Assembly: GCF_003428335.1 (NCBI RefSeq)
Contig: NZ_CP031704.1
Coordinates: forward strand, 1,674,001 to 1,738,000
From: Solimonas sp. K1W22B-7
GTDB lineage: Bacteria > Pseudomonadota > Gammaproteobacteria > Nevskiales > Nevskiaceae
Reading direction: 5' to 3'
DNA length: 64,000 nucleotides
Shown here: positions 1-64,000 of the stretch, piece after piece
Layout of the letters: each line of letters begins with the position of its first letter
Position numbering within the stretch: position 1 is the stretch's first letter
The notes under the pieces: model-generated
The model's input: the letters and a program-made list of their open reading frames with translations, nothing else
Told to the model about the DNA's origin: nothing
Databases searched by the model: none
Position numbers and translations under genes: made by a program

Positions 1-450
1 GTCGACCCCGACCTGATCAACGCCGGCAAGCAGACCGTCACCGATCTGCCGGGCAGCGCCTATTTCAGCAGCGCGGACTCCTTCGCGATGATCCGCGGCG
101 GCCATATCGACCTGTCGATCCTCGGTGCCATGCAGGTGTCTGAGCAGGGCGACCTGGCCAACTGGATGATCCCCGGCAAGATGGTCAAGGGCATGGGCGG
201 CGCCATGGACCTGGTGGCCGGTGTCGAGCGCGTGGTGATCCTGATGGAGCACACCGCAAAAGGCGATGCGAAGAAGATTCTCGAGCGCTGCGACCTGCCG
301 CTGACCGGCGTCGGCGTGGTGGACCGCATCATCACCGACCTGGGCGTGATCGACGTGACGCCGGAAGGACTGCGCGTGCGCGAGCTGGCGCCCGGCGTGA
401 CGATGGACGAGTTGCGCGCCAGGACCGGCTGCAAGCTGCTGGACGCCTGA
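1..450 (+). CDS. scoB: 3-oxoacid CoA-transferase subunit B, 5'-truncated by window
   Basis: Carboxy-terminal part of the beta subunit of a succinyl-CoA:3-oxoacid-type CoA-transferase, which moves CoA between succinyl-CoA and a 3-oxo acid. The frame is already open at base 1 and gives about 149 residues up to TGA. The stretches [29 protein letters not shown] and [18 protein letters not shown] are characteristic of this subunit in the SCOT/Pca/Ato group. The alpha subunit should lie just upstream, outside the window. The gene is convergent with the LuxR-type regulator, with only 20 bases between the stops. Family assignment is firm; the exact 3-oxo acid (acetoacetate or 3-oxoadipate) cannot be decided from this part. 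Confidence 0.9.
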
Positions 451-470
451 GCTCCGGGATCGCCGCGGCG

Positions 471-3218
471 TCAGGCCAGTATCCGGAGTTGCCGCGCCTT
501 GGCCAGCGCGTCCTCGCGTGAAATGGCGCTGAGCTTGCCGTAGATGTTCTTCAGGTGCCATTTGACGGTGCCGGGCGACAAGCCCAGCGCGCGCGCGATG
601 CTCTTGATCGACAGGGCCTTGGCGAGCAGGGCCAGCACCTCGTGTTCGCGCGCCGAGAGCAGCTCCACCTGGCCGCGCGGGGGGGCACCCTGCGTGGCAA
701 GGGCGGCTGAAGCAGGGCTTGCCGCTGATGCGGTTCCGGACAGGCTGGGGTCGAGTTCGCGCTGCGCCGTTTCCAGCAGGCTGCGCCGGCGCGGATCGGC
801 CTCGTCCTGCAGCAGGCGCACGATCAGCGGCAGCATGGCAGTGCCGGCATCGGGCAGCACGCGCATCATGCCGGTGTCGGCGGCGATGCCGACCATGCGC
901 CGGCCTGTTTCCACGGCCTCATCCTCGCGTCCGTTGCGCAGCAGGACGACCGCACGCAGCAGGCCCAGGCTGGTGGATGGCAGCAGGCGCCCGTTGCGCT
1001 GTGAGGCCGCGTCCGCCGCGTCGATGGCCGCCAGGCAGGCAGGGTTGCCCGGGTCCTGGAGAAAGGCCACCATCACCCGCGCCAGCAGTACGGCCATGCC
1101 GATTTCGCTCCAGGCGCAGCCACGCGCATCGCGGTAGCGCTCGCCGAGGCGTTCGAGCCGGGCAAGCAGGTCGCGTGCCGGCACTTTCTGATCGGTTCGC
1201 AGCGACAAGGCCAGCTGTTCCCAGAGGCTCCAGGCGACGATGCGGTCCAGCCGTCTCTGGTAGCCCAACTCCTCCAGGCGCAGCATCGTTTCGCGTGCGC
1301 CTTCGAAATCGCCATCCATCTGCTGGATCCGTGCGCGCACGCGATAGGAGAACAGCAGGCCATCGGAGAGCCCGACCGCATCGATCAGGTCGAGGTAGCG
1401 ATCCAGGAACTGCCGGGCCTGGTCCACCTGGCCGGACTGGTAGAGGGCATCCACCAGGTAGCCGGAAAACAGTCCTGCGGCATCGACGCCCTGGGAGGTA
1501 CGCTGCAGGGCATGCTCGATGTAGGACTGCAGCGCCGGGGTGGCAAGGTTGATGTTGCCCTGGATCAGATGGCTGAAGCCGCTGACGATGTCGATCAGGG
1601 GGCGAGGGTGGTCAGGGCGTCGGGGAATGTCGAACTGGTGGCGCAGGCGCGCCACCTCGCGGGCCCTTTCGAACTGGTTGGCGTGCACCAGCGCCAGGCT
1701 GGCGACGGTACTCAGCAGCAGCGACAGGAAAGTGTTGAGCGGCGGAGGTTCGCGCATCATCGGCTCGAGTATCTGCAGGCAGGATGCCGTGTCGTCCTGC
1801 CGCATGAAGTGGTAGGCGCGCAGCATCTTCACCTCGATGGCGACCTCCGGACGGGCGACGTCCGGGTGCTGCGAGATGTCGGCCATGGTCCGCTCGAAGC
1901 TCTCGACGCGGCTGCCGGTCAGCTGCGCCCATGCGACGCAGAGCAGGACATTGAGACGGCCGAGCAGGCTTTCGCGCGGAACGGCGTCGCACCACTTGAG
2001 CAGTTCCGCGAAGTTGGCGCTACTGACCAGCTGGCGGGCGGCGCGATCGATCAGCTGCACGACGAAGTCGGTGTCGCCGGCCAGGGTGGCATGGCGCATC
2101 GCCTCGGTATGCAGGTTCTTGCCGGCGAACCAGTGGCTTGCCAGGTGATGGATCTTGCGCACCTCGGCCTCTCCGATCCGCTGCAGGCGGTTGTTGAGGA
2201 AGCCGGCGAACAGGCGATGGAAGCGGTACCAGGGCTCGGTGTCGGCGGTGTCGATCGGAATCAGGAAAAGGTTTTCGTTCTCGAATCGCGCCAGGTGCTC
2301 GGCCGTGCGCGGGTCTCCGGTCAGCAGCTCGCAGAGCTCGCGATTGAAACGGCGGCAGACGGAGATGCGCATCAGGAAGCTGAACTCCGCCTCGGACAGA
2401 TGTTCCACCACGGCCGTTTCGAGGTACTCCTCCAGGGCGTCGGCACGCGACAGCGAGCGCTGGCCCCGGCGCTCGAAGAACTGCTCCGGATTCTTCTGCT
2501 TGCGCAGCGAGAAGGCCAGCAGCTGCAGGCCCGCGGCCCAGCCATCGGTCATTTCCTGCAAGCGGTTTTCCTGTGCCGCGCTGAGTCCCTGCAGACCCTG
2601 GGCCTGCAGGAAGCGGTGGGTCTCGTCGCGGCTGAAGCGCAGCTCGGAGAACTGCAGCTCGGTGAGATCGTCCTCTGCGCGCAGACGCGCGAGCGGCAGC
2701 GGCGGACGGTTGCGCGAGCCCAGCACCAGGTGAAAACGCTCGGGCGCCATCGCCAGCCAATGGCCCAGCAGTTTCAGCACGCCGAAGGAGGAGATGTGGT
2801 GCAGGTCGTCGATCACCAGGTAGACGTCGCCTTCCTGGTCGCCGATGTCGTTAACCAGGGAGGCCACCAGTGAGCGCCAGGCCTTGCCGCCGGACCGCAG
2901 GTAGACGTGCAGGGCCTCCTTGTCCATGACCAGCCCCGACTGCTGGAGGCTTTCCACGATGTAGGCGGCGATATGCATGTCGTTGTCGTCGACGCCAGCG
3001 TTGTACCAGGCCACCTTTGCGCCCTGCAGGATCAGCTGGCGACGCCACTGCGTCAGCAGCATGGTCTTGCCGCAGCCGGCCGGCCCCAGCACGACGGTCA
3101 GCCTGCGGCTGCGGCGCTCGTCGAGCTGCTGCAGCAGGGCATCGCGGCTGACGGGGGCGCTACCCACCCTCGGGGGCGCCAGCTTGGTGCGTATCAGGGG
3201 CAGATCGCCCGGGGTCAT
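471..3218 (-). CDS. MalT-type LuxR family ATP-dependent transcriptional regulator (LAL)
   Basis: Large signal-transducing regulator of about 915 residues. An NTPase module lies at the N-terminus (Walker A LGPAGCGKT near residues 44-52, Walker B VYLVIDDLHHIS), then a long helical TPR-like sensor region, then a LuxR helix-turn-helix in the last 65 residues (LLSAREHEVLALLAKALS, GLSPGTVKWHLKNIYGKL). The size and order match MalT/LAL proteins, which bind a small inducer and ATP and activate neighbouring catabolic genes. The frame is open 29 codons further upstream, but the ATG at 3218 fits the conserved start LPLIRTKLAPPR best. It is transcribed away from the acyl-CoA synthetase/tannase/trehalase operon and is its likely activator (inference). 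Confidence 0.88.
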   Translation of the reverse strand: MTPGDLPLIRTKLAPPRVGSAPVSRDALLQQLDERRSRRLTVVLGPAGCGKTMLLTQWRRQLILQGAKVAWYNAGVDDNDMHIAAYIVESLQQSGLVMDKEALHVYLRSGGKAWRSLVASLVNDIGDQEGDVYLVIDDLHHISSFGVLKLLGHWLAMAPERFHLVLGSRNRPPLPLARLRAEDDLTELQFSELRFSRDETHRFLQAQGLQGLSAAQENRLQEMTDGWAAGLQLLAFSLRKQKNPEQFFERRGQRSLSRADALEEYLETAVVEHLSEAEFSFLMRISVCRRFNRELCELLTGDPRTAEHLARFENENLFLIPIDTADTEPWYRFHRLFAGFLNNRLQRIGEAEVRKIHHLASHWFAGKNLHTEAMRHATLAGDTDFVVQLIDRAARQLVSSANFAELLKWCDAVPRESLLGRLNVLLCVAWAQLTGSRVESFERTMADISQHPDVARPEVAIEVKMLRAYHFMRQDDTASCLQILEPMMREPPPLNTFLSLLLSTVASLALVHANQFERAREVARLRHQFDIPRRPDHPRPLIDIVSGFSHLIQGNINLATPALQSYIEHALQRTSQGVDAAGLFSGYLVDALYQSGQVDQARQFLDRYLDLIDAVGLSDGLLFSYRVRARIQQMDGDFEGARETMLRLEELGYQRRLDRIVAWSLWEQLALSLRTDQKVPARDLLARLERLGERYRDARGCAWSEIGMAVLLARVMVAFLQDPGNPACLAAIDAADAASQRNGRLLPSTSLGLLRAVVLLRNGREDEAVETGRRMVGIAADTGMMRVLPDAGTAMLPLIVRLLQDEADPRRRSLLETAQRELDPSLSGTASAASPASAALATQGAPPRGQVELLSAREHEVLALLAKALSIKSIARALGLSPGTVKWHLKNIYGKLSAISREDALAKARQLRILA

Positions 3219-3296
3219 TTTCGGCCTGGCCTCTCGTGTGTGGCGCCTGGGGCGCTCGTCTCCTCGGATCGAGAATAGCGCCAGCCGGGGAGCTTT

Positions 3297-3321
3297 GGGG
3301 GGCACCAGCGACCAGCCCCCC
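3297..3321. promoter_or_regulatory. GC hairpin in divergent promoter region
   Basis: The 184-base gap between the LAL regulator and the acyl-CoA synthetase contains a perfect 7-bp stem (GGGGGGC / GCCCCCC, 11-nt loop), followed by more G/C runs. No clear -35/-10 pair stands out. This gap must hold the promoters of both divergent units and any regulator site. Function of the hairpin is unknown. Confidence 0.3.
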
Positions 3322-3402
3322 TAGCGGGGAGGGGACGCTCCCGGCAGCCCTCCGTAGCCTGAACGTCACGACTCAAGGCAAACCGGGGAGCGGTGGCGCA
3401 CC

Positions 3403-4968
3403 ATGGCAACAACCTACCTGACGCAGGGATTGCATCGTGCACGCAGCCTCTATCCGGGGCGGCTGGCGACGGTGTTCGGAGACCGGCGCCGCAGCTACGG
3501 CGAACTGGTGGAGCGCGTGGCGCGGCTGGCCGGCGGCCTGCAGCAGCTCGGAGTGCGGCCCGGTGACCGGGTCGGCGTGCTGGCGATGAACTCCGATCGT
3601 TACCTGGAGCTGTACTACGCGATCTGGTGGGCAGGCGGGGTGATCAACCCGCTGAACATCCGCTGGAGCCCGCGCGAGATCGCTTATTCCCTGGACGATT
3701 GCCAGACCCAGGTGGTGGTGGTGGACGAAACCTTCGCGCCGATGGCCGACGCCCTGGCGGAACGCTCGCAGGCCCTGCGCACGGTGATCTATGCCGGCGA
3801 CGGCGAGCCGCGCGGCGGCATGTTCTCCCATGAACAGCTGATCGCCGAGAACGCGCCGGCGGCCGACGCGATGCGCAGCAACGAGGACCTGGCCGGCATC
3901 TTCTATACGGGTGGCACCACCGGCTTTCCCAAGGGTGTGATGCTGTCGCACGCCAATCTCTGGGCCTGCGCCTCCACGGCGACGGAAACGATCGCGCCGC
4001 CGGGTTCGGTGGCCCTGCACGCGGCGCCGATGTTCCACCTCGCCGACGGCATGTTCCTGCTGGCGGCGACGCTGCGCGGTTGCACCCAGGTGATCGTCAC
4101 CGGCTTCGAGCCGGTGGCCGTGGCCACGGCGATTTCCCGGGAACAGGTTTCCGTGGTGCTGCTGGTACCGACCATGATCCAGATGCTGGTCGATCATCCG
4201 CAGCTCGACGCGCAGGCCATGCGTTCCTTGCGCCGCATCGTCTACGGTGCCTCGCCGATCAACGAGGCCCTGCTGGAACGGGCGATGCAGCGCCTGCCGG
4301 AGGTCGATTTCGTGCAGGCCTACGGCCTCACCGAGATGTCGCCGCTGATCAGCATCCTGGGGCCGGAGCAGCACAACGCCGCGGGCCTGGCCAACGGCCG
4401 CCTGCGTTCTGCCGGCCAGCCCTGCGCCTGCGTGGAAGTGCGGATCGCCGGCGCCGACGGCTGCGAACTGCCGCGCGGCAGCGTCGGCGAAATCACGGCA
4501 CGCGGCCCGGGCGTGATGCAGGGCTACTGGGGCAAGCCGGAGCAGACCGCCGCCGCGCTGCGCAACGGCTGGCTGCACACCGGCGACGGTGCCTACATGG
4601 ACGAAGACGGTTTCATCTTCGTGGTGGACCGCGTCAAGGACATGATCGTCAGCGGCGGCGAGAACGTGTACTCGGCCGAGGTGGAGAACGCCATCGCACA
4701 GCATCCGGCAGTGGCCGCCTGCGCCGTCATCGGGGTGCCGGATGCGCGTTGGGGAGAATCCGTGCACGCGGTGATCGTCTGCCGCCCGGAAAGGACCGCG
4801 CCAACGGCCGAGGAGCTACGCCTGCACTGCCGCGACCTGATTGCCGGCTACAAATGCCCGCGCAGTCTCGAAGTGCGCGACACGCTGCCGCTGTCGGGTA
4901 CCGGCAAGGTGCTCAAGACCGTGCTGCGCGAGCCGTACTGGAAAGAACAGAAGCGGCACGTTGGCTGA
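3403..4968 (+). CDS. AMP-dependent acyl-CoA synthetase/ligase
   Basis: ANL-superfamily enzyme of 521 residues that adenylates a carboxylic acid and transfers it to CoA. The P-loop is YTGGTTGFPKGVMLSHAN near residues 167-184. Further motifs are the YGLTEMSP adenine-binding stretch, the hinge region DRVKDMIVSGGENVYSAEVE, and the C-terminal catalytic lysine in LPLSGTGKVLK. GGGGAGC before the ATG is a fair ribosome-binding site. It is the first gene of an operon with the tannase-like esterase (53-base gap) and trehalase. Substrate class (fatty or aromatic acid) cannot be read directly; context suggests it activates the acid released by the neighbouring esterases. Confidence 0.9.
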   Translation: MATTYLTQGLHRARSLYPGRLATVFGDRRRSYGELVERVARLAGGLQQLGVRPGDRVGVLAMNSDRYLELYYAIWWAGGVINPLNIRWSPREIAYSLDDCQTQVVVVDETFAPMADALAERSQALRTVIYAGDGEPRGGMFSHEQLIAENAPAADAMRSNEDLAGIFYTGGTTGFPKGVMLSHANLWACASTATETIAPPGSVALHAAPMFHLADGMFLLAATLRGCTQVIVTGFEPVAVATAISREQVSVVLLVPTMIQMLVDHPQLDAQAMRSLRRIVYGASPINEALLERAMQRLPEVDFVQAYGLTEMSPLISILGPEQHNAAGLANGRLRSAGQPCACVEVRIAGADGCELPRGSVGEITARGPGVMQGYWGKPEQTAAALRNGWLHTGDGAYMDEDGFIFVVDRVKDMIVSGGENVYSAEVENAIAQHPAVAACAVIGVPDARWGESVHAVIVCRPERTAPTAEELRLHCRDLIAGYKCPRSLEVRDTLPLSGTGKVLKTVLREPYWKEQKRHVG

Positions 4969-5021
4969 GACGGTTCACAAAAGCCTGACGGGACACGGAT
5001 TGCAAGCAAGGGGAGATCGCA

Positions 5022-6638
5022 ATGAAGCCGGGATACTTCTGGAGCCTGGTGTCGGCAGGCGTTTGTGCGGCAGGTGCCGCCACTGCGGCCACCACGCCAC
5101 TGACCTGCGAAGGCCTGGCAGGCCAGCGCTTCGGCGCTGCCGAGATCCTCGAGGCGAAAGCCCGGGGCGGCGGCAGCGAGTTCTCGATGATGGACCTGTT
5201 CTTCGGCTTGCCCTTTGCCGAAGTGCCGGCGTCCTGCCGCGTCAGCGGTACCGTACGCCCGACCTCGGACTCCGACATCCGCTTCGAACTGTGGCTGCCG
5301 GCGGAGGGCTGGAACGGCCGCCTGTTCGCCAGCGGCAATGGCGGCTTTGCCGGCTTCATCGACACCATCAGCCTCGGGCTGGGCCTGAGGGCGGGCTATG
5401 CCTCGCTGTCCACCGATACCGGACACAGGAGCAAGGATACCGACGGGCGCTGGGCGCTGGGCCATCCCGAAAAGATCATCGACTATGGTCATCGCGGCGT
5501 GCATGAGGCGGCGGTGGCGGCCAAGGCGACGATCAAGGCCTACTACGGCGAGGCGCCGAAGCGTTCCTACTTCAGCAGCTGCTCCAACGGCGGGCGTCAG
5601 GCGCTGATGGAGGCGCAGCGCTATCCCGAGGACTACGACGGCATCCTCGCCGGCGCGCCGGCCTTCGACGCCAGCGGTGCGGTGTCGACCATGGCCTGGA
5701 ACCAGCAGCAGCTGCGCCGCGAGCCCGGTGCCATGCTCGGCAAGGCCAAGCTACCGGCGATCGCGGACGCGGTGCTGAAGTCCTGTGATGCGATCGACGG
5801 GCTGGTCGACGGCGTGGTCGACGATCCGCGCAACTGCCGTTTCGATCCCGCGGTGCTGCTGTGCAAGGGCAAGGAAAGCGACGATTGCCTGACGGCGCCG
5901 CAGGCGGAATCGCTGCGCCTGATCTACGCCGGCCCCGGCGGGTCTCATCTGGGCCAGCCGCACCGCGGCTACGAGCCCGGCGGAGAACTGGGACACAACT
6001 GGCAGGACTGGACCACCGGGACCTGGCGTCGCGAGCCGGCGCAGTACAGCTTCAGCACGGCCTTCTTCCGCTACCTGGTCTACGGCGACCCGGAGTGGGA
6101 CAACGAGCGCTTCGAATTCCAGCGTGACCGCCGCGTGATGCAGGAGCGGCTGGGCGCGATCCTCGACGCGGTGGACCCGGACCTGGGCCGATTCGAGGCC
6201 CGCGGCGGCAAGCTGATCCTGTACCACGGCTGGTCCGATGGCGCGCTGGCGCCGCGCCGCACGGTGGACTACTACGAGAGCGTGCGCGCAAGGATGGGGG
6301 CCGCGCGCAGCGATGGCTTCGTGCGGCTCTACATGGCGCCGGGCGTGCAGCACTGCGGCGGCGGCCCCGGTCCCAACGCCTTCGGCCAGTTCGGCCCGGG
6401 CGGCGGCAATGATCCGCACAGCAATTTCGCGGCGGCGGTGGAGGCCTGGGTGGAGCAGGGAACAGCGCCTGGCCCGGTTGTCGCCAGCAAGTACGAGAAC
6501 GACATCAAGGGCATCCTGGCGCCGCAGAAGACCGAGCTGAAGCGGACCCGGCCACTGTGCCCCTATCCGCAGGTGGCACGCTGGAGCGGCAAGGGCAGTG
6601 CCCATCTCGCCAGCAGCTTCAGCTGCGTTGCGCCGTGA
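5022..6638 (+). CDS. Tannase/feruloyl esterase family alpha/beta hydrolase
   Basis: Exported serine esterase of 538 residues. An N-terminal signal peptide (SLVSAGVCAAGAATA) is followed by the tannase fold. Visible catalytic parts are CSNGGRQ (nucleophile serine next to a cysteine, near residue 186), GWSDG (aspartate near 405) and VQHCGGG (histidine next to a cysteine, near 442). This matches the CS-D-HC arrangement of tannases, feruloyl esterases and MHETase-like enzymes, in which a disulfide ties the triad. AGGGGAGATCGC precedes the ATG. The stop overlaps the GTG start of trehalase, so the two are translationally coupled. The scissile ester probably carries an aromatic or other acyl group; the actual substrate is unknown. 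Confidence 0.88.
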   Translation: MKPGYFWSLVSAGVCAAGAATAATTPLTCEGLAGQRFGAAEILEAKARGGGSEFSMMDLFFGLPFAEVPASCRVSGTVRPTSDSDIRFELWLPAEGWNGRLFASGNGGFAGFIDTISLGLGLRAGYASLSTDTGHRSKDTDGRWALGHPEKIIDYGHRGVHEAAVAAKATIKAYYGEAPKRSYFSSCSNGGRQALMEAQRYPEDYDGILAGAPAFDASGAVSTMAWNQQQLRREPGAMLGKAKLPAIADAVLKSCDAIDGLVDGVVDDPRNCRFDPAVLLCKGKESDDCLTAPQAESLRLIYAGPGGSHLGQPHRGYEPGGELGHNWQDWTTGTWRREPAQYSFSTAFFRYLVYGDPEWDNERFEFQRDRRVMQERLGAILDAVDPDLGRFEARGGKLILYHGWSDGALAPRRTVDYYESVRARMGAARSDGFVRLYMAPGVQHCGGGPGPNAFGQFGPGGGNDPHSNFAAAVEAWVEQGTAPGPVVASKYENDIKGILAPQKTELKRTRPLCPYPQVARWSGKGSAHLASSFSCVAP

Positions 6639-8239
6639 GGATCGCCCTGAAGAGAGACGCCGCGTTCCTTTTCGCGCTGGTGCTGGTGCCGCTGTCGGCG
6701 ATGGCGGCGCGGCCGTCGGAACAGTATCCGGGCCTGTACGAGCGCGTGCAGATGCGGCAGCTGTTTGCCGACAGCAAGACCTTCGCCGATGCCGAGCCGC
6801 GCATGGCGCCGGAACGCATCCTCGAGGCCTACCGGAAGGAAGCGCCGGACGATGCGGCGCTGCGCAACTTCGTGGAACGGCATTTCCTGCCGCCAGTCGA
6901 TGGTGCCGCGCCGCCGGCCCTGCATGCGACTTCGCTGGCCGGGCACATCGCTGCCCTGTGGCCGGCGCTGCTGCGCGGCCCACAGCTGCCGCAGGCCGGC
7001 TCTTCGCAGCTGCCGTTCGACCAGCCGCAGGTCGTGCCGGGCGGACGTTTCCGCGAGATCTACTACTGGGACAGCTACTTCAGCTTGCTGGGCCTGGTAC
7101 GGGACGGGCATGGCGACATCGCCGCGGACATGGTGGAGGGGTTCGCCGGCCTGATCTCGCGCTACGGCCATATCCCCAACGGTACGCGCAGCTACTACCT
7201 GAGCCGTTCGCAGCCACCGTTCTTCTACCGGATGGTGGGCCTGTTGTCGCCGCAGGATCCGGCGCGCGCCTATGCCGGCCAGCTGCAGGCCCTGCGCGCC
7301 GAGCATCGCTTCTGGATGGACGGCGAGGCCGGCCTGGCGCCGGGCACGGCCTGGCGCCGCGTCGTGCGCATGAGCGACGGCAGCCTGCTCAACCGCTACT
7401 GGGACGACCTTGCAGCACCGCGCGACGAGTCCTGGCGAGAGGACGTGCTGCTGGCGCGCACCGCGAAGCGCGACAGCGCGGGCCTGTACCGCGACCTGCG
7501 CGCCGCGGCCGAAAGCGGCTGGGATTTCAGCTCGCGCTGGCTCGCCGATCCGCAGCGCCTCGACAGCATTGAGACCACCGCGATCGTCCCGGTGGATCTC
7601 AACGCCCTGCTGCACGGCCTGGAGCAGGCCATTGCCCAGGGCTGCGCCGTGGTCGTGGATGTCGCCTGCGTCGACGAATACACGGCACGCGCCCGGCAGC
7701 GGCGCATCGCCATGGACCGGCACCTCTGGGACGCCCGGGCGCAGGCCTTTCTCGATGCATGGTGGCAGAGCGGCCGCCGCACCGGGCGCCTCAGCGCGGC
7801 GACGCTGTATCCCTTGTTCACGGGTGCCGCCACGCAGGCGCAGGCGCAGGGCGTGGCCCACACGGTGCGGCGGCAGCTGCTGGCGCGCGGGGGACTGGCG
7901 ACCACCACGCAGCGCACGACGCAGCAGTGGGACCGCCCCAACGGCTGGGCGCCACTGCAGTGGGTCGCGGTGGAGGGCCTGGAGGCCTACGGCGAACACG
8001 CGCTGGCCGCGGAGATCGGCCGCCGCTGGCTGCATACGGTAGAGACGTCCTGGCGCAAGGAAGGACGGCTGGTGGAGAAGTACGACCTCGATGCCCACGT
8101 GCCGGGTGGTGGCGGCGAATACCCGCTGCAGGATGGTTTCGGCTGGACCAACGGCGTGACACGCGCGCTGCTGGAGCGCTATCCGCCTCGGGGCGGCATT
8201 CAGGTTCAGAAAGCAGGGGAGAAATATGTCCGGCAATGA
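6635..8239 (+). CDS. treA: Periplasmic trehalase (GH37)
   Basis: Hydrolyses alpha,alpha-trehalose to two glucose molecules in the periplasm. Both GH37 signatures are present: PGGRFREIYYWDSYF near residues 134-148 and QWDRPNGWAPLQW near 431-443. The glycine-rich element GGGGEYPLQDGFGWTNGV lies at the C-terminus. I chose the GTG at 6635, which overlaps the esterase stop as GTGA; this gives about 534 residues beginning VRIALKRDAAFLFALVLV, a proper signal peptide. A longer frame from 6557 would run through esterase coding sequence. The 3' end overlaps the transporter start by 14 bases. Coupling of esterase, trehalase and transporter suggests one catabolic purpose. Confidence 0.93.
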   Translation: MRIALKRDAAFLFALVLVPLSAMAARPSEQYPGLYERVQMRQLFADSKTFADAEPRMAPERILEAYRKEAPDDAALRNFVERHFLPPVDGAAPPALHATSLAGHIAALWPALLRGPQLPQAGSSQLPFDQPQVVPGGRFREIYYWDSYFSLLGLVRDGHGDIAADMVEGFAGLISRYGHIPNGTRSYYLSRSQPPFFYRMVGLLSPQDPARAYAGQLQALRAEHRFWMDGEAGLAPGTAWRRVVRMSDGSLLNRYWDDLAAPRDESWREDVLLARTAKRDSAGLYRDLRAAAESGWDFSSRWLADPQRLDSIETTAIVPVDLNALLHGLEQAIAQGCAVVVDVACVDEYTARARQRRIAMDRHLWDARAQAFLDAWWQSGRRTGRLSAATLYPLFTGAATQAQAQGVAHTVRRQLLARGGLATTTQRTTQQWDRPNGWAPLQWVAVEGLEAYGEHALAAEIGRRWLHTVETSWRKEGRLVEKYDLDAHVPGGGGEYPLQDGFGWTNGVTRALLERYPPRGGIQVQKAGEKYVRQ

Positions 8240-9677
8240 TTCGGGTCTGGTGACGCGGCTGACGCTGGTGGCGACACTCGGCGGCCTGCTGTTCGGCTAC
8301 GACACGGCGGTGATCTCGGGTGCGGTCGGTGCGATCGACGCCTACTTCATCGCGCCGCAGGGCCTGGGTGAAACCGCCGCCAACAGCCTGGCGGGCTTCA
8401 CCGTCTCCAGTGCGCTGTTCGGCTGCATCCTCGGTGCGATGATCTCGGGCGCCGTGAGCACCCGCTACGGGCGGCGCGCGGCGCTGATCCTGGCGGCGGC
8501 GCTGTTCCTGGTGTCCTCGGTGGGATCGGCCCTGCCGGAACTGGGCCTGGGCGCCATCGGCGCGATGGGGCCGGATGCGCTGCTGCCCTTCATCCTCTAC
8601 CGCATCCTGGGGGGAATCGGCATCGGACTGGCGTCGATGGTGTCGCCGCTGTACATCGCCGAGATTGCGCCGCGCGAGGCACGCGGCCGCCTGGTGTCCT
8701 GCAACCAGATGGCGATCGTCATCGGCATCGTGCTGGTGTACTTCGTCAACTGGTGGATCGCCCGCCAGGGCGACAGCGCGTGGCTGCATGCGTCCGGCTG
8801 GCGCTGGATGTTCGCGTCCGCTGCCTTGCCGGCCGGCCTGTTCCTGGCCCTGCTGATGGCGGTGCCCGATACGCCGCGCTCGCTGGTCTTCCGCGGCCGC
8901 GAAGCAGAGGCCCAGGGGCTGCTGCAGCGTCTCAACGGTGCCGAGGAGGGTGCGCGCACACTGGCGGAAATTCGCGACAGCCTGGTGGAGCGCACGCAGC
9001 CGTTGCTGAGCTTCGGCGGCAAGGTGCTGGTGGTCGGCATCATGCTGTCGGTGCTGCAGCAAGCGGTCGGCATCAACGCGGTGCTGTACTACGCGCCGAC
9101 GATCTTCCAGAACATGGGAGCGACCGGCGACACCGCGCTGCTGCAGACCGTACTGGTCGGCAGCGTGAACCTGCTGGCGACGCTGATCGCGATCTTCACG
9201 GTGGATCGCTGGGGGCGCAAGCCGCTGCTGATCCTCGGTGGCCTGCAGATGGGCCTGGCGATGGCGGCGCTGGCGGTCTGCTTCCAGGTCCAGGCCCTCG
9301 GCAGCACGGCGCTGCTGGCGGTGCTGGTGTACATCGCCGGGTTCGCGCTGTCCTGGGGGCCGGTGACCTGGGTGCTGCTGGCGGAAATATTCCCCAACTC
9401 GATCAAGGGCAAGGCACTGTCGATCGCCGTGGCGGCGCAATGGCTGGCCAATCTGGCCGTGACCTGGTCATTCAAGGTGCTGGACGGCAACAGTTGGCTG
9501 ATCTCGCTGTTCAACCATGGCTTCACCTACTGGCTCTACGCCGTGGTCAGCGTGCTGTCGGCGGTGTTCGTCGCACGCATGGTGCCGGAGACCAAGGGAC
9601 GCAGCCTGGAGTCGATCGAGGGCTTCTGGACCCGGCGGCCCTCTGCGGCACCTGCCGCCGATACTGCGAAAGCCTGA
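8226..9677 (+). CDS. MFS sugar porter family transporter
   Basis: Inner-membrane sugar:H+ symporter of 483 residues with twelve predicted membrane segments. Sugar-porter family marks are LFGYDTAVISG in TM1, RYGRRAAL in the TM2-3 loop, LQQAVGINAVLYYAPTIF in TM7, DRWGRKPLL in the TM8-9 loop and PETKGRSLESIE after TM12. The most similar characterised types carry xylose, galactose or glucose. Its start lies inside the end of treA, so it is translationally coupled to it, and the natural cargo here is the glucose released by trehalase (inference). A glucokinase gene lies about 5 kb downstream. Confidence 0.92.
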   Translation: MSGNDSGLVTRLTLVATLGGLLFGYDTAVISGAVGAIDAYFIAPQGLGETAANSLAGFTVSSALFGCILGAMISGAVSTRYGRRAALILAAALFLVSSVGSALPELGLGAIGAMGPDALLPFILYRILGGIGIGLASMVSPLYIAEIAPREARGRLVSCNQMAIVIGIVLVYFVNWWIARQGDSAWLHASGWRWMFASAALPAGLFLALLMAVPDTPRSLVFRGREAEAQGLLQRLNGAEEGARTLAEIRDSLVERTQPLLSFGGKVLVVGIMLSVLQQAVGINAVLYYAPTIFQNMGATGDTALLQTVLVGSVNLLATLIAIFTVDRWGRKPLLILGGLQMGLAMAALAVCFQVQALGSTALLAVLVYIAGFALSWGPVTWVLLAEIFPNSIKGKALSIAVAAQWLANLAVTWSFKVLDGNSWLISLFNHGFTYWLYAVVSVLSAVFVARMVPETKGRSLESIEGFWTRRPSAAPAADTAKA

Positions 9678-9691
9678 AGGGAGACATACCG

Positions 9692-11473
9692 ATGTTCGCA
9701 ATCAGGATGCTGCTGCCCCTGCTGTTCCTCACGCAGGCTGCCTTGGCCGCGCCGTCCGATCTCGTGCTGCGCGACGAGCCCCTTCAGGGGATAACACGTG
9801 AACTGGGCTATGCCCCGGGCAGTGAAGGGCAGCGCCTGGCCTATGTCGCTTACCGGCCGGCGGCCAAGGGTCGCTATCCCACGGTGCTGTGGTTCGACGT
9901 CTACGGCGGTGGTGCATTGCCGCCTCGGACCATTGTGGAATCCTGGGTACGGGCGGGCTATGCCGTCGTCGGCGCCAGCGTGCGCGGCACCGGCTGTTCG
10001 GAAGGCAGGTTCGAGCCCTTCAACCTGCCGCACGACGCCCGCGACGGCGCCGCCCTGGTCGAGTGGGCGGCGGCGCAGGGCTGGAGCAGCGGCAAGGTCG
10101 GGCTGCTGGGCAATTCCCAGCCCGGCATCCTGCAGTACGGCATCGCCTCGCTGGCGCCGCCGCACCTGGCGGCGATTGCCCCGGGGGGCAGCATTGCCCG
10201 GCTGTTCGATGACGGCTGGTATCCCGGCGGTCTCTTCAATGCCGCCTTTGCGGCGGGCTGGAGTACCCGTGACCAGCCGGGCGCTTCGGCGTTCTACGCT
10301 GCCGAGCGCATCAGGCTCGGTGACGAGGCCTGCAAGGCCACCGCCGCGAAGATCGGGCCCAATGGCCTGTTCGAGCGCGTCCGCGCCTTGCCCGTGGACG
10401 ACGAGTTCTACCGCTGGTCATCCCCCTGGGAACGCGCGCCCTCGATCAAGGTGCCGACGCTGATGGTGCAGAGCTGGACCGATCCCGCCCTGGGCAGCAG
10501 CGCGCTGTGGAACTTCGAGCGTCTCGGTGCACGCCACAAGCGCCTGTTCGTGCTCAATGGCGGCCACGAGGCCTACGAGTACTCTACCGCCCAGGCCGAA
10601 GTGCTGCGCTGGATGGACCGCTGGCTCAAGGGCGAGCGCAACGGCGTGGAGCGCGAGCCGCGGGTGCGCGTGGATTTCGACACCCGTATCAGCGGCACGG
10701 AAGGCTATGCGGCCCCGGTGCCGGCCAAAACCGGCTGGACCCGGACGCTGAGCGACTGGCCGGCGCCGCAAACACAGTGGCAGCGCTGGTTCCTGCGCGG
10801 CGACGGACGCATGGACAAGGAAGCACCGGCACAGGGCGAGGGCAGCGCGCCGCGCCGCTACTTCTATCCTTCGGGTACCGAGTTCCCGATTGACAACCCG
10901 CAGTTCTCGACGGCCGCCAATCCCTGGGCCTCGCTGCGCTACCGGTCTCCGGCCATGGCGCAGGACAGCGCCATCCTGGGCGCCCCTCAGCTGCGCTTCC
11001 ATGCCAGCAGCGACCAGGCCGATACCGATTTCGTGGTGATGCTGTCCGATGTGGCGCCCAACGGCGATGTGACCTACCTGCAGCGCGGCTACCTTCGTGC
11101 TTCGCGGCGCGCCGTTGACCCGGGACGCTCCACACCGCAGCGGGTGTTCCATCCGCATGATCGTTCCGAGCCGCTGGTGCCGGGACAGGTCTACGAGTTC
11201 CGCATGTCGATTCCGCCGGTCGCGCATGTCGCGCGTGCCGGGCATGCCATCGAGCTGCTGGTGATGGCGCCCAATCCGGTGCAGACACCGGGCTGGGGCC
11301 TGATCGGCCTGCCGCTGCCCGGCTTCAACACCTTCTACCACTCGCGGGAACAGCCCTTCGAACTGTCCCTGCCGGTGGTGCCCGGTATCGTCGCCGAGGG
11401 CCTGCCGCCGCCCTGCGGCAGCCTGCCGTACCAGCCCTGCCGCGCAGCGGCGCGCAAGGATGACAGGCCCTAG
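9692..11473 (+). CDS. CocE/NonD family exported hydrolase
   Basis: Alpha/beta hydrolase of the X-Pro dipeptidyl-peptidase S15/CocE type, about 593 residues. It has a signal peptide (MLLPLLFLTQAALA), the CocE-style catalytic core with SVRGTGCSEG and nucleophile motif GNSQPG near residue 139, and the helical cap region. The C-terminal jelly-roll domain typical of the family contains PGQVYEFRMSIPPVAHVARAGHAIEL, split here only by the quotation limit in other entries. The ATG at 9692 follows GAAGGGAGAC, a good ribosome-binding site, 14 bases after the transporter stop. Known relatives cleave esters or amides (cocaine esterase, acylases). Here it is the second esterase-like enzyme of the operon; substrate unknown. 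Confidence 0.85.
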   Translation: MFAIRMLLPLLFLTQAALAAPSDLVLRDEPLQGITRELGYAPGSEGQRLAYVAYRPAAKGRYPTVLWFDVYGGGALPPRTIVESWVRAGYAVVGASVRGTGCSEGRFEPFNLPHDARDGAALVEWAAAQGWSSGKVGLLGNSQPGILQYGIASLAPPHLAAIAPGGSIARLFDDGWYPGGLFNAAFAAGWSTRDQPGASAFYAAERIRLGDEACKATAAKIGPNGLFERVRALPVDDEFYRWSSPWERAPSIKVPTLMVQSWTDPALGSSALWNFERLGARHKRLFVLNGGHEAYEYSTAQAEVLRWMDRWLKGERNGVEREPRVRVDFDTRISGTEGYAAPVPAKTGWTRTLSDWPAPQTQWQRWFLRGDGRMDKEAPAQGEGSAPRRYFYPSGTEFPIDNPQFSTAANPWASLRYRSPAMAQDSAILGAPQLRFHASSDQADTDFVVMLSDVAPNGDVTYLQRGYLRASRRAVDPGRSTPQRVFHPHDRSEPLVPGQVYEFRMSIPPVAHVARAGHAIELLVMAPNPVQTPGWGLIGLPLPGFNTFYHSREQPFELSLPVVPGIVAEGLPPPCGSLPYQPCRAAARKDDRP

Positions 11474-11503
11474 AGTTCGCAAAGTGTTCCGGGCCGTCTT
11501 GCG

Positions 11504-11539
11504 GCCTTCCCCCATGCCCCCCGGAAGGGGAGGCTTTTT
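11504..11539 (+). terminator. Rho-independent terminator after the trehalase operon
   Basis: GCCTTCCCC pairs with GGGGAGGC (one bulged T) across a short loop and is followed by CTTTTTC. It lies 30 bases after the CocE-like gene stop and before the receptor gene, so the receptor probably has its own promoter in 11540-11622. Confidence 0.6.
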
Positions 11540-11634
11540 CGCGGGACGGCACTTGTAGCCTTCACATCAGACCCGCGGGTGCCCCATGGCCTCGGCAAAG
11601 GGCGTAGCGCAGTCTGGTGACTGGAGGTGAGGTA

Positions 11635-14139
11635 GTGAACAGGAAATCGTATCGCTGCAATCGGATCAAAAGCGGCATGGGCCTGGCCCCTCTGCTGGTC
11701 TCGGCGGTGGGCTTGTGCCTGACGGGGCTGTCGTCGCAGGCGGCGGCGCAGGAGCCCGCCGCGCCAGCGACGACAGCGGCGCCCGATTCCGGCGCGGAGG
11801 AGGATGCGCTCGCCGACCTGCTGGCCGATGAGGGCTCGGGCGAGGCCGCGCCCCCTGCCGAGGCGCCCCCCGCCGCTGCCGCTGCTGCGCAGGAGTCGGC
11901 AGCGTTCACGGAGTTGCCGACAATTCCTGTCGATGCGTCGCCGGACGAGGTTCCGGCGGGGCTGAAGGCGCCGCCGCAGCATGCCCAGATCGAAGAGATC
12001 GTGGTCACCGCGACCAAGCGCGAGCAGTCCCTGCGTGAAATCCCGGCCGCGATCACGGCGCTCAATGGTGCGGATCTCGAGAAGCAAGGCATCCAGGGCG
12101 TGGAAGACATCTCGCGCCTGGTGCCCGGTGTCACCGTCAACACCCCCAGCGAGGGCGCGACGCGCGTGACGATCCGCGGCATCGCCGCGTCCGCGGCGAC
12201 CAATTCGACCACTGGCGTGCTGTTCGGCGATGTGTCCTTCACCGACGCCTACCTGCCGCGTGCGGCACTGGATCCCAATCCCTTCGACCTGAAGTCGGTG
12301 GAGGTGCTCAAGGGGCCGCAGGGCACGCTGTTCGGCGCGGGCGCGCTCAACGGTGCGATCCGCTACGTGCCTGAGCCGCCGAAGTTCGGCGAGTGGCAGA
12401 GCAAGTACTTCGTCCAGTACACCAGCATCGACCAGGGCGATGCGGGGCCGATCTACGGTGCCGCAGTCAACATTCCGTTCTTCGGCGAAAAAGCGGCCCT
12501 GCGTATCATGGGCTTCGATCGCGAATCGCCGGGCTACATCGACAACAGCCAGCTTGGCGACGACGTCAACCGCCTGGACCAGCAGGGCATGCGCGCCATC
12601 CTGGGATGGCGGCCGAATGACGACTGGGACACGGCGCTGACCTACGCCTACCAGAAGACAGATCAAGCCGATTTTCCCATCGCCGACAATCTCGACGGCC
12701 GTCTCAGTACCGATAACCGGCCGCGCCACAGCACGGCGCATGTCGACTACGATTTTGCCGACCTGGTGATCAAGCGCCGCTTCGACTGGGCCGAGTTCGT
12801 CAGCGATACCTCCTATGTGCGCAAGCGCTCCAATGGCTTCTTCGATGCCTCTTCGCGCCTGCCCGGCGGCGGCCAGACGCCGCTACGTGCATCGCAGCCG
12901 GACCAGTCGGAGTCCAAGACCCTGGGGCAGGAACTGCGCCTGGTCTCCACCGACGACTCCGGCTCGCCATGGAGTTGGGCGGTGGGCGCTTTCGGCTGGC
13001 GCCAGGAGATCGAGTCGCAGCCCGAGCTGCGTGCGTCGGTGGAACTGCCCGGCGGGCTCAACGGCCTGCCGCCGCTGCTCTACGACCTCATCGACCGGCT
13101 CTATCCGGGCGCCGGAGACCTGATCGCCGAAGATGGCTCGTTGGTCCTGGCTCGCATCAGGACCGACGCAGAGATACGCGAAATGGCGCTGTTCGGCGAC
13201 ATCACGCGCCGCCTCGGCGACAGCGTCGAACTGAGCGTCGGCGGACGCCTGTACCGCACCACCTCGGGAGGGTCGGTCCGGCAGACTGGGCTGCTGATCC
13301 TGGCGTCGGGCCGGTCGGAGCTGGGAATCGACGGCGAACTGGAAGAGCAGGGCTTCAATCCCAAGGTCTCGCTGCTGTGGCATGCCAGCGACAGCATCAT
13401 CGTCTATGGCGGCGCTTCCAAGGGCTTTCGCGCCGGCGGCATCCAGCCAGGCTATCAGTTGGTACCGCTCGCCCGCCCGCCGCCGGATTTCTTCAAGTCC
13501 GACACGATCTGGAGCTACGAAGCCGGCTTGCGTACCGACTGGTTCGGTGGCGCCATGCACTTCGACATCACCGGCTTCTTCACCGACTGGAAGGACCCGC
13601 AGGTGTTCCAGCTCGGCAACAACGGCCTGACCTCCTACATCGACAATGCCGGTGGCGTGGAAAGCCAGGGCGTCGAGATGGCGCTGCAGACCCTTCTGCC
13701 CTACGGCTTCATGCTCAGCGTCTCGGGTTCATGGACCGACACGGTGACGACAAAGCCTTTCCTCGCCCAGGACGGCAGCACGGTGGCACCCGGCCAGGAA
13801 TGGCCGTTCGCGCCGCATCTGCAGACCGCGGCAACGCTGGGCTACATGGGGAATGTCGGCGGCTGGGACCTGAATGCCTCGGTGACCCACAGCTTTCTCG
13901 GCAAGGCCTATTCCAGCCTCGAGGATGACCAGAAGCAGGCGATCTTCGACTTCCAGCAGCTGGACCTGCAGTTCGGCGTCGCCAACCCGTCGTTGCGCTG
14001 GCTGCCGGAGGTTTCCTTCCTGGTCAACAACGCACTGGACGAGCGTGGCGTGGCCAACCAGTTCCAGGGCGGCGGCTATGTCGACGTAACCTACATCCGG
14101 CCCAGGGCGTACACGCTTCGGCTCAGCGGCAACTTCTGA
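11635..14139 (+). CDS. TonB-dependent outer-membrane receptor
   Basis: Outer-membrane transporter of about 834 residues. It has a signal sequence ending in SSQAAAQ, a Pro/Ala/Glu-rich linker of roughly 80 residues, a TonB-box-like IEEIVVTATKRE, the plug domain (VEVLKGPQGTLFG, ALNGAIRYV) and a 22-strand-type barrel ending in LRLSGNF with the expected terminal Phe. The GTG at 11635 is preceded at good distance by GGAGGTGAGG, so I prefer it to the GTG at 11617. It belongs to the large group of receptors that import carbohydrates or aromatic compounds. Beside the trehalase/esterase operon it is the likely entry gate for that substrate (inference). Confidence 0.9.
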   Translation: MNRKSYRCNRIKSGMGLAPLLVSAVGLCLTGLSSQAAAQEPAAPATTAAPDSGAEEDALADLLADEGSGEAAPPAEAPPAAAAAAQESAAFTELPTIPVDASPDEVPAGLKAPPQHAQIEEIVVTATKREQSLREIPAAITALNGADLEKQGIQGVEDISRLVPGVTVNTPSEGATRVTIRGIAASAATNSTTGVLFGDVSFTDAYLPRAALDPNPFDLKSVEVLKGPQGTLFGAGALNGAIRYVPEPPKFGEWQSKYFVQYTSIDQGDAGPIYGAAVNIPFFGEKAALRIMGFDRESPGYIDNSQLGDDVNRLDQQGMRAILGWRPNDDWDTALTYAYQKTDQADFPIADNLDGRLSTDNRPRHSTAHVDYDFADLVIKRRFDWAEFVSDTSYVRKRSNGFFDASSRLPGGGQTPLRASQPDQSESKTLGQELRLVSTDDSGSPWSWAVGAFGWRQEIESQPELRASVELPGGLNGLPPLLYDLIDRLYPGAGDLIAEDGSLVLARIRTDAEIREMALFGDITRRLGDSVELSVGGRLYRTTSGGSVRQTGLLILASGRSELGIDGELEEQGFNPKVSLLWHASDSIIVYGGASKGFRAGGIQPGYQLVPLARPPPDFFKSDTIWSYEAGLRTDWFGGAMHFDITGFFTDWKDPQVFQLGNNGLTSYIDNAGGVESQGVEMALQTLLPYGFMLSVSGSWTDTVTTKPFLAQDGSTVAPGQEWPFAPHLQTAATLGYMGNVGGWDLNASVTHSFLGKAYSSLEDDQKQAIFDFQQLDLQFGVANPSLRWLPEVSFLVNNALDERGVANQFQGGGYVDVTYIRPRAYTLRLSGNF

Positions 14140-14676
14140 CAGGGAGGGCAGGACCCGGAACCCGCGCCCAAGGCCGCGCCGGGGCCGCAGCATGCGCAGA
14201 TCGAGGAGATCGTGGTCACCGCGACCAAGCGCGACAAGGCCCTCAGCGAGATTCCCGCCAGTATCGTTTCGGTCTCGGCCGAGGAACTCGAGCGGCGCGG
14301 CATCCAGGGGGTGGAGGACATCGTCAAGCTGGTGCCCGGCGTCAACTTGACCGCCGATCTCGGCATTCCCCGCATCACCATCCGCGGCATCGCCGCGGAG
14401 ACCGGCACCAACCTCACCACGGGCGTGCTGTTCGGCAACATCTCCTTCGTCGACTCCTACGTGCCGGTGGTGGCGCTGGACCCGAATCCCTTCGACCTGC
14501 AGAGCGTCGAGATCCTGAAGGGGCCGCAGGGCACATTGTTCGGCGCCTCGGCGCTCAATGGCGCCATACGCTACGTGCCGGCACCGCCGCAGTTCGGCGA
14601 GATGACGGCGCGCTATTTCACGCAATCAGCCGCGCAGCTTCCTGGTTCGCGTCGGCGGAAGCTTCTAGCCGGATGA
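14140..14676 (+). pseudogene. Remnant of a second TonB-dependent receptor (plug domain only)
   Basis: Directly after the stop of the intact receptor, in the same frame, the translation continues as a second receptor: PGPQHAQIEEIVVTATKRD and then a full plug domain (VEILKGPQGTLFG, ALNGAIRYVPAPP). It lacks a start codon with signal peptide, and homology ends near base 14628 after ARYF; a foreign tail runs to the stop at 14676. No barrel remains, so it cannot transport. The copy differs from its neighbour at many codons, so it was an older paralogue rather than a fresh duplication. A short plug-only protein could be made from internal GTG codons, but this is unlikely to be useful. Confidence 0.82.
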
Positions 14677-14685
14677 GAATCCGGC
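14668..14685 (-). terminator. Hairpin downstream of glk
   Basis: Perfect 7-bp stem GCCGGAT / ATCCGGC with a four-base loop, 28 bases after the glk stop on the minus strand. There is no U-tract, so termination is plausible but weak. It lies inside the foreign tail of the receptor remnant. Confidence 0.35.
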
Positions 14686-14712
14686 AGTTCATGCCCTCCA
14701 TGGACCCGCCCT

Positions 14713-15714
14713 TCAGGTTCCGCGCGCGTCGACGCCGAGTTCCAGAGGGTGATCCAGCGCGGCAGCGGCACCGCGCAGTGCCGGATGCAGGGCATGGATG
14801 ACGTAGACCGGCAGTGGCGCGAGATAGCCGCAGAAGCGCCCCTTGGACTCGAAGCGTGCGCGGAACGCCGAACGCGCGAAGTACTCTCCGAGCCTGGGCA
14901 CGATGCCGCCGCCGATATAGACCCCACCGCGTGCGCCCAGGGTCAGCGCGAGGTTGCCCGCAAAGCCGCCGAGCAGGCTGCAGAACACGGCCAGCGTTTC
15001 GGCACATGCAGCATCGTCACCGGCAATGCCGCGGGTGACGATCTCGGCGGGCGTGAGCGCGGTGGTGTCGCTGCGACCCAGGGTGGCGATGGCGCGATGC
15101 AGGCAGGGCAGCCCCACGCCGGAAAGCAGGCGCTCGGCGGAGACATGACCATGCAGTTCGCGGCAGGCGGCGACGATGTCGGCTTCGCGGGCATTGGTCG
15201 TGGCCAGGGTGGCATGCCCACCCTCACCGCAGATCGGCAGCCATTGTCCGGCGCCCGCCGGCACCAGGCCTGAAACCCCCAGGCCGGTGCCGGGACCCAG
15301 CAGGGCCATGGGTCCGTGCAGCGGTGACTGGCCGCCGACCTGCTGCAGCTCCGCGGGAGACAGCCGGGGCAGGGACAGGGCCAGCGCAGTGAAGTCGTTG
15401 ATCACCAGCAGGCGCCGCAGGCCCAGGCGCTGCCGGGTCGCCTCCACCGAGAACGACCAGTGATGGTTGGTCATGCTGACCTGGTCGCCGAGCACCGGAT
15501 TGGCGATGGCGATCACGGCTTCGCTGGGGCGCAGTTCACCCTGCTGCCCCAGGTAGGTTTCAACCGCGTCGGCCAGCGTCGCGTGGGAGGCAGTGGCCAG
15601 TTCGGCGCCGCGCTGCGGAGTGCCGCTGCCGGGATCGAGCAGCGCGAAGCGCGCGGTGCTGCCGCCGATATCGGCGACCAGCCGGACGGAGCGGTCGGGG
15701 AATTCCATCGACAT
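14713..15714 (-). CDS. glk: Glucokinase
   Basis: Phosphorylates glucose with ATP to glucose 6-phosphate in the cytoplasm. About 333 residues. The N-terminal phosphate-binding motif is VADIGGSTARFALLD, the central glucose-binding stretch LGPGTGLGVSGL, and the C-terminal element GGVYIGGGIVPRL; all fit the bacterial Glk (hexokinase-fold) family rather than ROK kinases. I chose the ATG at 15714 (MSMEFPDRS); an ATG at 15708 is equally possible, and the frame is open further upstream without a convincing start. It is convergent with the receptor genes and would handle glucose made by the periplasmic trehalase. Confidence 0.9.
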   Translation of the reverse strand: MSMEFPDRSVRLVADIGGSTARFALLDPGSGTPQRGAELATASHATLADAVETYLGQQGELRPSEAVIAIANPVLGDQVSMTNHHWSFSVEATRQRLGLRRLLVINDFTALALSLPRLSPAELQQVGGQSPLHGPMALLGPGTGLGVSGLVPAGAGQWLPICGEGGHATLATTNAREADIVAACRELHGHVSAERLLSGVGLPCLHRAIATLGRSDTTALTPAEIVTRGIAGDDAACAETLAVFCSLLGGFAGNLALTLGARGGVYIGGGIVPRLGEYFARSAFRARFESKGRFCGYLAPLPVYVIHALHPALRGAAAALDHPLELGVDARGT

Positions 15715-15842
15715 CGGGCTCTTTGCTGGGGTAGGCCTGCAGCCTAGCGGCGAATGCCGCGCAATGCCCCTACCGGATCGGGGAGGCCGGCCGGTCCGCG
15801 CGTGGGCCGCAGGCCGGCATCCCAGCTGCTGCCGGGCCACTC

Positions 15843-15945
15843 AAAAAAAGCGGGGCCCGGGCTCTCGCCTGCGCCCCGCAATCACCTGAAAGGGTTCAGG
15901 TGGAGGAGAACTGCCGCGGGCGATCACGGCCCAGGAGTGATGCAA
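15843..15945 (-). ncRNA. Candidate small RNA or attenuator leader upstream of glk
   Basis: On the minus strand three hairpins follow each other: ATCAC/GTGAT (15923-15941), a perfect 8-bp stem CACCTGAA/TTCAGGTG (15883-15902) and a terminator GCGGGGC/GCCCCGC (15850-15879) ending in seven U. Between hairpins one and two lies a single-stranded CUCCUCCACC, complementary to Shine-Dalgarno sequences. A TAGGCT box (15945-15950) could be a -10 element. No coding frame explains this. It is either a free-standing regulatory RNA or a glk leader that terminates early. It rests on sequence pattern only. Confidence 0.45.
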
Positions 15946-16045
15946 GCCTAGCGATTTCAGGCGGTTTTCGACCCTCCCTCATCGTAGGGGGAGAGGATGG
16001 GATCTGGCCGGATTGCCTGTGACGGGCCACAGAAGGGCTGCGGGG

Positions 16046-16082
16046 TGTCCCGGGACATTGATTGTGTCCCGATGTCGACATC
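16046..16082. promoter_or_regulatory. Palindromic operator-like sites upstream of the SDR operon
   Basis: Two perfect 12-bp palindromes, TGTCCCGGGACA (16046-16057) and GATGTCGACATC (16071-16082), are separated by 13 bases that include a further TGTCCC half-site. They lie just upstream of a possible promoter (TTGTGA at 16091, GAAACT at 16115). This is what a dimeric repressor or activator site looks like. No regulator gene is adjacent. Confidence 0.45.
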
Positions 16083-16132
16083 GCTCGCCGTTGTGACCCG
16101 CTCCCGGGCTGTCTGAAACTAGCTGCGGACTC

Positions 16133-16151
16133 GCCGGGCCGACGGCCCGGC
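16133..16151 (+). promoter_or_regulatory. Strong hairpin in the 5' leader of the SDR operon
   Basis: GCCGGGCC and GGCCCGGC form a perfect 8-bp stem with a GAC loop, ending 25 bases before the first start codon of the operon. There is no following U-tract, so it is not a terminator. It may protect or regulate the mRNA end. Confidence 0.35.
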
Positions 16152-16176
16152 ACACAAGGACATCGCAGGGGCATTC

Positions 16177-16962
16177 ATGACAAACGGTCTTTTCGATCTG
16201 AGCGGCAAGGTCACGGTCGTCACCGGCGGCAACAGCGGCCTGGGTCTGAGCTTTGCCCGTGGCATCGCCCGGCAGGGCGGCAGCGTAGCGATCTGGGCAC
16301 GCAACGAGGAGAAGAACGCGGCCGCGAAGAAGGAGCTGGAGGCCTTCGGTGTCCCGGTCACCGTCCACCGGGTCGACGTCGCATCCGAGACGCAGATCGT
16401 GGAGGGCTACGCGGCGGTGATGCGGGAGTTCGGCCGCCTGGACTGCGTGATCGCGAATGCCGGCCTGCCGCCGCCGCAGACCCGCTCGATGCTGGACCTG
16501 CCGAGCAAGGAGTTCCGGGACTTCCTCGAGGTCAGCCTCAATGGGGCCTACTACACGCTGCTCGAGGGTGCGCGGCTGATGGTCAAGCGTGCGGAGGCGG
16601 GCGAACCCGGCGGCTCGCTGGTCTTCTGCGGCAGCCTTTCGATGTACAAGGGCCTGGCGGGCAAACCCTCCTACGCGGGATCGAAGGGCGCCATGGGGGC
16701 GATCGTGCGCTCGATGGCGGTGGAATTCGGCAGGTACGGCATCCGCGCCAATTCCATCGCTCCTGGCTACGTCAAGACCGGCATGACCGGCGAGGGTGAA
16801 CTGAGCCCGCTGGACAAGTTCATGCTGATCAAGAACGCCATCCCGCGTCCCGGCTACGGCGCCGACTTCGAAGGGATCGCCGCCTACCTCGCCAGCGACG
16901 CGTCTTCGTTCCACACCGGCGACACGCTGGTGATCGACGGCGGCTGCATGGTCATGCTCTGA
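16177..16962 (+). CDS. SDR family oxidoreductase
   Basis: Classical short-chain dehydrogenase/reductase of 261 residues. The cofactor-binding TGGNSGLG lies near residues 16-23, NAG near 96-98, and the catalytic pair YAGSK with a preceding serine in FCGSLS. The C-terminus LVIDGGCMVML is typical. An arginine in RNEEK after the second strand suggests NADP(H) preference. It opens a five-gene run (SDR, zinc ADH, MBL hydrolase, SDR, sulfotransferase), 32 bases before the ADH. Such SDRs oxidise secondary alcohols in hydroxy acids, steroids or terpenoids; the substrate is not evident. Confidence 0.88.
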   Translation: MTNGLFDLSGKVTVVTGGNSGLGLSFARGIARQGGSVAIWARNEEKNAAAKKELEAFGVPVTVHRVDVASETQIVEGYAAVMREFGRLDCVIANAGLPPPQTRSMLDLPSKEFRDFLEVSLNGAYYTLLEGARLMVKRAEAGEPGGSLVFCGSLSMYKGLAGKPSYAGSKGAMGAIVRSMAVEFGRYGIRANSIAPGYVKTGMTGEGELSPLDKFMLIKNAIPRPGYGADFEGIAAYLASDASSFHTGDTLVIDGGCMVML

Positions 16963-16994
16963 CTCCGACGTCACCACAAGCTCAGGAAATCCTC

Positions 16995-18020
16995 ATGGGA
17001 CGTGTACTCAACATTCACGGTGTCGACGACATCCGCCTGGACCCCATTGCTGCGCCGCGCCCGGGCAAGGCCGACGTCGTGGTGAAGGTGAAAGCCTGCG
17101 GCATCTGCGGCAGCGACCTGAGCTACATCAAGGTCGGCGGCATTCACCGCAAGCCGGATGGCGTGACGCCGATCGGCCACGAGGCCGCCGGCGAGGTCGT
17201 GGCGGTCGGCACCGACGTCAGGGGTGTCCGCGTCGGCCAGCGCGTGGTGATCAACCCGATGATGACGCCGAGCTACATCGGCAGCGGCGGGCCCGAGGGC
17301 GCCTTCACCGAGGACCTGCTGGTTCGCGATGCGCGCCTGGGCGACAGCCTGCTGCCGATTCCGGACGACCTGCCCTACGAGGTCGCCGCACTCACCGAGC
17401 CGCTGGCGGTGGCACTGCACGGCGTCAACCGGGCGCAGGTGAAGCCGGGCGACAAGGTCGTGGTATTCGGCTGCGGGCCGATCGGCCTGGGCATGATCCT
17501 GTGGCTGGTCGATCGTGGCATCACCGACGTGGTTGCGCTGGACCTGTCGCCGGAGCGCCTGGAGCGCGCGCGGGCGCTGGGCGCAAGGGCTGCGTTCGAT
17601 CCCACGCGCGAGGACCTGCGCGCGCGGTTGCTGGAGCTGCATGGCTCCGCGCGCGTCTTCAGCCGCGAAGCGGTCGGTACGGACGCCTTCATCGACGCCG
17701 CGGGTGCGCCGAACATCCTCTCCGACGTGGTGCGGATGGCCAGGTACCAGTCGCGCATGGTCGTCACCGCCGCCTACATGAAGCCTGTGCCGCTGGACCT
17801 GGGTGCGATGCTCACCACCGAGATGAGCATCACCACGGCCGTCGGCTATCCCACGGAGATGCCCGAGGTGGTTGCCGCGCTGCCGCGCCTGCGGGAAAGG
17901 GCCACCCCGCTGATCAGCCACCGTTTCCCCTTTGCCCGGGTGATCGAGGCCTTCGGCGTCGCCGCGACACCGGCCTCGGCCAAGGTCATGATCGACTTCG
18001 AAGACGGGGCTTCCGCATGA
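16995..18020 (+). CDS. Zinc-dependent alcohol dehydrogenase
   Basis: Medium-chain dehydrogenase/reductase of 341 residues, NAD(P)-dependent. Catalytic zinc ligands are visible in GICGSD (Cys near 38) and GHEAAGEVV (His-Glu near 63). The nucleotide-binding motif is VVVFGCGPIGLG near 155-166. The loop that normally carries four structural-zinc cysteines reads INPMMTPSYIGSGGPEG and has none, so the structural zinc is absent, as in some sorbitol/threonine-DH-like relatives. The start follows CAGGAAATCC. Its stop overlaps the next start as ATGA, so it is co-translated with the MBL hydrolase. Confidence 0.88.
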   Translation: MGRVLNIHGVDDIRLDPIAAPRPGKADVVVKVKACGICGSDLSYIKVGGIHRKPDGVTPIGHEAAGEVVAVGTDVRGVRVGQRVVINPMMTPSYIGSGGPEGAFTEDLLVRDARLGDSLLPIPDDLPYEVAALTEPLAVALHGVNRAQVKPGDKVVVFGCGPIGLGMILWLVDRGITDVVALDLSPERLERARALGARAAFDPTREDLRARLLELHGSARVFSREAVGTDAFIDAAGAPNILSDVVRMARYQSRMVVTAAYMKPVPLDLGAMLTTEMSITTAVGYPTEMPEVVAALPRLRERATPLISHRFPFARVIEAFGVAATPASAKVMIDFEDGASA

Positions 18021-19270
18021 GCGCCACGACCGGCGACGGGAAGCCCGCGCTCGCGTCCCTGGTGACCGCGGGAGCCGGCCAGGTGGAGGCGGAGGCGATT
18101 ACCGACTTCATCTACAGGGTGAAGGACATCTCCAACGCCTACCTGGTGAGGACCGGCGACGGCGACCTGCTGATCAATGCCGGCTTCATGGACAACGCCG
18201 AGCGCAACAGGACGCTGTTTGCAAAGGTCGCCAGCGGGCCGTTGCGCAGGATCATCCTCACGCAGGCGCATCCGGACCACTACGGCGGCGTGCCGCTGCT
18301 GCGCGAGGCGCAGACCCAGGTCATCGCGGGGGCAGGCTTCGTCGAGACCTGGCGTTACTTTCACGACCTGGGCCCCTACCTGGCGCGACGGTCGCGCAAG
18401 CTGTGGGCCTCGACCCTCCCGCGCAAGGGCAATCCGCCGCCGCCACCCGAGGTGGTGCCGGACATCACGGTCGAGGGGCGCCATGCCTTCGAGCTCGGGG
18501 GGCGGCGCTTCGAGCTGATCGCCACGCCCGGCGGTGAAACCCTGGACTCGATCAGCGTGTGGATGCCGGACGAGCGCATCGTCTTCACCGGCAACCTGTT
18601 CGGGCCGGTGTTCCTGTCGATGCCCAATCTCACCACCGTGCGCGGAGACAAGCCGCGCCTGGTGCAGCGCTACCTGCGCTCGCTGGAAGCCGTGCGCGAC
18701 CTGGGCGCGGAGCTGCTGATCACCGGGCATGGCGAGCCGGTCCGCGGCGCGGCGACGATCCGTGCCGGCCTGGACCGGATGCATGCCGCGGTGTCCTTCG
18801 TGAGGGACGCGACCATCGCCGGCATGAATGACGGCAAGGACGTGCACACGCTGATGCGGGAGATCCGCCTGCCGGAGGAACTGCGCATCGGCGAGTATCA
18901 CGGCAAGCTCGCCTGGGCCGTGCGCAGCATCTGGGAAGAGCATTCGGGCTGGTTCCACTACGACTCCAGCACTTCGCTCTACGGCGTGCCGCGCTCGAGT
19001 ATCGACGCGGACCTGGCGCAGCTTGCCGGCGGTGCGGGGGCGCTCGCCGCCCGTGCCCGGCAGAAGCTGGACGAAGGACGGCCGCTGGAGGCGCTGCACC
19101 TGCTGGACGTCGCCCTGGGCGCGGAGCCGGCGCAGGCCGACGCCCTGGCGGTGAAAAAAGCTGCCCTGCAGCGGCTGCTGAAGGAATCCGGCGGCACCAA
19201 CCTGAGCGAGACGATGTGGCTGCGATCGGAGATCGCCGCGGTGGACGCCCTGCTGGCCGGCCCGCAGTGA
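18017..19270 (+). CDS. MBL-fold metallohydrolase with alkylsulfatase-type dimerisation domain
   Basis: About 417 residues: an N-terminal metallo-beta-lactamase fold followed by a helical part with WEEHSGWFHYDSSTSLYGVP-like sequence, the hallmark of alkylsulfatase (SdsA/BDS1) dimerisation domains. The metal motif reads TQAHPDHYGG, so the first His of HxHxDH is Gln; the later motif is FTGNLFG, where many MBL enzymes have Asp; TGHGEP keeps the last His. The start ATG at 18017 overlaps the ADH stop. It might hydrolyse a sulfate ester, but the altered ligands make the chemistry uncertain. The same operon ends with a sulfotransferase. Confidence 0.8.
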   Translation: MSATTGDGKPALASLVTAGAGQVEAEAITDFIYRVKDISNAYLVRTGDGDLLINAGFMDNAERNRTLFAKVASGPLRRIILTQAHPDHYGGVPLLREAQTQVIAGAGFVETWRYFHDLGPYLARRSRKLWASTLPRKGNPPPPPEVVPDITVEGRHAFELGGRRFELIATPGGETLDSISVWMPDERIVFTGNLFGPVFLSMPNLTTVRGDKPRLVQRYLRSLEAVRDLGAELLITGHGEPVRGAATIRAGLDRMHAAVSFVRDATIAGMNDGKDVHTLMREIRLPEELRIGEYHGKLAWAVRSIWEEHSGWFHYDSSTSLYGVPRSSIDADLAQLAGGAGALAARARQKLDEGRPLEALHLLDVALGAEPAQADALAVKKAALQRLLKESGGTNLSETMWLRSEIAAVDALLAGPQ

Positions 19271-20073
19271 TCGCGTCGTTCCGCCAGCGCTACGGTGAAT
19301 GGGCGGTGGTGACCGGCGCGTCATCCGGCATCGGCGAAGCCTTTGCCCATGCGCTGGCTGCGCGGGGCGTGCGTCCATTGCTGGTGGCGCGGCGTGAGGA
19401 CGAACTGCGCCGCGTCGCCGCGGCCGTGCAGCAGCGCCATGGCGTCGAGTGCGGCTGGCTGGCGCTGGACCTGGCGGACCCGGCCTTCATCGAGCGCCTT
19501 GCGGAAGCCTGCGCGGGCCGCGAGGTTGGCCTGGTGATCGGCAACGCGGCGCACAACCCGGCCGGGGCTTTCCTGGACCTGCCGCGCGAGGCGCTGCTGC
19601 GCACGCTCGACGTGAACGACCGGGCGAACCTGCTGCTGGCCCATGCGTTTCTTCCGGCATTCAAGGCGCGCGGCCGTGGTGGGCTGCTGCTGGTGGGCTC
19701 TACCGAGGGCTACTCGGGCAGCCCCTACTCGGCCTGCTACTCCGCCAGCAAGGCCTTCGTGCTGTCCTTCGGCGAGGCGCTGTGGGGCGAACTCCGGGGC
19801 AGCGGCGTGGACGTGCTGGTGCTGGTCCCCAATGCCACCGACACGCCGCTGCTCGCAAGCCGCAACGTCGGCGCCCGGAAGATCCGGGGCATGTCGGCGC
19901 CGGCGGTTGCGCAGACCGGCCTGGATCACCTGGGCAAGGGCCCCAGCGTGGTGCCCGGCCCACTCAACCGCTGGACCTTCCGCGTCCTGCGCCGCCTGCC
20001 GCGCAAATGGCTGGTGCAGGCCGTGGGCGGCGCCATGCGCAGGATCGTCGTGGACATGCAGCGGCAGGCATGA
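19267..20073 (+). CDS. SDR family NAD(P)-dependent oxidoreductase
   Basis: Short-chain dehydrogenase of about 268 residues. TGASSGIGEAFA lies near residues 17-28, RREDEL after the second strand hints at NADP(H), and the active site is CYSASKAF with an upstream serine in VGSTEG. Its C-terminal half (KWLVQAVGGAMRRI) is hydrophobic and basic, as in SDRs that associate with membranes and act on lipids. The GTG at 19267 overlaps the stop of the MBL gene (GTGA), so I prefer it over the earlier in-frame start at 19216. Confidence 0.86.
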   Translation: MIASFRQRYGEWAVVTGASSGIGEAFAHALAARGVRPLLVARREDELRRVAAAVQQRHGVECGWLALDLADPAFIERLAEACAGREVGLVIGNAAHNPAGAFLDLPREALLRTLDVNDRANLLLAHAFLPAFKARGRGGLLLVGSTEGYSGSPYSACYSASKAFVLSFGEALWGELRGSGVDVLVLVPNATDTPLLASRNVGARKIRGMSAPAVAQTGLDHLGKGPSVVPGPLNRWTFRVLRRLPRKWLVQAVGGAMRRIVVDMQRQA

Positions 20074-20134
20074 GCCTTTTCATCATCATCCGTCCGCCAG
20101 CCGGCGGGCGAACGGGATTCCGGAGCACCGAAGC

Positions 20135-21277
20135 ATGAACACCGCAGACCTCATCGAGAAAGCGCGCAAGGCCACCGGGCTTTCCGACCTCGGCGATCCC
20201 AAGGCACTGGAAGGCCTGGAGATCCTGGTCAAGGCGTCCAGTAAAAAGGCGCGGCTGTCGCCCGCCGGCAGCATGCGCTGGGGCGAGACCCTGACCGGAA
20301 TCCTGGTCAACCGCCTGCGCATCGTCGACTACCTGAAGAAGAAGCCCGAACTGCTGCAGCGCCCGGTCGAGAAGCCGATGTTCGTCTTTGGCCTGCCGCG
20401 TACCGGCACCACTCTCACGATCAACCTGCTGAGCGCCGATCCCATGCGCCGCTGCCTGCTCCGCTGGGAGGCGCTCAGCCCCGTGCCGCCGGCGAAGAAA
20501 GGTGAATTGTCCACCGACCTGCGCTGCGGAGCCCAGCGGCAAATGCTCAACGCCATGCTGCAGATTGCACCGCAGATTGCCGCGGCGCACTTCGAGGAAG
20601 CGGACAGTCCGACGGAATGCCAGTACGCGATGCAGCTGTCGTTCTGCGCGGAGATGTTCGATTCGATCCTGAACATTCCGGGCTACAGGGCGTGGCTCTT
20701 CCATCAGACCGGCTACCGTCATGCCTTCGACTTCCACAAGCAGTTGCTGCAGCTGCTGCAGGAGCACAACGGCGGCCGCTGGACACTGAAGAATCCCTGG
20801 CATCCGCTCTTTCTCGATGACCTCACCGCGGTCTACCCCGACGCACAGCTGGTGATGACGCACCGCGACCCGGCCGAGGTGGTCGGCTCCGCCTGCAGCC
20901 TGCTGCGTCATGTGCGTCCCCTATACAGCGACCGGATGGACGTCGGCGAGATCCGGCAGACGCTGCTCGAGACCTTCGACCTGATGATCGAACGGCAAAA
21001 CGCCTACCGCGCCAGGCACGGCCAGGACTCGATCCACGACATCCAGTACGAGGAACAGCTGCGCGATCCAGTCGGCACCATGCGCAAGCTCTACTCCCGC
21101 TTCGGCGAACCGCTGACCGCGCAGGCCGAAGCGCGCATGACGCGCCTGGTCGCGGAGAATCCGCAGAACAAGCATGGCAAGCACGTCTACTCGCTGGAGG
21201 ATTTCGGACTCACCGCCGAGGGAGTGCGCCGGCACTTCAGTGACTACTGCGAGCGCTTCGGCATTCCGGCCGCCTAA
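20135..21277 (+). CDS. Sulfotransferase family protein
   Basis: About 380 residues. The 5'-phosphosulfate loop FGLPRTGTTL lies near residues 87-96 and the 3'-phosphate site is in TLKNPWHPLF and LVMTHRDPAEVVGS. This places it in the PAPS-dependent sulfotransferase group (PF13469 type) that is common beside SDRs in lipid and steroid gene sets. The true start is the ATG at 20135; the open frame upstream is the shadow of the SDR gene. A 61-base gap separates it from that SDR. Substrate is unknown; a hydroxylated lipid or steroid made by the upstream dehydrogenases is a reasonable guess. Confidence 0.85.
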   Translation: MNTADLIEKARKATGLSDLGDPKALEGLEILVKASSKKARLSPAGSMRWGETLTGILVNRLRIVDYLKKKPELLQRPVEKPMFVFGLPRTGTTLTINLLSADPMRRCLLRWEALSPVPPAKKGELSTDLRCGAQRQMLNAMLQIAPQIAAAHFEEADSPTECQYAMQLSFCAEMFDSILNIPGYRAWLFHQTGYRHAFDFHKQLLQLLQEHNGGRWTLKNPWHPLFLDDLTAVYPDAQLVMTHRDPAEVVGSACSLLRHVRPLYSDRMDVGEIRQTLLETFDLMIERQNAYRARHGQDSIHDIQYEEQLRDPVGTMRKLYSRFGEPLTAQAEARMTRLVAENPQNKHGKHVYSLEDFGLTAEGVRRHFSDYCERFGIPAA

Positions 21278-21284
21278 AAAGGAC

Positions 21285-21347
21285 TTTGCCGCGGATCACG
21301 CGGATGACACGGATTTATCCGCGTTCATCCGCGTGATCCGCGGCAAA
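21285..21347. repeat. 23-bp perfect inverted repeat built of GCGGAT units
   Basis: Arms 21285-21307 and 21325-21347 are perfectly complementary over 23 bases with a 17-base loop. The arms consist of a 9-base period (CGCGGATCA, CGCGGATGA, CACGGATTT, then the complement). It begins 8 bases after the sulfotransferase stop and may serve as a transcription barrier. A related 10-base-period palindrome occurs at 48039-48111, which suggests a dispersed repeat family. Confidence 0.85.
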
Positions 21348-21377
21348 TGGCTTCTGCTCTGGTACCGGGCAAACGGC

Positions 21378-21622
21378 TCAGACGTGGCTGAGCCACTCCG
21401 GGTAGACACTGCTCTCGCCCTTGACCAGCTGCAGGTACTGCTTCTGCAGCTTCTCGGTGATCGGGCCGCGGGTACCCTTGCCGACCGGGCGGTTGTCCAC
21501 CTCGCGGATCGGGGTCACCTCGGCGGCGGTGCCGGTGAAGAAGGCCTCGTCGGCGACATAGACCTCGTCGCGCGTGATGCGGCGCTCCACATGAAGCCGT
21601 CGCGGTCGGCCATCGTGCTCAT
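21378..21622 (-). pseudogene. ilvE: ilvE remnant with internal deletion (branched-chain aminotransferase)
   Basis: Reading the minus strand, the ATG at 21622 gives MSTMADRDGFMW, the typical start of branched-chain-amino-acid aminotransferase. The sequence then jumps, in another frame, to the typical IlvE end: ITRDEVYVADEAFFTGTAAE, then VTPIREVDNRPVGKGTRG, PITEKLQ and a stop at 21378. About 230 central codons, including the PLP lysine, are missing. Both ends being present in order points to an internal deletion, not a window or assembly edge. It sits just downstream of the bkd genes on the same strand, so a transaminase once belonged to this branched-chain amino acid region. Confidence 0.85.
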
Positions 21623-21703
21623 CAGAACATCCATCCGTTGTAGAAGATGGGGCGGCGTCATGCCGGCCCATCCGGGTGATTTACAGGATTCCTCCGCCGG
21701 CCT

Positions 21704-22939
21704 TCAGGCCATGAAAATGGTTGCGGGGTGTTCCAGCATCGTCTTGATCGCCTGGATGAATTCCGCCGCGTCGTAGCCATCGACGATGCGATGGTCGAAG
21801 GACGAGGACAGGTTCATCATCTGCCGGGGCACGACCGCGCCTTCCCGGATCATGGGGCGCAGCACCATCTTGTTGACGCCGATGATGGCGACTTCCGGAG
21901 CATTGATGACCGGCGTGGAGGCGATGCCGCCCATGGGGCCGAGGCTGGTGATGGTGATGGTGGAGCCGCTGAGCTCCTCGCGCCTGGCCTTGCCGCTACG
22001 GGCGGCTTCGGCCAGGCGGCGGATTTCGTTGCCGCAGCCCCAGAGGTCCAGCGTCTGCGCGTTGTGCACCACGGGTACGACCAGGCCCTGCGGGGTCTGC
22101 GCGGCGATACCGACATGCAGCGCCGAGTGGCGGTACAGGACGCCGGCCTCGTCGTCGTAGGTGGCATTGATCTGCGGGAAACGCGGCGCCAGCCTGATCA
22201 GGCACTGCATCAGGAAGGGCAGCAGCGTCAGCTTGCCGCGCGTCTTGCCGTGCAGGTCGTTGAGATGCTGGCGCAGTGCGTCCAGTTCGGTGACATCCAC
22301 TTCCTCGACATAGGCGAAGTGAGGAATGCGCTGCTTGGAGCGCTGCATCGCCTCGGCGATCTTGCGGCGCATGCCGATGATGCGGATCGCTTCGACCGTG
22401 TCGGTGGCCGCCGGCCTGGCGACGGCTGCGGGGGACTGGGCCTTGCTGCGGGTAGCCGCGGCCTGCACGTCCTCGCGCAGGATGCGCCCACGCGGGCCGC
22501 TGCCGGGCACGCTGGCGAGATCAATACCCGTTTCGCGGGCGAGCCTGCGCACCGCCGGCGAGGTCTGGGGCTTGATGCCCGCTGCCTGTTCCAGCGGCGG
22601 TGCAGGTGCAGGCGCTGCAGGGGCCGCGGCCGGTGCAGCCACGGCGGATGCCGGGGCAGGGCCCTTGGCGGCAGCGACGGGAGCCGCGGCTTCGGCGATA
22701 TCGGTTTCGATCACCACCAGCACGGCACCGACGGCGATCTTGTCGCCGGGCTGGCCGCGCAGCTCCAGGACACGGCCGCCGACCGGGGAGGGAATCTCCA
22801 CCGCCGCCTTCTCGGTCAGCATGTCGGCCAGCGGCTGGTCTTCCTTGATGACCTCGCCGACTGCCACGCGCCAGGTGGCGATCTCCGATTCGGCGATGCC
22901 CTCGCCGACGTCGGGCAGCTTGAAAAGATAATGTCCCAT
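21704..22939 (-). CDS. bkdB: Branched-chain 2-oxoacid dehydrogenase E2 (lipoamide acyltransferase)
   Basis: Core enzyme of 411 residues that moves the acyl group from lipoyl-lysine to CoA. One lipoyl domain (LPDVGEG; modified Lys near residue 44 in DMLTEKAAVEIPSP) is followed by a Pro/Ala linker, a peripheral-subunit-binding domain (SPAVRRLARETGIDLASVPG) and the catalytic domain with the active-site motif FDHRIVDG near the end. The layout matches E2 of the branched-chain complex more than pyruvate E2. It is the last gene of the operon, 4 bases after E1 beta. No E3 gene follows, so a dihydrolipoamide dehydrogenase from elsewhere must serve the complex. Confidence 0.92.
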   Translation of the reverse strand: MGHYLFKLPDVGEGIAESEIATWRVAVGEVIKEDQPLADMLTEKAAVEIPSPVGGRVLELRGQPGDKIAVGAVLVVIETDIAEAAAPVAAAKGPAPASAVAAPAAAPAAPAPAPPLEQAAGIKPQTSPAVRRLARETGIDLASVPGSGPRGRILREDVQAAATRSKAQSPAAVARPAATDTVEAIRIIGMRRKIAEAMQRSKQRIPHFAYVEEVDVTELDALRQHLNDLHGKTRGKLTLLPFLMQCLIRLAPRFPQINATYDDEAGVLYRHSALHVGIAAQTPQGLVVPVVHNAQTLDLWGCGNEIRRLAEAARSGKARREELSGSTITITSLGPMGGIASTPVINAPEVAIIGVNKMVLRPMIREGAVVPRQMMNLSSSFDHRIVDGYDAAEFIQAIKTMLEHPATIFMA

Positions 22940-22943
22940 CGCC

Positions 22944-23957
22944 TCAGTCCTCCATCACACGCTTGAGCGCATGCGCGACGCGGCGCGGCCCGGGGAAGTA
23001 CTTCCACTCCAGCGAGTGCGGGTAAGGCGTGTCCCAGCCGGTGACGCGGCGGATCGGCGCCTCCAGGCAATAGAAGCAGTGCTCCTGCACCAGCTGGCCG
23101 AGTTCGGCGCCGAAGCCGGAGGTGCGGCTGGCCTCGTGCGCGATGACGCAGCGGCCGGTCTTCTGTACCGAGGCCACGATGGTGTCGATGTCGATCGGGA
23201 ACAGCGTGCGCAGGTCGATCACCTCCGCGTCCACCCCGGATTCCTCCACCGCCGCCAGGCAGACGTGCACCATGGTGCCGTAGGTCAGCACGGTGACGGC
23301 CTTGCCGGGCCGCACGACCGCAGCCTTGCCCAGCTCGATGCGGTAGTAGTCCTCCGGCACTTCGCCGGCAGGGTGGTTAGCCCAGGGCACCAGCGGCTTG
23401 TCGTGGTGGCCGTCGAAGGGGCCGTTGTAGAGGCGCTTGGGCTCCAGGAAGATCACCGGATCGTTGTCCTCGATCGCGGCGATCAGCAGGCCCTTGGCGT
23501 CGTAGGGGTTGGAGGGCATCACGGTCTTGAGGCCGGAGATGTGCGTGAAGATCGCCTCGGGGCTCTGGCTGTGGGTCTGCCCGCCGTGGATGCCGCCGCC
23601 GCAGGGCGAGCGCACCGTGATCGGCGACCAGAATTCTCCGGCCGAGCGGTAGCGCAGGCGCGAGGCCTCGGACACCAGCTGGTCGAAGGCCGGCAGGATG
23701 TAGTCGGCGAACTGGATTTCCACCACCGGCCGCAGGCCGTAGGCGCCCATGCCGACCGCGGTGGCGACGATGCCGCCCTCGGCGATCGGCGCATCGAATA
23801 CGCGCTGGCGTCCGTGCTTGGCCTGCAGGCCCGCCGTACAGCGGAACACACCGCCGAAGTAGCCCACGTCCTCGCCGAACACCAGCACGTCCGGATCGCG
23901 CGTCAGCATCAGGTCCATGGCCGAATTCAGCGCCTGCACCATGTTCATGCTGCTCAT
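22944..23957 (-). CDS. bkdA2: Branched-chain 2-oxoacid dehydrogenase E1 beta
   Basis: Beta subunit (about 337 residues) of the thiamine-diphosphate-dependent decarboxylase that oxidises 2-oxo acids of Val, Leu and Ile. Family marks are VFGEDVGYFGGVFR, the AEGGIVATAVGMGAYG region, PCGGGIHGGQTHSQSPEA, and the C-terminal transketolase-type domain with VIDLRTLFPID. The ATG at 23957 overlaps the stop of the alpha-subunit gene (ATGA). The frame is open much further upstream, but only as a shadow of that gene. E1 alpha and beta together form the alpha2beta2 heterotetramer. Confidence 0.93.
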   Translation of the reverse strand: MSSMNMVQALNSAMDLMLTRDPDVLVFGEDVGYFGGVFRCTAGLQAKHGRQRVFDAPIAEGGIVATAVGMGAYGLRPVVEIQFADYILPAFDQLVSEASRLRYRSAGEFWSPITVRSPCGGGIHGGQTHSQSPEAIFTHISGLKTVMPSNPYDAKGLLIAAIEDNDPVIFLEPKRLYNGPFDGHHDKPLVPWANHPAGEVPEDYYRIELGKAAVVRPGKAVTVLTYGTMVHVCLAAVEESGVDAEVIDLRTLFPIDIDTIVASVQKTGRCVIAHEASRTSGFGAELGQLVQEHCFYCLEAPIRRVTGWDTPYPHSLEWKYFPGPRRVAHALKRVMED

Positions 23958-25213
23958 GCGCCGATGCTCCGCAGCTCGTCCAGCTGGCTTTGCAGGTGGG
24001 GCGGCACTGCCTCGAAAACGTCTTCGAACAGGCTTGCCAGGTCTTCTTCCGAGTGGTGCAGGGTGCCGTGGCTCTCGGCTTCCTTGACGGCCGCGCGGAC
24101 CTCCTCGTCGAGTTCCGCGACCAGCGCCTGGTGCTGTGCGTCCGTCCACTCGCCGAGCTGCTCCAGGTGCCGCTTCAGCCGCGCGATGGGATCGCCCAGC
24201 GGCCAGGCCGCGGCCTCGCCCTCGGGGCGGTACTTGGAAGGATCGTCGCTGGTGGAATGGGCCGCGGCGCGATAGGTGTAGAGTTCGATCAGGGTCGCGC
24301 CCAGGTTCTGGCGTGCGCGCTCCGAAGCCCACTGCGTCGCGGCGTAGACGGCGAGGAAATCGTTGCCGTCCACGCGCAGGCCGGGCAGGCCGTAGCCCAG
24401 GGCGCGCGAGGCGAAGGTCGCCTCGTCACCGCCGGCGATGCCCTGGAAAGTGGAAATGGCCCACTGGTTGTTGACCACGTTGAGGATCACCGGGGCGTGG
24501 TAGACCGAGGCGAAGGTCAGGGCGTAGTGGAAGTCGCCCTCGGCCGTGGTGCCATCGCCGATCCAGGCGGCGGCGATGCGCGAGTCGCGCTTGTAGGCCG
24601 AGGCCATCGCCCAGCCCACGGCATGGGGAAAGCGCGAGCCGACGTTGCCCGACATCGAGTAGTAGCTCGCGTCGCGGCAGGAGTACAGCACCGGCAGCTG
24701 GCGGCCCTTGAGGCGGTCCTTGCGGTTGTTGAAGATCTGGCAGATCAGGTCGACCATCGGCCACTCGCGGGCCATCAGCAGGCCCTGCTGGCGGTAGCTG
24801 GTGAAGCACATGTCATCGCGGCGCAGGGCCATGCCCTGGGCGACGCCGATCGCTTCTTCGCCGGTGCTCTTGATGTAGAAGGAGGTCTTGCCGGAGCGCT
24901 GCAGGCGCACCATGCGCTCGTCGAAGGCCCGGGTCAGGAGCATGGCGCGCAGTCCGCGGCGCAACAGCTCCGGCGAGAGTTCCGGATTCCACTGGCCGAC
25001 CGCGGCGCCCTCGTCGTCGAGCACGCGGATCAGCTGGTAGGGCAGTTCGCGCAGGCTGTTTTCGGCAGCGTCCGCAGCGGGCCTGGCGACCGAGCCAGCC
25101 GGCGGTATGACCATGCGGCTGAAGTCGGGACTGTCGCCGGGGCGGGCCTGCGGTTCCGGGATGTGCAGTTCCAGGGAAGCTTCCTGTGCTGCCGTGGGAA
25201 TGGCGCTGTTCAC
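23954..25213 (-). CDS. bkdA1: Branched-chain 2-oxoacid dehydrogenase E1 alpha
   Basis: Alpha subunit of 419 residues that binds thiamine diphosphate. The cofactor motif runs from WIGDGTTAEGDFHYAL to VVNNQWAIS, and the phosphorylation-loop-like region is AAAHSTSDDPSKYR. The YRQQGLL and SGNVGSRFPHAVGWAMA stretches are typical of BCKDH/Bkd E1 alpha. Translation starts at a GTG that overlaps the stop of the leucine dehydrogenase gene (GTGA), so all four genes of the operon are closely coupled. It supplies branched acyl-CoA for energy or branched fatty acid synthesis. Confidence 0.93.
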   Translation of the reverse strand: MNSAIPTAAQEASLELHIPEPQARPGDSPDFSRMVIPPAGSVARPAADAAENSLRELPYQLIRVLDDEGAAVGQWNPELSPELLRRGLRAMLLTRAFDERMVRLQRSGKTSFYIKSTGEEAIGVAQGMALRRDDMCFTSYRQQGLLMAREWPMVDLICQIFNNRKDRLKGRQLPVLYSCRDASYYSMSGNVGSRFPHAVGWAMASAYKRDSRIAAAWIGDGTTAEGDFHYALTFASVYHAPVILNVVNNQWAISTFQGIAGGDEATFASRALGYGLPGLRVDGNDFLAVYAATQWASERARQNLGATLIELYTYRAAAHSTSDDPSKYRPEGEAAAWPLGDPIARLKRHLEQLGEWTDAQHQALVAELDEEVRAAVKEAESHGTLHHSEEDLASLFEDVFEAVPPHLQSQLDELRSIGA

Positions 25214-26286
25214 GCGGCCAGCCCCTTTGCGGGGCTGGAGGCGCGGGGTGCCGGGGAAAGGCGCTGCAGCGCCAGGGCATCGGCCACCAGGTGGGGAGGG
25301 GTGTCGGTGGAGACGGACTCCAGGAAGACTCCGGCAAGTGTCTGCTCGATGCGGGCGACCCGGGCCCAGACCTGGTCCTCGCTGCCGGTGCGCAGGTACT
25401 CCGCGGCGGCGCAGATGATGCCGCCGGCGTTGATGACGTAGTCCGGCGCGTAGAGGACGTGGCGGTCGTGGAGGCGCTGGCCATCCTCCGCGGTCGCCAG
25501 CTGGTTGTTGGCACCGCCCGCGATGATCGGAGCCCGGATCCTCGGAATGGTCTGGGCGTTGAGGATGCCGCCCAGCGCGCAGGGCGCGACCACGTCGACC
25601 GCCTGGAACAGGATTTCCCCGACCGGCACCACGCGGGCGCCGAAGCGCTGCTGCGCCGCCTCGCAGGCGGCGGCGTTGATGTCAGCCACCACCAGTTCCG
25701 CTCCGGCTGCATGCAGGCGCTCGCAGAGATTGCGCCCGACGCTGCCCAGGCCCTGCACCGCGATCTTGAGGCCCGAGAAGCTGCGCGTGGACAGGCGCGC
25801 CTGGATGGCCGCCAGGATGCCGCAGTACACGCCATAGGCGGTCTTGGGCGAGGGGTCACCGCCGGCGGCCTGGCCGGCCTGCGGGAGCCCACCGACATGG
25901 GCCGTGCTGCGCGCGACGTGGATCATGTCCGACATGCTGACGCCGACGTCCTCGGCGGTGATGTAGCGCCCGCCAAGCTGCTCCACGATGCGGCCGAAGG
26001 CCTCGAACTGGGCCGGGGTGACGGTCTCGCCGGGCTTGCGGATGATCACGGCCTTGCCGCCGCCCAGGGGCAGGCCGGCGACGGCGTTCTTGTAGCTCAT
26101 GCCGCGCGACAGGCGCAGGGCATCCTGCAAGGCGGCCTCGTCGTTGTCGTAGAACCAGGCGCGGCAGCCACCGAAGGCGGGGCCCAGCCGGGTGGAGTGG
26201 ATGGCCACGACGCCGCGCAAGCCGCTGGCGGCGTCCGAGAAAAAGGTGACGCTCTCATGAGCGTCATATCCGCTGCTGCTGAACAT
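25210..26286 (-). CDS. Leucine/valine dehydrogenase (Glu/Leu/Phe/Val family)
   Basis: NAD-dependent amino acid dehydrogenase of about 358 residues that oxidatively deaminates branched-chain amino acids to their 2-oxo acids. The catalytic glycine-rich loop GLPLGGGKAVI carries the active lysine; the Rossmann motif is VQGLGSVGRNL; GGANNQLAT is also characteristic. The length and the short C-terminus match LeuDH rather than GluDH. I chose the ATG at 26286, preceded by GGAGGGAATC; a longer frame would run through the promoter region. As first gene of the operon it feeds E1/E2, a job usually done by the transaminase IlvE, of which a broken copy lies downstream. Confidence 0.9.
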   Translation of the reverse strand: MFSSSGYDAHESVTFFSDAASGLRGVVAIHSTRLGPAFGGCRAWFYDNDEAALQDALRLSRGMSYKNAVAGLPLGGGKAVIIRKPGETVTPAQFEAFGRIVEQLGGRYITAEDVGVSMSDMIHVARSTAHVGGLPQAGQAAGGDPSPKTAYGVYCGILAAIQARLSTRSFSGLKIAVQGLGSVGRNLCERLHAAGAELVVADINAAACEAAQQRFGARVVPVGEILFQAVDVVAPCALGGILNAQTIPRIRAPIIAGGANNQLATAEDGQRLHDRHVLYAPDYVINAGGIICAAAEYLRTGSEDQVWARVARIEQTLAGVFLESVSTDTPPHLVADALALQRLSPAPRASSPAKGLAA

Positions 26287-26422
26287 GATTCCCTCCACCG
26301 CGCGGGTTGCGACTGACTGGGAACATTTTATGGCTCTTAAACCGGAATTTTGTCCTTTAGTTGCTTTCCATGAGACGATTATGGGTAATTCATTCCACGC
26401 ATGGTGGGAAAGGATGGGAACG
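26287..26422. promoter_or_regulatory. Divergent promoter region, leucine dehydrogenase/bkd operon and Lrp-type regulator
   Basis: This 136-base gap is clearly more AT-rich than its surroundings (for example ACATTTTATGG and GGAATTTTG). It separates the bkd operon from its divergent Lrp/AsnC regulator. TTGCGA followed 16 bases later by TATGGC could serve the regulator. In bkd systems the Lrp-type BkdR binds such gaps and responds to branched-chain amino acids; an exact site could not be fixed by eye. Confidence 0.5.
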
Positions 26423-26917
26423 ATGTCCCTGAAAATGGATGCCCTGGATGTGCGCATTCTGGATATTCTCCAGAGCGACGTGACCACGCCGATCGGCGAG
26501 ATCGCCGAACGGGTCGCCTCCTCCAAGACCGTGGTGTGGCGGCGCATCCAGCGGCTGAGCGACGCGGGCATCATCCGCTCGCGTGTCGCGGTGCTCGATC
26601 ATCGCAAGATCGGCCTGGGCGTCATGGTCTTTGCCTACATCAAGATGGCGCGGCACGGTCGCGACGTGCTGCCCAAGTTCATCGAAGCGGTGAGCGTCTA
26701 TCCGCAGGTGATCGAGTGCCACACGCTGATGGGCCACGTCGATTTCCTGCTGAAGATCCTGGTGTCGGATATCGAGGAGTACGAGCACTTCGTCTGGCAG
26801 AGGCTGTCGCAGATCGATGGCGTGCAGGAGATCAACAGTTCGATCTCCATGAGCCAGCCGGTCTATACCACGCGCCTTTCGCCAAGGGCTGCGTCAGCGC
26901 CGGATCTGGACGGGTAG
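26423..26917 (+). CDS. bkdR: Lrp/AsnC family transcriptional regulator (BkdR-like)
   Basis: About 164 residues: an N-terminal winged helix-turn-helix (LDVRILDILQSDVTTPIGEI, then VASSKTVVWRRIQRLSDAGI) followed by the RAM/AsnC effector domain (VIECHTLMGHVDFLLKILV; IDGVQEINSSISM). It is divergent from the leucine dehydrogenase/E1/E2 operon, the usual place of BkdR, which senses branched-chain amino acids and activates their breakdown. The ATG at 26423 gives the standard family length; in-frame starts at 26414 and further upstream (26285) would add unneeded residues. The name is given by context. Confidence 0.88.
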   Translation: MSLKMDALDVRILDILQSDVTTPIGEIAERVASSKTVVWRRIQRLSDAGIIRSRVAVLDHRKIGLGVMVFAYIKMARHGRDVLPKFIEAVSVYPQVIECHTLMGHVDFLLKILVSDIEEYEHFVWQRLSQIDGVQEINSSISMSQPVYTTRLSPRAASAPDLDG

Positions 26918-27109
26918 CCGGCAGATGCGTGTCTCCTGAAAAGGGGTAGGGAAGTCGTTCCTGCATCTGCGTCTTGGCCGCAAGATCTTTTCGATTTTCG
27001 TCTGGATTGGCGCAAATCGGGAACCATTTCCCGCTTGCATGGCGCTAGTCTGAGGTGCTGCCAAGGACGTCGGCAGTGAACGCGCGACCGGCAATCCGTT
27101 ACTGAACCC

Positions 27110-28480
27110 ATGCAGACCAGCATCCTCGACCTTTTCAAGATCGGAATCGGCCCCTCCAGCTCGCACACGGTCGGACCGATGCGCGCCGCGCGGGCCTTTG
27201 CCGAAGAGTTGGCCGGGCGCTCGGTGCTGGGCCAGGTTGCGTGCCTGCAGGTCGAGATTTTCGGTTCCCTGGCTGCGACCGGCATCGGCCATGGCACCGA
27301 CTGGGCCATCAAGCTGGGGCTCGCCGGCCATGATCCGCGCCAGGTCTATCCGGCCGAGGTGCCGAAGCTGCTGGAGGACATCCGGACACGGCAATCGCTG
27401 TCCCTGCTTGGGTCGCATGCAGTGATCTTCGTCGACGAGAAACACCTGCTCTGGCGTCCGGCCGAAACGCTGGCGCGTCATTCCAATGGCCTGCGCTTCA
27501 CCGCCTTCGACGCTGCCGGCCAGCCACTGCACATGCAGGTCTACTTCTCGGTGGGTGGAGGCTTCATCGAGCGTGGCGACGAGGTGGGCAGCGACGATCC
27601 CGACCGCGCCATGCCGCATCCCTATGCCGACGCGGCACAGATGCTGGAGCGGGCCGCCAGCGCCGGGCTTGCTCTCTGGCAACTGGTCGAGCAGAACGAA
27701 TGTACCCTGCATGGGCGCGAGGAACTGGACCGCAGGCTGGCGGAAATCTGGGCCGCGATGTCGGCCTGCATCGACCGGGGACTTCAGGCCGAGGGCACGC
27801 TGCCCGGCGGCCTGGGCGTCAGGCGCCGGGCCGGCCGCCTGCACGCGCGGCTGAGCACCCCCGGGGCCGGTATCGACCCCATGAGCTCGATGGACTGGCT
27901 CAATGCCTATGCCATGGCGGTCAACGAGGAGAATGCCTGCGGAGGCCGGGTCGTCACTGCACCGACCAACGGCGCTTCCGGAGTGTTGCCCGCCGTGCTG
28001 CGCTACTACGAGCGTTTCATGCCGGGCGCTTCACCGGAGACCATCCGTCGCTTCCTGCTGGTGGCGGGCGCGATCGGCGTGCTGTACCTGGAGAACGCCT
28101 CCATTTCCGGCGCCGAGGTCGGCTGCCAGGGTGAGGTCGGCGTGGCCTGCTCGATGGCCGCCGCGGGCCTGGCCGCGGCGCTGGGCGCCAGCAACGACGA
28201 GATCGAACATGCCGCCGAGATCGGCATGGAACACCACCTCGGCATGACCTGCGACCCGGTGCGCGGCCTGGTGCAGATTCCCTGCATCGAGCGCAATGCC
28301 ATCGGCGCGGTGAAAGCAGTCAACGCCTGCCGCATGGCAATGCAGGAGCGCGGCAGCCATCGCGTCTCCCTGGACGAGGTCATGCGCACGATGCTGGAGA
28401 CCGGGCGCGACATGCAGGCACGCTACAAGGAAACCTCGCTGGCCGGCCTGGCCGTCCATGCGGTGCGGCGCTGGGGATAG
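27110..28480 (+). CDS. sdaA: L-serine ammonia-lyase
   Basis: Iron-sulfur L-serine dehydratase of 456 residues that converts L-serine to pyruvate and ammonia. The N-terminal beta domain begins [20 protein letters not shown] and the catalytic alpha domain contains [20 protein letters not shown]. The 4Fe-4S cysteines lie around [15 protein letters not shown] and MTCDPV. The length matches single-chain gammaproteobacterial SdaA. The gene stands alone, 192 bases after bkdR; its leader holds GGGAACCATTTCCC, a small inverted repeat near 27020. Confidence 0.95.
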
Positions 28481-28612
28481 CCTGCGCGGGCAAGCGATTC
28501 CCGAGGCGCGACTCATTCGTTGTGAAATGCAGCCTTATACTTTGCTCCACATGGCACTTCATTCTTGCTCTTGCTGTTCTTTTGACCGGAACTCCCCGGC
28601 GCGGACCCACGC

Positions 28613-29233
28613 ATGATCCTGCCCTGGATAGAACTGGCGGGCGTGGCCTTTTTTGCGGTGTCTGGCGCGCTCGCGGCTGGCCGAAAGTCGCTCGACCTGC
28701 TGGGTGTGGTGGTCATCGCCTGGGTCACGGCGACCGGTGGCGGGACCCTGCGCGATCTGCTGCTCGACCGCCCGGTGTTCTGGATCGAGAAACCGCAATT
28801 CCTGGTGGTGGCGCTGCTTGCGGCATTGCTGACCGTACCCTACGTGCGCTTCGCCCGGCCACCCGAGAAGCTTCTGCTGCTTGCCGACGCGCTGGGCCTG
28901 GCGCTCTTCAGCATCCTGGGGGCGCAGATTTCAATCGCACTGGGCAAGCCCGGTCTGATCTCGGTGGTCATGGGGACGATCACCGGCGCCTTCGGCGGCT
29001 TGCTGAGAGACGTCCTCTGCAACGAGATTCCCGTGATCCTGCAAAAGGGCAGCATCTACGCCACCGCCGCGATCTCCGGCTGCGCGCTGATGGTCCTGTT
29101 GCTGCACTTCGGTGTCCAAGGGCCGATCGCCGCCGGTGCCGGCATGGCACTGGTGGCGGTGATGCGCATCGCTGCGATCGTGTTCGGGCTGACGCTGCCG
29201 GTATTCACGCTGCCGGAAGACCGCCGTTCCTGA
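28613..29233 (+). CDS. Trimeric intracellular cation channel (TRIC)/UPF0126 family membrane protein
   Basis: Small inner-membrane protein of 206 residues with about seven hydrophobic segments, made of two similar halves (LAGVAFFAVSGALAAGRK and LGLALFSILGAQISIALGK). Each half carries a glycine-rich turn before an RD pair (TATGGGTLRDLL and ITGAFGGLLRDVLC). This is the YicG/UPF0126 pattern. Prokaryotic TRIC-type proteins form trimeric cation channels; some relatives are linked to glycine or other amino acid uptake. A TATACT box near 28536 in the 132-base gap after sdaA may be its -10 element. Substrate unknown. Confidence 0.85.
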   Translation: MILPWIELAGVAFFAVSGALAAGRKSLDLLGVVVIAWVTATGGGTLRDLLLDRPVFWIEKPQFLVVALLAALLTVPYVRFARPPEKLLLLADALGLALFSILGAQISIALGKPGLISVVMGTITGAFGGLLRDVLCNEIPVILQKGSIYATAAISGCALMVLLLHFGVQGPIAAGAGMALVAVMRIAAIVFGLTLPVFTLPEDRRS

Positions 29234-29441
29234 ATCGCACGACGATCAAAGACGCCGGGACTTTCCCGGGGATGATTGATTGCGCGGCCCGTGCGGCCGA
29301 TGGGTTGGCGCCCCGGCATTACTGAAGCTGTGCTGTAGAGCGGGGGTATCCGCGTCCAGCGAAGGGGCAGGTACCCCCAAAAAACCCCAAAGCGATGGGC
29401 TGCGGTGGGATTTCCCGGGATCGAGTGGGACGTCCTAAAAG
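29234..29441. other. Gene-free stretch between TRIC gene and tRNA-Met
   Basis: No coding frame is convincing here. It holds a CCGGGA/TCCCGG hairpin (around 29250-29264), a possible weak terminator for the TRIC gene, and an inverted repeat GGGGGTA/TACCCCC (29342-29378) followed on the plus strand by an A-run, so not a plus-strand terminator. Confidence 0.4.
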
Positions 29442-29467
29442 AAAAAACCCAGCAATTACGCTGGGTT
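29442..29467 (-). terminator. Terminator of tRNA-Met
   Basis: On the minus strand AACCCAGC, a six-base loop and GCTGGGTT are followed by TTTTC: a classical intrinsic terminator 34 bases after the tRNA 3' end. Confidence 0.9.
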
Positions 29468-29500
29468 ATGGACGCCTTGAGACCTTCTTTGGTCGGTATT

Positions 29501-29577
29501 TGGTGGTGATGAGTGGAATCGAACCACCGACCTCAGCATTATGAGTGCCGCGCTCTAACCGTCTGAGCTACATCACC
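29501..29577 (-). tRNA. tRNA-Met (CAT), elongator type
   Basis: The minus strand folds into a complete cloverleaf of 77 bases with encoded CCA. The acceptor is GGTGATG/CATCACC, the D-arm sequence TAGCTCAGACGG, the anticodon loop CTCATAA with anticodon CAT, and the T-arm GGTGGTTCGATTCCACT. The first acceptor pair is a normal G-C and the anticodon stem lacks the three G-C pairs of initiator tRNA, so this is the elongator (or, with modified C34, Ile) form. It has its own terminator downstream. Confidence 0.95.
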
Positions 29578-29647
29578 GGGGGCGCGCATTGTAAGTGGTT
29601 GGATACGCCACGTAAATGCCGCCTCGCCCCCGGTTCGGCCACGGCCC

Positions 29648-31279
29648 TCAGGCGGTCAGCAGCCGGTCGCCGAACTCCTCGCGCAGCTTGTTCTTCTGCA
29701 CCTTGCCGGTGGCCCCCAGAGGCAGGCCGTCGACGAACACCACGTCGTCGGGCGTCCACCACTTGGCGATCTTGCCCTCGTAGAACTTCAGCATCTCGTC
29801 GCGGCTTACTTCAGTGCCGGGCTTCTTCACCACCACCAGCAGCGGGCGCTCGTCCCACTTGGCATGCTTTGCGGCGATCACGGCCGCCATCGCCACCGCC
29901 GGGTGCGCCATGGCGATGTTCTCCAGGTCGATCGAGCCGATCCACTCGCCGCCGGACTTGATCACGTCCTTGCTGCGGTCGGTGATCGTCAGGTAGCCGT
30001 CGGAGTCCAGGGTGCCGCGGTCGCCGGTGGGGAACCAGCCGTCCTGCAGCGGGCTCTCGGTGCCGCGGTAGTACTGGTCCACGATCCAGTAGCCGCGCAC
30101 CAGCAGGTCGCCGGAGGTCTTGCCGTCGCGCGGCAGTTCCTTGCCGTCCTCGTCGACGATCTTCAGGTCCACGCCGAAGGGCGGGCGGCCCTGCTTGAGT
30201 TCCACCTTGAACTGCTCGTCCTTCGGCATTTCGAGATGGCGGTTCTTCAGTGTGCAGACCGTGCCCAGCGGCGACATTTCGGTCATGCCCCAGGCGTGGA
30301 TCAGCTTGATGCCGTAGTCGCGCTCGAAGGTTTCCATCAGCGCCGGCGGGCAGGCCGAGCCGCCCACCACCATGCGCTTGACCGTGCTGAGCTTCTTGCC
30401 GGTCTTCTGCAGGTGCTGCAGCGCGCCGAGCCACACCGTCGGTACACCGGCGGTGAAGGTCACTTTCTCGCTTTCGAACAGTTCGCAGATGCTGGGGCCA
30501 TCCAGCGCCGCGCCGGGGAACACCAGCTTGGCGCCGATCATCGCGCCGACATAGGTCAGCGCCCAGGCGTTGACGTGGAACATCGGCACCACCGGCAGGA
30601 TCACGTCGCGCGCCGACAGGTTCATCACGTCCGGCAGCGGCACCGCGAAGGTGTGCAGCAGGGTGGAGCGGTGCGAGTACAGCACACCCTTGGGGTTGCC
30701 CGTGGTGCCCGAGGTGTAGCAGAGGCAGGCGGCGCTGCGCTCGTCCAGTTCCGGCCAGTCGTAGGCATCGCTCTCGGCGGCCAGCAGGTCCTCGTAGGCC
30801 AGCGGCTGCACGTTCTTCATTTCCGGCAGGTGCGCGCGGTCGGTCAGCGCCACCCAGGTCTTCACCGTCTTGCACTTGGGAGCCATCGCGTCCACCAGCG
30901 GCGCGAAAGTGATGTCGAAGAACATCACCTTGTCCTCGGCGTGGTCGGCGATCCAGGCGACCTGCTCCGGGAACAGGCGCGGGTTGACCGTGTGCATCAC
31001 CGCGCCGCTGCCGGAGATCGCGTAGTACAGCTCCAGGTGGCGGTAGCCGTTCCAGGCCAGCGTGGCGACGCGCTCGCCGGGCCTGATGCCCAGGCGGGCG
31101 AGGGCGTTGGCCGCCTGGCGCGCACGGCGCGCCGCATCGGCATAGGTATAGCGGTGGATCGGCCCCTCGACCGTGCGCGACACGATCTCGCTGTCGCCGT
31201 GGAAACGCTCGGCATGCACCAGCAGCGACGAGATCAGCAGCGGGCGCTCCATCATCTGGCCCATGAGCACGGAAGACAT
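29648..31279 (-). CDS. Fatty acid-CoA ligase, AlkK-like
   Basis: ANL-family acyl-CoA ligase of about 543 residues. The ATP loop is YTSGTTGNPKGVLYSHRS, then HAWGMTEMSPLGT, the TGD motif in GWFPTGDRGTLD, the hinge DRSKDVIKSGGEWIGSIDLE, and the catalytic lysine in LPLGATGKVQKNKL. The N-terminus MSSVLMGQMMERPLLISSLL resembles medium/long-chain ligases of the AlkK group. The ATG at 31279 has GGAGA upstream; the open frame continues 99 codons further but with no family similarity. It stands alone, divergent from a secreted protein gene. It probably activates fatty acids for beta-oxidation. Confidence 0.9.
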   Translation of the reverse strand: MSSVLMGQMMERPLLISSLLVHAERFHGDSEIVSRTVEGPIHRYTYADAARRARQAANALARLGIRPGERVATLAWNGYRHLELYYAISGSGAVMHTVNPRLFPEQVAWIADHAEDKVMFFDITFAPLVDAMAPKCKTVKTWVALTDRAHLPEMKNVQPLAYEDLLAAESDAYDWPELDERSAACLCYTSGTTGNPKGVLYSHRSTLLHTFAVPLPDVMNLSARDVILPVVPMFHVNAWALTYVGAMIGAKLVFPGAALDGPSICELFESEKVTFTAGVPTVWLGALQHLQKTGKKLSTVKRMVVGGSACPPALMETFERDYGIKLIHAWGMTEMSPLGTVCTLKNRHLEMPKDEQFKVELKQGRPPFGVDLKIVDEDGKELPRDGKTSGDLLVRGYWIVDQYYRGTESPLQDGWFPTGDRGTLDSDGYLTITDRSKDVIKSGGEWIGSIDLENIAMAHPAVAMAAVIAAKHAKWDERPLLVVVKKPGTEVSRDEMLKFYEGKIAKWWTPDDVVFVDGLPLGATGKVQKNKLREEFGDRLLTA

Positions 31280-31497
31280 CGGGTGTTCTCCTCGAAAAAT
31301 GGCAAAACGGCGTCGTGGCCCGCGTCTGAGCGCGGGTAGTCCGGAAATCCTTGCCGGTTTTCCTCCAAAGGGCAAGGGAAAAATCCCGCTTCGGGTGAAC
31401 TGCGGCGCGGGCTTGCGTCTGGGCGGCGCCCTACCACGGGGGGGTATGGTTCGGAAACGGTGGCCGGGACAATGACTCAACCCTCCCGGAGCCGTCC

Positions 31498-32511
31498 ATG
31501 AACCGTGTTTCACGCATCGCGCTGCTGTCCTCCCATGTGCTGCTGGCTTGCGCCGCGCTTCCTGTTGCCGCCGCACCCGCCATCGGCACGGACAACGTCT
31601 CCGCGATCAAGGGCCACCGCAAGGTCGTGATCGCCGAGTTCGGCGTCGAGTTCTACACCCAGCTGCACAGCGAGGGCCGCGCCGGCGGCAGCAACGCCCA
31701 GGTCACGACCACGCTGACCGGTGTCAGCGACGCCACCTTCCAGGCCGTTACCGAACAGGCCTACAAGGACACGGTCGCCGCCCTGACCCAGGCCGGCTTC
31801 GAAGTCATGGACCCGCAGGTCCTCAAGGCCAGCCCGCTGTACCAGGAACTGGCGACGAAATACGGCACCGCTTCGCCGCAGACCTTCGTCGATGAAAAGC
31901 TGGTGGAAGGTGCGCCGTCGATCAGCAAGATCTTCGCGCCCGCGGGCATGCCGGCATTCTTTTCCTCCAGCGCCATCCGCGGCGACTTCGGCCAGCGCAC
32001 CGACTCGCAGAACCAGGGACGCGGCAAGAAGGAGGGCGACCTGGCCAAGTCGCTGGACGTCACGCTCCTGCACGTCCACTACCTGGCCAGCTTCGGCCTG
32101 GTATCGGGTACCAAGAACGGCGTGCTGGCCGGCATCGCCGGTGTCGCGCGCGCGGCGATCGAGCCGCAGCCGGTGCTGTTTCCGGAGGAAACGGAAATCC
32201 AGTTCGTCACCGACGCCGGGTTTCGCACCTTCACCAACAGCCACCGCCCGCGCCACTCCGGGGCCGTCTACCTGAAGGCGCCGCTGAGCGCCGGCAGCGG
32301 CATCTTCGAACTCAAGGACACCACCAGCACCGAGTCGAAGAAGGGCGACGCCATCACCAATGCCTTCGGCTCGCTGGTCGGCGGCTTCGGCCAGAAGCGC
32401 AAATCCAGCGAGGCCGTACCGCAGAGCGAAGCGGCCTACGGCGAGGCCATCCAGAAGCTTATCGGCGAAAGCGCGAATGGCCTGACGCAGGCCCTCGCCG
32501 GCGCCCTCTGA
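31498..32511 (+). CDS. Exported protein of unknown function
   Basis: 337 residues with a clear signal peptide (ALLSSHVLLACAALPVAAAPA). I do not recognise the family. The mature part begins as a mixed alpha/beta domain (KVVIAEFGVEFYTQLHSE), includes LHVHYLASFGLVSGTK, and ends in a small-residue and lysine-rich helical tail. There are no cysteines after the signal peptide and no lipobox. The start ATG follows CCCGGAGCCGTCC. It is 36 bases upstream of a lipoprotein gene on the same strand, so the two are probably co-transcribed and may work together at the cell envelope. Confidence 0.75.
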   Translation: MNRVSRIALLSSHVLLACAALPVAAAPAIGTDNVSAIKGHRKVVIAEFGVEFYTQLHSEGRAGGSNAQVTTTLTGVSDATFQAVTEQAYKDTVAALTQAGFEVMDPQVLKASPLYQELATKYGTASPQTFVDEKLVEGAPSISKIFAPAGMPAFFSSSAIRGDFGQRTDSQNQGRGKKEGDLAKSLDVTLLHVHYLASFGLVSGTKNGVLAGIAGVARAAIEPQPVLFPEETEIQFVTDAGFRTFTNSHRPRHSGAVYLKAPLSAGSGIFELKDTTSTESKKGDAITNAFGSLVGGFGQKRKSSEAVPQSEAAYGEAIQKLIGESANGLTQALAGAL

Positions 32512-32547
32512 TCCGTCCCACCAGAATCTCCAGAAGGGAACTCCCAG

Positions 32548-34353
32548 ATGAAAATCCTGAAGCATGCCACCGTGGCCTGTGCCGCGGTGCTGTCGCTGAT
32601 GCTGTCCGCCTGCAGCAACAACGACAATGATCGTGGCGAAGAGGTCCCGACCACGGCCGCAGGTGGCATTGCCGCGGTCGGCGCCCCACTCAGCGGTTCT
32701 GCCGTGCGCCTCATCTGCGTCGGTGGCGTGACGCGCAACACCACGACTGGGGACAACGGTGCCTGGAGCGTTCGCGTGCCGAGTTCCGCGCTGCCCTGCG
32801 CCGTGCGCGTCAATGGCGGCCGCCTGCCTGGCGGCACCACCAACGCCGGCACGCTGTATTCCATCGCGGCCGGCAACGGTGACACGGTGGTTTCCAACGT
32901 CACCCCGTTGACCGACCTGGCCCTGTCGCGCGCCGTGCGCACCGTCGATGGCCGTGGCATGGACCCGTGGTACGCCGCCGGGTCGCCTGCGGTCGCAGAC
33001 GTGGCGAACGCGGTGCCTGCCTCCCAGTCCGAGTTGCTGACGCAGCTGCGCGATGCCGGTTACCCCGTGCCGGAAGGCTTCGATCCCTTCACCCAGGTGT
33101 TCCAGCCCGTCGCAGGCAATGGCTATGACGACCTGCTGGAAGCCGTCCAGGACGCGATCGAGGCCGCCGGCCTCGAGGACTACGCCGCGTTACGTGACAG
33201 CTACGTCGGCGGCGGCGCCCTGCCGGAGCCGGAGCCGGAAACGCCGACCAGCGGATTCGTCGCCGGTGCCAAGCCGCCGGTGGGGGGCACCGGGCTGTTT
33301 ACCAGCAAGGATGCCGCCTGCACGCTGACCGTGACCGCGACCAGCATGGCGCTGGCGGTGGCCGGCAAGACCATCGAAATGCCGCTGCCGGATCCGGTGG
33401 GCTATACCGCCACCACGATCGAGACGGTGTCGGGTCCGGTGAAGCGTTTCCGCAGCGCCAGCAGCTCGCCGTCGCGCGACATGACGTTGTACCTGAACGC
33501 CGGCGATGCGCCCGTGCTCGCCTTCGTCTCGGAGATCACCGACAGCCGGCCGACGCCGCTGGCCGGTGCCAACTACACCATCTACTGCGCGATCGCGGGC
33601 TATCCCGAAGGCAAGCTGGAAGAGACCGGCCCGAATGCCGCATTTGTCGCGGGCCCCCTGGCGGGCAGCTACAACGCGCCGGATGCGCAGGGTCGCGATT
33701 GCAGCTTCGCGGTTGCGACCGATGGCGGCATCACCATCGACTACGCGACCAGCACTGCGGTCGGCACGCAGCGCCAGTTTGCCTACACCGACATCTTCAA
33801 CTCGAACGGCAGTTCGTCGACGCCTTCCTGGAGCTATGGCGATCCGGCGAGCGATGGCCTGAAGGCGGCGTTGTCGCGCAGCAAGGCGTCGGACAATGCC
33901 GACATCACGCAACTGGTGTTGCAGCAGCGCCAGGCTGGCTCGACCAGCACGATCGCGATCTGCTCGACCGAGAACGCCCCTGGGCGCAAGTTCGCGGCGA
34001 TCGGACCGGCGGTGGGAACGTACAAGGGTACGCAGGCGCTGGATGTGACCAATACCGACGCCCAGTACGCCTGCACGTTCACGATTGCCGCCGATGGCGT
34101 GATGACCTACACGGACAGCAAGGACAGCTTCAGCGTCAGCCTCGACGGTCCGGACAAGAGCTACAACACCATCAGCACCGCCAACAACAATTTCTATCTG
34201 GCGGGATCTGGAACCGGCACGCTGGCGATCACCGGCAGCAGCGGAAACCTGAAGACGGCATACACCTCATCGAACAGAACGGCGCACGTCGATTTCGACG
34301 GCGGATCCGTCAAGACCGAGCGCAATTGCCGCGGTCTGGTGAAGCAGCCGTAG
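32548..34353 (+). CDS. Large surface lipoprotein of unknown function
   Basis: 601 residues. The signal peptide ends in the lipobox LSAC, so the mature protein is lipid-anchored at Cys22. The next ~80 residues (AAVGAPLSGSAVRLICVGG, then NTTTGDNGAWSVRVPSS) resemble the Ig/carboxypeptidase-regulatory-like fold seen in surface lipoproteins. A linker rich in Pro-Glu (PEPEPETPTSG) follows, and then repeated beta-rich modules each with a pair of cysteines (for example DAACTLTVTA / YTIYCA, DCSFAVATDGG / IAICSTE, YACTFTIAADG / RNCRG). A good ribosome-binding site (AGAAGGGAACT) precedes the ATG. No enzyme motif is visible. Function unknown; adhesion or ligand binding is a guess. Confidence 0.75.
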   Translation: MKILKHATVACAAVLSLMLSACSNNDNDRGEEVPTTAAGGIAAVGAPLSGSAVRLICVGGVTRNTTTGDNGAWSVRVPSSALPCAVRVNGGRLPGGTTNAGTLYSIAAGNGDTVVSNVTPLTDLALSRAVRTVDGRGMDPWYAAGSPAVADVANAVPASQSELLTQLRDAGYPVPEGFDPFTQVFQPVAGNGYDDLLEAVQDAIEAAGLEDYAALRDSYVGGGALPEPEPETPTSGFVAGAKPPVGGTGLFTSKDAACTLTVTATSMALAVAGKTIEMPLPDPVGYTATTIETVSGPVKRFRSASSSPSRDMTLYLNAGDAPVLAFVSEITDSRPTPLAGANYTIYCAIAGYPEGKLEETGPNAAFVAGPLAGSYNAPDAQGRDCSFAVATDGGITIDYATSTAVGTQRQFAYTDIFNSNGSSSTPSWSYGDPASDGLKAALSRSKASDNADITQLVLQQRQAGSTSTIAICSTENAPGRKFAAIGPAVGTYKGTQALDVTNTDAQYACTFTIAADGVMTYTDSKDSFSVSLDGPDKSYNTISTANNNFYLAGSGTGTLAITGSSGNLKTAYTSSNRTAHVDFDGGSVKTERNCRGLVKQP

Positions 34354-34370
34354 TGGGTTCTGGCGGCACG

Positions 34371-34398
34371 AAAAAGGCCCGCATCTGCGGGCCTTTTT
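34371..34398. terminator. Bidirectional terminator between lipoprotein gene and ychF
   Basis: AAAAAGGCCCGC and GCGGGCCTTTTT form a perfect stem around ATCT, with A- and T-runs on both sides, so it can end transcripts from either of the two convergent genes. Confidence 0.95.
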
Positions 34399-34416
34399 CA
34401 TGCAACGCCGGGATTC

Positions 34417-35511
34417 TCAGACGTTGAAGCGGAAATGCATCACGTCGCCCTCATGGACGATGTACTCCTTGCCTTCCAGGCGCCACTTGCCGGCTTCCTT
34501 GGCGCCCGGTTCACCCTTGTACTGGATGTAGTCGCCGTAGCCGATCACCTCGGCGCGGATGAAACCCTTCTCGAAGTCGGTGTGGATCACCGCGGCCGCC
34601 TGCGGCGCCGTGGCGCCCACCTTGACCGTCCAGGCGCGTACTTCCTGTACGCCGGCGGTGAAGTAGGTCTGCAGGCCCAGCAGGTGGTAGGCACCGCGAA
34701 TCACGCGGTCCAGGCCGGCCTCTTCCTGGCCCAGGTCCGCCAGGAAAGCCTGCTTGTCGGCGTCGTCCAGCTGCGCGATCTCGGACTCGATCGCCGCGCA
34801 GACCGGCACCACTTCCGAGCCTTCCCTGGCGGCGTACTCCTGCACGCGCTTGAGATAGTCGTTGCCGTTCTGCAGGCCGGCCTCGTCGACGTTGGCGATG
34901 TACAGCGCCGGCTTGGCGGTGATGAAGGAGAACTCGCGCAGCTGCGCGCGCTCTTCCGGCTCCAGCGCCAGCGAGCGTACCGGCGCGCCGGTGTCCAGAT
35001 GAGACTGCACGCGCTTGAGCAGCTCGTAGCGCGTCACCGCGTCCTTGATGCCGGCCTTGGCGGTCTTGGCGAGGCGATCGACCGCCTTGGTGACGCTGTC
35101 GAGGTCGGCCAGCGCCAGCTCGGTGTTGATGATCTCGATGTCGCGAATCGGGTCCGGCTTGCCGGCCACGTGGATCACGTCGTCGTTGTCGAAGCAGCGG
35201 GTGACGTGCGCGATGGCATCCGTCTCGCGGATGTGGCCGAGGAACTGGTTGCCCAGGCCTTCACCCTTGCTGGCGCCGGCAACCAGGCCGGCGATGTCGA
35301 CGAACTCCACCGTGGTCGGCACGATGCGCTGCGGCTTGACGATGACGGACAGCGCGTCGAGGCGCTTGTCCGGCACCGGCACGATGCCGATGTTGGGGTC
35401 GATCGTGCAGAACGGGTAGTTCTCGGCTGCGATCCCCGCCTTGGTCAGCGCGTTGAACAGGGTCGACTTGCCGACGTTGGGGAGACCGACGATGCCGCAC
35501 TTGATGCCCAT
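34417..35511 (-). CDS. ychF: Redox-regulated ATPase YchF (OLA1 family GTPase-like)
   Basis: Universal ribosome-associated P-loop NTPase of 364 residues. G1 is [12 protein letters not shown] at residues 8-19 and G3 [16 protein letters not shown]. In place of the NKxD motif it has NVDE ([10 protein letters not shown]), the feature that makes YchF prefer ATP. The C-terminal TGS domain ends [19 protein letters not shown]. The gene follows pth by 18 bases, the conserved gammaproteobacterial pth-ychF pair. Confidence 0.97.
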
Positions 35512-35529
35512 GACGTTCCTTGAACTCGT

Positions 35530-36114
35530 TTACTTCGTTGCGGTGTGGAGCTGGGTCAGCGCCCGCTCCCAGCCCTTGGTGAACCAGGTTTCGACCGCAT
35601 CGGCGGCCAGACTGATCCCGTTGAGAATGGCGTCTTCGTCCGCCTTGGAAGGGCGGTTGAGGACGTAGTTGTGCACCAGGCTCTTGTCGCCCGGATGACC
35701 GATGCCGACGCGCAGGCGCTGGTAGCCTTCGCCGAACACCTTGTGCAGGTCACGCAGGCCGTTGTGGCCGCCGTGGCCACCACCGGACTTGAGCTTCATC
35801 GTGCCCACCGGCAGGTCCAGCTCGTCGTGCGCCGCCAGCATGTCCACCGGCTGCAGCTTGTAGAACTGCGCCAGTGCCTGAGCCGCCTGGCCGCTGCGGT
35901 TCATGTAGGTCGACGGCTTCAGCAGCAGCGTGTCCTGCCCGGCGATCTTCACGCGCGCCAGCTCGCCATGGAACTTCGACTCCACCCGGAACGTGCCGCC
36001 ATGGCGGCGCGCCAACTCGTCGGCAAACCAGAAGCCGGCGTTGTGACGCGTGCGCGCGTAGTCGGGCCCGGGGTTGCCGAGGCCGATGATCGCGCGGAGG
36101 GGAGTGGAAGACAT
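35530..36114 (-). CDS. pth: Peptidyl-tRNA hydrolase
   Basis: Releases peptides from peptidyl-tRNA that fell off the ribosome. 194 residues, the standard length. The N-terminal IIGLGNPGPDYARTRHNAG holds the catalytic His near residue 25; the substrate-binding loop KPSTYMNRSGQA and the conserved HDELDLPVG and GGHGGHNGLRD follow. It lies between rplY and ychF in the usual order. Confidence 0.97.
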   Translation of the reverse strand: MSSTPLRAIIGLGNPGPDYARTRHNAGFWFADELARRHGGTFRVESKFHGELARVKIAGQDTLLLKPSTYMNRSGQAAQALAQFYKLQPVDMLAAHDELDLPVGTMKLKSGGGHGGHNGLRDLHKVFGEGYQRLRVGIGHPGDKSLVHNYVLNRPSKADEDAILNGISLAADAVETWFTKGWERALTQLHTATK

Positions 36115-36126
36115 GGTCGTTCAACA

Positions 36127-36160
36127 AAAAACCCGTCCGGCCAATGCGGACGGACGGGTC
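36127..36160 (-). terminator. Terminator after rplY
   Basis: On the minus strand ACCCGTCCG and CGGACGGGT pair across an 11-base loop, followed by TTTTT. It lies between the rplY stop and the pth start and should reduce read-through into pth-ychF. Confidence 0.85.
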
Positions 36161-36178
36161 TGTTCAGTCCAGACGAAC

Positions 36179-36907
36179 TTACTTTTTCTTGGCCGGAGCA
36201 GCCTTGGCCGGAGCAGCGGCCTTGGCCGGGGCGGCACCCTTGGCGGGAGCAGCGCCCTTGGCGTCCGGAGCCTTCTGGTTCGCGGCCGGAACCTCGGCCG
36301 AGCCAGCAGCAACCGGCTCGGGCTCAACGGCAGCGCGCGGCAGGTGGATCACGACGACGCTCGGGTCGGCGCCGTGCTTGAGCTCGGTCAGCGCAACGCC
36401 TTCCGGCACGTTCAGCTGCGACAGGTGCACCACGTCGTTGAGCTGCATGGCCGAGAGGTCGATCTCGATGTACTCCGGCAGGTCCTTCGGCAGGCACTCG
36501 ACTTCCACCTGGTTGAGGTGGTGCTCGACGATACCGCCGCCGACCTTGACGCCCGGGGCCACTTCGGCGCCCTTGAAGTGCAGCGGCACCTGGCGACGCA
36601 GCAGCTGGTCCGCGAGGATGCGCTGGAAGTCGATGTGCAGCAGGGTTTCGTCCACCGGGTGACGCTGCAGGTCCTTGAGCACGACCTGCTGCTCGGTGCC
36701 GTTGAGCTTGAGCGTGAGGATGTGCGAGTAGAAGGCTTCGACCTTCAGGCTCTTCCACAGCTCGTTATGCGAGACGGCGATGCTGATCGGCTGATCCTTG
36801 CCACCGTAGAGGATAGCGGGCACCTTGCCCGTGCGACGGAGGCGGCGGCTCGCACCTTTGCCCTCGTCCGCGCGGGATTCGGCGCTGACAACGAAATTTT
36901 GTTTCAT
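36179..36907 (-). CDS. rplY: 50S ribosomal protein L25/general stress protein Ctc
   Basis: Long (TL5/Ctc-type) L25 of about 242 residues that binds 5S rRNA. The N-terminal domain contains GKGASRRLRRTGKVPAILYG and LLHIDFQRI; the C-terminal TL5 domain contains LPEYIEIDLSAMQLNDVVHL. An unusual tail of about 35 residues built of Lys/Ala/Pro repeats (GAAPAKGAAPAKAAAPAK) follows and is probably disordered and RNA-binding. The ATG at 36907 has GAGAG at good distance; the frame open to 36928 lacks one. In related genomes prs lies directly upstream; here a sigma factor cassette separates them. Confidence 0.95.
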   Translation of the reverse strand: MKQNFVVSAESRADEGKGASRRLRRTGKVPAILYGGKDQPISIAVSHNELWKSLKVEAFYSHILTLKLNGTEQQVVLKDLQRHPVDETLLHIDFQRILADQLLRRQVPLHFKGAEVAPGVKVGGGIVEHHLNQVEVECLPKDLPEYIEIDLSAMQLNDVVHLSQLNVPEGVALTELKHGADPSVVVIHLPRAAVEPEPVAAGSAEVPAANQKAPDAKGAAPAKGAAPAKAAAPAKAAPAKKK

Positions 36908-36994
36908 GGAAATCTCTCGATAAATCAATGGGCTTCCGTCCGCGACCAGACAGAAGGGGGCGCATTGTACTGGAACCCCGGCGAAGCCGCGAGT

Positions 36995-37903
36995 TCAGGG
37001 CTGCAGGTGCGCCAGCTTTTCCGGGTTGCGGGTGACGTAGACCGCCGCAATGCGGCCCTCGCGGATTTCCAGCGCATAGGTCTGCACGATCCGTCCGCCC
37101 ATGCCCAGGACCATGCCCGGCATGCCGTTGACCGGCGCCAGCTTCAGGCCCAGCGGGCCGGTTCCGCCCAATTGGCGCTGTGCAATCAAGGGCTTGCGCA
37201 CCAGGCCCGTGAGGAAGCGGGCAATGCGCAGGGCCCCCAGGATGGGTTTGCGCGCCGCTGCCACCTTGCCGCCGCCGTCGGAGTAGAACACCGCATCCTC
37301 GGCCAGCAGCCGTGTCAGCGCCTCGATATCGCCGCAACCGATGGCGCCGGCAAAGGCCAGCGTCAGGCGTTGGCGCTCTTCGGCAGAGGGCTGGTAGCGT
37401 GGTCGTTCGCGCCGCACCTGGCTGCGTGCGCGCGAGGCCAGCTGGCGGCAGGCCTCCTCGCTGCGGCGCAGCGTCCGCGCCACCTCGGGGTAGTCCAGGT
37501 CGAAGACGTCGTGCATCAGGAAGGCCGCGCGTTCCAGCGGAGACAACCGCTCCAGCGTCAGCAGCAGTGCCATCGACAGGTCGTCGGCGAACTCGCTGGC
37601 CTGGTCCGGCGCCAGCGCCGCCTCGTCCAGCAGGGGCTCCGGCAGCCAGGGACCGATGTACTCCTCGCGTTGCATGCGCGCCGACTTCAGCTCGTCCAGG
37701 CACAAGCGCGTCACCGTGCGGCCGAGGAAGGCACGCGGCTGCTCCACCGTCGCGCGGTCGGTGCCGTGCCAGCGCAGGTAGGCGTCCTGCACCACGTCCT
37801 CGGCCTCCGCCATCGAGCCGAGCATGCGGTAGGCCAGCCCCAGCAGCGAGCGCCGGTAGGGCTCGAAGCTGGTCGCCGGATCGGGCTGGGTGCTGGCGCT
37901 CAT
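36995..37903 (-). CDS. ECF sigma factor, ECF41 (SigJ-like) type
   Basis: RNA polymerase sigma factor of 302 residues. Region 2 (YRMLGSMAEAEDVVQDAYLRW) and region 4 (LSPLERAAFLMHDVFDLDYPE, then VARTLRRSEEACRQLASRAR) are followed by a SnoaL/NTF2-like extension of about 100 residues. The linker WLPEPL and the extension motifs YSDGGGK and NPEKL are exactly those of ECF41 sigma factors, in which the extension replaces an anti-sigma factor and tunes activity. The AhpD-like gene 13 bases upstream is the usual ECF41 partner (carboxymuconolactone decarboxylase-like or oxidoreductase). The cassette interrupts the prs-rplY neighbourhood. Confidence 0.92.
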   Translation of the reverse strand: MSASTQPDPATSFEPYRRSLLGLAYRMLGSMAEAEDVVQDAYLRWHGTDRATVEQPRAFLGRTVTRLCLDELKSARMQREEYIGPWLPEPLLDEAALAPDQASEFADDLSMALLLTLERLSPLERAAFLMHDVFDLDYPEVARTLRRSEEACRQLASRARSQVRRERPRYQPSAEERQRLTLAFAGAIGCGDIEALTRLLAEDAVFYSDGGGKVAAARKPILGALRIARFLTGLVRKPLIAQRQLGGTGPLGLKLAPVNGMPGMVLGMGGRIVQTYALEIREGRIAAVYVTRNPEKLAHLQP

Positions 37904-37916
37904 GCGATCCGCCCTG

Positions 37917-38459
37917 TCATGCGCTTTGCGGAACCGCCTGCGCCTGCCCGCCGACCTCGACGCGCACGCAGGTCTTGCCGTAACCCAGCGCGTACTTCAG
38001 CGTCGGGAAGATGCGCGCCGCCACCAGCGCGAAGCTGATCGACACCAGCGCGCGCCGGCCCCAGCGCTGCAGGATCTGCTCGCGCAGCGGGTCGGCCTCC
38101 AGGCTGTGTGCCAGCGAGGCCTCGGCGAAGCGGTAGGCGAGCTGCGCATCCGGCGGCAGCTGCTCCGGCTTGCGGCCGACGATGGCGCGCAGCGTCGCTG
38201 CCGGCACGCCAGCCTGCTCGGCCATGCGCACCACCAGCTGGGTGCAGGGGCCGCAGTCCTCGTGCATGCCGCCGACGATCTTGGCGGTGAACCAGGCGTC
38301 CACCGGGATATCGCGGTGGTACTTCGCCAGCGGCATGACCTTGTTGAAGAGCAGCATGGCCCTGAGGTCGATATCGAGCAGTTCGCGGGCGTAGGACATG
38401 TCGTAATCGTACGCGCGCTCGAACTTGGCGATCTGGCTGTTGATGAGGGTCTTGATCAT
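37917..38459 (-). CDS. AhpD-like/carboxymuconolactone decarboxylase family protein, ECF41 partner
   Basis: About 180 residues with the alkylhydroperoxidase-D-type active site HEDCGPCTQLVVRMAE near residues 60-75: a CxxC pair with upstream acidic and histidine residues, suited to thiol redox or peroxide chemistry. I chose the ATG at 38459 (MIKTLINSQIAKF); the frame upstream is a Pro/Trp-rich shadow. It lies 7 bases after the small membrane protein gene and 13 bases before the ECF41 sigma gene, so the three form one unit. ECF41 sigma factors typically activate such a partner promoter. Confidence 0.85.
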   Translation of the reverse strand: MIKTLINSQIAKFERAYDYDMSYARELLDIDLRAMLLFNKVMPLAKYHRDIPVDAWFTAKIVGGMHEDCGPCTQLVVRMAEQAGVPAATLRAIVGRKPEQLPPDAQLAYRFAEASLAHSLEADPLREQILQRWGRRALVSISFALVAARIFPTLKYALGYGKTCVRVEVGGQAQAVPQSA

Positions 38460-38466
38460 GGCGGCT

Positions 38467-38859
38467 TCAAGCGTAGGCGGTGGGGGTGGGGGTGCCGCGC
38501 GGCCAGGACAGGACCAGCGCCACCAGGGCGGGGACCACGACCAGCAGGGCGTCATTGAGCAGGTGGTCCACGGCGACACGGCCCTGCAGGGCGTCGAAGA
38601 CGTGGACCCCGGCGTGCAGCAGCTGGAACGCGCTGCCGGCGATCGCCGCCGGCCAGGCCTGCGGCCAGCGGACCAGGGCCAGCAACCCGGCGCCAGAGAC
38701 GCTGTAGGCGGCGCCGATGTCGCGGATGAAGTGGACGTTATAGGGGCCGGTGGCGCTGACCCCGGGGATGCTGGGGTACCAGACGGCAGGGGCCAGCAGC
38801 ATGAACAGGCCGTTGGCCAGCATGCCCAGGCCGAGGAGGGTGAGGGTGAGGTTGCGCAT
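38467..38859 (-). CDS. Small membrane protein of the ECF41 cassette, unknown function
   Basis: About 130 residues with four hydrophobic helices (LTLLGLGMLANGLFMLLAPA, SGAGLLALVRW, AAIAGSAFQLLHAGVHVFDA, LLNDALLVVVPALVALVLSW). The conserved-looking polar stretch WYPSIPGVSATGPYNVHFIR after helix 1 is typical of a family of small uncharacterised four-helix proteins. The ATG at 38859 has GGAGC upstream. As first gene of the cassette it should carry the ECF41-controlled promoter in its upstream region. Confidence 0.7.
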   Translation of the reverse strand: MRNLTLTLLGLGMLANGLFMLLAPAVWYPSIPGVSATGPYNVHFIRDIGAAYSVSGAGLLALVRWPQAWPAAIAGSAFQLLHAGVHVFDALQGRVAVDHLLNDALLVVVPALVALVLSWPRGTPTPTAYA

Positions 38860-38943
38860 CAGCTTGCTCCGATGAAGGGGGTTCAGGAGCAAGACGAGGC
38901 AGGTGGGGCGGTTGTGACACGACCCGAGGTTATTGCTGCTTTT

Positions 38944-39058
38944 CCCTCTCCCGCTGGCGGGAGAGGGTAGGGCGAGGGTGGTGCAGTGGCGGTACGCACC
39001 TCTCAGATGCTTGAGGGCTCCACCCTCACCCCCGCCCTCTCCCGCCAGCGGGAGAGGG
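38944..39058. repeat. Inverted pair of palindromic repeats (solo copy)
   Basis: Two near-identical palindromes face each other. The left is 38944-38967 (CCCTCTCCCGC / GCGGGAGAGGG) with tail TAGGGCGAGGGTGG; the right is 39035-39058 with mirrored tail CCACCCTCACCCCCG starting at 39020. The arms match over about 38 bases and enclose only 38 bases without a gene. The same architecture frames the DUF559 gene at 48935-49392, so this looks like an empty or miniature member of one repeat family. It lies exactly at the prs side of the ECF41 cassette. The rest of 38860-39178 holds no gene. Confidence 0.85.
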
Positions 39059-39141
39059 GGTTCTCCGATCTTTGGTTTCTAAACCGGCGGCAGGAGATGC
39101 AGGGCCGGTGAACATCTAGCGCCCACTCACGACGCTAAGAT

Positions 39142-39156
39142 CCCCACTTCGTGGGG
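39142..39156 (-). terminator. Hairpin after prs
   Basis: CCCCAC and GTGGGG with a three-base loop, 23 bases after the prs stop on the minus strand. It has no clear U-run; probably a weak terminator or mRNA end. Confidence 0.4.
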
Positions 39157-39178
39157 CCCCTCCACGCTGTTCGGGGCT

Positions 39179-40132
39179 TTAATCCACGTACAGCGAACTC
39201 ACCGATTCTTCCGCGCTGATGCGGCGGATCGTCTCGGCCAGCAGGCCGCCGATCGACAGCTGGCGGATCTTGGGGCAGCCCTTGGCGGCTTCCGAGAGGG
39301 GGATGGTGTCGGTCACTACCAACTCGTCGAGTACCGACTTGCTGATGTTGGAGATCGCCGGGCCGGACAGCACCGGGTGGGTGATGTAGGCCACCACCTT
39401 GATCGCGCCGGCTTCCTTGAGCGCCTCGGCCGCCTTGCACAGGGTGCCGGCGGTGTCGGCAAGGTCGTCCACCAGCACGCAGGTGCGGCCGGTGACGTCG
39501 CCGATGATGTTCATCACGCGCGACTCGTTGGGCTTGGGGCGGCGCTTGTCGATGATCGCCAGGTCCGCGTCGTCCAGGCGCTTGGCCACCGCGCGGGCGC
39601 GCACCACGCCGCCCACGTCCGGCGCCACCACGATCAGGTTCTCGTACTTCTGGCGCCAGATTTCGCCCAGCAGCACGGGGCTGGCGTAGACGTTGTCCAC
39701 GGCGATGTCGAAGAAGCCCTGGATCTGGTCGGCGTGCAGGTCCACCGTCAGCACGCGGTTGGCGCCGCACTCGCCGATCATGTCGGCGACCACCTTGGCC
39801 GAGATCGGCACGCGGGTGGAACGCGGGCGGCGGTCCTGGCGGGCATAGCCGAAGTAGGGGATCACCGCCGTGATGCGGCCGGCCGAGGCGCGCTTGAGCG
39901 CGTCCAGCATCAGCAGCAGTTCCATGACGTTGTCGTTGGTCGGCGCGCAGGTCGGCTGGATCACGAAGACGTCCTTGCCGCGGACGTTCTCCTGGATCTC
40001 GATCTGGATCTCGCCGTCCGAGAACTGCGAGATCACCGCCTGTCCCAGCGGCTGCTTCAGGTAATTGGCGATGTCCTGCGAAAGCTTGGTATTCGCATTA
40101 CCCGAGAACAGCATCAGCTTGGAGTCGGCCAT
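39179..40132 (-). CDS. prs: Ribose-phosphate pyrophosphokinase
   Basis: Makes PRPP from ribose 5-phosphate and ATP for nucleotide, His and Trp synthesis. From the ATG at 40132 it has 317 residues, the usual length (E. coli 315), beginning [18 protein letters not shown]. Family marks are [44 protein letters not shown] and the PRPP loop [12 protein letters not shown]. An in-frame ATG at 40177 would add 15 residues. It lies downstream of ispE and tRNA-Gln, the classic gammaproteobacterial order. Confidence 0.96.
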
Positions 40133-40221
40133 GTACGCGTTCGTCTCTGCGGTTGCGCTGTCGTAGTAAGAGTTCATGCAGCGCCCCGTCGATCCTGGCT
40201 AGAAGGAAGATAAGGAAAAAA

Positions 40222-40296
40222 TGGCTGGGGCGGATGGATTCGAACCACCGAATGGCAGGATCAAAACCTGCTGCCTTACCGCTTGGCGACGCCCCA
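40222..40296 (-). tRNA. tRNA-Gln (TTG)
   Basis: Complete 75-base cloverleaf on the minus strand with encoded CCA. The acceptor is TGGGGCG/CGCCCCA with discriminator G, the D-arm GCCAAGCGGTAAGGC, the anticodon loop TTTTGAT with anticodon TTG, and the T-arm GGTGGTTCGAATCCATC. It lies between ispE and prs as in Pseudomonas and Xanthomonas relatives, and is probably processed from their joint transcript. Confidence 0.96.
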
Positions 40297-40299
40297 ACT

Positions 40300-41160
40300 T
40301 CACAGGCCGCGCATTATAGCGGTGAGCGGTGAGCGATTCAGCCCGCGCGCGACGAAACTCTTCCATTGTGCCGGCACCCGCTTCTGGGCCTGGCTGGCGA
40401 GCGCCCGTTCGGTGAACGTGACGTAGACCGAGGCGCCGGTGCCCGACATGCGGGCCGGACCCTGCTGGCGGCCCCATTCCAGGGCCTGCCCCACCTCCGG
40501 GTAGCGCGCCGTGGTGACCGGCTCGCAGACGTTGACGGTGCGGCCGGCCAGGTAGTCGTCCAGGGTCACGCGGGGGCAATCGCGCTTCAGTTCCGTGGCC
40601 TCGAAGATCTCGCGGGTGCTGACCGAGACCTCGGGGACCACCACCAGGTACCAGGGTTCCGGCATCTCCACCGGCGCCAGGCGCTCGCCCACGCCCTCGG
40701 CCCAGCTGGCCAGGCCGCGCACGAAGACCGGCACGTCGGCGCCCAGCTTGAGGCCGATCTCGGCCAGTTCGGCGGTGGTGAATCCGGTGTTCCACAGGCG
40801 GTTCAGCGCCACCAGGGTGGTGGCCGCGTTGCTGGAGCCACCGCCCAGGCCGCCGCCGATCGGCAGGCGCTTCTCGATGCGGATGTCGGCGCCCAGGCCG
40901 GCGCCGCTGAGCTTGCCCAGCAGCTTGGCGGCGCGCACCGCCAGGTCATCCTCCGGGGCGATGCCGGGCAGGGCGTTCTGGCGCACCACCTTGCCGTCGC
41001 CGCGCGGTACGAAGAACAGGCTGTCGCCGTGGTCCAGGAACTGGAACAGGGTCTGCAGGTCGTGGTAGCCGTCGACGCGGCGCGCGGTCACGTGCAGGAA
41101 CAGGTTCAGCTTGGCCGGGGCCGGCCAGGGGAATTCATTGGTGAAGGGAGCGAGGGTCAT
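40300..41160 (-). CDS. ispE: 4-diphosphocytidyl-2-C-methyl-D-erythritol kinase
   Basis: GHMP-family kinase of 286 residues in the MEP isoprenoid pathway. The N-terminal substrate motif is WPAPAKLNLFLHVTARR, the ATP-binding GHMP motif PIGGGLGGGSSNAATTLVAL, and the C-terminal glycine loop PARMSGTGASVYVTF. It follows lolB by 47 bases and its stop lies 4 bases before the tRNA-Gln 5' end. Confidence 0.96.
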   Translation of the reverse strand: MTLAPFTNEFPWPAPAKLNLFLHVTARRVDGYHDLQTLFQFLDHGDSLFFVPRGDGKVVRQNALPGIAPEDDLAVRAAKLLGKLSGAGLGADIRIEKRLPIGGGLGGGSSNAATTLVALNRLWNTGFTTAELAEIGLKLGADVPVFVRGLASWAEGVGERLAPVEMPEPWYLVVVPEVSVSTREIFEATELKRDCPRVTLDDYLAGRTVNVCEPVTTARYPEVGQALEWGRQQGPARMSGTGASVYVTFTERALASQAQKRVPAQWKSFVARGLNRSPLTAIMRGL

Positions 41161-41207
41161 TGTTCTTTATATGTGTGTGTACCGGGAGTTCCGTCTCCCG
41201 CCGCCGC

Positions 41208-41849
41208 TCATTGTAATGGCGGTTCGGTCGCGGGCTGGGCGGTGTCCACGCCTGGCAGGCCGTCCCAGCGGTCGGCGACCAGCTTGATCGTCACCTCGGG
41301 CTTGGCCAGCTGCAGGCGCCGCGGCAGCGACACCGGCCCGGCCGGCTGGTACTCGTCATACTCCAGGCGCCAGCCGTCCTGCTCCAGCGCGGCGATCTCG
41401 CCCTCCGCGTCCAGCTCGATCACGGCGGGGGACCCCGGCGCCGGCAGGCCCAGGGCCCAGTAGCGCAGGCCGGCGATGGGGAAGGTCCAGCCCAGCTTGC
41501 GCCGCAGCCAGGCTTCCGGCTCGTTGGTCACCTGGCTACCCTCGCGGCTGCGCACCTCCACCAGCGACGGGGTGCCGACGATGCTCAGTGCGCCCACGCC
41601 GAAGGGGCCGGCCACGCGCAGGTCGAAGCTGCCGTCGGGGTTCTGCTGCCAGCGCAGGTCGCCCTTCATGCCCAGGCTGCCGTTGCTGGCGACGCGGGCC
41701 TGCAGTGCAAAGCGGTCGATCCGCTCCAGCGCGGCGCGGCGCTCCTGCCAGAGGCTTTCAGAAGGGGTTTGCGACATCTGCGGACCCTTGAACAGGGCGC
41801 AGCCCGCCAGCAGGCTGGCGGCGACCACGCCGCTCCACGCGAGCCTCAT
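41208..41849 (-). CDS. lolB: Outer-membrane lipoprotein LolB
   Basis: Receives lipoproteins from LolA and inserts them into the outer membrane. About 213 residues with lipobox LLAGC after a short signal sequence. The half-barrel sequence (RFALQARVASNGSLGMKGDL, then GALSIVGTPSLVEVRS) includes the usual hydrophobic strand pattern. The ATG at 41849 overlaps the stop of the TPR gene (ATGA); the longer open frame is a shadow of that gene. Context lolB-ispE confirms the name. Confidence 0.9.
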   Translation of the reverse strand: MRLAWSGVVAASLLAGCALFKGPQMSQTPSESLWQERRAALERIDRFALQARVASNGSLGMKGDLRWQQNPDGSFDLRVAGPFGVGALSIVGTPSLVEVRSREGSQVTNEPEAWLRRKLGWTFPIAGLRYWALGLPAPGSPAVIELDAEGEIAALEQDGWRLEYDEYQPAGPVSLPRRLQLAKPEVTIKLVADRWDGLPGVDTAQPATEPPLQ

Positions 41850-43543
41850 CGGGCGAGCCGCTGCACCGTTTCCTTCAGCACGCGGTGGTCGGGGTCGTCG
41901 GCGAGGGCCTTGTCCCAGATGCCGCGGGCGCGATCCTTGTCGCCCAGCGTCCACAACACTTCGCCCAGATGGGCGGCGACTTCGGGGTCCGGAAACTTAT
42001 CGTAGGCCTGTTGCAGCCATGCGAGGGCTTCCTTCGAACGGCCGCGCTTGTATTCGGCCCAGCCCAGGCTGTCGATGATCGCGGCATCGTCCGGCTCCAG
42101 CTCGTGGGCGCGGCGGATCATCTCCGTGGCCTCGTCCAGGCGCTTGGTATTCACCAGCAGCATGTAGCCCAGGCCGTTGAGGGCGCGCGCGTCGTCCGGG
42201 TTTTCCGCCAGCAGCCCGCGCAGGTCCTTCTCGGCCAGCGGCAACTGGCCCATGCGTTCGTGCACCAGCGAGCGGCTGTAGACCAGCTCGCCATCGCCCG
42301 GGTAGTCGTCGACCGCCTCGTTGAGCAGCTTCAGCGCCTCGTCGTTGAGACGGGCGTCGATCAGCAGCTCGGCCTCGGCACGGTACAGCCGCGAGCCCAG
42401 CGGCGGCACCTGGTCGCGGGTCTGTGCCAGCAGCGAGCGGGCGGCGGGCAGCTGGCCGGTCTCGGCCAGCACCGCGGATCGGCGGATCAGGGCGTCCACC
42501 GCCGCCATGCCGTTGGTGACCTTGGCGTAGTAGGCCAGGGCCTTGTCCCAGTTCTTGCGGGTCTCCTCCATGCGGCCCAGCTGCAGCGCCGCGTCCTGCC
42601 CGCGGCTGCCCTGCAGCAGCGGCAGCAGGTACTTCTCCGCCTCGGCGTACTGCTCGTCGGTCACCGCCAGCACGCCCAGCGCGAAGCGGGCGTCGTCCAT
42701 CTTGGGATCGGCCGCCAGTGCCTTCTGCAGCTGGCTGCGCGCGGCATCGCGCTGTTCGGCTTCCAGCAGCAGGCGGGCATAGCCGTAGCGCGCCGCGGCG
42801 CCCTTCGGCCCCACCGCCAGCTTGTCGATCAGGGCCGTCGCCTCGTCCAGCTTCTTGAGCTGCACCAGGGTGCCGACCAGCAGCAGGGTTTCCTCCTCGG
42901 AGCCCTTGGACAGCGCCACCGCCTTGCGCGCCGAGGCCTCGGCCAGCGGCAGGTTCTGGAAGCGCAGCGCCGCCAGCGCCAGCGCGTGCTGGGCGCCGGC
43001 GCGGGTGGGTTCCTTCGAGGCCAGTTCGTGCATCACCTCCACCGCCATCGGGCCCTTGTCGTTGCCGGCCTGGACCAGCAGCAGGGCGACATGGCGGTAG
43101 CCGTCGTCCTCACCACCGGCGTGGCCGGCGACGATCGCCTCGGCCTGGCGCAGCACCTCGGCCTTGTCGCCGGCTTCCAGCGACAGGCGCGCGATCACCT
43201 CGCGGGCTTCCAGCGCCGTGGGTTCGATGACCAGCCAGCGCTGCGCCGCCTGCATCGCCAGGGTGGCGTCCTTGGCCAGCAGGGCCAGCTGGGTGGCGCG
43301 CTGCGCAAGGTCCGGGTCGGGGGTGATCGCCACGGCCCTGAGGAACTCCTGGGCGGCCAGGCCGGGCTGCTGGCGATTGGCCGCCATTTCACCGGCCATC
43401 ACGTGGAACTGGGCATTGGCCTCCTGGGTATCGAACGGCGAGCCCCGCGAGGTCACGGGCCGGTCGGCCGCCGCCGCGTGCGCGGAGGCCAGCAGGAGGG
43501 CCGAAAGGCCCAGGAGTTGCATTGTCGAAGGTCTGGAAATCAC
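41846..43543 (-). CDS. Exported TPR-repeat protein
   Basis: 565 residues: a signal peptide (QLLGLSALLLASAHAAAA) and then about a dozen tetratricopeptide-like helical pairs to the end, including ALNGLGYMLLVNTKRLDEAT, IIDSLGWAEYKRGRSKEA and LGEVLWTLGDKDRARGIW. Proteins of this type lie next to lolB, divergent from hemA, in Pseudomonas and Xanthomonas, and are thought to serve envelope protein assembly; the precise role is not established. The start may be the GTG at 43543 or the ATG at 43522. It is co-translated with lolB. Confidence 0.88.
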   Translation of the reverse strand: MISRPSTMQLLGLSALLLASAHAAAADRPVTSRGSPFDTQEANAQFHVMAGEMAANRQQPGLAAQEFLRAVAITPDPDLAQRATQLALLAKDATLAMQAAQRWLVIEPTALEAREVIARLSLEAGDKAEVLRQAEAIVAGHAGGEDDGYRHVALLLVQAGNDKGPMAVEVMHELASKEPTRAGAQHALALAALRFQNLPLAEASARKAVALSKGSEEETLLLVGTLVQLKKLDEATALIDKLAVGPKGAAARYGYARLLLEAEQRDAARSQLQKALAADPKMDDARFALGVLAVTDEQYAEAEKYLLPLLQGSRGQDAALQLGRMEETRKNWDKALAYYAKVTNGMAAVDALIRRSAVLAETGQLPAARSLLAQTRDQVPPLGSRLYRAEAELLIDARLNDEALKLLNEAVDDYPGDGELVYSRSLVHERMGQLPLAEKDLRGLLAENPDDARALNGLGYMLLVNTKRLDEATEMIRRAHELEPDDAAIIDSLGWAEYKRGRSKEALAWLQQAYDKFPDPEVAAHLGEVLWTLGDKDRARGIWDKALADDPDHRVLKETVQRLAR

Positions 43544-43661
43544 GGAGAAAACCGGGAGGGCGATGATTCAGAGACATTATCACCCCGGCAGGGTTCAGTT
43601 AGGGCCGCAGGCAGCGAAATTGCGAACCCGTTAAAATTGCTCAATTGTTTTCGGTAGCCCC

Positions 43662-44924
43662 ATGGCCTTAATCACCCTAGGTCTCAGCCACCATCTCGCG
43701 CCGGTCGAGGCGCGCGAACGCATGGCCTTCGCGGAAGCCGACCTGCCGGCGGCCCTGACGCGCCTGCGGGCCCTGCCGGGCGTGGCCGAGGCCGCCATCC
43801 TGTCCACCTGCAACCGCACCGAGATCATGGCGGTGGCCGAGCTGGAGGAGGAGTCGCGCCTGCTCGAGTGGTGGCGCCGCGAGCGCCAGGCGCCGGATGG
43901 CTACGTCGAGAAGTACCTGTACTCCCACCGCGACCTGGGCAGCGTCACCCACAGCCTGCGCGTGGCCTCGGGCCTGGATTCCATGGTCCTGGGCGAGCCG
44001 CAGATCCTGGGGCAGATGAAGCAATCCTTCGCCGTGGCCAACGACCTGCGCGCCCTCGGTCCGGTGCTCGGGCGCCTGTTCCAGCACGCCTTCGCGGTGG
44101 CCAAGCTGGTGCGCAGCCAGACCCAGGTCGGTGCGCACCCGGTGTCGGTGGCCTATGCCGCCGTGCAAATGGCCCGGCGCATCTTCGCCGACCTGTCCGG
44201 CCAGACCGTGCTGCTGATCGGCGCCGGCGAAATGACCCAGCTGCTGGCGCGCCACCTGCAGCAGCATGGGGTCGGCCGCATCGTCGTTGCCAACCGCAGC
44301 CTGGAGCGCGCCGAAAAGCTCGCGCGCGAGGTCCACGGCTATGCCATCAGCCTCAACGACCTGCCGGGCTACCTGGGCGACGCCGACCTGATCGTCTCCT
44401 GCACCGCCGCCCGCGGCACCATCCTGCACAAGGAAGTGATGCAGCGCGCGGTCAAGAGCCGCCGCCGCAAGCCGGTGTTCATGATCGACCTGGCGGTGCC
44501 GCGCGACATCGACCCGCGCATTGCCGATCTCGAGGACATCTACCTCTACACCATCGACGACCTGCGCGCGGTGGTGGCGGAAAACCTCAAGCTGCGCGAG
44601 GAAGCCGCCAAGCAGGCCGAGGTGCTGATCCAGTCGCAGGCCATGGAATTCGGCCGCTGGCTCGAGAGCCGCGACGCCGGTGCCACCATCCAGCAGATCC
44701 GCGGCCGCGCCCGCGGCGTGCGCGATGAGGTGCTGGACAAAGCCCGCCGCCGCCTCGCCGCCGGCGAGAAACCCGAAGACGTGATGACCTTCCTGGCCGA
44801 CACCCTGGCCAACAAGCTGATGCATGCCCCGTCGAGCGCACTCAGGCGCGCCGACGCGGTCGAACAGGCGCTGCTGCTGAACGCGGCGCGCAAGCTGTTC
44901 GACCTTCCCGACGACCAGGCCTAG
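43662..44924 (+). CDS. hemA: Glutamyl-tRNA reductase
   Basis: First enzyme of C5-pathway tetrapyrrole synthesis; reduces Glu-tRNA to glutamate 1-semialdehyde. 420 residues. The catalytic cysteine is in AAILSTCNRTEI near residue 50, with signature GLDSMVLGEPQILGQMK and NADPH site VLLIGAGEM, followed by the dimerisation helix region at the end. It is divergent from the TPR-lolB-ispE operon and heads the hemA-prfA-prmC run. Confidence 0.97.
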   Translation: MALITLGLSHHLAPVEARERMAFAEADLPAALTRLRALPGVAEAAILSTCNRTEIMAVAELEEESRLLEWWRRERQAPDGYVEKYLYSHRDLGSVTHSLRVASGLDSMVLGEPQILGQMKQSFAVANDLRALGPVLGRLFQHAFAVAKLVRSQTQVGAHPVSVAYAAVQMARRIFADLSGQTVLLIGAGEMTQLLARHLQQHGVGRIVVANRSLERAEKLAREVHGYAISLNDLPGYLGDADLIVSCTAARGTILHKEVMQRAVKSRRRKPVFMIDLAVPRDIDPRIADLEDIYLYTIDDLRAVVAENLKLREEAAKQAEVLIQSQAMEFGRWLESRDAGATIQQIRGRARGVRDEVLDKARRRLAAGEKPEDVMTFLADTLANKLMHAPSSALRRADAVEQALLLNAARKLFDLPDDQA

Positions 44925-44981
44925 CGGCCTTGCTGACTTGCCGGCATCTGCCGGCCGGCAGCCATTCCTATCGATCCGACC

Positions 44982-46061
44982 ATGAAAGCCTCACTCCTCA
45001 CCAAGCTGGAAGGACTCGCCGAGCGCCGCGAAGAAATATCGCAGGAGCTGTCGGACCCCGATGTCATCGGCAACGTCGACAAGTTCCGCCGCCTGTCGCA
45101 GGAGTACGCCCAGCTGGGGCCCCTGTCCGAGGCTTATGCCGGCTACCGCGATACCAGCACGGAGATCGCCGGCCTGCTCGACATGCGCAACGACGCCGAC
45201 CGCGAGCTGCGCGAAATGGCCGAGCTGGAACTGCCGGCCGCGCAGGAGCGCCTGGCCGCGCTGGAGAAGACCCTGCAGGGCTATCTGGTGCCCAAGGACC
45301 CGCTGGACAACAACAACGTCTTCCTCGAAATCCGCGCCGGCACCGGTGGCGACGAGGCGGCGATCTTTGCCGGCGATCTGTTCCGCATGTACTCGCGCTG
45401 GGCCGAAGGCCGCGGCTGGCAGGTCGAGGTGCTGTCCATGAGCGAGGGCGAGCACGGTGGTTTCAAGGAAGTCATCTCGCGCGTCGCCGGCTTCGGCGCC
45501 TACTCACAGATGAAGTTCGAGTCCGGCGCCCATCGCGTGCAGCGCGTGCCGGAAACCGAATCGCAGGGTCGCATCCACACCTCCGCGGCCACCGTCGCGG
45601 TGCTGCCGGAGATCGAGGAGTCGCAGATCACGATCAACCCGGCGGATCTCAAGGTCGACACCTACCGTTCCGGCGGTGCCGGCGGACAGCACGTCAACAA
45701 GACCGAGTCGGCGATCCGCATCACCCACGTGCCCACCGGCGTGGTGGTGGAGTGCCAGGAAGAGCGCTCGCAGCACAAGAACCGCGCCAAGGCCATGGCC
45801 CTGCTGTCGGCGCGCCTGATCGACGCCGAGCGCTCGAAGCAGTCGGCCGACATGGCGGCGCAGCGCAAGCAGCTGGTCGGCAGCGGCGACCGCTCCGAGC
45901 GCATCCGCACCTACAACTTCCCCCAGGGCCGCATCACCGACCACCGCATCAACCTGACGCTGTACCAGCTCGAGCGCGTGATCATGGGCGACCTCGACCC
46001 GGTCATCCAGCCGCTGCTGGCCGAGCACCAGGCCGAGCTGTTGGCGGAAATCGGCGAGTGA
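44982..46061 (+). CDS. prfA: Peptide chain release factor 1
   Basis: Recognises UAA and UAG and triggers peptide release. 359 residues. The GGQ motif is in [15 protein letters not shown], and the stop-codon-reading loop PET is in [14 protein letters not shown]. It lies 57 bases after hemA, and its stop overlaps the prmC start as GTGA, coupling it to the enzyme that methylates its GGQ glutamine. Confidence 0.98.
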
Positions 46062-46888
46062 CCCTGAGCGAGGCGCTGGCCTGGGCGACGGCGCGCATCG
46101 GCGCCGCCAGCGACAGCCCGCGCCAGGACGCCGAGATCCTGCTCGCCCACCAATTGGGCCTGAGTCGCGGCCAGCTGTTCACGCGCCTGCGCGAGCCGCT
46201 GCGTCCGACGGATGCCGAGGCTTTCGAGGAGCAGGTGGCGCTGCGCGCGCGCCAGCAGCCGGTGGCCTATCTCACCGGCGAAAAGGGCTTCTGGACGCTG
46301 ACGCTGAAGGTCACGCCCGCCGTGCTGGTGCCGCGCCCCGAGACCGAGCTGCTGGTGGAGTGGGCGCTGGAGTGCTTGGCCGCCAGCGAGGCGCCGCGCA
46401 TCGCCGACCTCGGTACCGGCAGCGGCGCCATCGCCCTGGCCCTGGCCAGCGAACTGCCCGAGGCCTTGGTGATCGCTACCGATCTCTCGCCCGAGGCCCT
46501 GGCCGTGGCCCGCGGCAACGCCGCCGAGCTGGGCCTGGAGCGCGTCGGATTCCGCGAAGGCCACTGGTGCGAGCCGCTGCAGGGCGAGCGCTTCGACCTG
46601 GTCGTCTCCAATCCGCCCTACATCGCGGCGCGCGACGAACACCTGCCGGCGCTGCGCCACGAGCCGCTGTCGGCGCTGACCGATGGCGCCGACGGCCTGC
46701 AGTGCCTGCGCCAGATCGTCGAAGACGCCCCCGCGCTGCTGTGTCCGGGTGGCTGGCTGCTGCTGGAACACGGCTATGATCAGGGCGAAGCCGTGCGCGG
46801 CCTGCTGCGGCAGGCCGGGCTGGCCGATATCGCCACCCGCCGCGACCTCGGCGGCCAGGAACGCGCCACCGGAGGCCGCAAGCCTTGA
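46058..46888 (+). CDS. prmC: Peptide chain release factor N(5)-glutamine methyltransferase
   Basis: SAM-dependent methyltransferase of about 276 residues that methylates the GGQ glutamine of release factors. The SAM site is [16 protein letters not shown], the catalytic motif VVSNPPYIA; the N-terminal helical domain includes [13 protein letters not shown] and [12 protein letters not shown]. The GTG at 46058 overlaps the prfA stop; the longer open frame upstream is the prfA shadow. Confidence 0.96.
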
Positions 46889-47616
46889 GCAACTTCGCCC
46901 GCTACGCGCGGCAGGTGATCCTGCCGGAGGTCGGCGTCAACGGACAGCAGCTGCTGCGCGACTCCAGCGCCCTGGTGATCGGCCTGGGCGGCCTGGGTTC
47001 CATCGCCGCCGCCTATCTCGCCGGCGCCGGTCTCGGCCGCCTGGTGCTGGCCGACCGCGACCGCGTCGAGGCCAGCAACCTGCAGCGCCAGCTGCTGTAC
47101 CGCCAGGCCGACCTCGGCCGCGCCAAGACCGAGGCCGCCCGTGCCCAGCTGTCGGCGCTGAACCCCGAGGTGGAGATCGAGCTGCGCGACGCCGAGACCT
47201 GGCCGCAGGCCGTGTCCACGGTCGACGTGGTGCTGGACTGCACCGACAACTTTCCCGCGCGCTTCGCCATCAACAGGGCCTGCGTCGCCGCGCGCAAACC
47301 CCTGGTCTCCGGCGCGGCGATCCGCATGGAAGGCCAGCTCGCCGTGTTCGACCTGCGCCGCGGCGGTCCCTGCTACGGCTGCCTGTTCCCGGACAGCGGC
47401 GACACCGCCGAGACCTGCGAAGAGGCCGGAATCCTGGGCCCGGTGGTGGGCGCCGTAGGGGCCATGCAGGCCCTCGCGGCGCTGCAGCTGCTGCTCGGCA
47501 TCGGCGAGGCGGGGCGGCTGCAGGTGTGGGATGCGCGCCAGATGCGCTGGCGTTCGCATAAGATGACGCGCGATCCGAATTGCCCGGTCTGTGGAGAACA
47601 AAAAGATGGTCACTGA
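46885..47616 (+). CDS. moeB: Molybdopterin-synthase adenylyltransferase / ThiF-like E1 enzyme
   Basis: Adenylates the C-terminal glycine of MoaD/ThiS-like sulfur carriers. 243 residues. The nucleotide loop is VIGLGGLGSIAAAYLAGAG, followed by ASNLQRQLLY and DCTDNFPARFAIN; zinc-binding cysteines are in CYGCLF and CPVCGE, and the likely active cysteine is in AETCEEAG. It starts at a TTG that overlaps the prmC stop (TTGA). A JAMM-like gene overlaps its 3' end by 11 bases. MoeB and ThiF cannot be told apart safely from sequence alone; the length fits MoeB. Confidence 0.88.
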   Translation: MSNFARYARQVILPEVGVNGQQLLRDSSALVIGLGGLGSIAAAYLAGAGLGRLVLADRDRVEASNLQRQLLYRQADLGRAKTEAARAQLSALNPEVEIELRDAETWPQAVSTVDVVLDCTDNFPARFAINRACVAARKPLVSGAAIRMEGQLAVFDLRRGGPCYGCLFPDSGDTAETCEEAGILGPVVGAVGAMQALAALQLLLGIGEAGRLQVWDARQMRWRSHKMTRDPNCPVCGEQKDGH

Positions 47617-48025
47617 AACCGCCCTGATCCTGCCGCGCCGCCTGGCCCTGCGCATCCTGGCTGCCGCACAGAACGCCGCCCCCGGCCGCACCGCCGGCGT
47701 GGTCGGCTCCGACAGCGACGGCCCGGTCGCCTTCATGCAGCTGCGCAACGGCGCGCAGCAGACCGAGACCCAGCTGGTGCATTCCAGCGGCGACATCCAG
47801 GCCGCGCGCTTCGCGCTGGACGGCCGTGGCCTGGGCCTCTGGGCCTACGTCGTCTCGCACCCGGCCGGCCCCGCCGAGCCCAAGGCCGAGGACTTCCGCC
47901 TCAGCCCCTATCCCGATGCCGTGCACCTGGTGATCTCGCTGTCGACCAAGGGCGTGCTGGAGATGCGCGCCTGGCAGCGTATCGGCGCCGAGCCGCGCGA
48001 GCGCGTGCTGAAGATCCGCGACTAA
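47606..48025 (+). CDS. MPN/JAMM-like protein with degenerate active site
   Basis: About 139 residues with the layout of small bacterial M67/Mov34-MPN-PAD1 metalloproteases that accompany E1-like enzymes. The region normally reading HSHP...S..D here reads VVSHPAGPAEPKAEDF: the first zinc His is Val and the Ser is Lys, while the second His and the Asp remain. The following YPDAVHLVISLS fits the family. The ATG at 47606 has GGAGA at good distance; a GTG at 47591 is possible. It overlaps moeB, so both are probably made together. Likely not an active protease. Confidence 0.72.
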   Translation: MVTETALILPRRLALRILAAAQNAAPGRTAGVVGSDSDGPVAFMQLRNGAQQTETQLVHSSGDIQAARFALDGRGLGLWAYVVSHPAGPAEPKAEDFRLSPYPDAVHLVISLSTKGVLEMRAWQRIGAEPRERVLKIRD

Positions 48026-48038
48026 GAATAAAAACCGT

Positions 48039-48111
48039 AGTCCGCGAATGAACGCAAATCAACGCGAATGTTCGTCTTTCATTTGCGTGCATTCGCGTTC
48101 ATTTGCGGACT
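48039..48111. repeat. Imperfect 32-bp inverted repeat with 10-base period
   Basis: Arms 48039-48070 and 48080-48111 match at about 27 of 32 positions in inverted orientation. Each arm consists of 10-base units (CGCGAATGAA, CGCAAATCAA, CGCGAATG). It lies between the JAMM-like gene and the crotonase gene and resembles the GCGGAT palindrome at 21285-21347. Confidence 0.8.
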
Positions 48112-48135
48112 GAGATTCGTTTTGAGGAGAGAATT

Positions 48136-48924
48136 ATGAGCGAGCAGAAGATCCTTGTTGAAAAGCGCGGCCACGTGCTGCTGATCGGCTTCAACCGTCC
48201 GCAGAAGTACAACGCCTTCGACCTCGAGATGTTCATGCAGCTGGCCGATGCCTACGGCCAGCTCAATGCCGACCCGGAGCTGCGCTGCGGCCTGGTCTAC
48301 GGCCTGGGCAAGCACTTCCACGCCGGCCTGGAGCTGCCCACCTGGGGCAACACCTTCTCCGCCGGCAAGTGGCTGGACTTCGCCGCCCACCAGTGCGATC
48401 CCTGCGGCCTGACGCCGGACCGCCGCGTCAACAAGCCGATCGTCATGGCGATCCATGGCATCTGCTTCACCTCCGGCATCGAGCTGGCGCTGGCCGCCGA
48501 CATCCGCGTGGTCGGCGACGACGCGCGCTTCGGCCAGATCGAGATCAAGCGCGGCATCTACCCGGTGTTCGGCGCCACCGTGCGCATGGTGCAGGAATTC
48601 GGCTGGGGCAACGCCCAGCGCTACCTGCTCACCGGCGACGAGTTCAACGCCGCCGAGGCGCACCGCATCGGTCTCGCGCAGGAAGTGGTGCCCGCCGGCC
48701 AGCAGTTCGACCGCGCGCTGGAGATCGCCGAGCGCGTCGCCAAACAGGCGCCGCTGGGCGTCTACGCCAGCCTCAAGTCCTCGCGCATCACCATGGAAAA
48801 GGGTTTCGTCGCCGCCGTCGCCGCGCTGATGCCCGACCTGCAGCCGATCATGGGCAGCGAGGATGCGAAGGAAGGCGTGCAATCCTTCGTCGAACGTCGC
48901 GAGGCGCAGTTCAAGGGGCGCTGA
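48136..48924 (+). CDS. Crotonase/enoyl-CoA hydratase family protein
   Basis: About 262 residues with the crotonase fold. The first oxyanion-hole region is LVYGLGKHFHAGLEL and the second GICFTSGIELALAADIRV; FGQIEIKRGIYPVFGATVRM follows at the position of the catalytic region. The usual second catalytic Glu is not obvious, so hydratase, isomerase or hydrolase activity cannot be decided. The ATG at 48136 follows GAGGAGAGAATT. It stands alone between two repeat elements. Confidence 0.85.
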   Translation: MSEQKILVEKRGHVLLIGFNRPQKYNAFDLEMFMQLADAYGQLNADPELRCGLVYGLGKHFHAGLELPTWGNTFSAGKWLDFAAHQCDPCGLTPDRRVNKPIVMAIHGICFTSGIELALAADIRVVGDDARFGQIEIKRGIYPVFGATVRMVQEFGWGNAQRYLLTGDEFNAAEAHRIGLAQEVVPAGQQFDRALEIAERVAKQAPLGVYASLKSSRITMEKGFVAAVAALMPDLQPIMGSEDAKEGVQSFVERREAQFKGR

Positions 48925-48934
48925 GGCTATGTGG

Positions 48935-48981
48935 CTCCCTCTCCCCGCAAGGCGGGGAGAGGGTTGGGGTGAGGGGCCACG
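48935..48981. repeat. Left palindromic repeat of the DUF559 unit
   Basis: A perfect 12-bp stem CCCTCTCCCCGC / GCGGGGAGAGGG with loop AAG (48937-48963), followed by TTGGGGTGAGGGGC. It lies 10 bases after the crotonase stop and may also act as a terminator-like structure. Confidence 0.9.
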
Positions 48982-48999
48982 CATTTCCCCGGAGAAACG

Positions 49000-49344
49000 A
49001 TGCGAGGTCCCGATCCCAAAACCACGACTCGCTCCCGTAGTCTGCGTCGCGATCCGACCGACGCCGAAGCACATCTCTGGTACCGCTTGCGTGATCGCCA
49101 GCTTGCCGGCTGCAAATTCCGGCGCCAGGTTCCGCTGGGCCCTTACTTTGCCGATTTTGCTTGTGCGGAGAAGTGGCTTGTTGTCGAACTAGACGGTGGC
49201 CAGCACGCTGAGCAGGTGGCGCAGGACGCCGATCGCAGTGCTTATCTGCGCACAGAGGGCTACACCGTGCTGCGGTTTTGGAACGATCAGGTGCTGCGTG
49301 AGATGGAGGGCGTGCTGGAGGAAATCCTGCGGCATCTCGGCTGA
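49000..49344 (+). CDS. DUF559 (Vsr/restriction-endonuclease-like) protein
   Basis: 114 residues of the DUF559 family, related to very-short-patch repair and other PD-(D/E)xK nucleases. Signature parts are RRDPTDAEAHLWYRLRDRQL, KFRRQVPLGPYFADF, then WLVVELDGGQH with the putative catalytic Asp and Glu-x-Asp, and EGYTVLRFWNDQVL near the end. The ATG follows GGAGAAACG. It is complete and intact. The role of these single-domain proteins is unknown; DNA repair, restriction and repeat mobilisation have all been suggested by context. Confidence 0.9.
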   Translation: MRGPDPKTTTRSRSLRRDPTDAEAHLWYRLRDRQLAGCKFRRQVPLGPYFADFACAEKWLVVELDGGQHAEQVAQDADRSAYLRTEGYTVLRFWNDQVLREMEGVLEEILRHLG

Positions 49345-49351
49345 AAAGCCG

Positions 49352-49392
49352 CCCCTCACCCCAACCCTCTCCCCGCAAGCGGGGAGAGGGAG
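49352..49392. repeat. Right palindromic repeat of the DUF559 unit
   Basis: CCCCTCACCCCAACC leads into a perfect stem CCCTCTCCCCGC / GCGGGGAGAGGG (49365-49390). It is an inverted copy of the left repeat with one extra base pair of loop difference, starting 7 bases after the DUF559 stop and ending 11 bases before the next gene's stop. Confidence 0.9.
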
Positions 49393-49403
49393 TAGGCACT
49401 TTC

Positions 49404-51836
49404 TCAGGGTGCCTGCAACAGATAAACCTGCTGCGTCCGGTCCCTTTGCAACCGCGCCGCATTGCGCGTGCTCGCGAACGCAATCGCGCCGCCATCCGTC
49501 GCCGGCCAGGTATTCACGCCGCGCGAGTTGATCAGCTTCGCCTCGCCCCAGACCCCCGACACCAGCCGCGCCGTCATCACGCGCCAGCGCCAGTCGGCGG
49601 CGCGCGAGTCGTACCAGGCGGCGCGCACGCTGCCGTCCGGCGCCGCGCCCAGTTCCGGGTACTGGCTCATCGCCGGGCCCGCGGCGATCGGCGCCGGTTC
49701 GCCGAAGGCGCCCAGCGCCGCGTCGGACACCACCGCCAGCACCTCGGTATTGGCGCCGGAGGAATGCAGTTCCTTGCTGTCCCAGGCCAGCACCAGTCGG
49801 CCGTCGCCGTTGAAGGCGATGGCGGGGTGGCGGTCGGCACGTTCGTCGGAACCGACGCTCAATGCTGCGCCCCAGTCGCCACCGGCGGGGCGGGTGGCGA
49901 CCTGGATCTGCCAGTTGTCGGGGTCGGTGCCTTCGCCGCTGCCGGTCTGGCCGGTCCATAGCGGGTCCGGGTCGGTGCGGTTGTCCTGCCAGCTCACGGC
50001 CAGCAGGCCGTCGCCGCGTGCGGCGACGCGCGGGCGCACCGAGGCGGGGTAGAGCGCCGAACGGCTGTCGATCAGCAGCGCTGCACGCACGGTCTTGCCC
50101 TCGCGCGTCAGGTTGCGCGGTTCGGTATCCACGCCGACCAGTTGCGCCCAGATGTCGAAGGGCTGCTGCGCGCGGATTTCCTGCCAGGCCACCAGCGGAT
50201 GGCCCTGGGCGTCCAGCGCCAGGTCGGGCCGCTCGGCGCGGCCGTCGATGGCGCGCAGGGTCTGCGCCGGCTGCCAGCTGCTGCCGCCGTCCGTGGAGTG
50301 GCGCAGGCGGATCGCCGGGCGGCGCGGCTGCTGGCCGGCCATTTCGTCCTGCCAGACCACCCAGACGTCATTGCCGCGGGCGGCCACGCGCGGGAAGCGC
50401 GCGCTGGCCGAATCCGGCGCCAGGCTCACCGGCGCGCTCCAGGCATTGCCGCTGCGGCGGCGGTAGACCACGCGTGTCGCGGCCGCCTCATGCAGTTCCG
50501 CCACCAGGTGGGTCTTGCCCTGGCTGACGGCCAGATCGGGGAAGCCGCCGAACTGGCCTGCGGCGCCCAGCGCCAGCAGGGCGCCGTCGTCGCCGCCGGC
50601 ATCGGCCGGCAGCGGGATCTCGGGCTGCGCGCTGACCGGCGCGGTGGAGATGAAGATCGGCGAGATCGCCGACAGCAGCGTGTCGGGGATCTCCGTCAGC
50701 AGCGGGATCAGCCCGCCCGGCAGCAGCCCGGTGTTGATCGCCGACGGCAGGCCGATGCCGCGCGCTTCCAGCCGATACCAGGTGGGTTCCGCGCCCACCT
50801 CGATGTCCACCGTGTAGGTCTGGTTCAGCGAGGCCGGCTGGAAGGTCTGCAGCGGCCCGGCGCTGCGGCCGGGCGACTGGTACAGCATCACGCGCGCGCC
50901 CAGGCCATTGCGCACCGTGATGCGCAGCTTGCCCTTGCGCCCGGCGGGGGCGATGGCCTCGTCGCCGGCGATGGCCTCGTAGACCTCGTCGCCCTGCAGG
51001 TCGGCCTCCAGCGTCAGCTGCGGCGACAGGCCGGCGTCGCTGATGCGCGTGCGGCCGCTCCACAGCGCCTGCAGCAGGGCGCGCTCGCTGCGGTCGGCGG
51101 AAAACACCGAGGTGGTGGGGCGACCCGGCCCGGCGTAGATCCACAGTTCGCGGAAATGGTCGTCGCTGGCGCCGTTGATGCCGAAGCGGAAACCGGCGTT
51201 CCAGCGGTTCTCGGCGTAGTCGATCTCGACATCCGGGCTGCTGGCGCGGTTCCAGGCTTCCACCAGGTCCACGCCCTGGGCGCTGGCGCGGGCATTGGGC
51301 TGGCCGTCGTCGAACTCGCCGTCGTCGGGGTGCGCGGTGATCCAGACCGCGCCCTGGCTGTGGGCGTCCCAGATGCTCCACTGCAAGGGCACGAATTCCG
51401 GCTGCCCCTCGGGCTGGGCGCCCTGCACGATGGTGTCGGTGGCCCCGTGGACCGTGGCATGCGGGCTGCCGTTGGCTTCTTCACCCGGGATCAGCAGCAG
51501 GTCGCCGGATTCCCACAGCGGGTCGTAGTGCTGGTCGTAGGTGCGGTGGTCGGTCAGCGGCAGGAAGTCCAGGCCGGTCAGCACCGCCTGGCCGATCTGG
51601 TCGGCCACCGAGACGTTGCCCGGCCCCTTGTCGTCGCCCAGCTGGCGCAGCAGGCTGCCATCGGAGGAATGGTCGTCGTGGACGTGCAGGTCGCCAGCCA
51701 GCCAGCTGCCCTCGGGCGCGGTCGGCGGCAGAGGTGGTTGCGGCTGCGGGGCGGCGGCGCCCTCCAGGTCGCTACGGCTGCAACTGGCCAGGACAAGGCC
51801 CAGGCCCAGCAGCAGGCCGCGTATCGTTCGATTCAT
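49404..51836 (-). CDS. PHP-domain (CehA/McbA-like) lipoprotein with C-terminal sialidase-like region
   Basis: About 810 residues. The lipobox LVLASC marks a lipoprotein. Residues ~45-270 form a PHP metal-hydrolase domain: GDLHVHDDHSSDG, LPLTDHRTYD, IPGEEANG, WITAHPDDGEF and NGASDDHF supply the His/Asp/Glu metal ligands, close to the CehA/McbA group. The C-terminal half is beta-rich with repeated Ser-x-Asp-Gly and Trp motifs (RHSTDGGSSWQPAQTL, VSWQDNRTDPDP) like Asp-box propellers. I chose the ATG at 51836 (MNRTIRGLLL); the frame is open 27 codons further without a signal. Substrate unknown; a phosphodiester or ester at the cell surface is possible. Confidence 0.82.
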   Translation of the reverse strand: MNRTIRGLLLGLGLVLASCSRSDLEGAAAPQPQPPLPPTAPEGSWLAGDLHVHDDHSSDGSLLRQLGDDKGPGNVSVADQIGQAVLTGLDFLPLTDHRTYDQHYDPLWESGDLLLIPGEEANGSPHATVHGATDTIVQGAQPEGQPEFVPLQWSIWDAHSQGAVWITAHPDDGEFDDGQPNARASAQGVDLVEAWNRASSPDVEIDYAENRWNAGFRFGINGASDDHFRELWIYAGPGRPTTSVFSADRSERALLQALWSGRTRISDAGLSPQLTLEADLQGDEVYEAIAGDEAIAPAGRKGKLRITVRNGLGARVMLYQSPGRSAGPLQTFQPASLNQTYTVDIEVGAEPTWYRLEARGIGLPSAINTGLLPGGLIPLLTEIPDTLLSAISPIFISTAPVSAQPEIPLPADAGGDDGALLALGAAGQFGGFPDLAVSQGKTHLVAELHEAAATRVVYRRRSGNAWSAPVSLAPDSASARFPRVAARGNDVWVVWQDEMAGQQPRRPAIRLRHSTDGGSSWQPAQTLRAIDGRAERPDLALDAQGHPLVAWQEIRAQQPFDIWAQLVGVDTEPRNLTREGKTVRAALLIDSRSALYPASVRPRVAARGDGLLAVSWQDNRTDPDPLWTGQTGSGEGTDPDNWQIQVATRPAGGDWGAALSVGSDERADRHPAIAFNGDGRLVLAWDSKELHSSGANTEVLAVVSDAALGAFGEPAPIAAGPAMSQYPELGAAPDGSVRAAWYDSRAADWRWRVMTARLVSGVWGEAKLINSRGVNTWPATDGGAIAFASTRNAARLQRDRTQQVYLLQAP

Positions 51837-52032
51837 GGTTTTTCCCGGTCCGAACTGTCGTGGGTGCCGCGGGTTGCCGGGCAAAGGTCGGATTTCCAGG
51901 CAGATTCTAGGGGGCATCGGTGGGGCAGGGCTGTAGGAGAATCGCAGGGTATCCGGGGCTGCCGGCCTGTGATCCGCCAGTCTAGGGCGCCCGAATGACA
52001 GCCAGAATGCAGCCGCGGACGCTCCCAGCGAC

Positions 52033-52038
52033 TACAAT
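52033..52038 (+). promoter_or_regulatory. Possible -10 box of proS
   Basis: TACAAT lies 30 bases before the proS start codon, at a sensible distance for a short leader. No clear -35 hexamer is visible, so the call is tentative. Confidence 0.35.
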
Positions 52039-52067
52039 CCGCGGCTCACAGAAAAACAGCCCTACCC

Positions 52068-53768
52068 ATGCGCCTTTCCAAGTTTCCCCTGCACACCGCC
52101 AAGGAAACCCCGGCCGATGCCGAGGTCGTCTCGCACCAGCTGATGCTGCGCGCCGGCTATATCCGCAAGCTCGGCGCCGGCCTCTACAGCTGGATGCCCC
52201 TGGGCCTGCGCACGCTGGGCAAGATCGCCCAGATCGTGCGCGAGGAGATGAACGCGGCCGGCGCCATGGAGATGCTGATGCCGGCGGTGCAGCCGGCCGA
52301 GCTGTGGCAGGAGTCCGGCCGCTGGGACGTGATGGGCGCCGAGATGCTGCGTTTCAAGGACCGGCACAAGAACGACTTCTGCTACGGCCCGACGCACGAG
52401 GAAGTGATCTGCCACCACGTCAAGCAGGACTTCCGCAGCTACAAGCAGCTGCCGATCACCTATTACCAGATCCAGACCAAGTTCCGTGACGAGCGCCGTC
52501 CGCGCTTCGGCGTGATGCGCGCCCGCGAGTTCCTGATGAAGGACGCCTACTCCTTCCACCTGGATGCGGCGGACCTGGGGCGCGAGTACTACAACATGCG
52601 CGAGGCCTACACCCGCATCTTCACCCGCGTCGGTGCCGACTTCCGCGTGGTCAAGGCCGACAGCGGCAACATCGGCGGCGCCCTGTCCGAGGAGTTCCAC
52701 ATCCTCGCCGGTTCCGGTGAAGACCTGCTGGCGGTGGCCGAGGGCGGCAGCTACGCCGCCAACGTCGAGGCCGCCGAGACGCGTCCCTCGGGCCAGCCGC
52801 GCGCCGCGGCTGCCGCCGCGCTGGAGAAGGTGTCCACGCCGGGCCAGAAGACCTGCGAGCAGGTCTCGAAATTCATGAACGTGGCGCTCACGGCCAAGGT
52901 CAAGCTGCTGGTGGCCAAAGCCGCCGACGGCGGCCTGATCGGCATCGCCCTGCGCGGCGACCACCAGCTCAACGAGATCAAGGCCGCCAAGCACCCGAAG
53001 CTGGCCAGTCCCTTCGAGATGGCCAAGCCGGAAGACGTGCAGAAGGCCTTCGGCTGCGAGGTCGGCTACCTCGGCCCGGTCGGCAGCCCGATCCCGGTGA
53101 TCGCGGATCATGCAGCGGTGGAGTTCGCCGACTTCGTCTGTGGTGCCAACGACAACGACCATCACTACAAGGGCGCCAACTGGGGCCGCGACTGCGCCGA
53201 GCCCGAGACCGCCGACCTGCGCCAGATCTGCGAGGGCGACCCGAGCCCGGACGGGCAGGGTGTCATCAAGTTCTATCGCGGCATCGAGGGCGGTCACATC
53301 TTCCAGCTGGGCCAGAAGTACACCAAGGCGATGAGCCTGACGGTGCTGGACGCCCAGGGCCAAGCGGTGACGCCGGAAATGGGTTGCTACGGCATCGGCG
53401 TGTCGCGCATGGCGGCGGCGGTGATCGAGCAGTCGCACGACGCCAACGGCATCATCTGGCCCGATGCGATCGCACCGTTCCGCGTGCTGATCTGCCCGAT
53501 CGGCATGGACAAGTCGGCAGCGGTGAAGGAAGCGGCGGAGTCGCTGTACGCCGCGCTGATCCAGGCCGGCATCGAGGTGGCGCTGGACGACCGTGGCCAG
53601 CGTCCCGGCGCGATGTTCGCCGACGCCGACCTGATTGGCATCCCGCACCGCGTCGTCATCGGCGACAAGGGCCTGGCCAACGCGCAGTTCGAGTACAAGC
53701 ACCGCCGTGCCGCCGCCGCCGAGATGATCCCGGCGACCGCCGAGGCCGTGCTGGCCAAGCTGCGCTGA
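52068..53768 (+). CDS. proS: Prolyl-tRNA synthetase (bacterial type)
   Basis: Class II synthetase of 566 residues that charges tRNA-Pro. Motif 2 is in KFRDERRPRFGVMRAREFLM, and motif 3 around MGCYGIGVSRMAAAVIEQ. An editing (INS) domain lies between motifs 2 and 3 (SKFMNVALTAKVKLLVAKAA region) and the anticodon-binding domain at the C-terminus (VLICPIGMDK, VALDDRGQRPGAMFADADLI). Divergent from the PHP lipoprotein. Confidence 0.98.
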   Translation: MRLSKFPLHTAKETPADAEVVSHQLMLRAGYIRKLGAGLYSWMPLGLRTLGKIAQIVREEMNAAGAMEMLMPAVQPAELWQESGRWDVMGAEMLRFKDRHKNDFCYGPTHEEVICHHVKQDFRSYKQLPITYYQIQTKFRDERRPRFGVMRAREFLMKDAYSFHLDAADLGREYYNMREAYTRIFTRVGADFRVVKADSGNIGGALSEEFHILAGSGEDLLAVAEGGSYAANVEAAETRPSGQPRAAAAAALEKVSTPGQKTCEQVSKFMNVALTAKVKLLVAKAADGGLIGIALRGDHQLNEIKAAKHPKLASPFEMAKPEDVQKAFGCEVGYLGPVGSPIPVIADHAAVEFADFVCGANDNDHHYKGANWGRDCAEPETADLRQICEGDPSPDGQGVIKFYRGIEGGHIFQLGQKYTKAMSLTVLDAQGQAVTPEMGCYGIGVSRMAAAVIEQSHDANGIIWPDAIAPFRVLICPIGMDKSAAVKEAAESLYAALIQAGIEVALDDRGQRPGAMFADADLIGIPHRVVIGDKGLANAQFEYKHRRAAAAEMIPATAEAVLAKLR

Positions 53769-53774
53769 CGAACA

Positions 53775-53814
53775 CGCCGCCGCCGTGATCCCGCACGGGG
53801 TCACGGCGGCGGCG
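53775..53814. terminator. Long GC hairpin after proS
   Basis: CGCCGCCGCCGTGA and its exact complement enclose a TCCC/GGGG extension and a GCAC loop: about 18 pairs. It begins 7 bases after the proS stop. The following CGTTTCC is only weakly U-rich, but the stem is very stable. Confidence 0.7.
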
Positions 53815-53859
53815 CGTTTCCTCTACCATGTGCTCGTTCCAGGCTCCCGTTCCGTCGTC

Positions 53860-56807
<2,948 letters not shown>

Positions 56808-56815
56808 AGGATTCC

Positions 56816-57355
56816 ATGTCCCGACATATCCGCTGGCCGGTCCTCCTGTGCCTGCTGCCGCTTTGCGCCTGCGTCACCAAGCTGTTCGACAAGGACTACG
56901 CGCCGCCCGCAGACTCGGCAGTGGCGCGGGTGGTGTTCCTGTCGCTGGATCGCGGCTCCTATACCGTCGACGTCCTGCAGGACGAGAAGTGGAAGCCGAC
57001 GCGCTGGCACGCCAGCGAGCACCGCGCCGCCGGTGGCGCTTCATTCTTCAACGAGATGAGCCAGGCCGACGGCGAAATCCTTGCCGGCGAGCAGGTTGCG
57101 CTGCGGCTGAACTTCCAGGCGCCGGCGAACGACGACGAGCCGGAACTGAGCTGCACACCGGAAGTGCGCATCTGCGGCATGGCGGACACGCGCTACGAGT
57201 TGCTGCTGCGGGCGGTCAAGGGCCAGTGCGAGGTCATCCTGCGCAAGCAGTACGTCAGCGACACCGGCGTACTGCGCCGCGACACGCTGGACCTGAAGAA
57301 GGCCGCGCGTTGCCCGGCACCTGCACCTGCACCGACGACGGAGCGCAAGCCGTGA
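56816..57355 (+). CDS. Small lipoprotein, unknown function
   Basis: About 179 residues beginning MSRHIRWPVLLCLLPLCAC, a signal peptide with lipobox LCAC. The mature part is beta-rich with two cysteine pairs (CTPEVRIC; CEVIL...C) and no motif I recognise. The tail is PAPAPAPTTERKP. It starts 8 bases after wrbA and its stop overlaps the next gene as GTGA, so it is part of the acylase-wrbA-DUF2069 operon. An envelope role is likely. Confidence 0.75.
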   Translation: MSRHIRWPVLLCLLPLCACVTKLFDKDYAPPADSAVARVVFLSLDRGSYTVDVLQDEKWKPTRWHASEHRAAGGASFFNEMSQADGEILAGEQVALRLNFQAPANDDEPELSCTPEVRICGMADTRYELLLRAVKGQCEVILRKQYVSDTGVLRRDTLDLKKAARCPAPAPAPTTERKP

Positions 57356-57684
57356 AGCTGAGTCCCCTGATGCACGCGCTGGCAGTGGCCTGCCACCTCG
57401 CCCTGATCAGCGGCCTGCTGATCTTCTGCAGCGGCCGGCTGGCCCTGCTGTTCGGCTTCCTGCTGTTCCTGCCGCTGCCCGGCCTGCTGCGCGGCAAGGA
57501 GCGCACCCATGCCTGGACCAGCATGCTGATCTCGTTCTACTGCGCCGCGCTGGCGTCCAACGCCTATTCCTCCAGCCATGGCCGCGCGTTGTGGTTCGTG
57601 CTGGCCTCGCTCGCGGCGCTGGAGTTCGCGGCGACGGTGCTGTATGTGCGCTTCAGGGCACGCGAGAAGATCGCGGCGGCCTGA
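57352..57684 (+). CDS. DUF2069 inner-membrane protein
   Basis: About 110 residues with four hydrophobic helices (ALAVACHLALISGLLIFCSG, LLFGFLLFLPLPGLLRGK, WTSMLISFYCAALASNAYSS, LASLAALEFAATVLYVRF). The PLPGLLRGKERTHAWTSMLI motif is typical of DUF2069. Function unknown. The GTG at 57352 overlaps the preceding stop. In many gammaproteobacteria this gene follows wrbA. Confidence 0.85.
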   Translation: MKLSPLMHALAVACHLALISGLLIFCSGRLALLFGFLLFLPLPGLLRGKERTHAWTSMLISFYCAALASNAYSSSHGRALWFVLASLAALEFAATVLYVRFRAREKIAAA

Positions 57685-57733
57685 TTGACGGCCTGCTGTT
57701 GCGGCCCACTTCCAGACGCGAGCCTCCTGCCTG

Positions 57734-57811
57734 ATTCGCGCGGGCGATCCGTCGCCGGACTGGGCCTGGGACGTGAGGTTGGAGGCTTCAGTGGGCGAGC
57801 GTGAGCAGTGA
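57734..57811 (+). pseudogene. 3' remnant of a second RAYT transposase gene
   Basis: Bases 57737-57811 encode RAGDPSPDWAWDVRLEASVG followed by EREQ and a stop, nearly the same as the C-terminus of the intact RAYT downstream (RAGDLSPDWAADVELETSVG then PRER). The DNA after the stop is also shared, including the REP pair. Everything 5' of base 57734 is unrelated. So a second RAYT copy stood here and lost all but its last 25 codons. Confidence 0.85.
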
Positions 57812-57815
57812 TGTC

Positions 57816-57887
57816 GGGGTTCGCTCCGCTCACCGCCAACCTACAGGGCTGGCGGATGTAGGTTGGGGTGAGCTTGCGAACCCCAAC
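57816..57887. repeat. REP pair (REPIN) upstream of the RAYT gene
   Basis: Two inverted REP sequences: GGGGTTCGCTCCGCTC with ACCGCCAACCTACA (57816-57845), and TGTAGGTTGGGGTGAG with CTTGCGAACCCC (57857-57887). The GTAGGTTGG...GCGAACCCCAAC form is the known REP type that accompanies RAYTs in gammaproteobacteria. Confidence 0.9.
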
Positions 57888-57910
57888 ATCCCATATCTAC
57901 GATCACTGGC

Positions 57911-58444
57911 ATGCGCTATCGAAGAGCCAGTGCGCCTGGCGGCACGTACTTCTTCACGGTCAATCTCGCCGACCGCTCGAGCCGACTGCTGGTGGATCGC
58001 GTCGATGACCTGCGGGAGGCTGTTCGTTTAGTCAAACAGCGCCATCCGTTCGAGATTCCGGGGTGGGTGGTTCTTCCCGATCATCTGCATGCCGTCTGGG
58101 CCCTGCCACCCGACGATGCTGATTTCTCGACGCGATGGACGCTTATCAAGGGTGGCTTTGCCCGCCGTATCGAGCCGGGAGAGTTCGTCCGATCGAGCAG
58201 GGAGCGAAAAGGCGAACGCGGCATCTGGCAGCGACGATTCTGGGAGCACCAGATTCGTGACGAGGATGACCTTGAGCGGCATCTCGATTACATCCATATC
58301 AATCCGGTCAAGCACGGATGTGTGAGTCGCGCCGCGGATTGGCAGTGGTCTTCGATCCATCGCTATGTCCGCGCGGGCGATCTTTCGCCGGACTGGGCTG
58401 CGGATGTGGAGTTGGAGACTTCGGTGGGACCGCGCGAGCGGTGA
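57911..58444 (+). CDS. REP-associated tyrosine transposase (RAYT)
   Basis: 177 residues of the Y1-transposase (TnpA-REP) family, related to IS200/IS605 transposases. The HUH motif is in VVLPDHLHAVWALP near residues 56-69; the catalytic tyrosine is in RHLDYIHINPVKHG near 136. WQRRFWEHQIRDEDDLE is also typical. It is intact and flanked on both sides by REP pairs that it is expected to bind and cut as single-stranded DNA. Such genes are usually single-copy domesticated elements that spread REP sequences. Confidence 0.95.
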   Translation: MRYRRASAPGGTYFFTVNLADRSSRLLVDRVDDLREAVRLVKQRHPFEIPGWVVLPDHLHAVWALPPDDADFSTRWTLIKGGFARRIEPGEFVRSSRERKGERGIWQRRFWEHQIRDEDDLERHLDYIHINPVKHGCVSRAADWQWSSIHRYVRAGDLSPDWAADVELETSVGPRER

Positions 58445-58448
58445 TGCT

Positions 58449-58545
58449 GGGGTTCGCTACGCTCGCCTGGAGGCGCCTACTTTTGGCACCGCCAACCTAC
58501 AGGGCGGCGGATGTAGGTTGGCGGTGAGCGCAGCGAACCCCAACG
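58449..58545. repeat. REP pair (REPIN) downstream of the RAYT gene
   Basis: The inverted REP pair GGGGTTCGCTACGCTC ... ACCGCCAACCTACA and TGTAGGTTGGCGGTGAGC, then GCAGCGAACCCCAAC. Relative to the upstream pair, the left arm carries an insertion of about 23 bases with GGAGGCGCC and CTTTTGGC. It ends 11 bases before the hda stop. Confidence 0.88.
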
Positions 58546-58556
58546 TCCCCGCAACC

Positions 58557-59222
58557 TCAATCCACCAGCACCGACTGCACGAACGGCAGCGTCAGCCGCC
58601 GCTTCGCCGCCAGCGCCTCGCGGTCGAGCCGCTCCAGCGCCTCCAGCAAACTCGGGATATCCCGTGAGCGGTGGTTGAGCAGCCAACGTGTCACTTCCTC
58701 CGGCAGCTCCAGGCCGCGCGCCTTGGCGCGCTCGCGCAGCAGTTCGCGGCGGTCGTCGTCGCTGGGCGGCTTGAGGCCGAAGCGGCTGCAGGCGCCCAGG
58801 CGGGTGCGCAGGTCGGGCAGGGCCAGGGTCATCCGTTCCGGCGGTGCGTCGGTGGCGAAGGCATAGCCGGCGCCGCGGGCGCGCAACTGGTCCACCAGGC
58901 GCAGCAGGGCGATGCACCACTCGCGGTCGGGGGTCACCCGCTCGAGGTCGTCGATGCAGACCGCCGGCGCAGCCTCAAGTCCCTCGAGCAGGGAAGGGCC
59001 GTGCGCCGCCAGTTCCGCCAGCGGCAGGTAGGCGGCACGGTGTTGCCGTGCGGCAGCCTGCAGCAAATGGCTGCGGCCGCTGCCGGGCGGGCCGTAGAGC
59101 AGGACCGGCACGCCCAGCGACTGCAGGGCCTGCACGGCTTCGGCGTTGGGGCCGGGGTAATAGCTCTCGAAGCTGGCCGATTCGCGCAATTGCACGGCCA
59201 GCGGCAGCTGCGCACCGATCAT
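58557..59222 (-). CDS. hda: DnaA regulatory inactivator Hda
   Basis: AAA+ protein of about 221 residues that, with the loaded DNA clamp, promotes ATP hydrolysis by DnaA after initiation. Walker A is YGPPGSGRSHLLQAAA, with the Hda-typical Arg-Ser in place of Lys-Thr; Walker B is VCIDDLERV; sensor parts ALPDLRTRLGAC and the C-terminal lid follow. It lacks the DnaA DNA-binding domain. The ATG at 59222 overlaps the permease stop (ATGA). The order purM | DUF2066 - perM - hda is conserved. Confidence 0.93.
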   Translation of the reverse strand: MIGAQLPLAVQLRESASFESYYPGPNAEAVQALQSLGVPVLLYGPPGSGRSHLLQAAARQHRAAYLPLAELAAHGPSLLEGLEAAPAVCIDDLERVTPDREWCIALLRLVDQLRARGAGYAFATDAPPERMTLALPDLRTRLGACSRFGLKPPSDDDRRELLRERAKARGLELPEEVTRWLLNHRSRDIPSLLEALERLDREALAAKRRLTLPFVQSVLVD

Positions 59223-60382
59223 GGCAGGGGGCCGGGCGGCTCTTCGGAGGCGGGTGGGGCTGCCGGCACGGGGGGCGCGGGCTGCGCGGTTCCGGCGAGG
59301 TAGAGCGGGCTCAACAGCCATTGCTGCTTGGTGTGGCGCATCAGCACCGCCAGCACCGCCGCCGCCGGCAGCGCCACCAGCACGCCGACGAAGCCGAACA
59401 GCTGGCCGCCGGCCATGATCGCGAAGATCACCGCCACCGGGTGCAGGCCGATACGGTCGCCGACCAGCAAGGGGGTCAGCACGTTGCCTTCGAGGAACTG
59501 GCCGACGCCGAACACCACCGCGATCCAGATCAGCGAGGTGGGGTCCTGGGTCTGCACCAGCATCGCGATCACGGCGATCAGCACACCGACGATGCTGCCG
59601 AGATAGGGGATGAAGCTGATCAGGCCGACGATGATGCCGACCACCAGGGCCAGGTCCAGGCCGGCGATCCACAGCGCGACGGCGTAGTAGACCGCCAGTG
59701 CCGCCATCACCGACAGCTGGCCGCGGATGAAGGCGCCCAGCACCTCGTCGGCCTCGCCGGCCAGCTGGCCGACCCGGGGCAGGTAGCGCGGCGGGATCAT
59801 GCCGCGGATCCAGCTGACCAGGTCATCCCAGTCGCGCAGCAGGTAGAAGCTCACCACCGGGATCAGCAGCAGGTTGGCGACCGTGACCAGCAGCAGCTTG
59901 CCGGACTGCGACACGCGCTCCCAGGCGGCCTGGGCGAAGCCGCCGGCCTCGGACCAGTGCTGGGTGATGATGGCCTTGAGGCCCTCGGCATCCAGCTCCA
60001 CGCCGGCCGGCAGGGCGATGCCCAGGCGCGGCAGGGCCTGCTCCTGCAGCCAGACCAGCCAGTCGGGGATGTTGCGCAGCAGCGCCAGGAACTGGTGGTA
60101 GACCATCGGCGCCAGCAGCAGCAGCGCCGCCAGGCCCGCCAGGCTCAGCACCACGAACACCACGCAGACCGCGGCGGTGCGCGACAGGCGCAGGCGCTGC
60201 AGGCGGTCCACCACCGGGTCGCCGACATAGGCCAGGGCGGCGCCGACGATGAAGGGCATCAGGATCGGGCCGAGCAGGAACAGGAGCAGCAGCAGGGCGG
60301 CGCCCACCACCAGCCAGGGCCAGTGCTCGCGCAAGTGGAAGCGCATGTAGTCTTCCGCCGAATCAACCGGTTCCGTGGACAT
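59219..60382 (-). CDS. AI-2E family transporter (PerM/UPF0118)
   Basis: Inner-membrane protein of 387 residues with about eight hydrophobic helices (VVGAALLLLLFLLGPILMPF, AAVCVVFVVLSLAGLAALLL, LDLALVVGIIVGLISFIPYL and others). The family motif around LISFIPYLGSIVGVLIAVIA and FLEGNVLTPLLVGDRIGLHP is present. Relatives export autoinducer-2 or act as Na+/H+ antiporters; the specific cargo cannot be deduced. It is coupled to hda downstream and follows the DUF2066 gene by 8 bases. Confidence 0.9.
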   Translation of the reverse strand: MSTEPVDSAEDYMRFHLREHWPWLVVGAALLLLLFLLGPILMPFIVGAALAYVGDPVVDRLQRLRLSRTAAVCVVFVVLSLAGLAALLLLAPMVYHQFLALLRNIPDWLVWLQEQALPRLGIALPAGVELDAEGLKAIITQHWSEAGGFAQAAWERVSQSGKLLLVTVANLLLIPVVSFYLLRDWDDLVSWIRGMIPPRYLPRVGQLAGEADEVLGAFIRGQLSVMAALAVYYAVALWIAGLDLALVVGIIVGLISFIPYLGSIVGVLIAVIAMLVQTQDPTSLIWIAVVFGVGQFLEGNVLTPLLVGDRIGLHPVAVIFAIMAGGQLFGFVGVLVALPAAAVLAVLMRHTKQQWLLSPLYLAGTAQPAPPVPAAPPASEEPPGPLP

Positions 60383-60390
60383 GGCGCGGC

Positions 60391-60996
60391 CTACTGCGGA
60401 GCCGGCAGGCTGTAGCTGAAGGCTCCGGAAGCCTCGGCCTGACGCTGCAGCACGGGGCTGCCGGCGGCGGCCAGGGCGGCGGCGCCACCCTCGACGCGGG
60501 CGCGCAGCAGCAGCGTGCCATCTTCAGCGCCGACGACGCCGATGCCGCGCACGCCCGGCATGGCGCGCAGGGCCGACAGGGCGCGGCCGTAGTCGGCGAT
60601 GCCGCGCACGCCGCCGATGGTGAGGGGGACCTCCTCGGTCGGCACCATGACCTGGCCCCAGACCGGCAGGCCGGCGGCGCGCACCGCGGCGTCCACCGCG
60701 CGCGGGTCGAAGCCGGCCACCAGCATCAGCTGGCCGGTGGCGTTGTCACGTTCATAGCTGAAGCGCTGCAGCAGCTTGGGCGCGCGGGCGACCGTGGGCT
60801 GCAGCCTGGGCTGGCTGGCCAGGGGCTGGCCGCCGACGCGTTCCAGCACCTGCCCCAGGGCCTGGGACAGTGCCGTGTCGCGGATGGCCTGGGACTGGTC
60901 GGCCACCAGGACGCGGGCCAGGTAGCCGTCCGCGGGCGCCTGGGCCAGGGCCAGGCAGGGGAGCAGCAGCGTCAGGGCGATCAGGAATGGGCGCAT
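60391..60996 (-). CDS. DUF2066 domain exported protein
   Basis: About 201 residues with a signal peptide (FLIALTLLLPCLALA). The mature protein fits DUF2066 (GYLARVLVADQSQAIRDTAL, ALGQVLERVGGQPLASQP, LPVWGQVMVP), of unknown function and often located between purM and perM. It seems shorter than many DUF2066 proteins, which extend to over 300 residues. The ATG at 60996 starts the signal sequence; the frame open further upstream is the purM shadow. Confidence 0.82.
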   Translation of the reverse strand: MRPFLIALTLLLPCLALAQAPADGYLARVLVADQSQAIRDTALSQALGQVLERVGGQPLASQPRLQPTVARAPKLLQRFSYERDNATGQLMLVAGFDPRAVDAAVRAAGLPVWGQVMVPTEEVPLTIGGVRGIADYGRALSALRAMPGVRGIGVVGAEDGTLLLRARVEGGAAALAAAGSPVLQRQAEASGAFSYSLPAPQ

Positions 60997-61022
60997 GGGC
61001 GAATCGGAGGGGCCTGAAAAGG

Positions 61023-61028
61023 TAGAAT
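61023..61028 (+). promoter_or_regulatory. Possible -10 box of purM
   Basis: TAGAAT lies 41 bases before the purM start, in the 72-base gap between the divergent DUF2066 gene and purM. No clear -35 element is visible. Confidence 0.35.
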
Positions 61029-61068
61029 AGCAGCCGTTCCCGAACTCTTCCGAGGCCCTAGGCTTTTC

Positions 61069-62100
61069 ATGGCTGCCAAAACCCCGCTGACCTACCGCGA
61101 CGCCGGTGTGGACATCGATGCCGGCGATGCGCTGGTGGATGACATCAAGAAAATCGTCAAGTCGACCCGCCGTCCCGAGGTGCTGGCCGGCGTCGGCGGC
61201 TTCGGCGCGCTGGTGTCGATCCCCAAGAAGTACAAGAACCCGGTGCTGGTCAGCGGCACCGACGGCGTCGGTACCAAGCTCAAGCTCGGCATCGAAAGCG
61301 GCCGCGTCCAGGGCCTGGGCCAGGACCTGGTCGGCATGTGCGTCAACGACGTGCTGGTCAACGGCGCCGAGCCGCTGTTCTTCCTGGACTACTACGCCAC
61401 CGGCAAGCTCGACAACCGCGTCGCCGCCCAGGTGATCAAGGGCATCGCGCAGGGCTGCAAGCTGGCCGGCTGCGCCCTGGTCGGCGGCGAGACCGCCGAA
61501 ATGCCGGGCCTCTACAGCGGCGGCGACTTCGACCTGGCCGGCTTCACCGTGGCCGTGGTGGAGAAGAAGAAGATCATCGACGGCAGCAAGATCAAGCCCG
61601 GCGACGTGCTGATCGGCCTGCCGTCCTCGGGCCCGCATTCCAACGGCTATTCGCTGGTGCGCAAGATCCTGTCGGTGAGCAAGGCCAAGCTGGACCAGCC
61701 GCTGGGCGGCGGTACGCTGCTCGACGCGCTGATGGCGCCCACCAGCATCTACGTCAAGCCGGTGCTCAAGCTGCTGGCCGGCGGCATCGACGTGCGCGGC
61801 ATGGCGCACATCACCGGCGGCGGCATCGTCGGCAACCTGCCGCGCTGCTTCCCCAAGAAGACCGCCGCGGTGGTCGACACCCAGAGCTGGACGCGCCCGG
61901 AAATCTTCGACTGGCTGCAGCGGCAGGGCAAGGTCGAGCAGGACGAGATGTGGCGCGTGTTCAACTGCGGCGTCGGCTTTGCGATGGTGGTGCCGCGGCT
62001 GCAGGCCGACAAGGCCATGGCGCAGCTGCGCCGCGACCGCCTCAAGCCCTTCCTGATGGGCGAAATCGTCCGCGGCAACCAGGACGTGCGCTTCGCGTGA
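61069..62100 (+). CDS. purM: Phosphoribosylformylglycinamidine cyclo-ligase (AIR synthetase)
   Basis: Purine biosynthesis step 5; closes the imidazole ring using ATP. 343 residues. The N-terminal [19 protein letters not shown] holds the ATP-binding glycine/aspartate region; [38 protein letters not shown] and [13 protein letters not shown] are all conserved. Its stop overlaps the purN GTG start. Confidence 0.98.
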
Positions 62101-62756
62101 AGCGCGTCGTCGTCCTGATCTCGGGCGGCGGCCGCAACCTGCAGGCACTGCTGGATGCCGGTGCCGACGGGCGCCTGGACGCGCAGATCGTCGCGGTGAT
62201 CAGCAACCGCGACGGCGTCCAGGGCCTGGAGCGCGCGCGCCGTGCCGGCGTCGCCGCCCTGGCACTGCCGCACGTGGATTTTCCCAGCCGCGAGGCCTTC
62301 GATGCCGCCCTGGCGGAAGCGATCGAGGCGCAGCGGCCGGATATCGTGGTGATGGCCGGGTTCATGCGCGTGGTCGGCGCCGCCTTCGTGCGCCGTTTCC
62401 AGGGGCGCATGCTCAACATCCATCCCTCGCTGCTGCCGCGCCACCCAGGCCTGAAGACCCACCAGAAGGTGCTGGAAGCAGGGGAACGCGAGCACGGCGC
62501 CACGGTGCACTTCGTCACCGAGGAACTGGACGGCGGCCCGCTGATCATTCAGGGCCAATTCAGTGTGATGCCTCAGGATAGTGCCGAGTCCCTGGCCGAG
62601 CGTGTCATGCAGGACATCGAACTGAAGATCTATCCTCAGGCGGTGGCATGGCTGGCGCGTGGCGACGTCGAACTGGTCGACGGCGGGGTGCGGTTCGGCG
62701 GCAGGCCGCTGTCCGCGCCGTTGGGGATGGACCACCTGGAGGCGCAATTCCGATGA
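62097..62756 (+). CDS. purN: Phosphoribosylglycinamide formyltransferase
   Basis: Purine biosynthesis step 3, using 10-formyl-THF. About 219 residues. The start [35 protein letters not shown], the catalytic [14 protein letters not shown] (Asn, His) and [20 protein letters not shown] are typical. The GTG at 62097 overlaps purM; its stop overlaps the DUF3108 start (ATGA). Confidence 0.97.
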
Positions 62757-63457
62757 ACAAGCTGCTGCTGGGCCTGGCCATGCTTGCCGCCGCGCTGTCC
62801 GCGCAGGCCGCGCCTTCGGCCTTCGTGCCGCGCTCCGACCAGTACCAGGTGGCCTGGGGCTCGATGGGCCTGGGCGAGGGCACCATCTCGCTGTCGCCGC
62901 TGCAGAGCGGCTGCTACCGCTACGAGTCGGTCACCAAGCCGATGGCGATCGTGCGCTGGACCTATGGTTCGCCGCGCGAAACCAGCGAGTTCTGCGTGGC
63001 CGACGGGCGCATCGTGCCCAAGCGCTTTGTCTACACCAACGACAAGCGTGCCAAGGACAGCTTCACGCTGGATTTCGACTGGGCCGCGCATCAGGTCAAG
63101 ACCATCAAGGGCGGCGAGATCAAGCTGCGCGAACTGCCGGACAACACCTACGACCGCTTCGTGATCCAGCTGGCCGTGCGCCAGTGGGTGATCAAGCATG
63201 CCGGCGAAGCCAAGCCGGCGCCGCTGGAAGTGAAGATGGTCGATCACCGCCGCATCAAGACCTACCGCTTCGCCCTCACCGGCCGCGAAAAGGTCGAGAC
63301 GCCGGCCGGCAAGTTCGATACGCTGCTGGTGGAGCGGGTCGATGACCCCGGCAACTCGCTGCGTTTCTGGGTGGCGCCGGAGCGCGACTACATCCCGGTC
63401 AAGGTGCAGCAGATCGACGATGGCGAGCTGAAGCTGCAGATGCTGCTGAGCAAGTAG
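62753..63457 (+). CDS. DUF3108 domain exported protein
   Basis: About 234 residues with a signal peptide (LLLGLAMLAAALSAQAAP). The mature part is a beta-rich DUF3108 domain (YQVAWGSMGLGEGTISLSPL, LEVKMVDHRRIKTYRFALTG, FDTLLVERVDDPGNSLRFWV). Function unknown; the gene regularly follows purMN in gammaproteobacteria. It is translationally coupled to purN. Confidence 0.88.
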   Translation: MNKLLLGLAMLAAALSAQAAPSAFVPRSDQYQVAWGSMGLGEGTISLSPLQSGCYRYESVTKPMAIVRWTYGSPRETSEFCVADGRIVPKRFVYTNDKRAKDSFTLDFDWAAHQVKTIKGGEIKLRELPDNTYDRFVIQLAVRQWVIKHAGEAKPAPLEVKMVDHRRIKTYRFALTGREKVETPAGKFDTLLVERVDDPGNSLRFWVAPERDYIPVKVQQIDDGELKLQMLLSK

Positions 63458-63465
63458 GAGCACAC

Positions 63466-63702
63466 ATGAGACTCGCAATTCTGGCCCTGAGCGGACTCTG
63501 CCTGCTGGCAGCCTGCAGCAAGCCCACCGAACCGGCCGCCGATGAAGCCAAGCCGCAGGGCCGCGAGGAAACCCGCGGTATCCGCAACACCGAGGCGATC
63601 GGCTATTCCGGCAACGCCATCGCCGACAAGGTCGATACCGTGATCGAAACCAACGAGCAGCGGATGGACCAGCTCAACAAGGCTGTCGAAGCCAGCGAAT
63701 AG
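63466..63702 (+). CDS. Small lipoprotein
   Basis: 78 residues: a signal peptide with lipobox LLAAC, then a short charged, helical mature part (ADKVDTVIETNEQRMDQLNK) with coiled-coil character. It starts 8 bases after the DUF3108 gene with GTAGGAGCAC upstream. I do not recognise a family; an outer-membrane small lipoprotein is likely. Confidence 0.75.
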   Translation: MRLAILALSGLCLLAACSKPTEPAADEAKPQGREETRGIRNTEAIGYSGNAIADKVDTVIETNEQRMDQLNKAVEASE

Positions 63703-63708
63703 CCCGGC

Positions 63709-64000
63709 TCAGGCCGCCGCCAGGCGGCCTTCCTCGCGCAGCTTGTCGAGGTGGCCCTCGATGTTCATGCGCGCCAGCGGCCATAGCGCCTTGTCGACGC
63801 CGGCGTAGACGATCGGCAGCATCTCCTCCACGTCGCGGCCCTGGTTGTGCAGGTCCAGGATCTGCAGTTCGCGCGCCTCGCGGTGCTTCAGGGTTTCCAC
63901 CAGGCGGTAGACCGTGCCCAGCGCAGCGCCGTGCGAGGGCAGGATGACCTTGGGGTCCAGCGCGATGATCTTGCGCAGCGACTCGAAGTAGCGGCCCATG
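63709..64000 (-). CDS. MBL-fold metallohydrolase, 5'-truncated by window
   Basis: C-terminal 96 or so residues of a beta-lactamase-fold hydrolase. YFESLRKIIALDPKVILPSHGAA contains the last metal-site His (LPSHG), followed by the helical tail of LACTB2-like proteins (HREARELQILDLHNQG, VYAGVDKALWPLARMNIEGH, LDKLREEGRL). The frame is open through the window edge. The convergent stop is 6 bases from that of the small lipoprotein gene. Confidence 0.85.
   Translation of the reverse strand, partial: MGRYFESLRKIIALDPKVILPSHGAALGTVYRLVETLKHREARELQILDLHNQGRDVEEMLPIVYAGVDKALWPLARMNIEGHLDKLREEGRLAAA

Follow-up and report, generated by a model that had tools for sequence, protein, structure and literature searches.

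A DUF559 nuclease gene between inverted hairpin repeats in Solimonas sp. K1W22B-7, a probable autonomous member of a REP-like mobile repeat family

Organization of the locus

In this work, we are describing a short unit in a 64,000-nucleotide stretch of Solimonas sp. K1W22B-7 DNA (NZ_CP031704.1, positions 1,674,001 to 1,738,000), further called the window, whose own numbering is used for all coordinates unless the whole genome is named. The unit (48935-49392) consists of a DUF559 (PF04480) gene placed between inverted arms of about 42 nt, designated type A. Its left arm (48935..48977, + strand) is composed of a hairpin (48937-48963, CCCTCTCCCCGC-AAG-GCGGGGAGAGGG) and, behind it, a G-rich tail facing the gene (TTGGGGTGAGGGGC). 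The gene itself (49000..49344, + strand) encodes a protein of 114 aa with a single PD-(D/E)xK/Vsr-like domain, and the right arm (49351..49392, - strand), inverted relative to the left one, carries the tail at 49351-49364 and the hairpin at 49365-49390. Two neighbours lie outside the unit: on the left a gene which by eye is enoyl-CoA hydratase-like (48136..48924, + strand), and on the right an 837-aa ORF (49404..51917, - strand), which is conserved in the congeneric genomes G001, G002 and G003 and served as the right anchor for the empty-site comparison. Just upstream of the left neighbour gene there is a second dispersed repeat of ~74 bp (48039-48114, GTAGTCCGCGAATGAACGCAAATCAACGCGAATG...), with about 33 other places in the same genome counted by eye among the matches listed.

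The original prediction of a DUF559-like gene between two inverted hairpin arms was confirmed by a profile match together with a repeat search. The latter returned two pairs of inverted stretches, 48952-48977/49351-49376 (26 nt) and 48935-48948/49379-49392 (14 nt), both of 100% identity, and likewise bore out the perfect 12-bp hairpin claimed for each arm, as two internal 12-bp palindromes are present, one per arm. Folded as ssDNA, the arms reach -16.1 and -14.0 kcal/mol (z -5.2 and -5.0 vs shuffles). The arm core CCCCTCACCCCAACCCTCTCCCC, searched with up to 3 mismatches allowed, has 44 matches in the 5.37-Mb genome, against 0 for the reversed-pattern control. Reading the window unit by eye, we noticed neither a T-run after the hairpins nor a GTAG/CGTC tag at the foot of the left-arm hairpin; a GTAG is situated at 49392-49395, outside the right hairpin, and has no left counterpart.

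Two further claims, of a gene-less miniature relative 10 kb away and of a RAYT in the same window, held in part. The miniature is real (38944..39058, no strand assigned; two hairpins with tails inside, folding at -52.7 kcal/mol, z -8.8), but its arms belong to another type (B), whereas the window gene is flanked by type A. As for the RAYT, a PF01797 match exists at 57992-58297, but it stays below the curated cut-off (22.3 vs 23 bits), and no perfect hairpin of at least 9 bp (loop 2-8) was found near it in 57001-59500.

The DUF559 protein

The window ORF matches PF04480 at 142.7 bits (curated cut-off 20.6) over residues 8-113, with sub-threshold PF18741 as the sole other profile match; the Y1/HUH tyrosine transposase (PF01797), looked for as a partner gene, gave no match in the protein of the unit. 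Residues E23, D52, E63, D65, H69, D76 and R79 are invariant in both alignments (33 and 47 sequences). DUF559 relatives occur also in viral collections, and nine viral loci were included in alignment A2. Between the window gene and its G001 orthologue dN is 0.142 against a dS of 1.61 (dN/dS 0.09), thus the gene is under purifying selection.

The structure model used here has a pLDDT of 84.8; a single-sequence model (pLDDT 48.7) was set aside. In Foldseek searches the model with pLDDT 84.8 matched NGO0050 (PDB 3hrl, E=4.9e-9) and the homing endonuclease I-Bth0305I (PDB 3r3p, E=4.4e-4, TM 0.66/0.75), the latter being closer than any other solved structure from outside DUF559; Vsr (1cw0, E=0.014) was a weaker match. 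Entries 3hrl and 3r3p were also recovered with the sequence profile, 3r3p at E=5.4e-5. The modelled DUF559 fold is Vsr/homing-endonuclease-like, and this predicted fold and the conserved acidic/His site agree on the PD-(D/E)xK-type enzyme that had been proposed. Matches to toxin B subunit profiles (E 0.18 and above) were rejected as chance.

Arm types and gene-less miniatures

The Solimonas sp. K1W22B-7 genome contains three DUF559 genes, all between inverted hairpins and each with a different arm type: A in the window (49000-49344), B at genome positions 833825-834136 and C at 1467012-1467323. Each congener has two flanked DUF559 genes, with arms of types A and D (G001), C and D (G002), and C and E (G003). 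Taken together, the four genus genomes yielded 9 DUF559 genes, every one between inverted arms, which fall into five types.

Each arm type of the K1W22B-7 genome occurs also as gene-less miniature pairs. In 864 kb we found 7 pairs of the A-C types, four C-C and three B-B, all of them (7/7) homotypic with tails inside and none mixed, and their types match the arms of the DUF559 genes of the same genome. The 4 type-A arms from the same 864 kb are weak evidence, because the reversed control gave 2 single type-A matches there; A-A pairs were recognized by eye at the loci L007 and L012/L013. Another element of this genome, L016, looks chimeric. Counted by eye among the matches listed (at least 80% identity and 100 bp), type-B miniatures take 21 places in the K1W22B-7 genome, the only one of the four genus genomes with a type-B DUF559 gene; also by eye and among the matches listed, 0, 3 and 1 were found in G001, G002 and G003, respectively. 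G003 possesses type-A-like arms (4 in 800 kb) without a type-A gene. Far from being a lone case, the window unit belongs to a large family.

Hairpins flanking DUF559 genes in other genomes

DUF559 loci were surveyed for a perfect hairpin of any sequence with a stem of at least 9 bp, no more than 250 bp from the domain; left and right flanks were counted as inverted at a score of 15 or more, and windows 850-1100 bp away from the locus served as controls. Loci left out comprised 2/23 in relatives (short), 1/89 in the phylum (L175), 5/80 in named genomes (flank under 250 bp), 4/30 of PF01797, 1/30 of GIY-YIG and 1/5 of low-bit DUF559.

Flanking repeats turned out to be linked to DUF559 genes well outside the genome of origin, as the original prediction had required. 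Hairpins accompany 3/3 DUF559 loci of the K1W22B-7 genome and 19/21 in relatives (both sides at 10, inverted flanks at 17), where the control windows gave 2 on either side, 0 on both sides and 0 inverted flanks. In the phylum the figures are 80/88, 41 and 56 against 6/88, 0 and 0 for strong matches only (29 best per genome plus 60 chosen from the matches listed), the loci not being independent, as several genomes contribute more than one. For named genomes of several phyla, represented by the best 80 of at least 569 loci, we obtained 64/75, 40 and 53, with 8, 1 and 0 control windows (n=74) having a hairpin on either side, inverted flanks and hairpins on both sides, respectively. No hairpin within 250 bp was detected at 8/88 phylum and 11/75 named DUF559 loci, nor did four weak, partial DUF559 matches have a flanking one. 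Chance as the source of the flanking hairpins was rejected on the basis of the control windows 850-1100 bp away and of reversed patterns.

Among PF01797 loci (n=26) a hairpin was present on either side at 5 and on both sides at 1, with inverted flanks at 2; the corresponding numbers for GIY-YIG control loci (n=29) are 3, 2 and 7. With inverted flanks at 7/29 loci GIY-YIG is an imperfect neutral control, and so small nucleases may collect near repeats for other reasons. The repeats of these seven loci (L181, L190, L197, L200, L204, L205 and L207) differ in sequence from DUF559 arms, e.g. GTCATTCCCGCGAAGGCGGGAATCC or GTCCCTGCGAACGCAGGGAC, and are perhaps another nuclease-repeat partnership.

Named genomes with hairpins or inverted flanks include Chloroflexi, Nitrospirae, Binatia, Kuenenia and Desulfobacterales, many of them MAGs, and neither feature was found at the Dadabacteria, Daviesbacteria and Legionella loci of this set. 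A DUF559 locus on a Deinococcus plasmid has inverted flanks with a score of 47; two Azospirillum loci and one on a P. aeruginosa plasmid are without such arms. Rhizobium-type DUF559 flanks read CCTTCTCCCC..GGGGAGAAGG. Very long inverted flanks were observed at L225 (S. meliloti Ak57), L100 and L167 (scores 102, 98 and 71), and we take rhizobial arms to resemble RIME elements.

The hairpins share a composition. In 322/363 of those near DUF559 genes the 5' stem arm is at least 88% pyrimidine, and all-pyrimidine arms occur in 175/363 hairpins near the gene vs 15/75 far from it. The gene-facing tail closely repeats the purine arm: for 252 innermost hairpins such a tail, with at most one mismatch, was found on the inner side in 86 cases, on the outer side in 12 and in shuffled inner sequence in 10, and with two mismatches in 147, 22 and 50 cases, respectively.

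Presence and absence at orthologous sites

A comparison with related genomes, suggested as a way to find strains with and without the unit, showed that orthologous sites differ in whether they hold a unit or a miniature. The window site is occupied by an orthologous DUF559 unit in G001; in G003 the left neighbour is followed by a solo hairpin with tail and no DUF559, and G002 carries another ORF and no repeat there. Sinorhizobium sp. K101 carries a ~767-bp unit in which DUF559 stands between two inverted pairs, and at its site in Shinella sp. PSBB067 the flanks are joined (82-83% identity) and there is no repeat. This is the cleanest empty site, yet not base-exact, and no target-site duplication was identified at it.

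Twelve sites of the K1W22B-7 genome, both flanks of which were located in the G003 stretches examined, were compared with G003, where a single hairpin was scored by one rule (2 substitutions per arm). Seven of these sites hold type-B miniatures; at 3 of them (L018, L022, L241:3189) G003 has one hairpin, in part degenerate, at L031 and L033 remnants recognizable by eye alone, and at the other 2 (L030 and the window miniature) nothing. At the 0.0115 hairpins expected per 200-bp gap from the rate in 1.2 Mb of G003, the probability of 3 or more single hairpins in 7 sites is about 5e-5, the real gaps being 46-339 bp. G003 shares the type-C DUF559 site and the two type-C miniatures with the K1W22B-7 genome, has a different pair at the L016 site and lacks one solo hairpin of the K1W22B-7 genome (site e32). 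The type-B miniature of L252 corresponds to one hairpin in G003 and to none in G001 and G002; duplication of the hairpin itself is possible there.

Repeat number in relation to DUF559 and PF01797

Repeats were counted in 299 genomes of the phylum, with DUF559 presence defined as E of 1e-20 or less (83 genomes) and 29 genomes with weaker matches entered as absent; a single repeat pattern was used, and families with other stems were missed. Three or more repeats were found in 53/83 genomes with and 12/216 without DUF559 (Fisher p=1e-25, kinship ignored), and in 33/156 with and 32/143 without PF01797 (p=0.89, kinship ignored). When both families are considered, the fractions are 25/44 for DUF559 without PF01797, 5/117 for PF01797 without DUF559, 28/39 for both and 7/99 for neither. 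Within the order (61 genomes) the Spearman coefficient between repeat count and near-full-length DUF559 is 0.76 (p=1e-12, kinship ignored; 0.69 for the 37 genomes of the family), and that for PF01797 is 0.016 (p=0.90), showing no correlation; at least 5 repeats are present in 21/23 genomes with DUF559 and 3/38 without.

There are exceptions in both directions. Fewer than 3 repeats of the searched pattern were counted in 30/83 DUF559 genomes of the phylum, and in G013 (L052) a DUF559 gene without hairpins resides in a genome without repeats. Conversely, 11/216 phylum genomes without strong DUF559 have at least 5; examples are G306 with 103 (weak DUF559 match), G233 with 68, G114 with 59 and G092 with 42, and G014 has 40 repeats without strong DUF559. 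The reversed-pattern control is large in some genomes (37+32 vs 74+69 in G000) and cannot serve as a clean null, since the pattern is close to symmetric and type-C tails are matched in either orientation; given this imperfect control, the argument rests on the contrast between genomes.

PF01797 was rejected as the mobiliser, since it shows no association in either the 61 or the 299 genomes and no CCCTCTCCC arm lies near 30 of its loci. At these loci the CCCTCTCCC/GGGAGAGGG arm was found within 400 bp of PF01797 in 0/30 cases, and the single CCCTCCCCC match (L081) is inside the gene.

The E. coli family member

The DUF559 family member in E. coli K-12 MG1655 is ycjD, located between sapF and fabI; a 1-kb query of this locus is at least 80% covered at one place in 3361/5426 genomes. 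Near ycjD there is a repeat, CCCCTCGCCCCTCTGGGGAGAGGGTTAGGGTGAGGGG (L226:2512 onward, L232:2310 onward), presumably the box C element, found at 16 places (median) in those E. coli genomes that have it at all. No perfect stem of at least 8 bp (loop 2-8) was found within 300 bp of the ycjD locus outside the gene. We compared copy number in 60 rows among the matches listed, with one plasmid row dropped. The 39 chromosomes whose best match reached at least 96% of the query have 11-28 copies (median 18) and the 20 other E. coli rows 1-14 (median 3; Mann-Whitney U p=9e-9), where the state of ycjD was deduced from query coverage and lineage is a confounder; one O157:H7 row has 12 copies. The sapF-fabI interval was discarded as a clean empty site: strains without ycjD differ by gene replacement, not by clean excision. 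This E. coli repeat, like the Rhizobium-type DUF559 flanks, in our view resembles the RIME, Bru-RS and box C families.

Discussion

Our results suggest that a nuclease, and not a known transposase, drives a widespread repeat system that spreads itself. The window unit is probably an autonomous member of a REP-like palindromic mobile repeat family, with DUF559 as its dedicated enzyme. Most DUF559 genes stand beside hairpins, the repeats are associated with DUF559 and not with PF01797, the arms of genes and miniatures match in type, the gene is under purifying selection, and units and miniatures differ in presence between orthologous sites.

It is possible, although less likely, that DUF559 is instead a homing parasite, a Vsr-type nuclease for which solo hairpins are the target and not its own ends, and which cuts them and copies itself or the miniature core in. 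I-Bth0305I as the best solved fold match outside the family would fit such behaviour, as would the single, partly degenerate hairpins of G003 at 3/7 type-B sites (P=5e-5) and its solo hairpin with tail, free of DUF559, at the window site. Homing alone, however, does not explain that a solo hairpin also comes or goes, or that the whole unit is missing in Shinella, and a solo hairpin could also result when an element's two palindromes recombine with each other.

The repeats could also be moved by a third, unlinked enzyme. That another enzyme spreads them, with DUF559 genes as passengers caught between two repeats, we consider improbable, even if repeats do persist in genomes without strong DUF559 (11/216 with at least 5) and a solo hairpin can be gained or lost alone (site e32). 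PF01797, the obvious candidate, is unrelated to repeat number (p=0.89) and has the CCCTCTCCC/GGGAGAGGG arm near none of 30 loci; a random passenger would hardly recur as the same family in several phyla, and each DUF559 gene in one genome has its own arm type.

It is very unlikely that DUF559 is a host Vsr-like mismatch-repair nuclease with incidental flanking hairpins. Vsr is a structural neighbour of the DUF559 model, and Caulobacter VsrA, which has a DUF559 domain, is reported to be needed for the SOS response in cells without cytosine methyltransferase (PMC12907096); the repair role is, however, put forward there as a hypothesis. Such a host function does not predict inverted hairpins at most loci, repeat number tracking DUF559 or arm types matched to miniatures. 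Ordinary bidirectional transcription terminators can practically be dismissed, despite many of the repeats being, by eye, GC-rich hairpins right after stop codons: this alternative, named at the outset, is disfavoured by window hairpins without a T-run, hairpins that flank one small gene left and right and turn their tails toward it, copy number that follows DUF559, and pyrimidine/purine stems recurring across phyla.

Each end of the units is built of pyrimidine arm, loop, purine arm and purine tail, and the same ends without the gene form miniature pairs (~105-120 bp) and solo hairpins. The predicted Vsr/homing-type nuclease would bind the hairpin-plus-tail end, extruded as a cruciform or exposed as a single-stranded hairpin during replication, and cut there. 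Repair from another copy might then carry the core, i.e. the miniature spacer or the DUF559 gene, between two hairpins, or alternatively remove it and leave one hairpin. Both the fold, of homing type, and the single-hairpin states point to cutting of hairpins followed by repair that copies the core, a homing-like conversion of hairpins; true transposition of hairpin-ended units is possible too. Tentatively, we propose that in several phyla the nuclease may cut solo hairpins, with repair placing a copy of the gene, or of a short core, between two hairpins; the hairpin, the miniature and the unit with the gene would then be three states of one element.

REP-like palindromes are common in bacteria, and many families are without a known partner enzyme. 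If DUF559 is the partner of the pyrimidine/purine-stem families, a large uncharacterised protein family, presumably COG2852, would acquire a function and orphan repeats a mobiliser; the REP/RAYT idea of a repeat with a dedicated nuclease would become a general principle, reached repeatedly with unrelated enzymes. E. coli K-12 has ycjD and related repeats, therefore the question is directly testable, and if the copying between hairpins proposed above is true, this gene and the repeats associated with it would be a member that is easy to test. In the literature searched (titles and abstract starts, few subscription papers covered), we found no paper that connects DUF559 with repeats.

Comparison with known systems

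Terminal inverted repeats common to autonomous and miniature copies are what the DUF559 units share with insertion sequences and their MITEs. I-Bth0305I (PDB 3r3p) and the DUF559 model have in common a Vsr-like fold, and a nuclease of the I-Bth0305I type drives the spread of its own gene; unlike it, the DUF559 gene is not placed inside an intron or a conserved gene, and has palindromic arms and multi-copy gene-less derivatives. YcjD of E. coli K-12 and NGO0050 (PDB 3hrl) belong to DUF559 itself. The former was placed in PD-(D/E)XK as a Vsr relative (PMC1189080), and no repeat partnership of either protein was found in the literature examined.

The closest parallel in behaviour is given by REP/RAYT (REPtron). 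As described in PMC3733652 and PMC8049555, there, too, short dispersed extragenic palindromes occur as singlets and inverted pairs, the partner gene is flanked by repeats and is repeat-specific within a species, and repeat number follows the partner gene, which here is DUF559. The differences are that the partner in our case is a predicted PD-(D/E)xK/Vsr-type nuclease and not a Y1/HUH transposase, that the DUF559 unit has no GTAG/CGTC tag and its purine tail copies the stem arm, and that repeat number is independent of PF01797. The DUF559 system works like REP/RAYT but is not a member of it, because it lacks the transposase that defines REP/RAYT and its repeats do not track that transposase.
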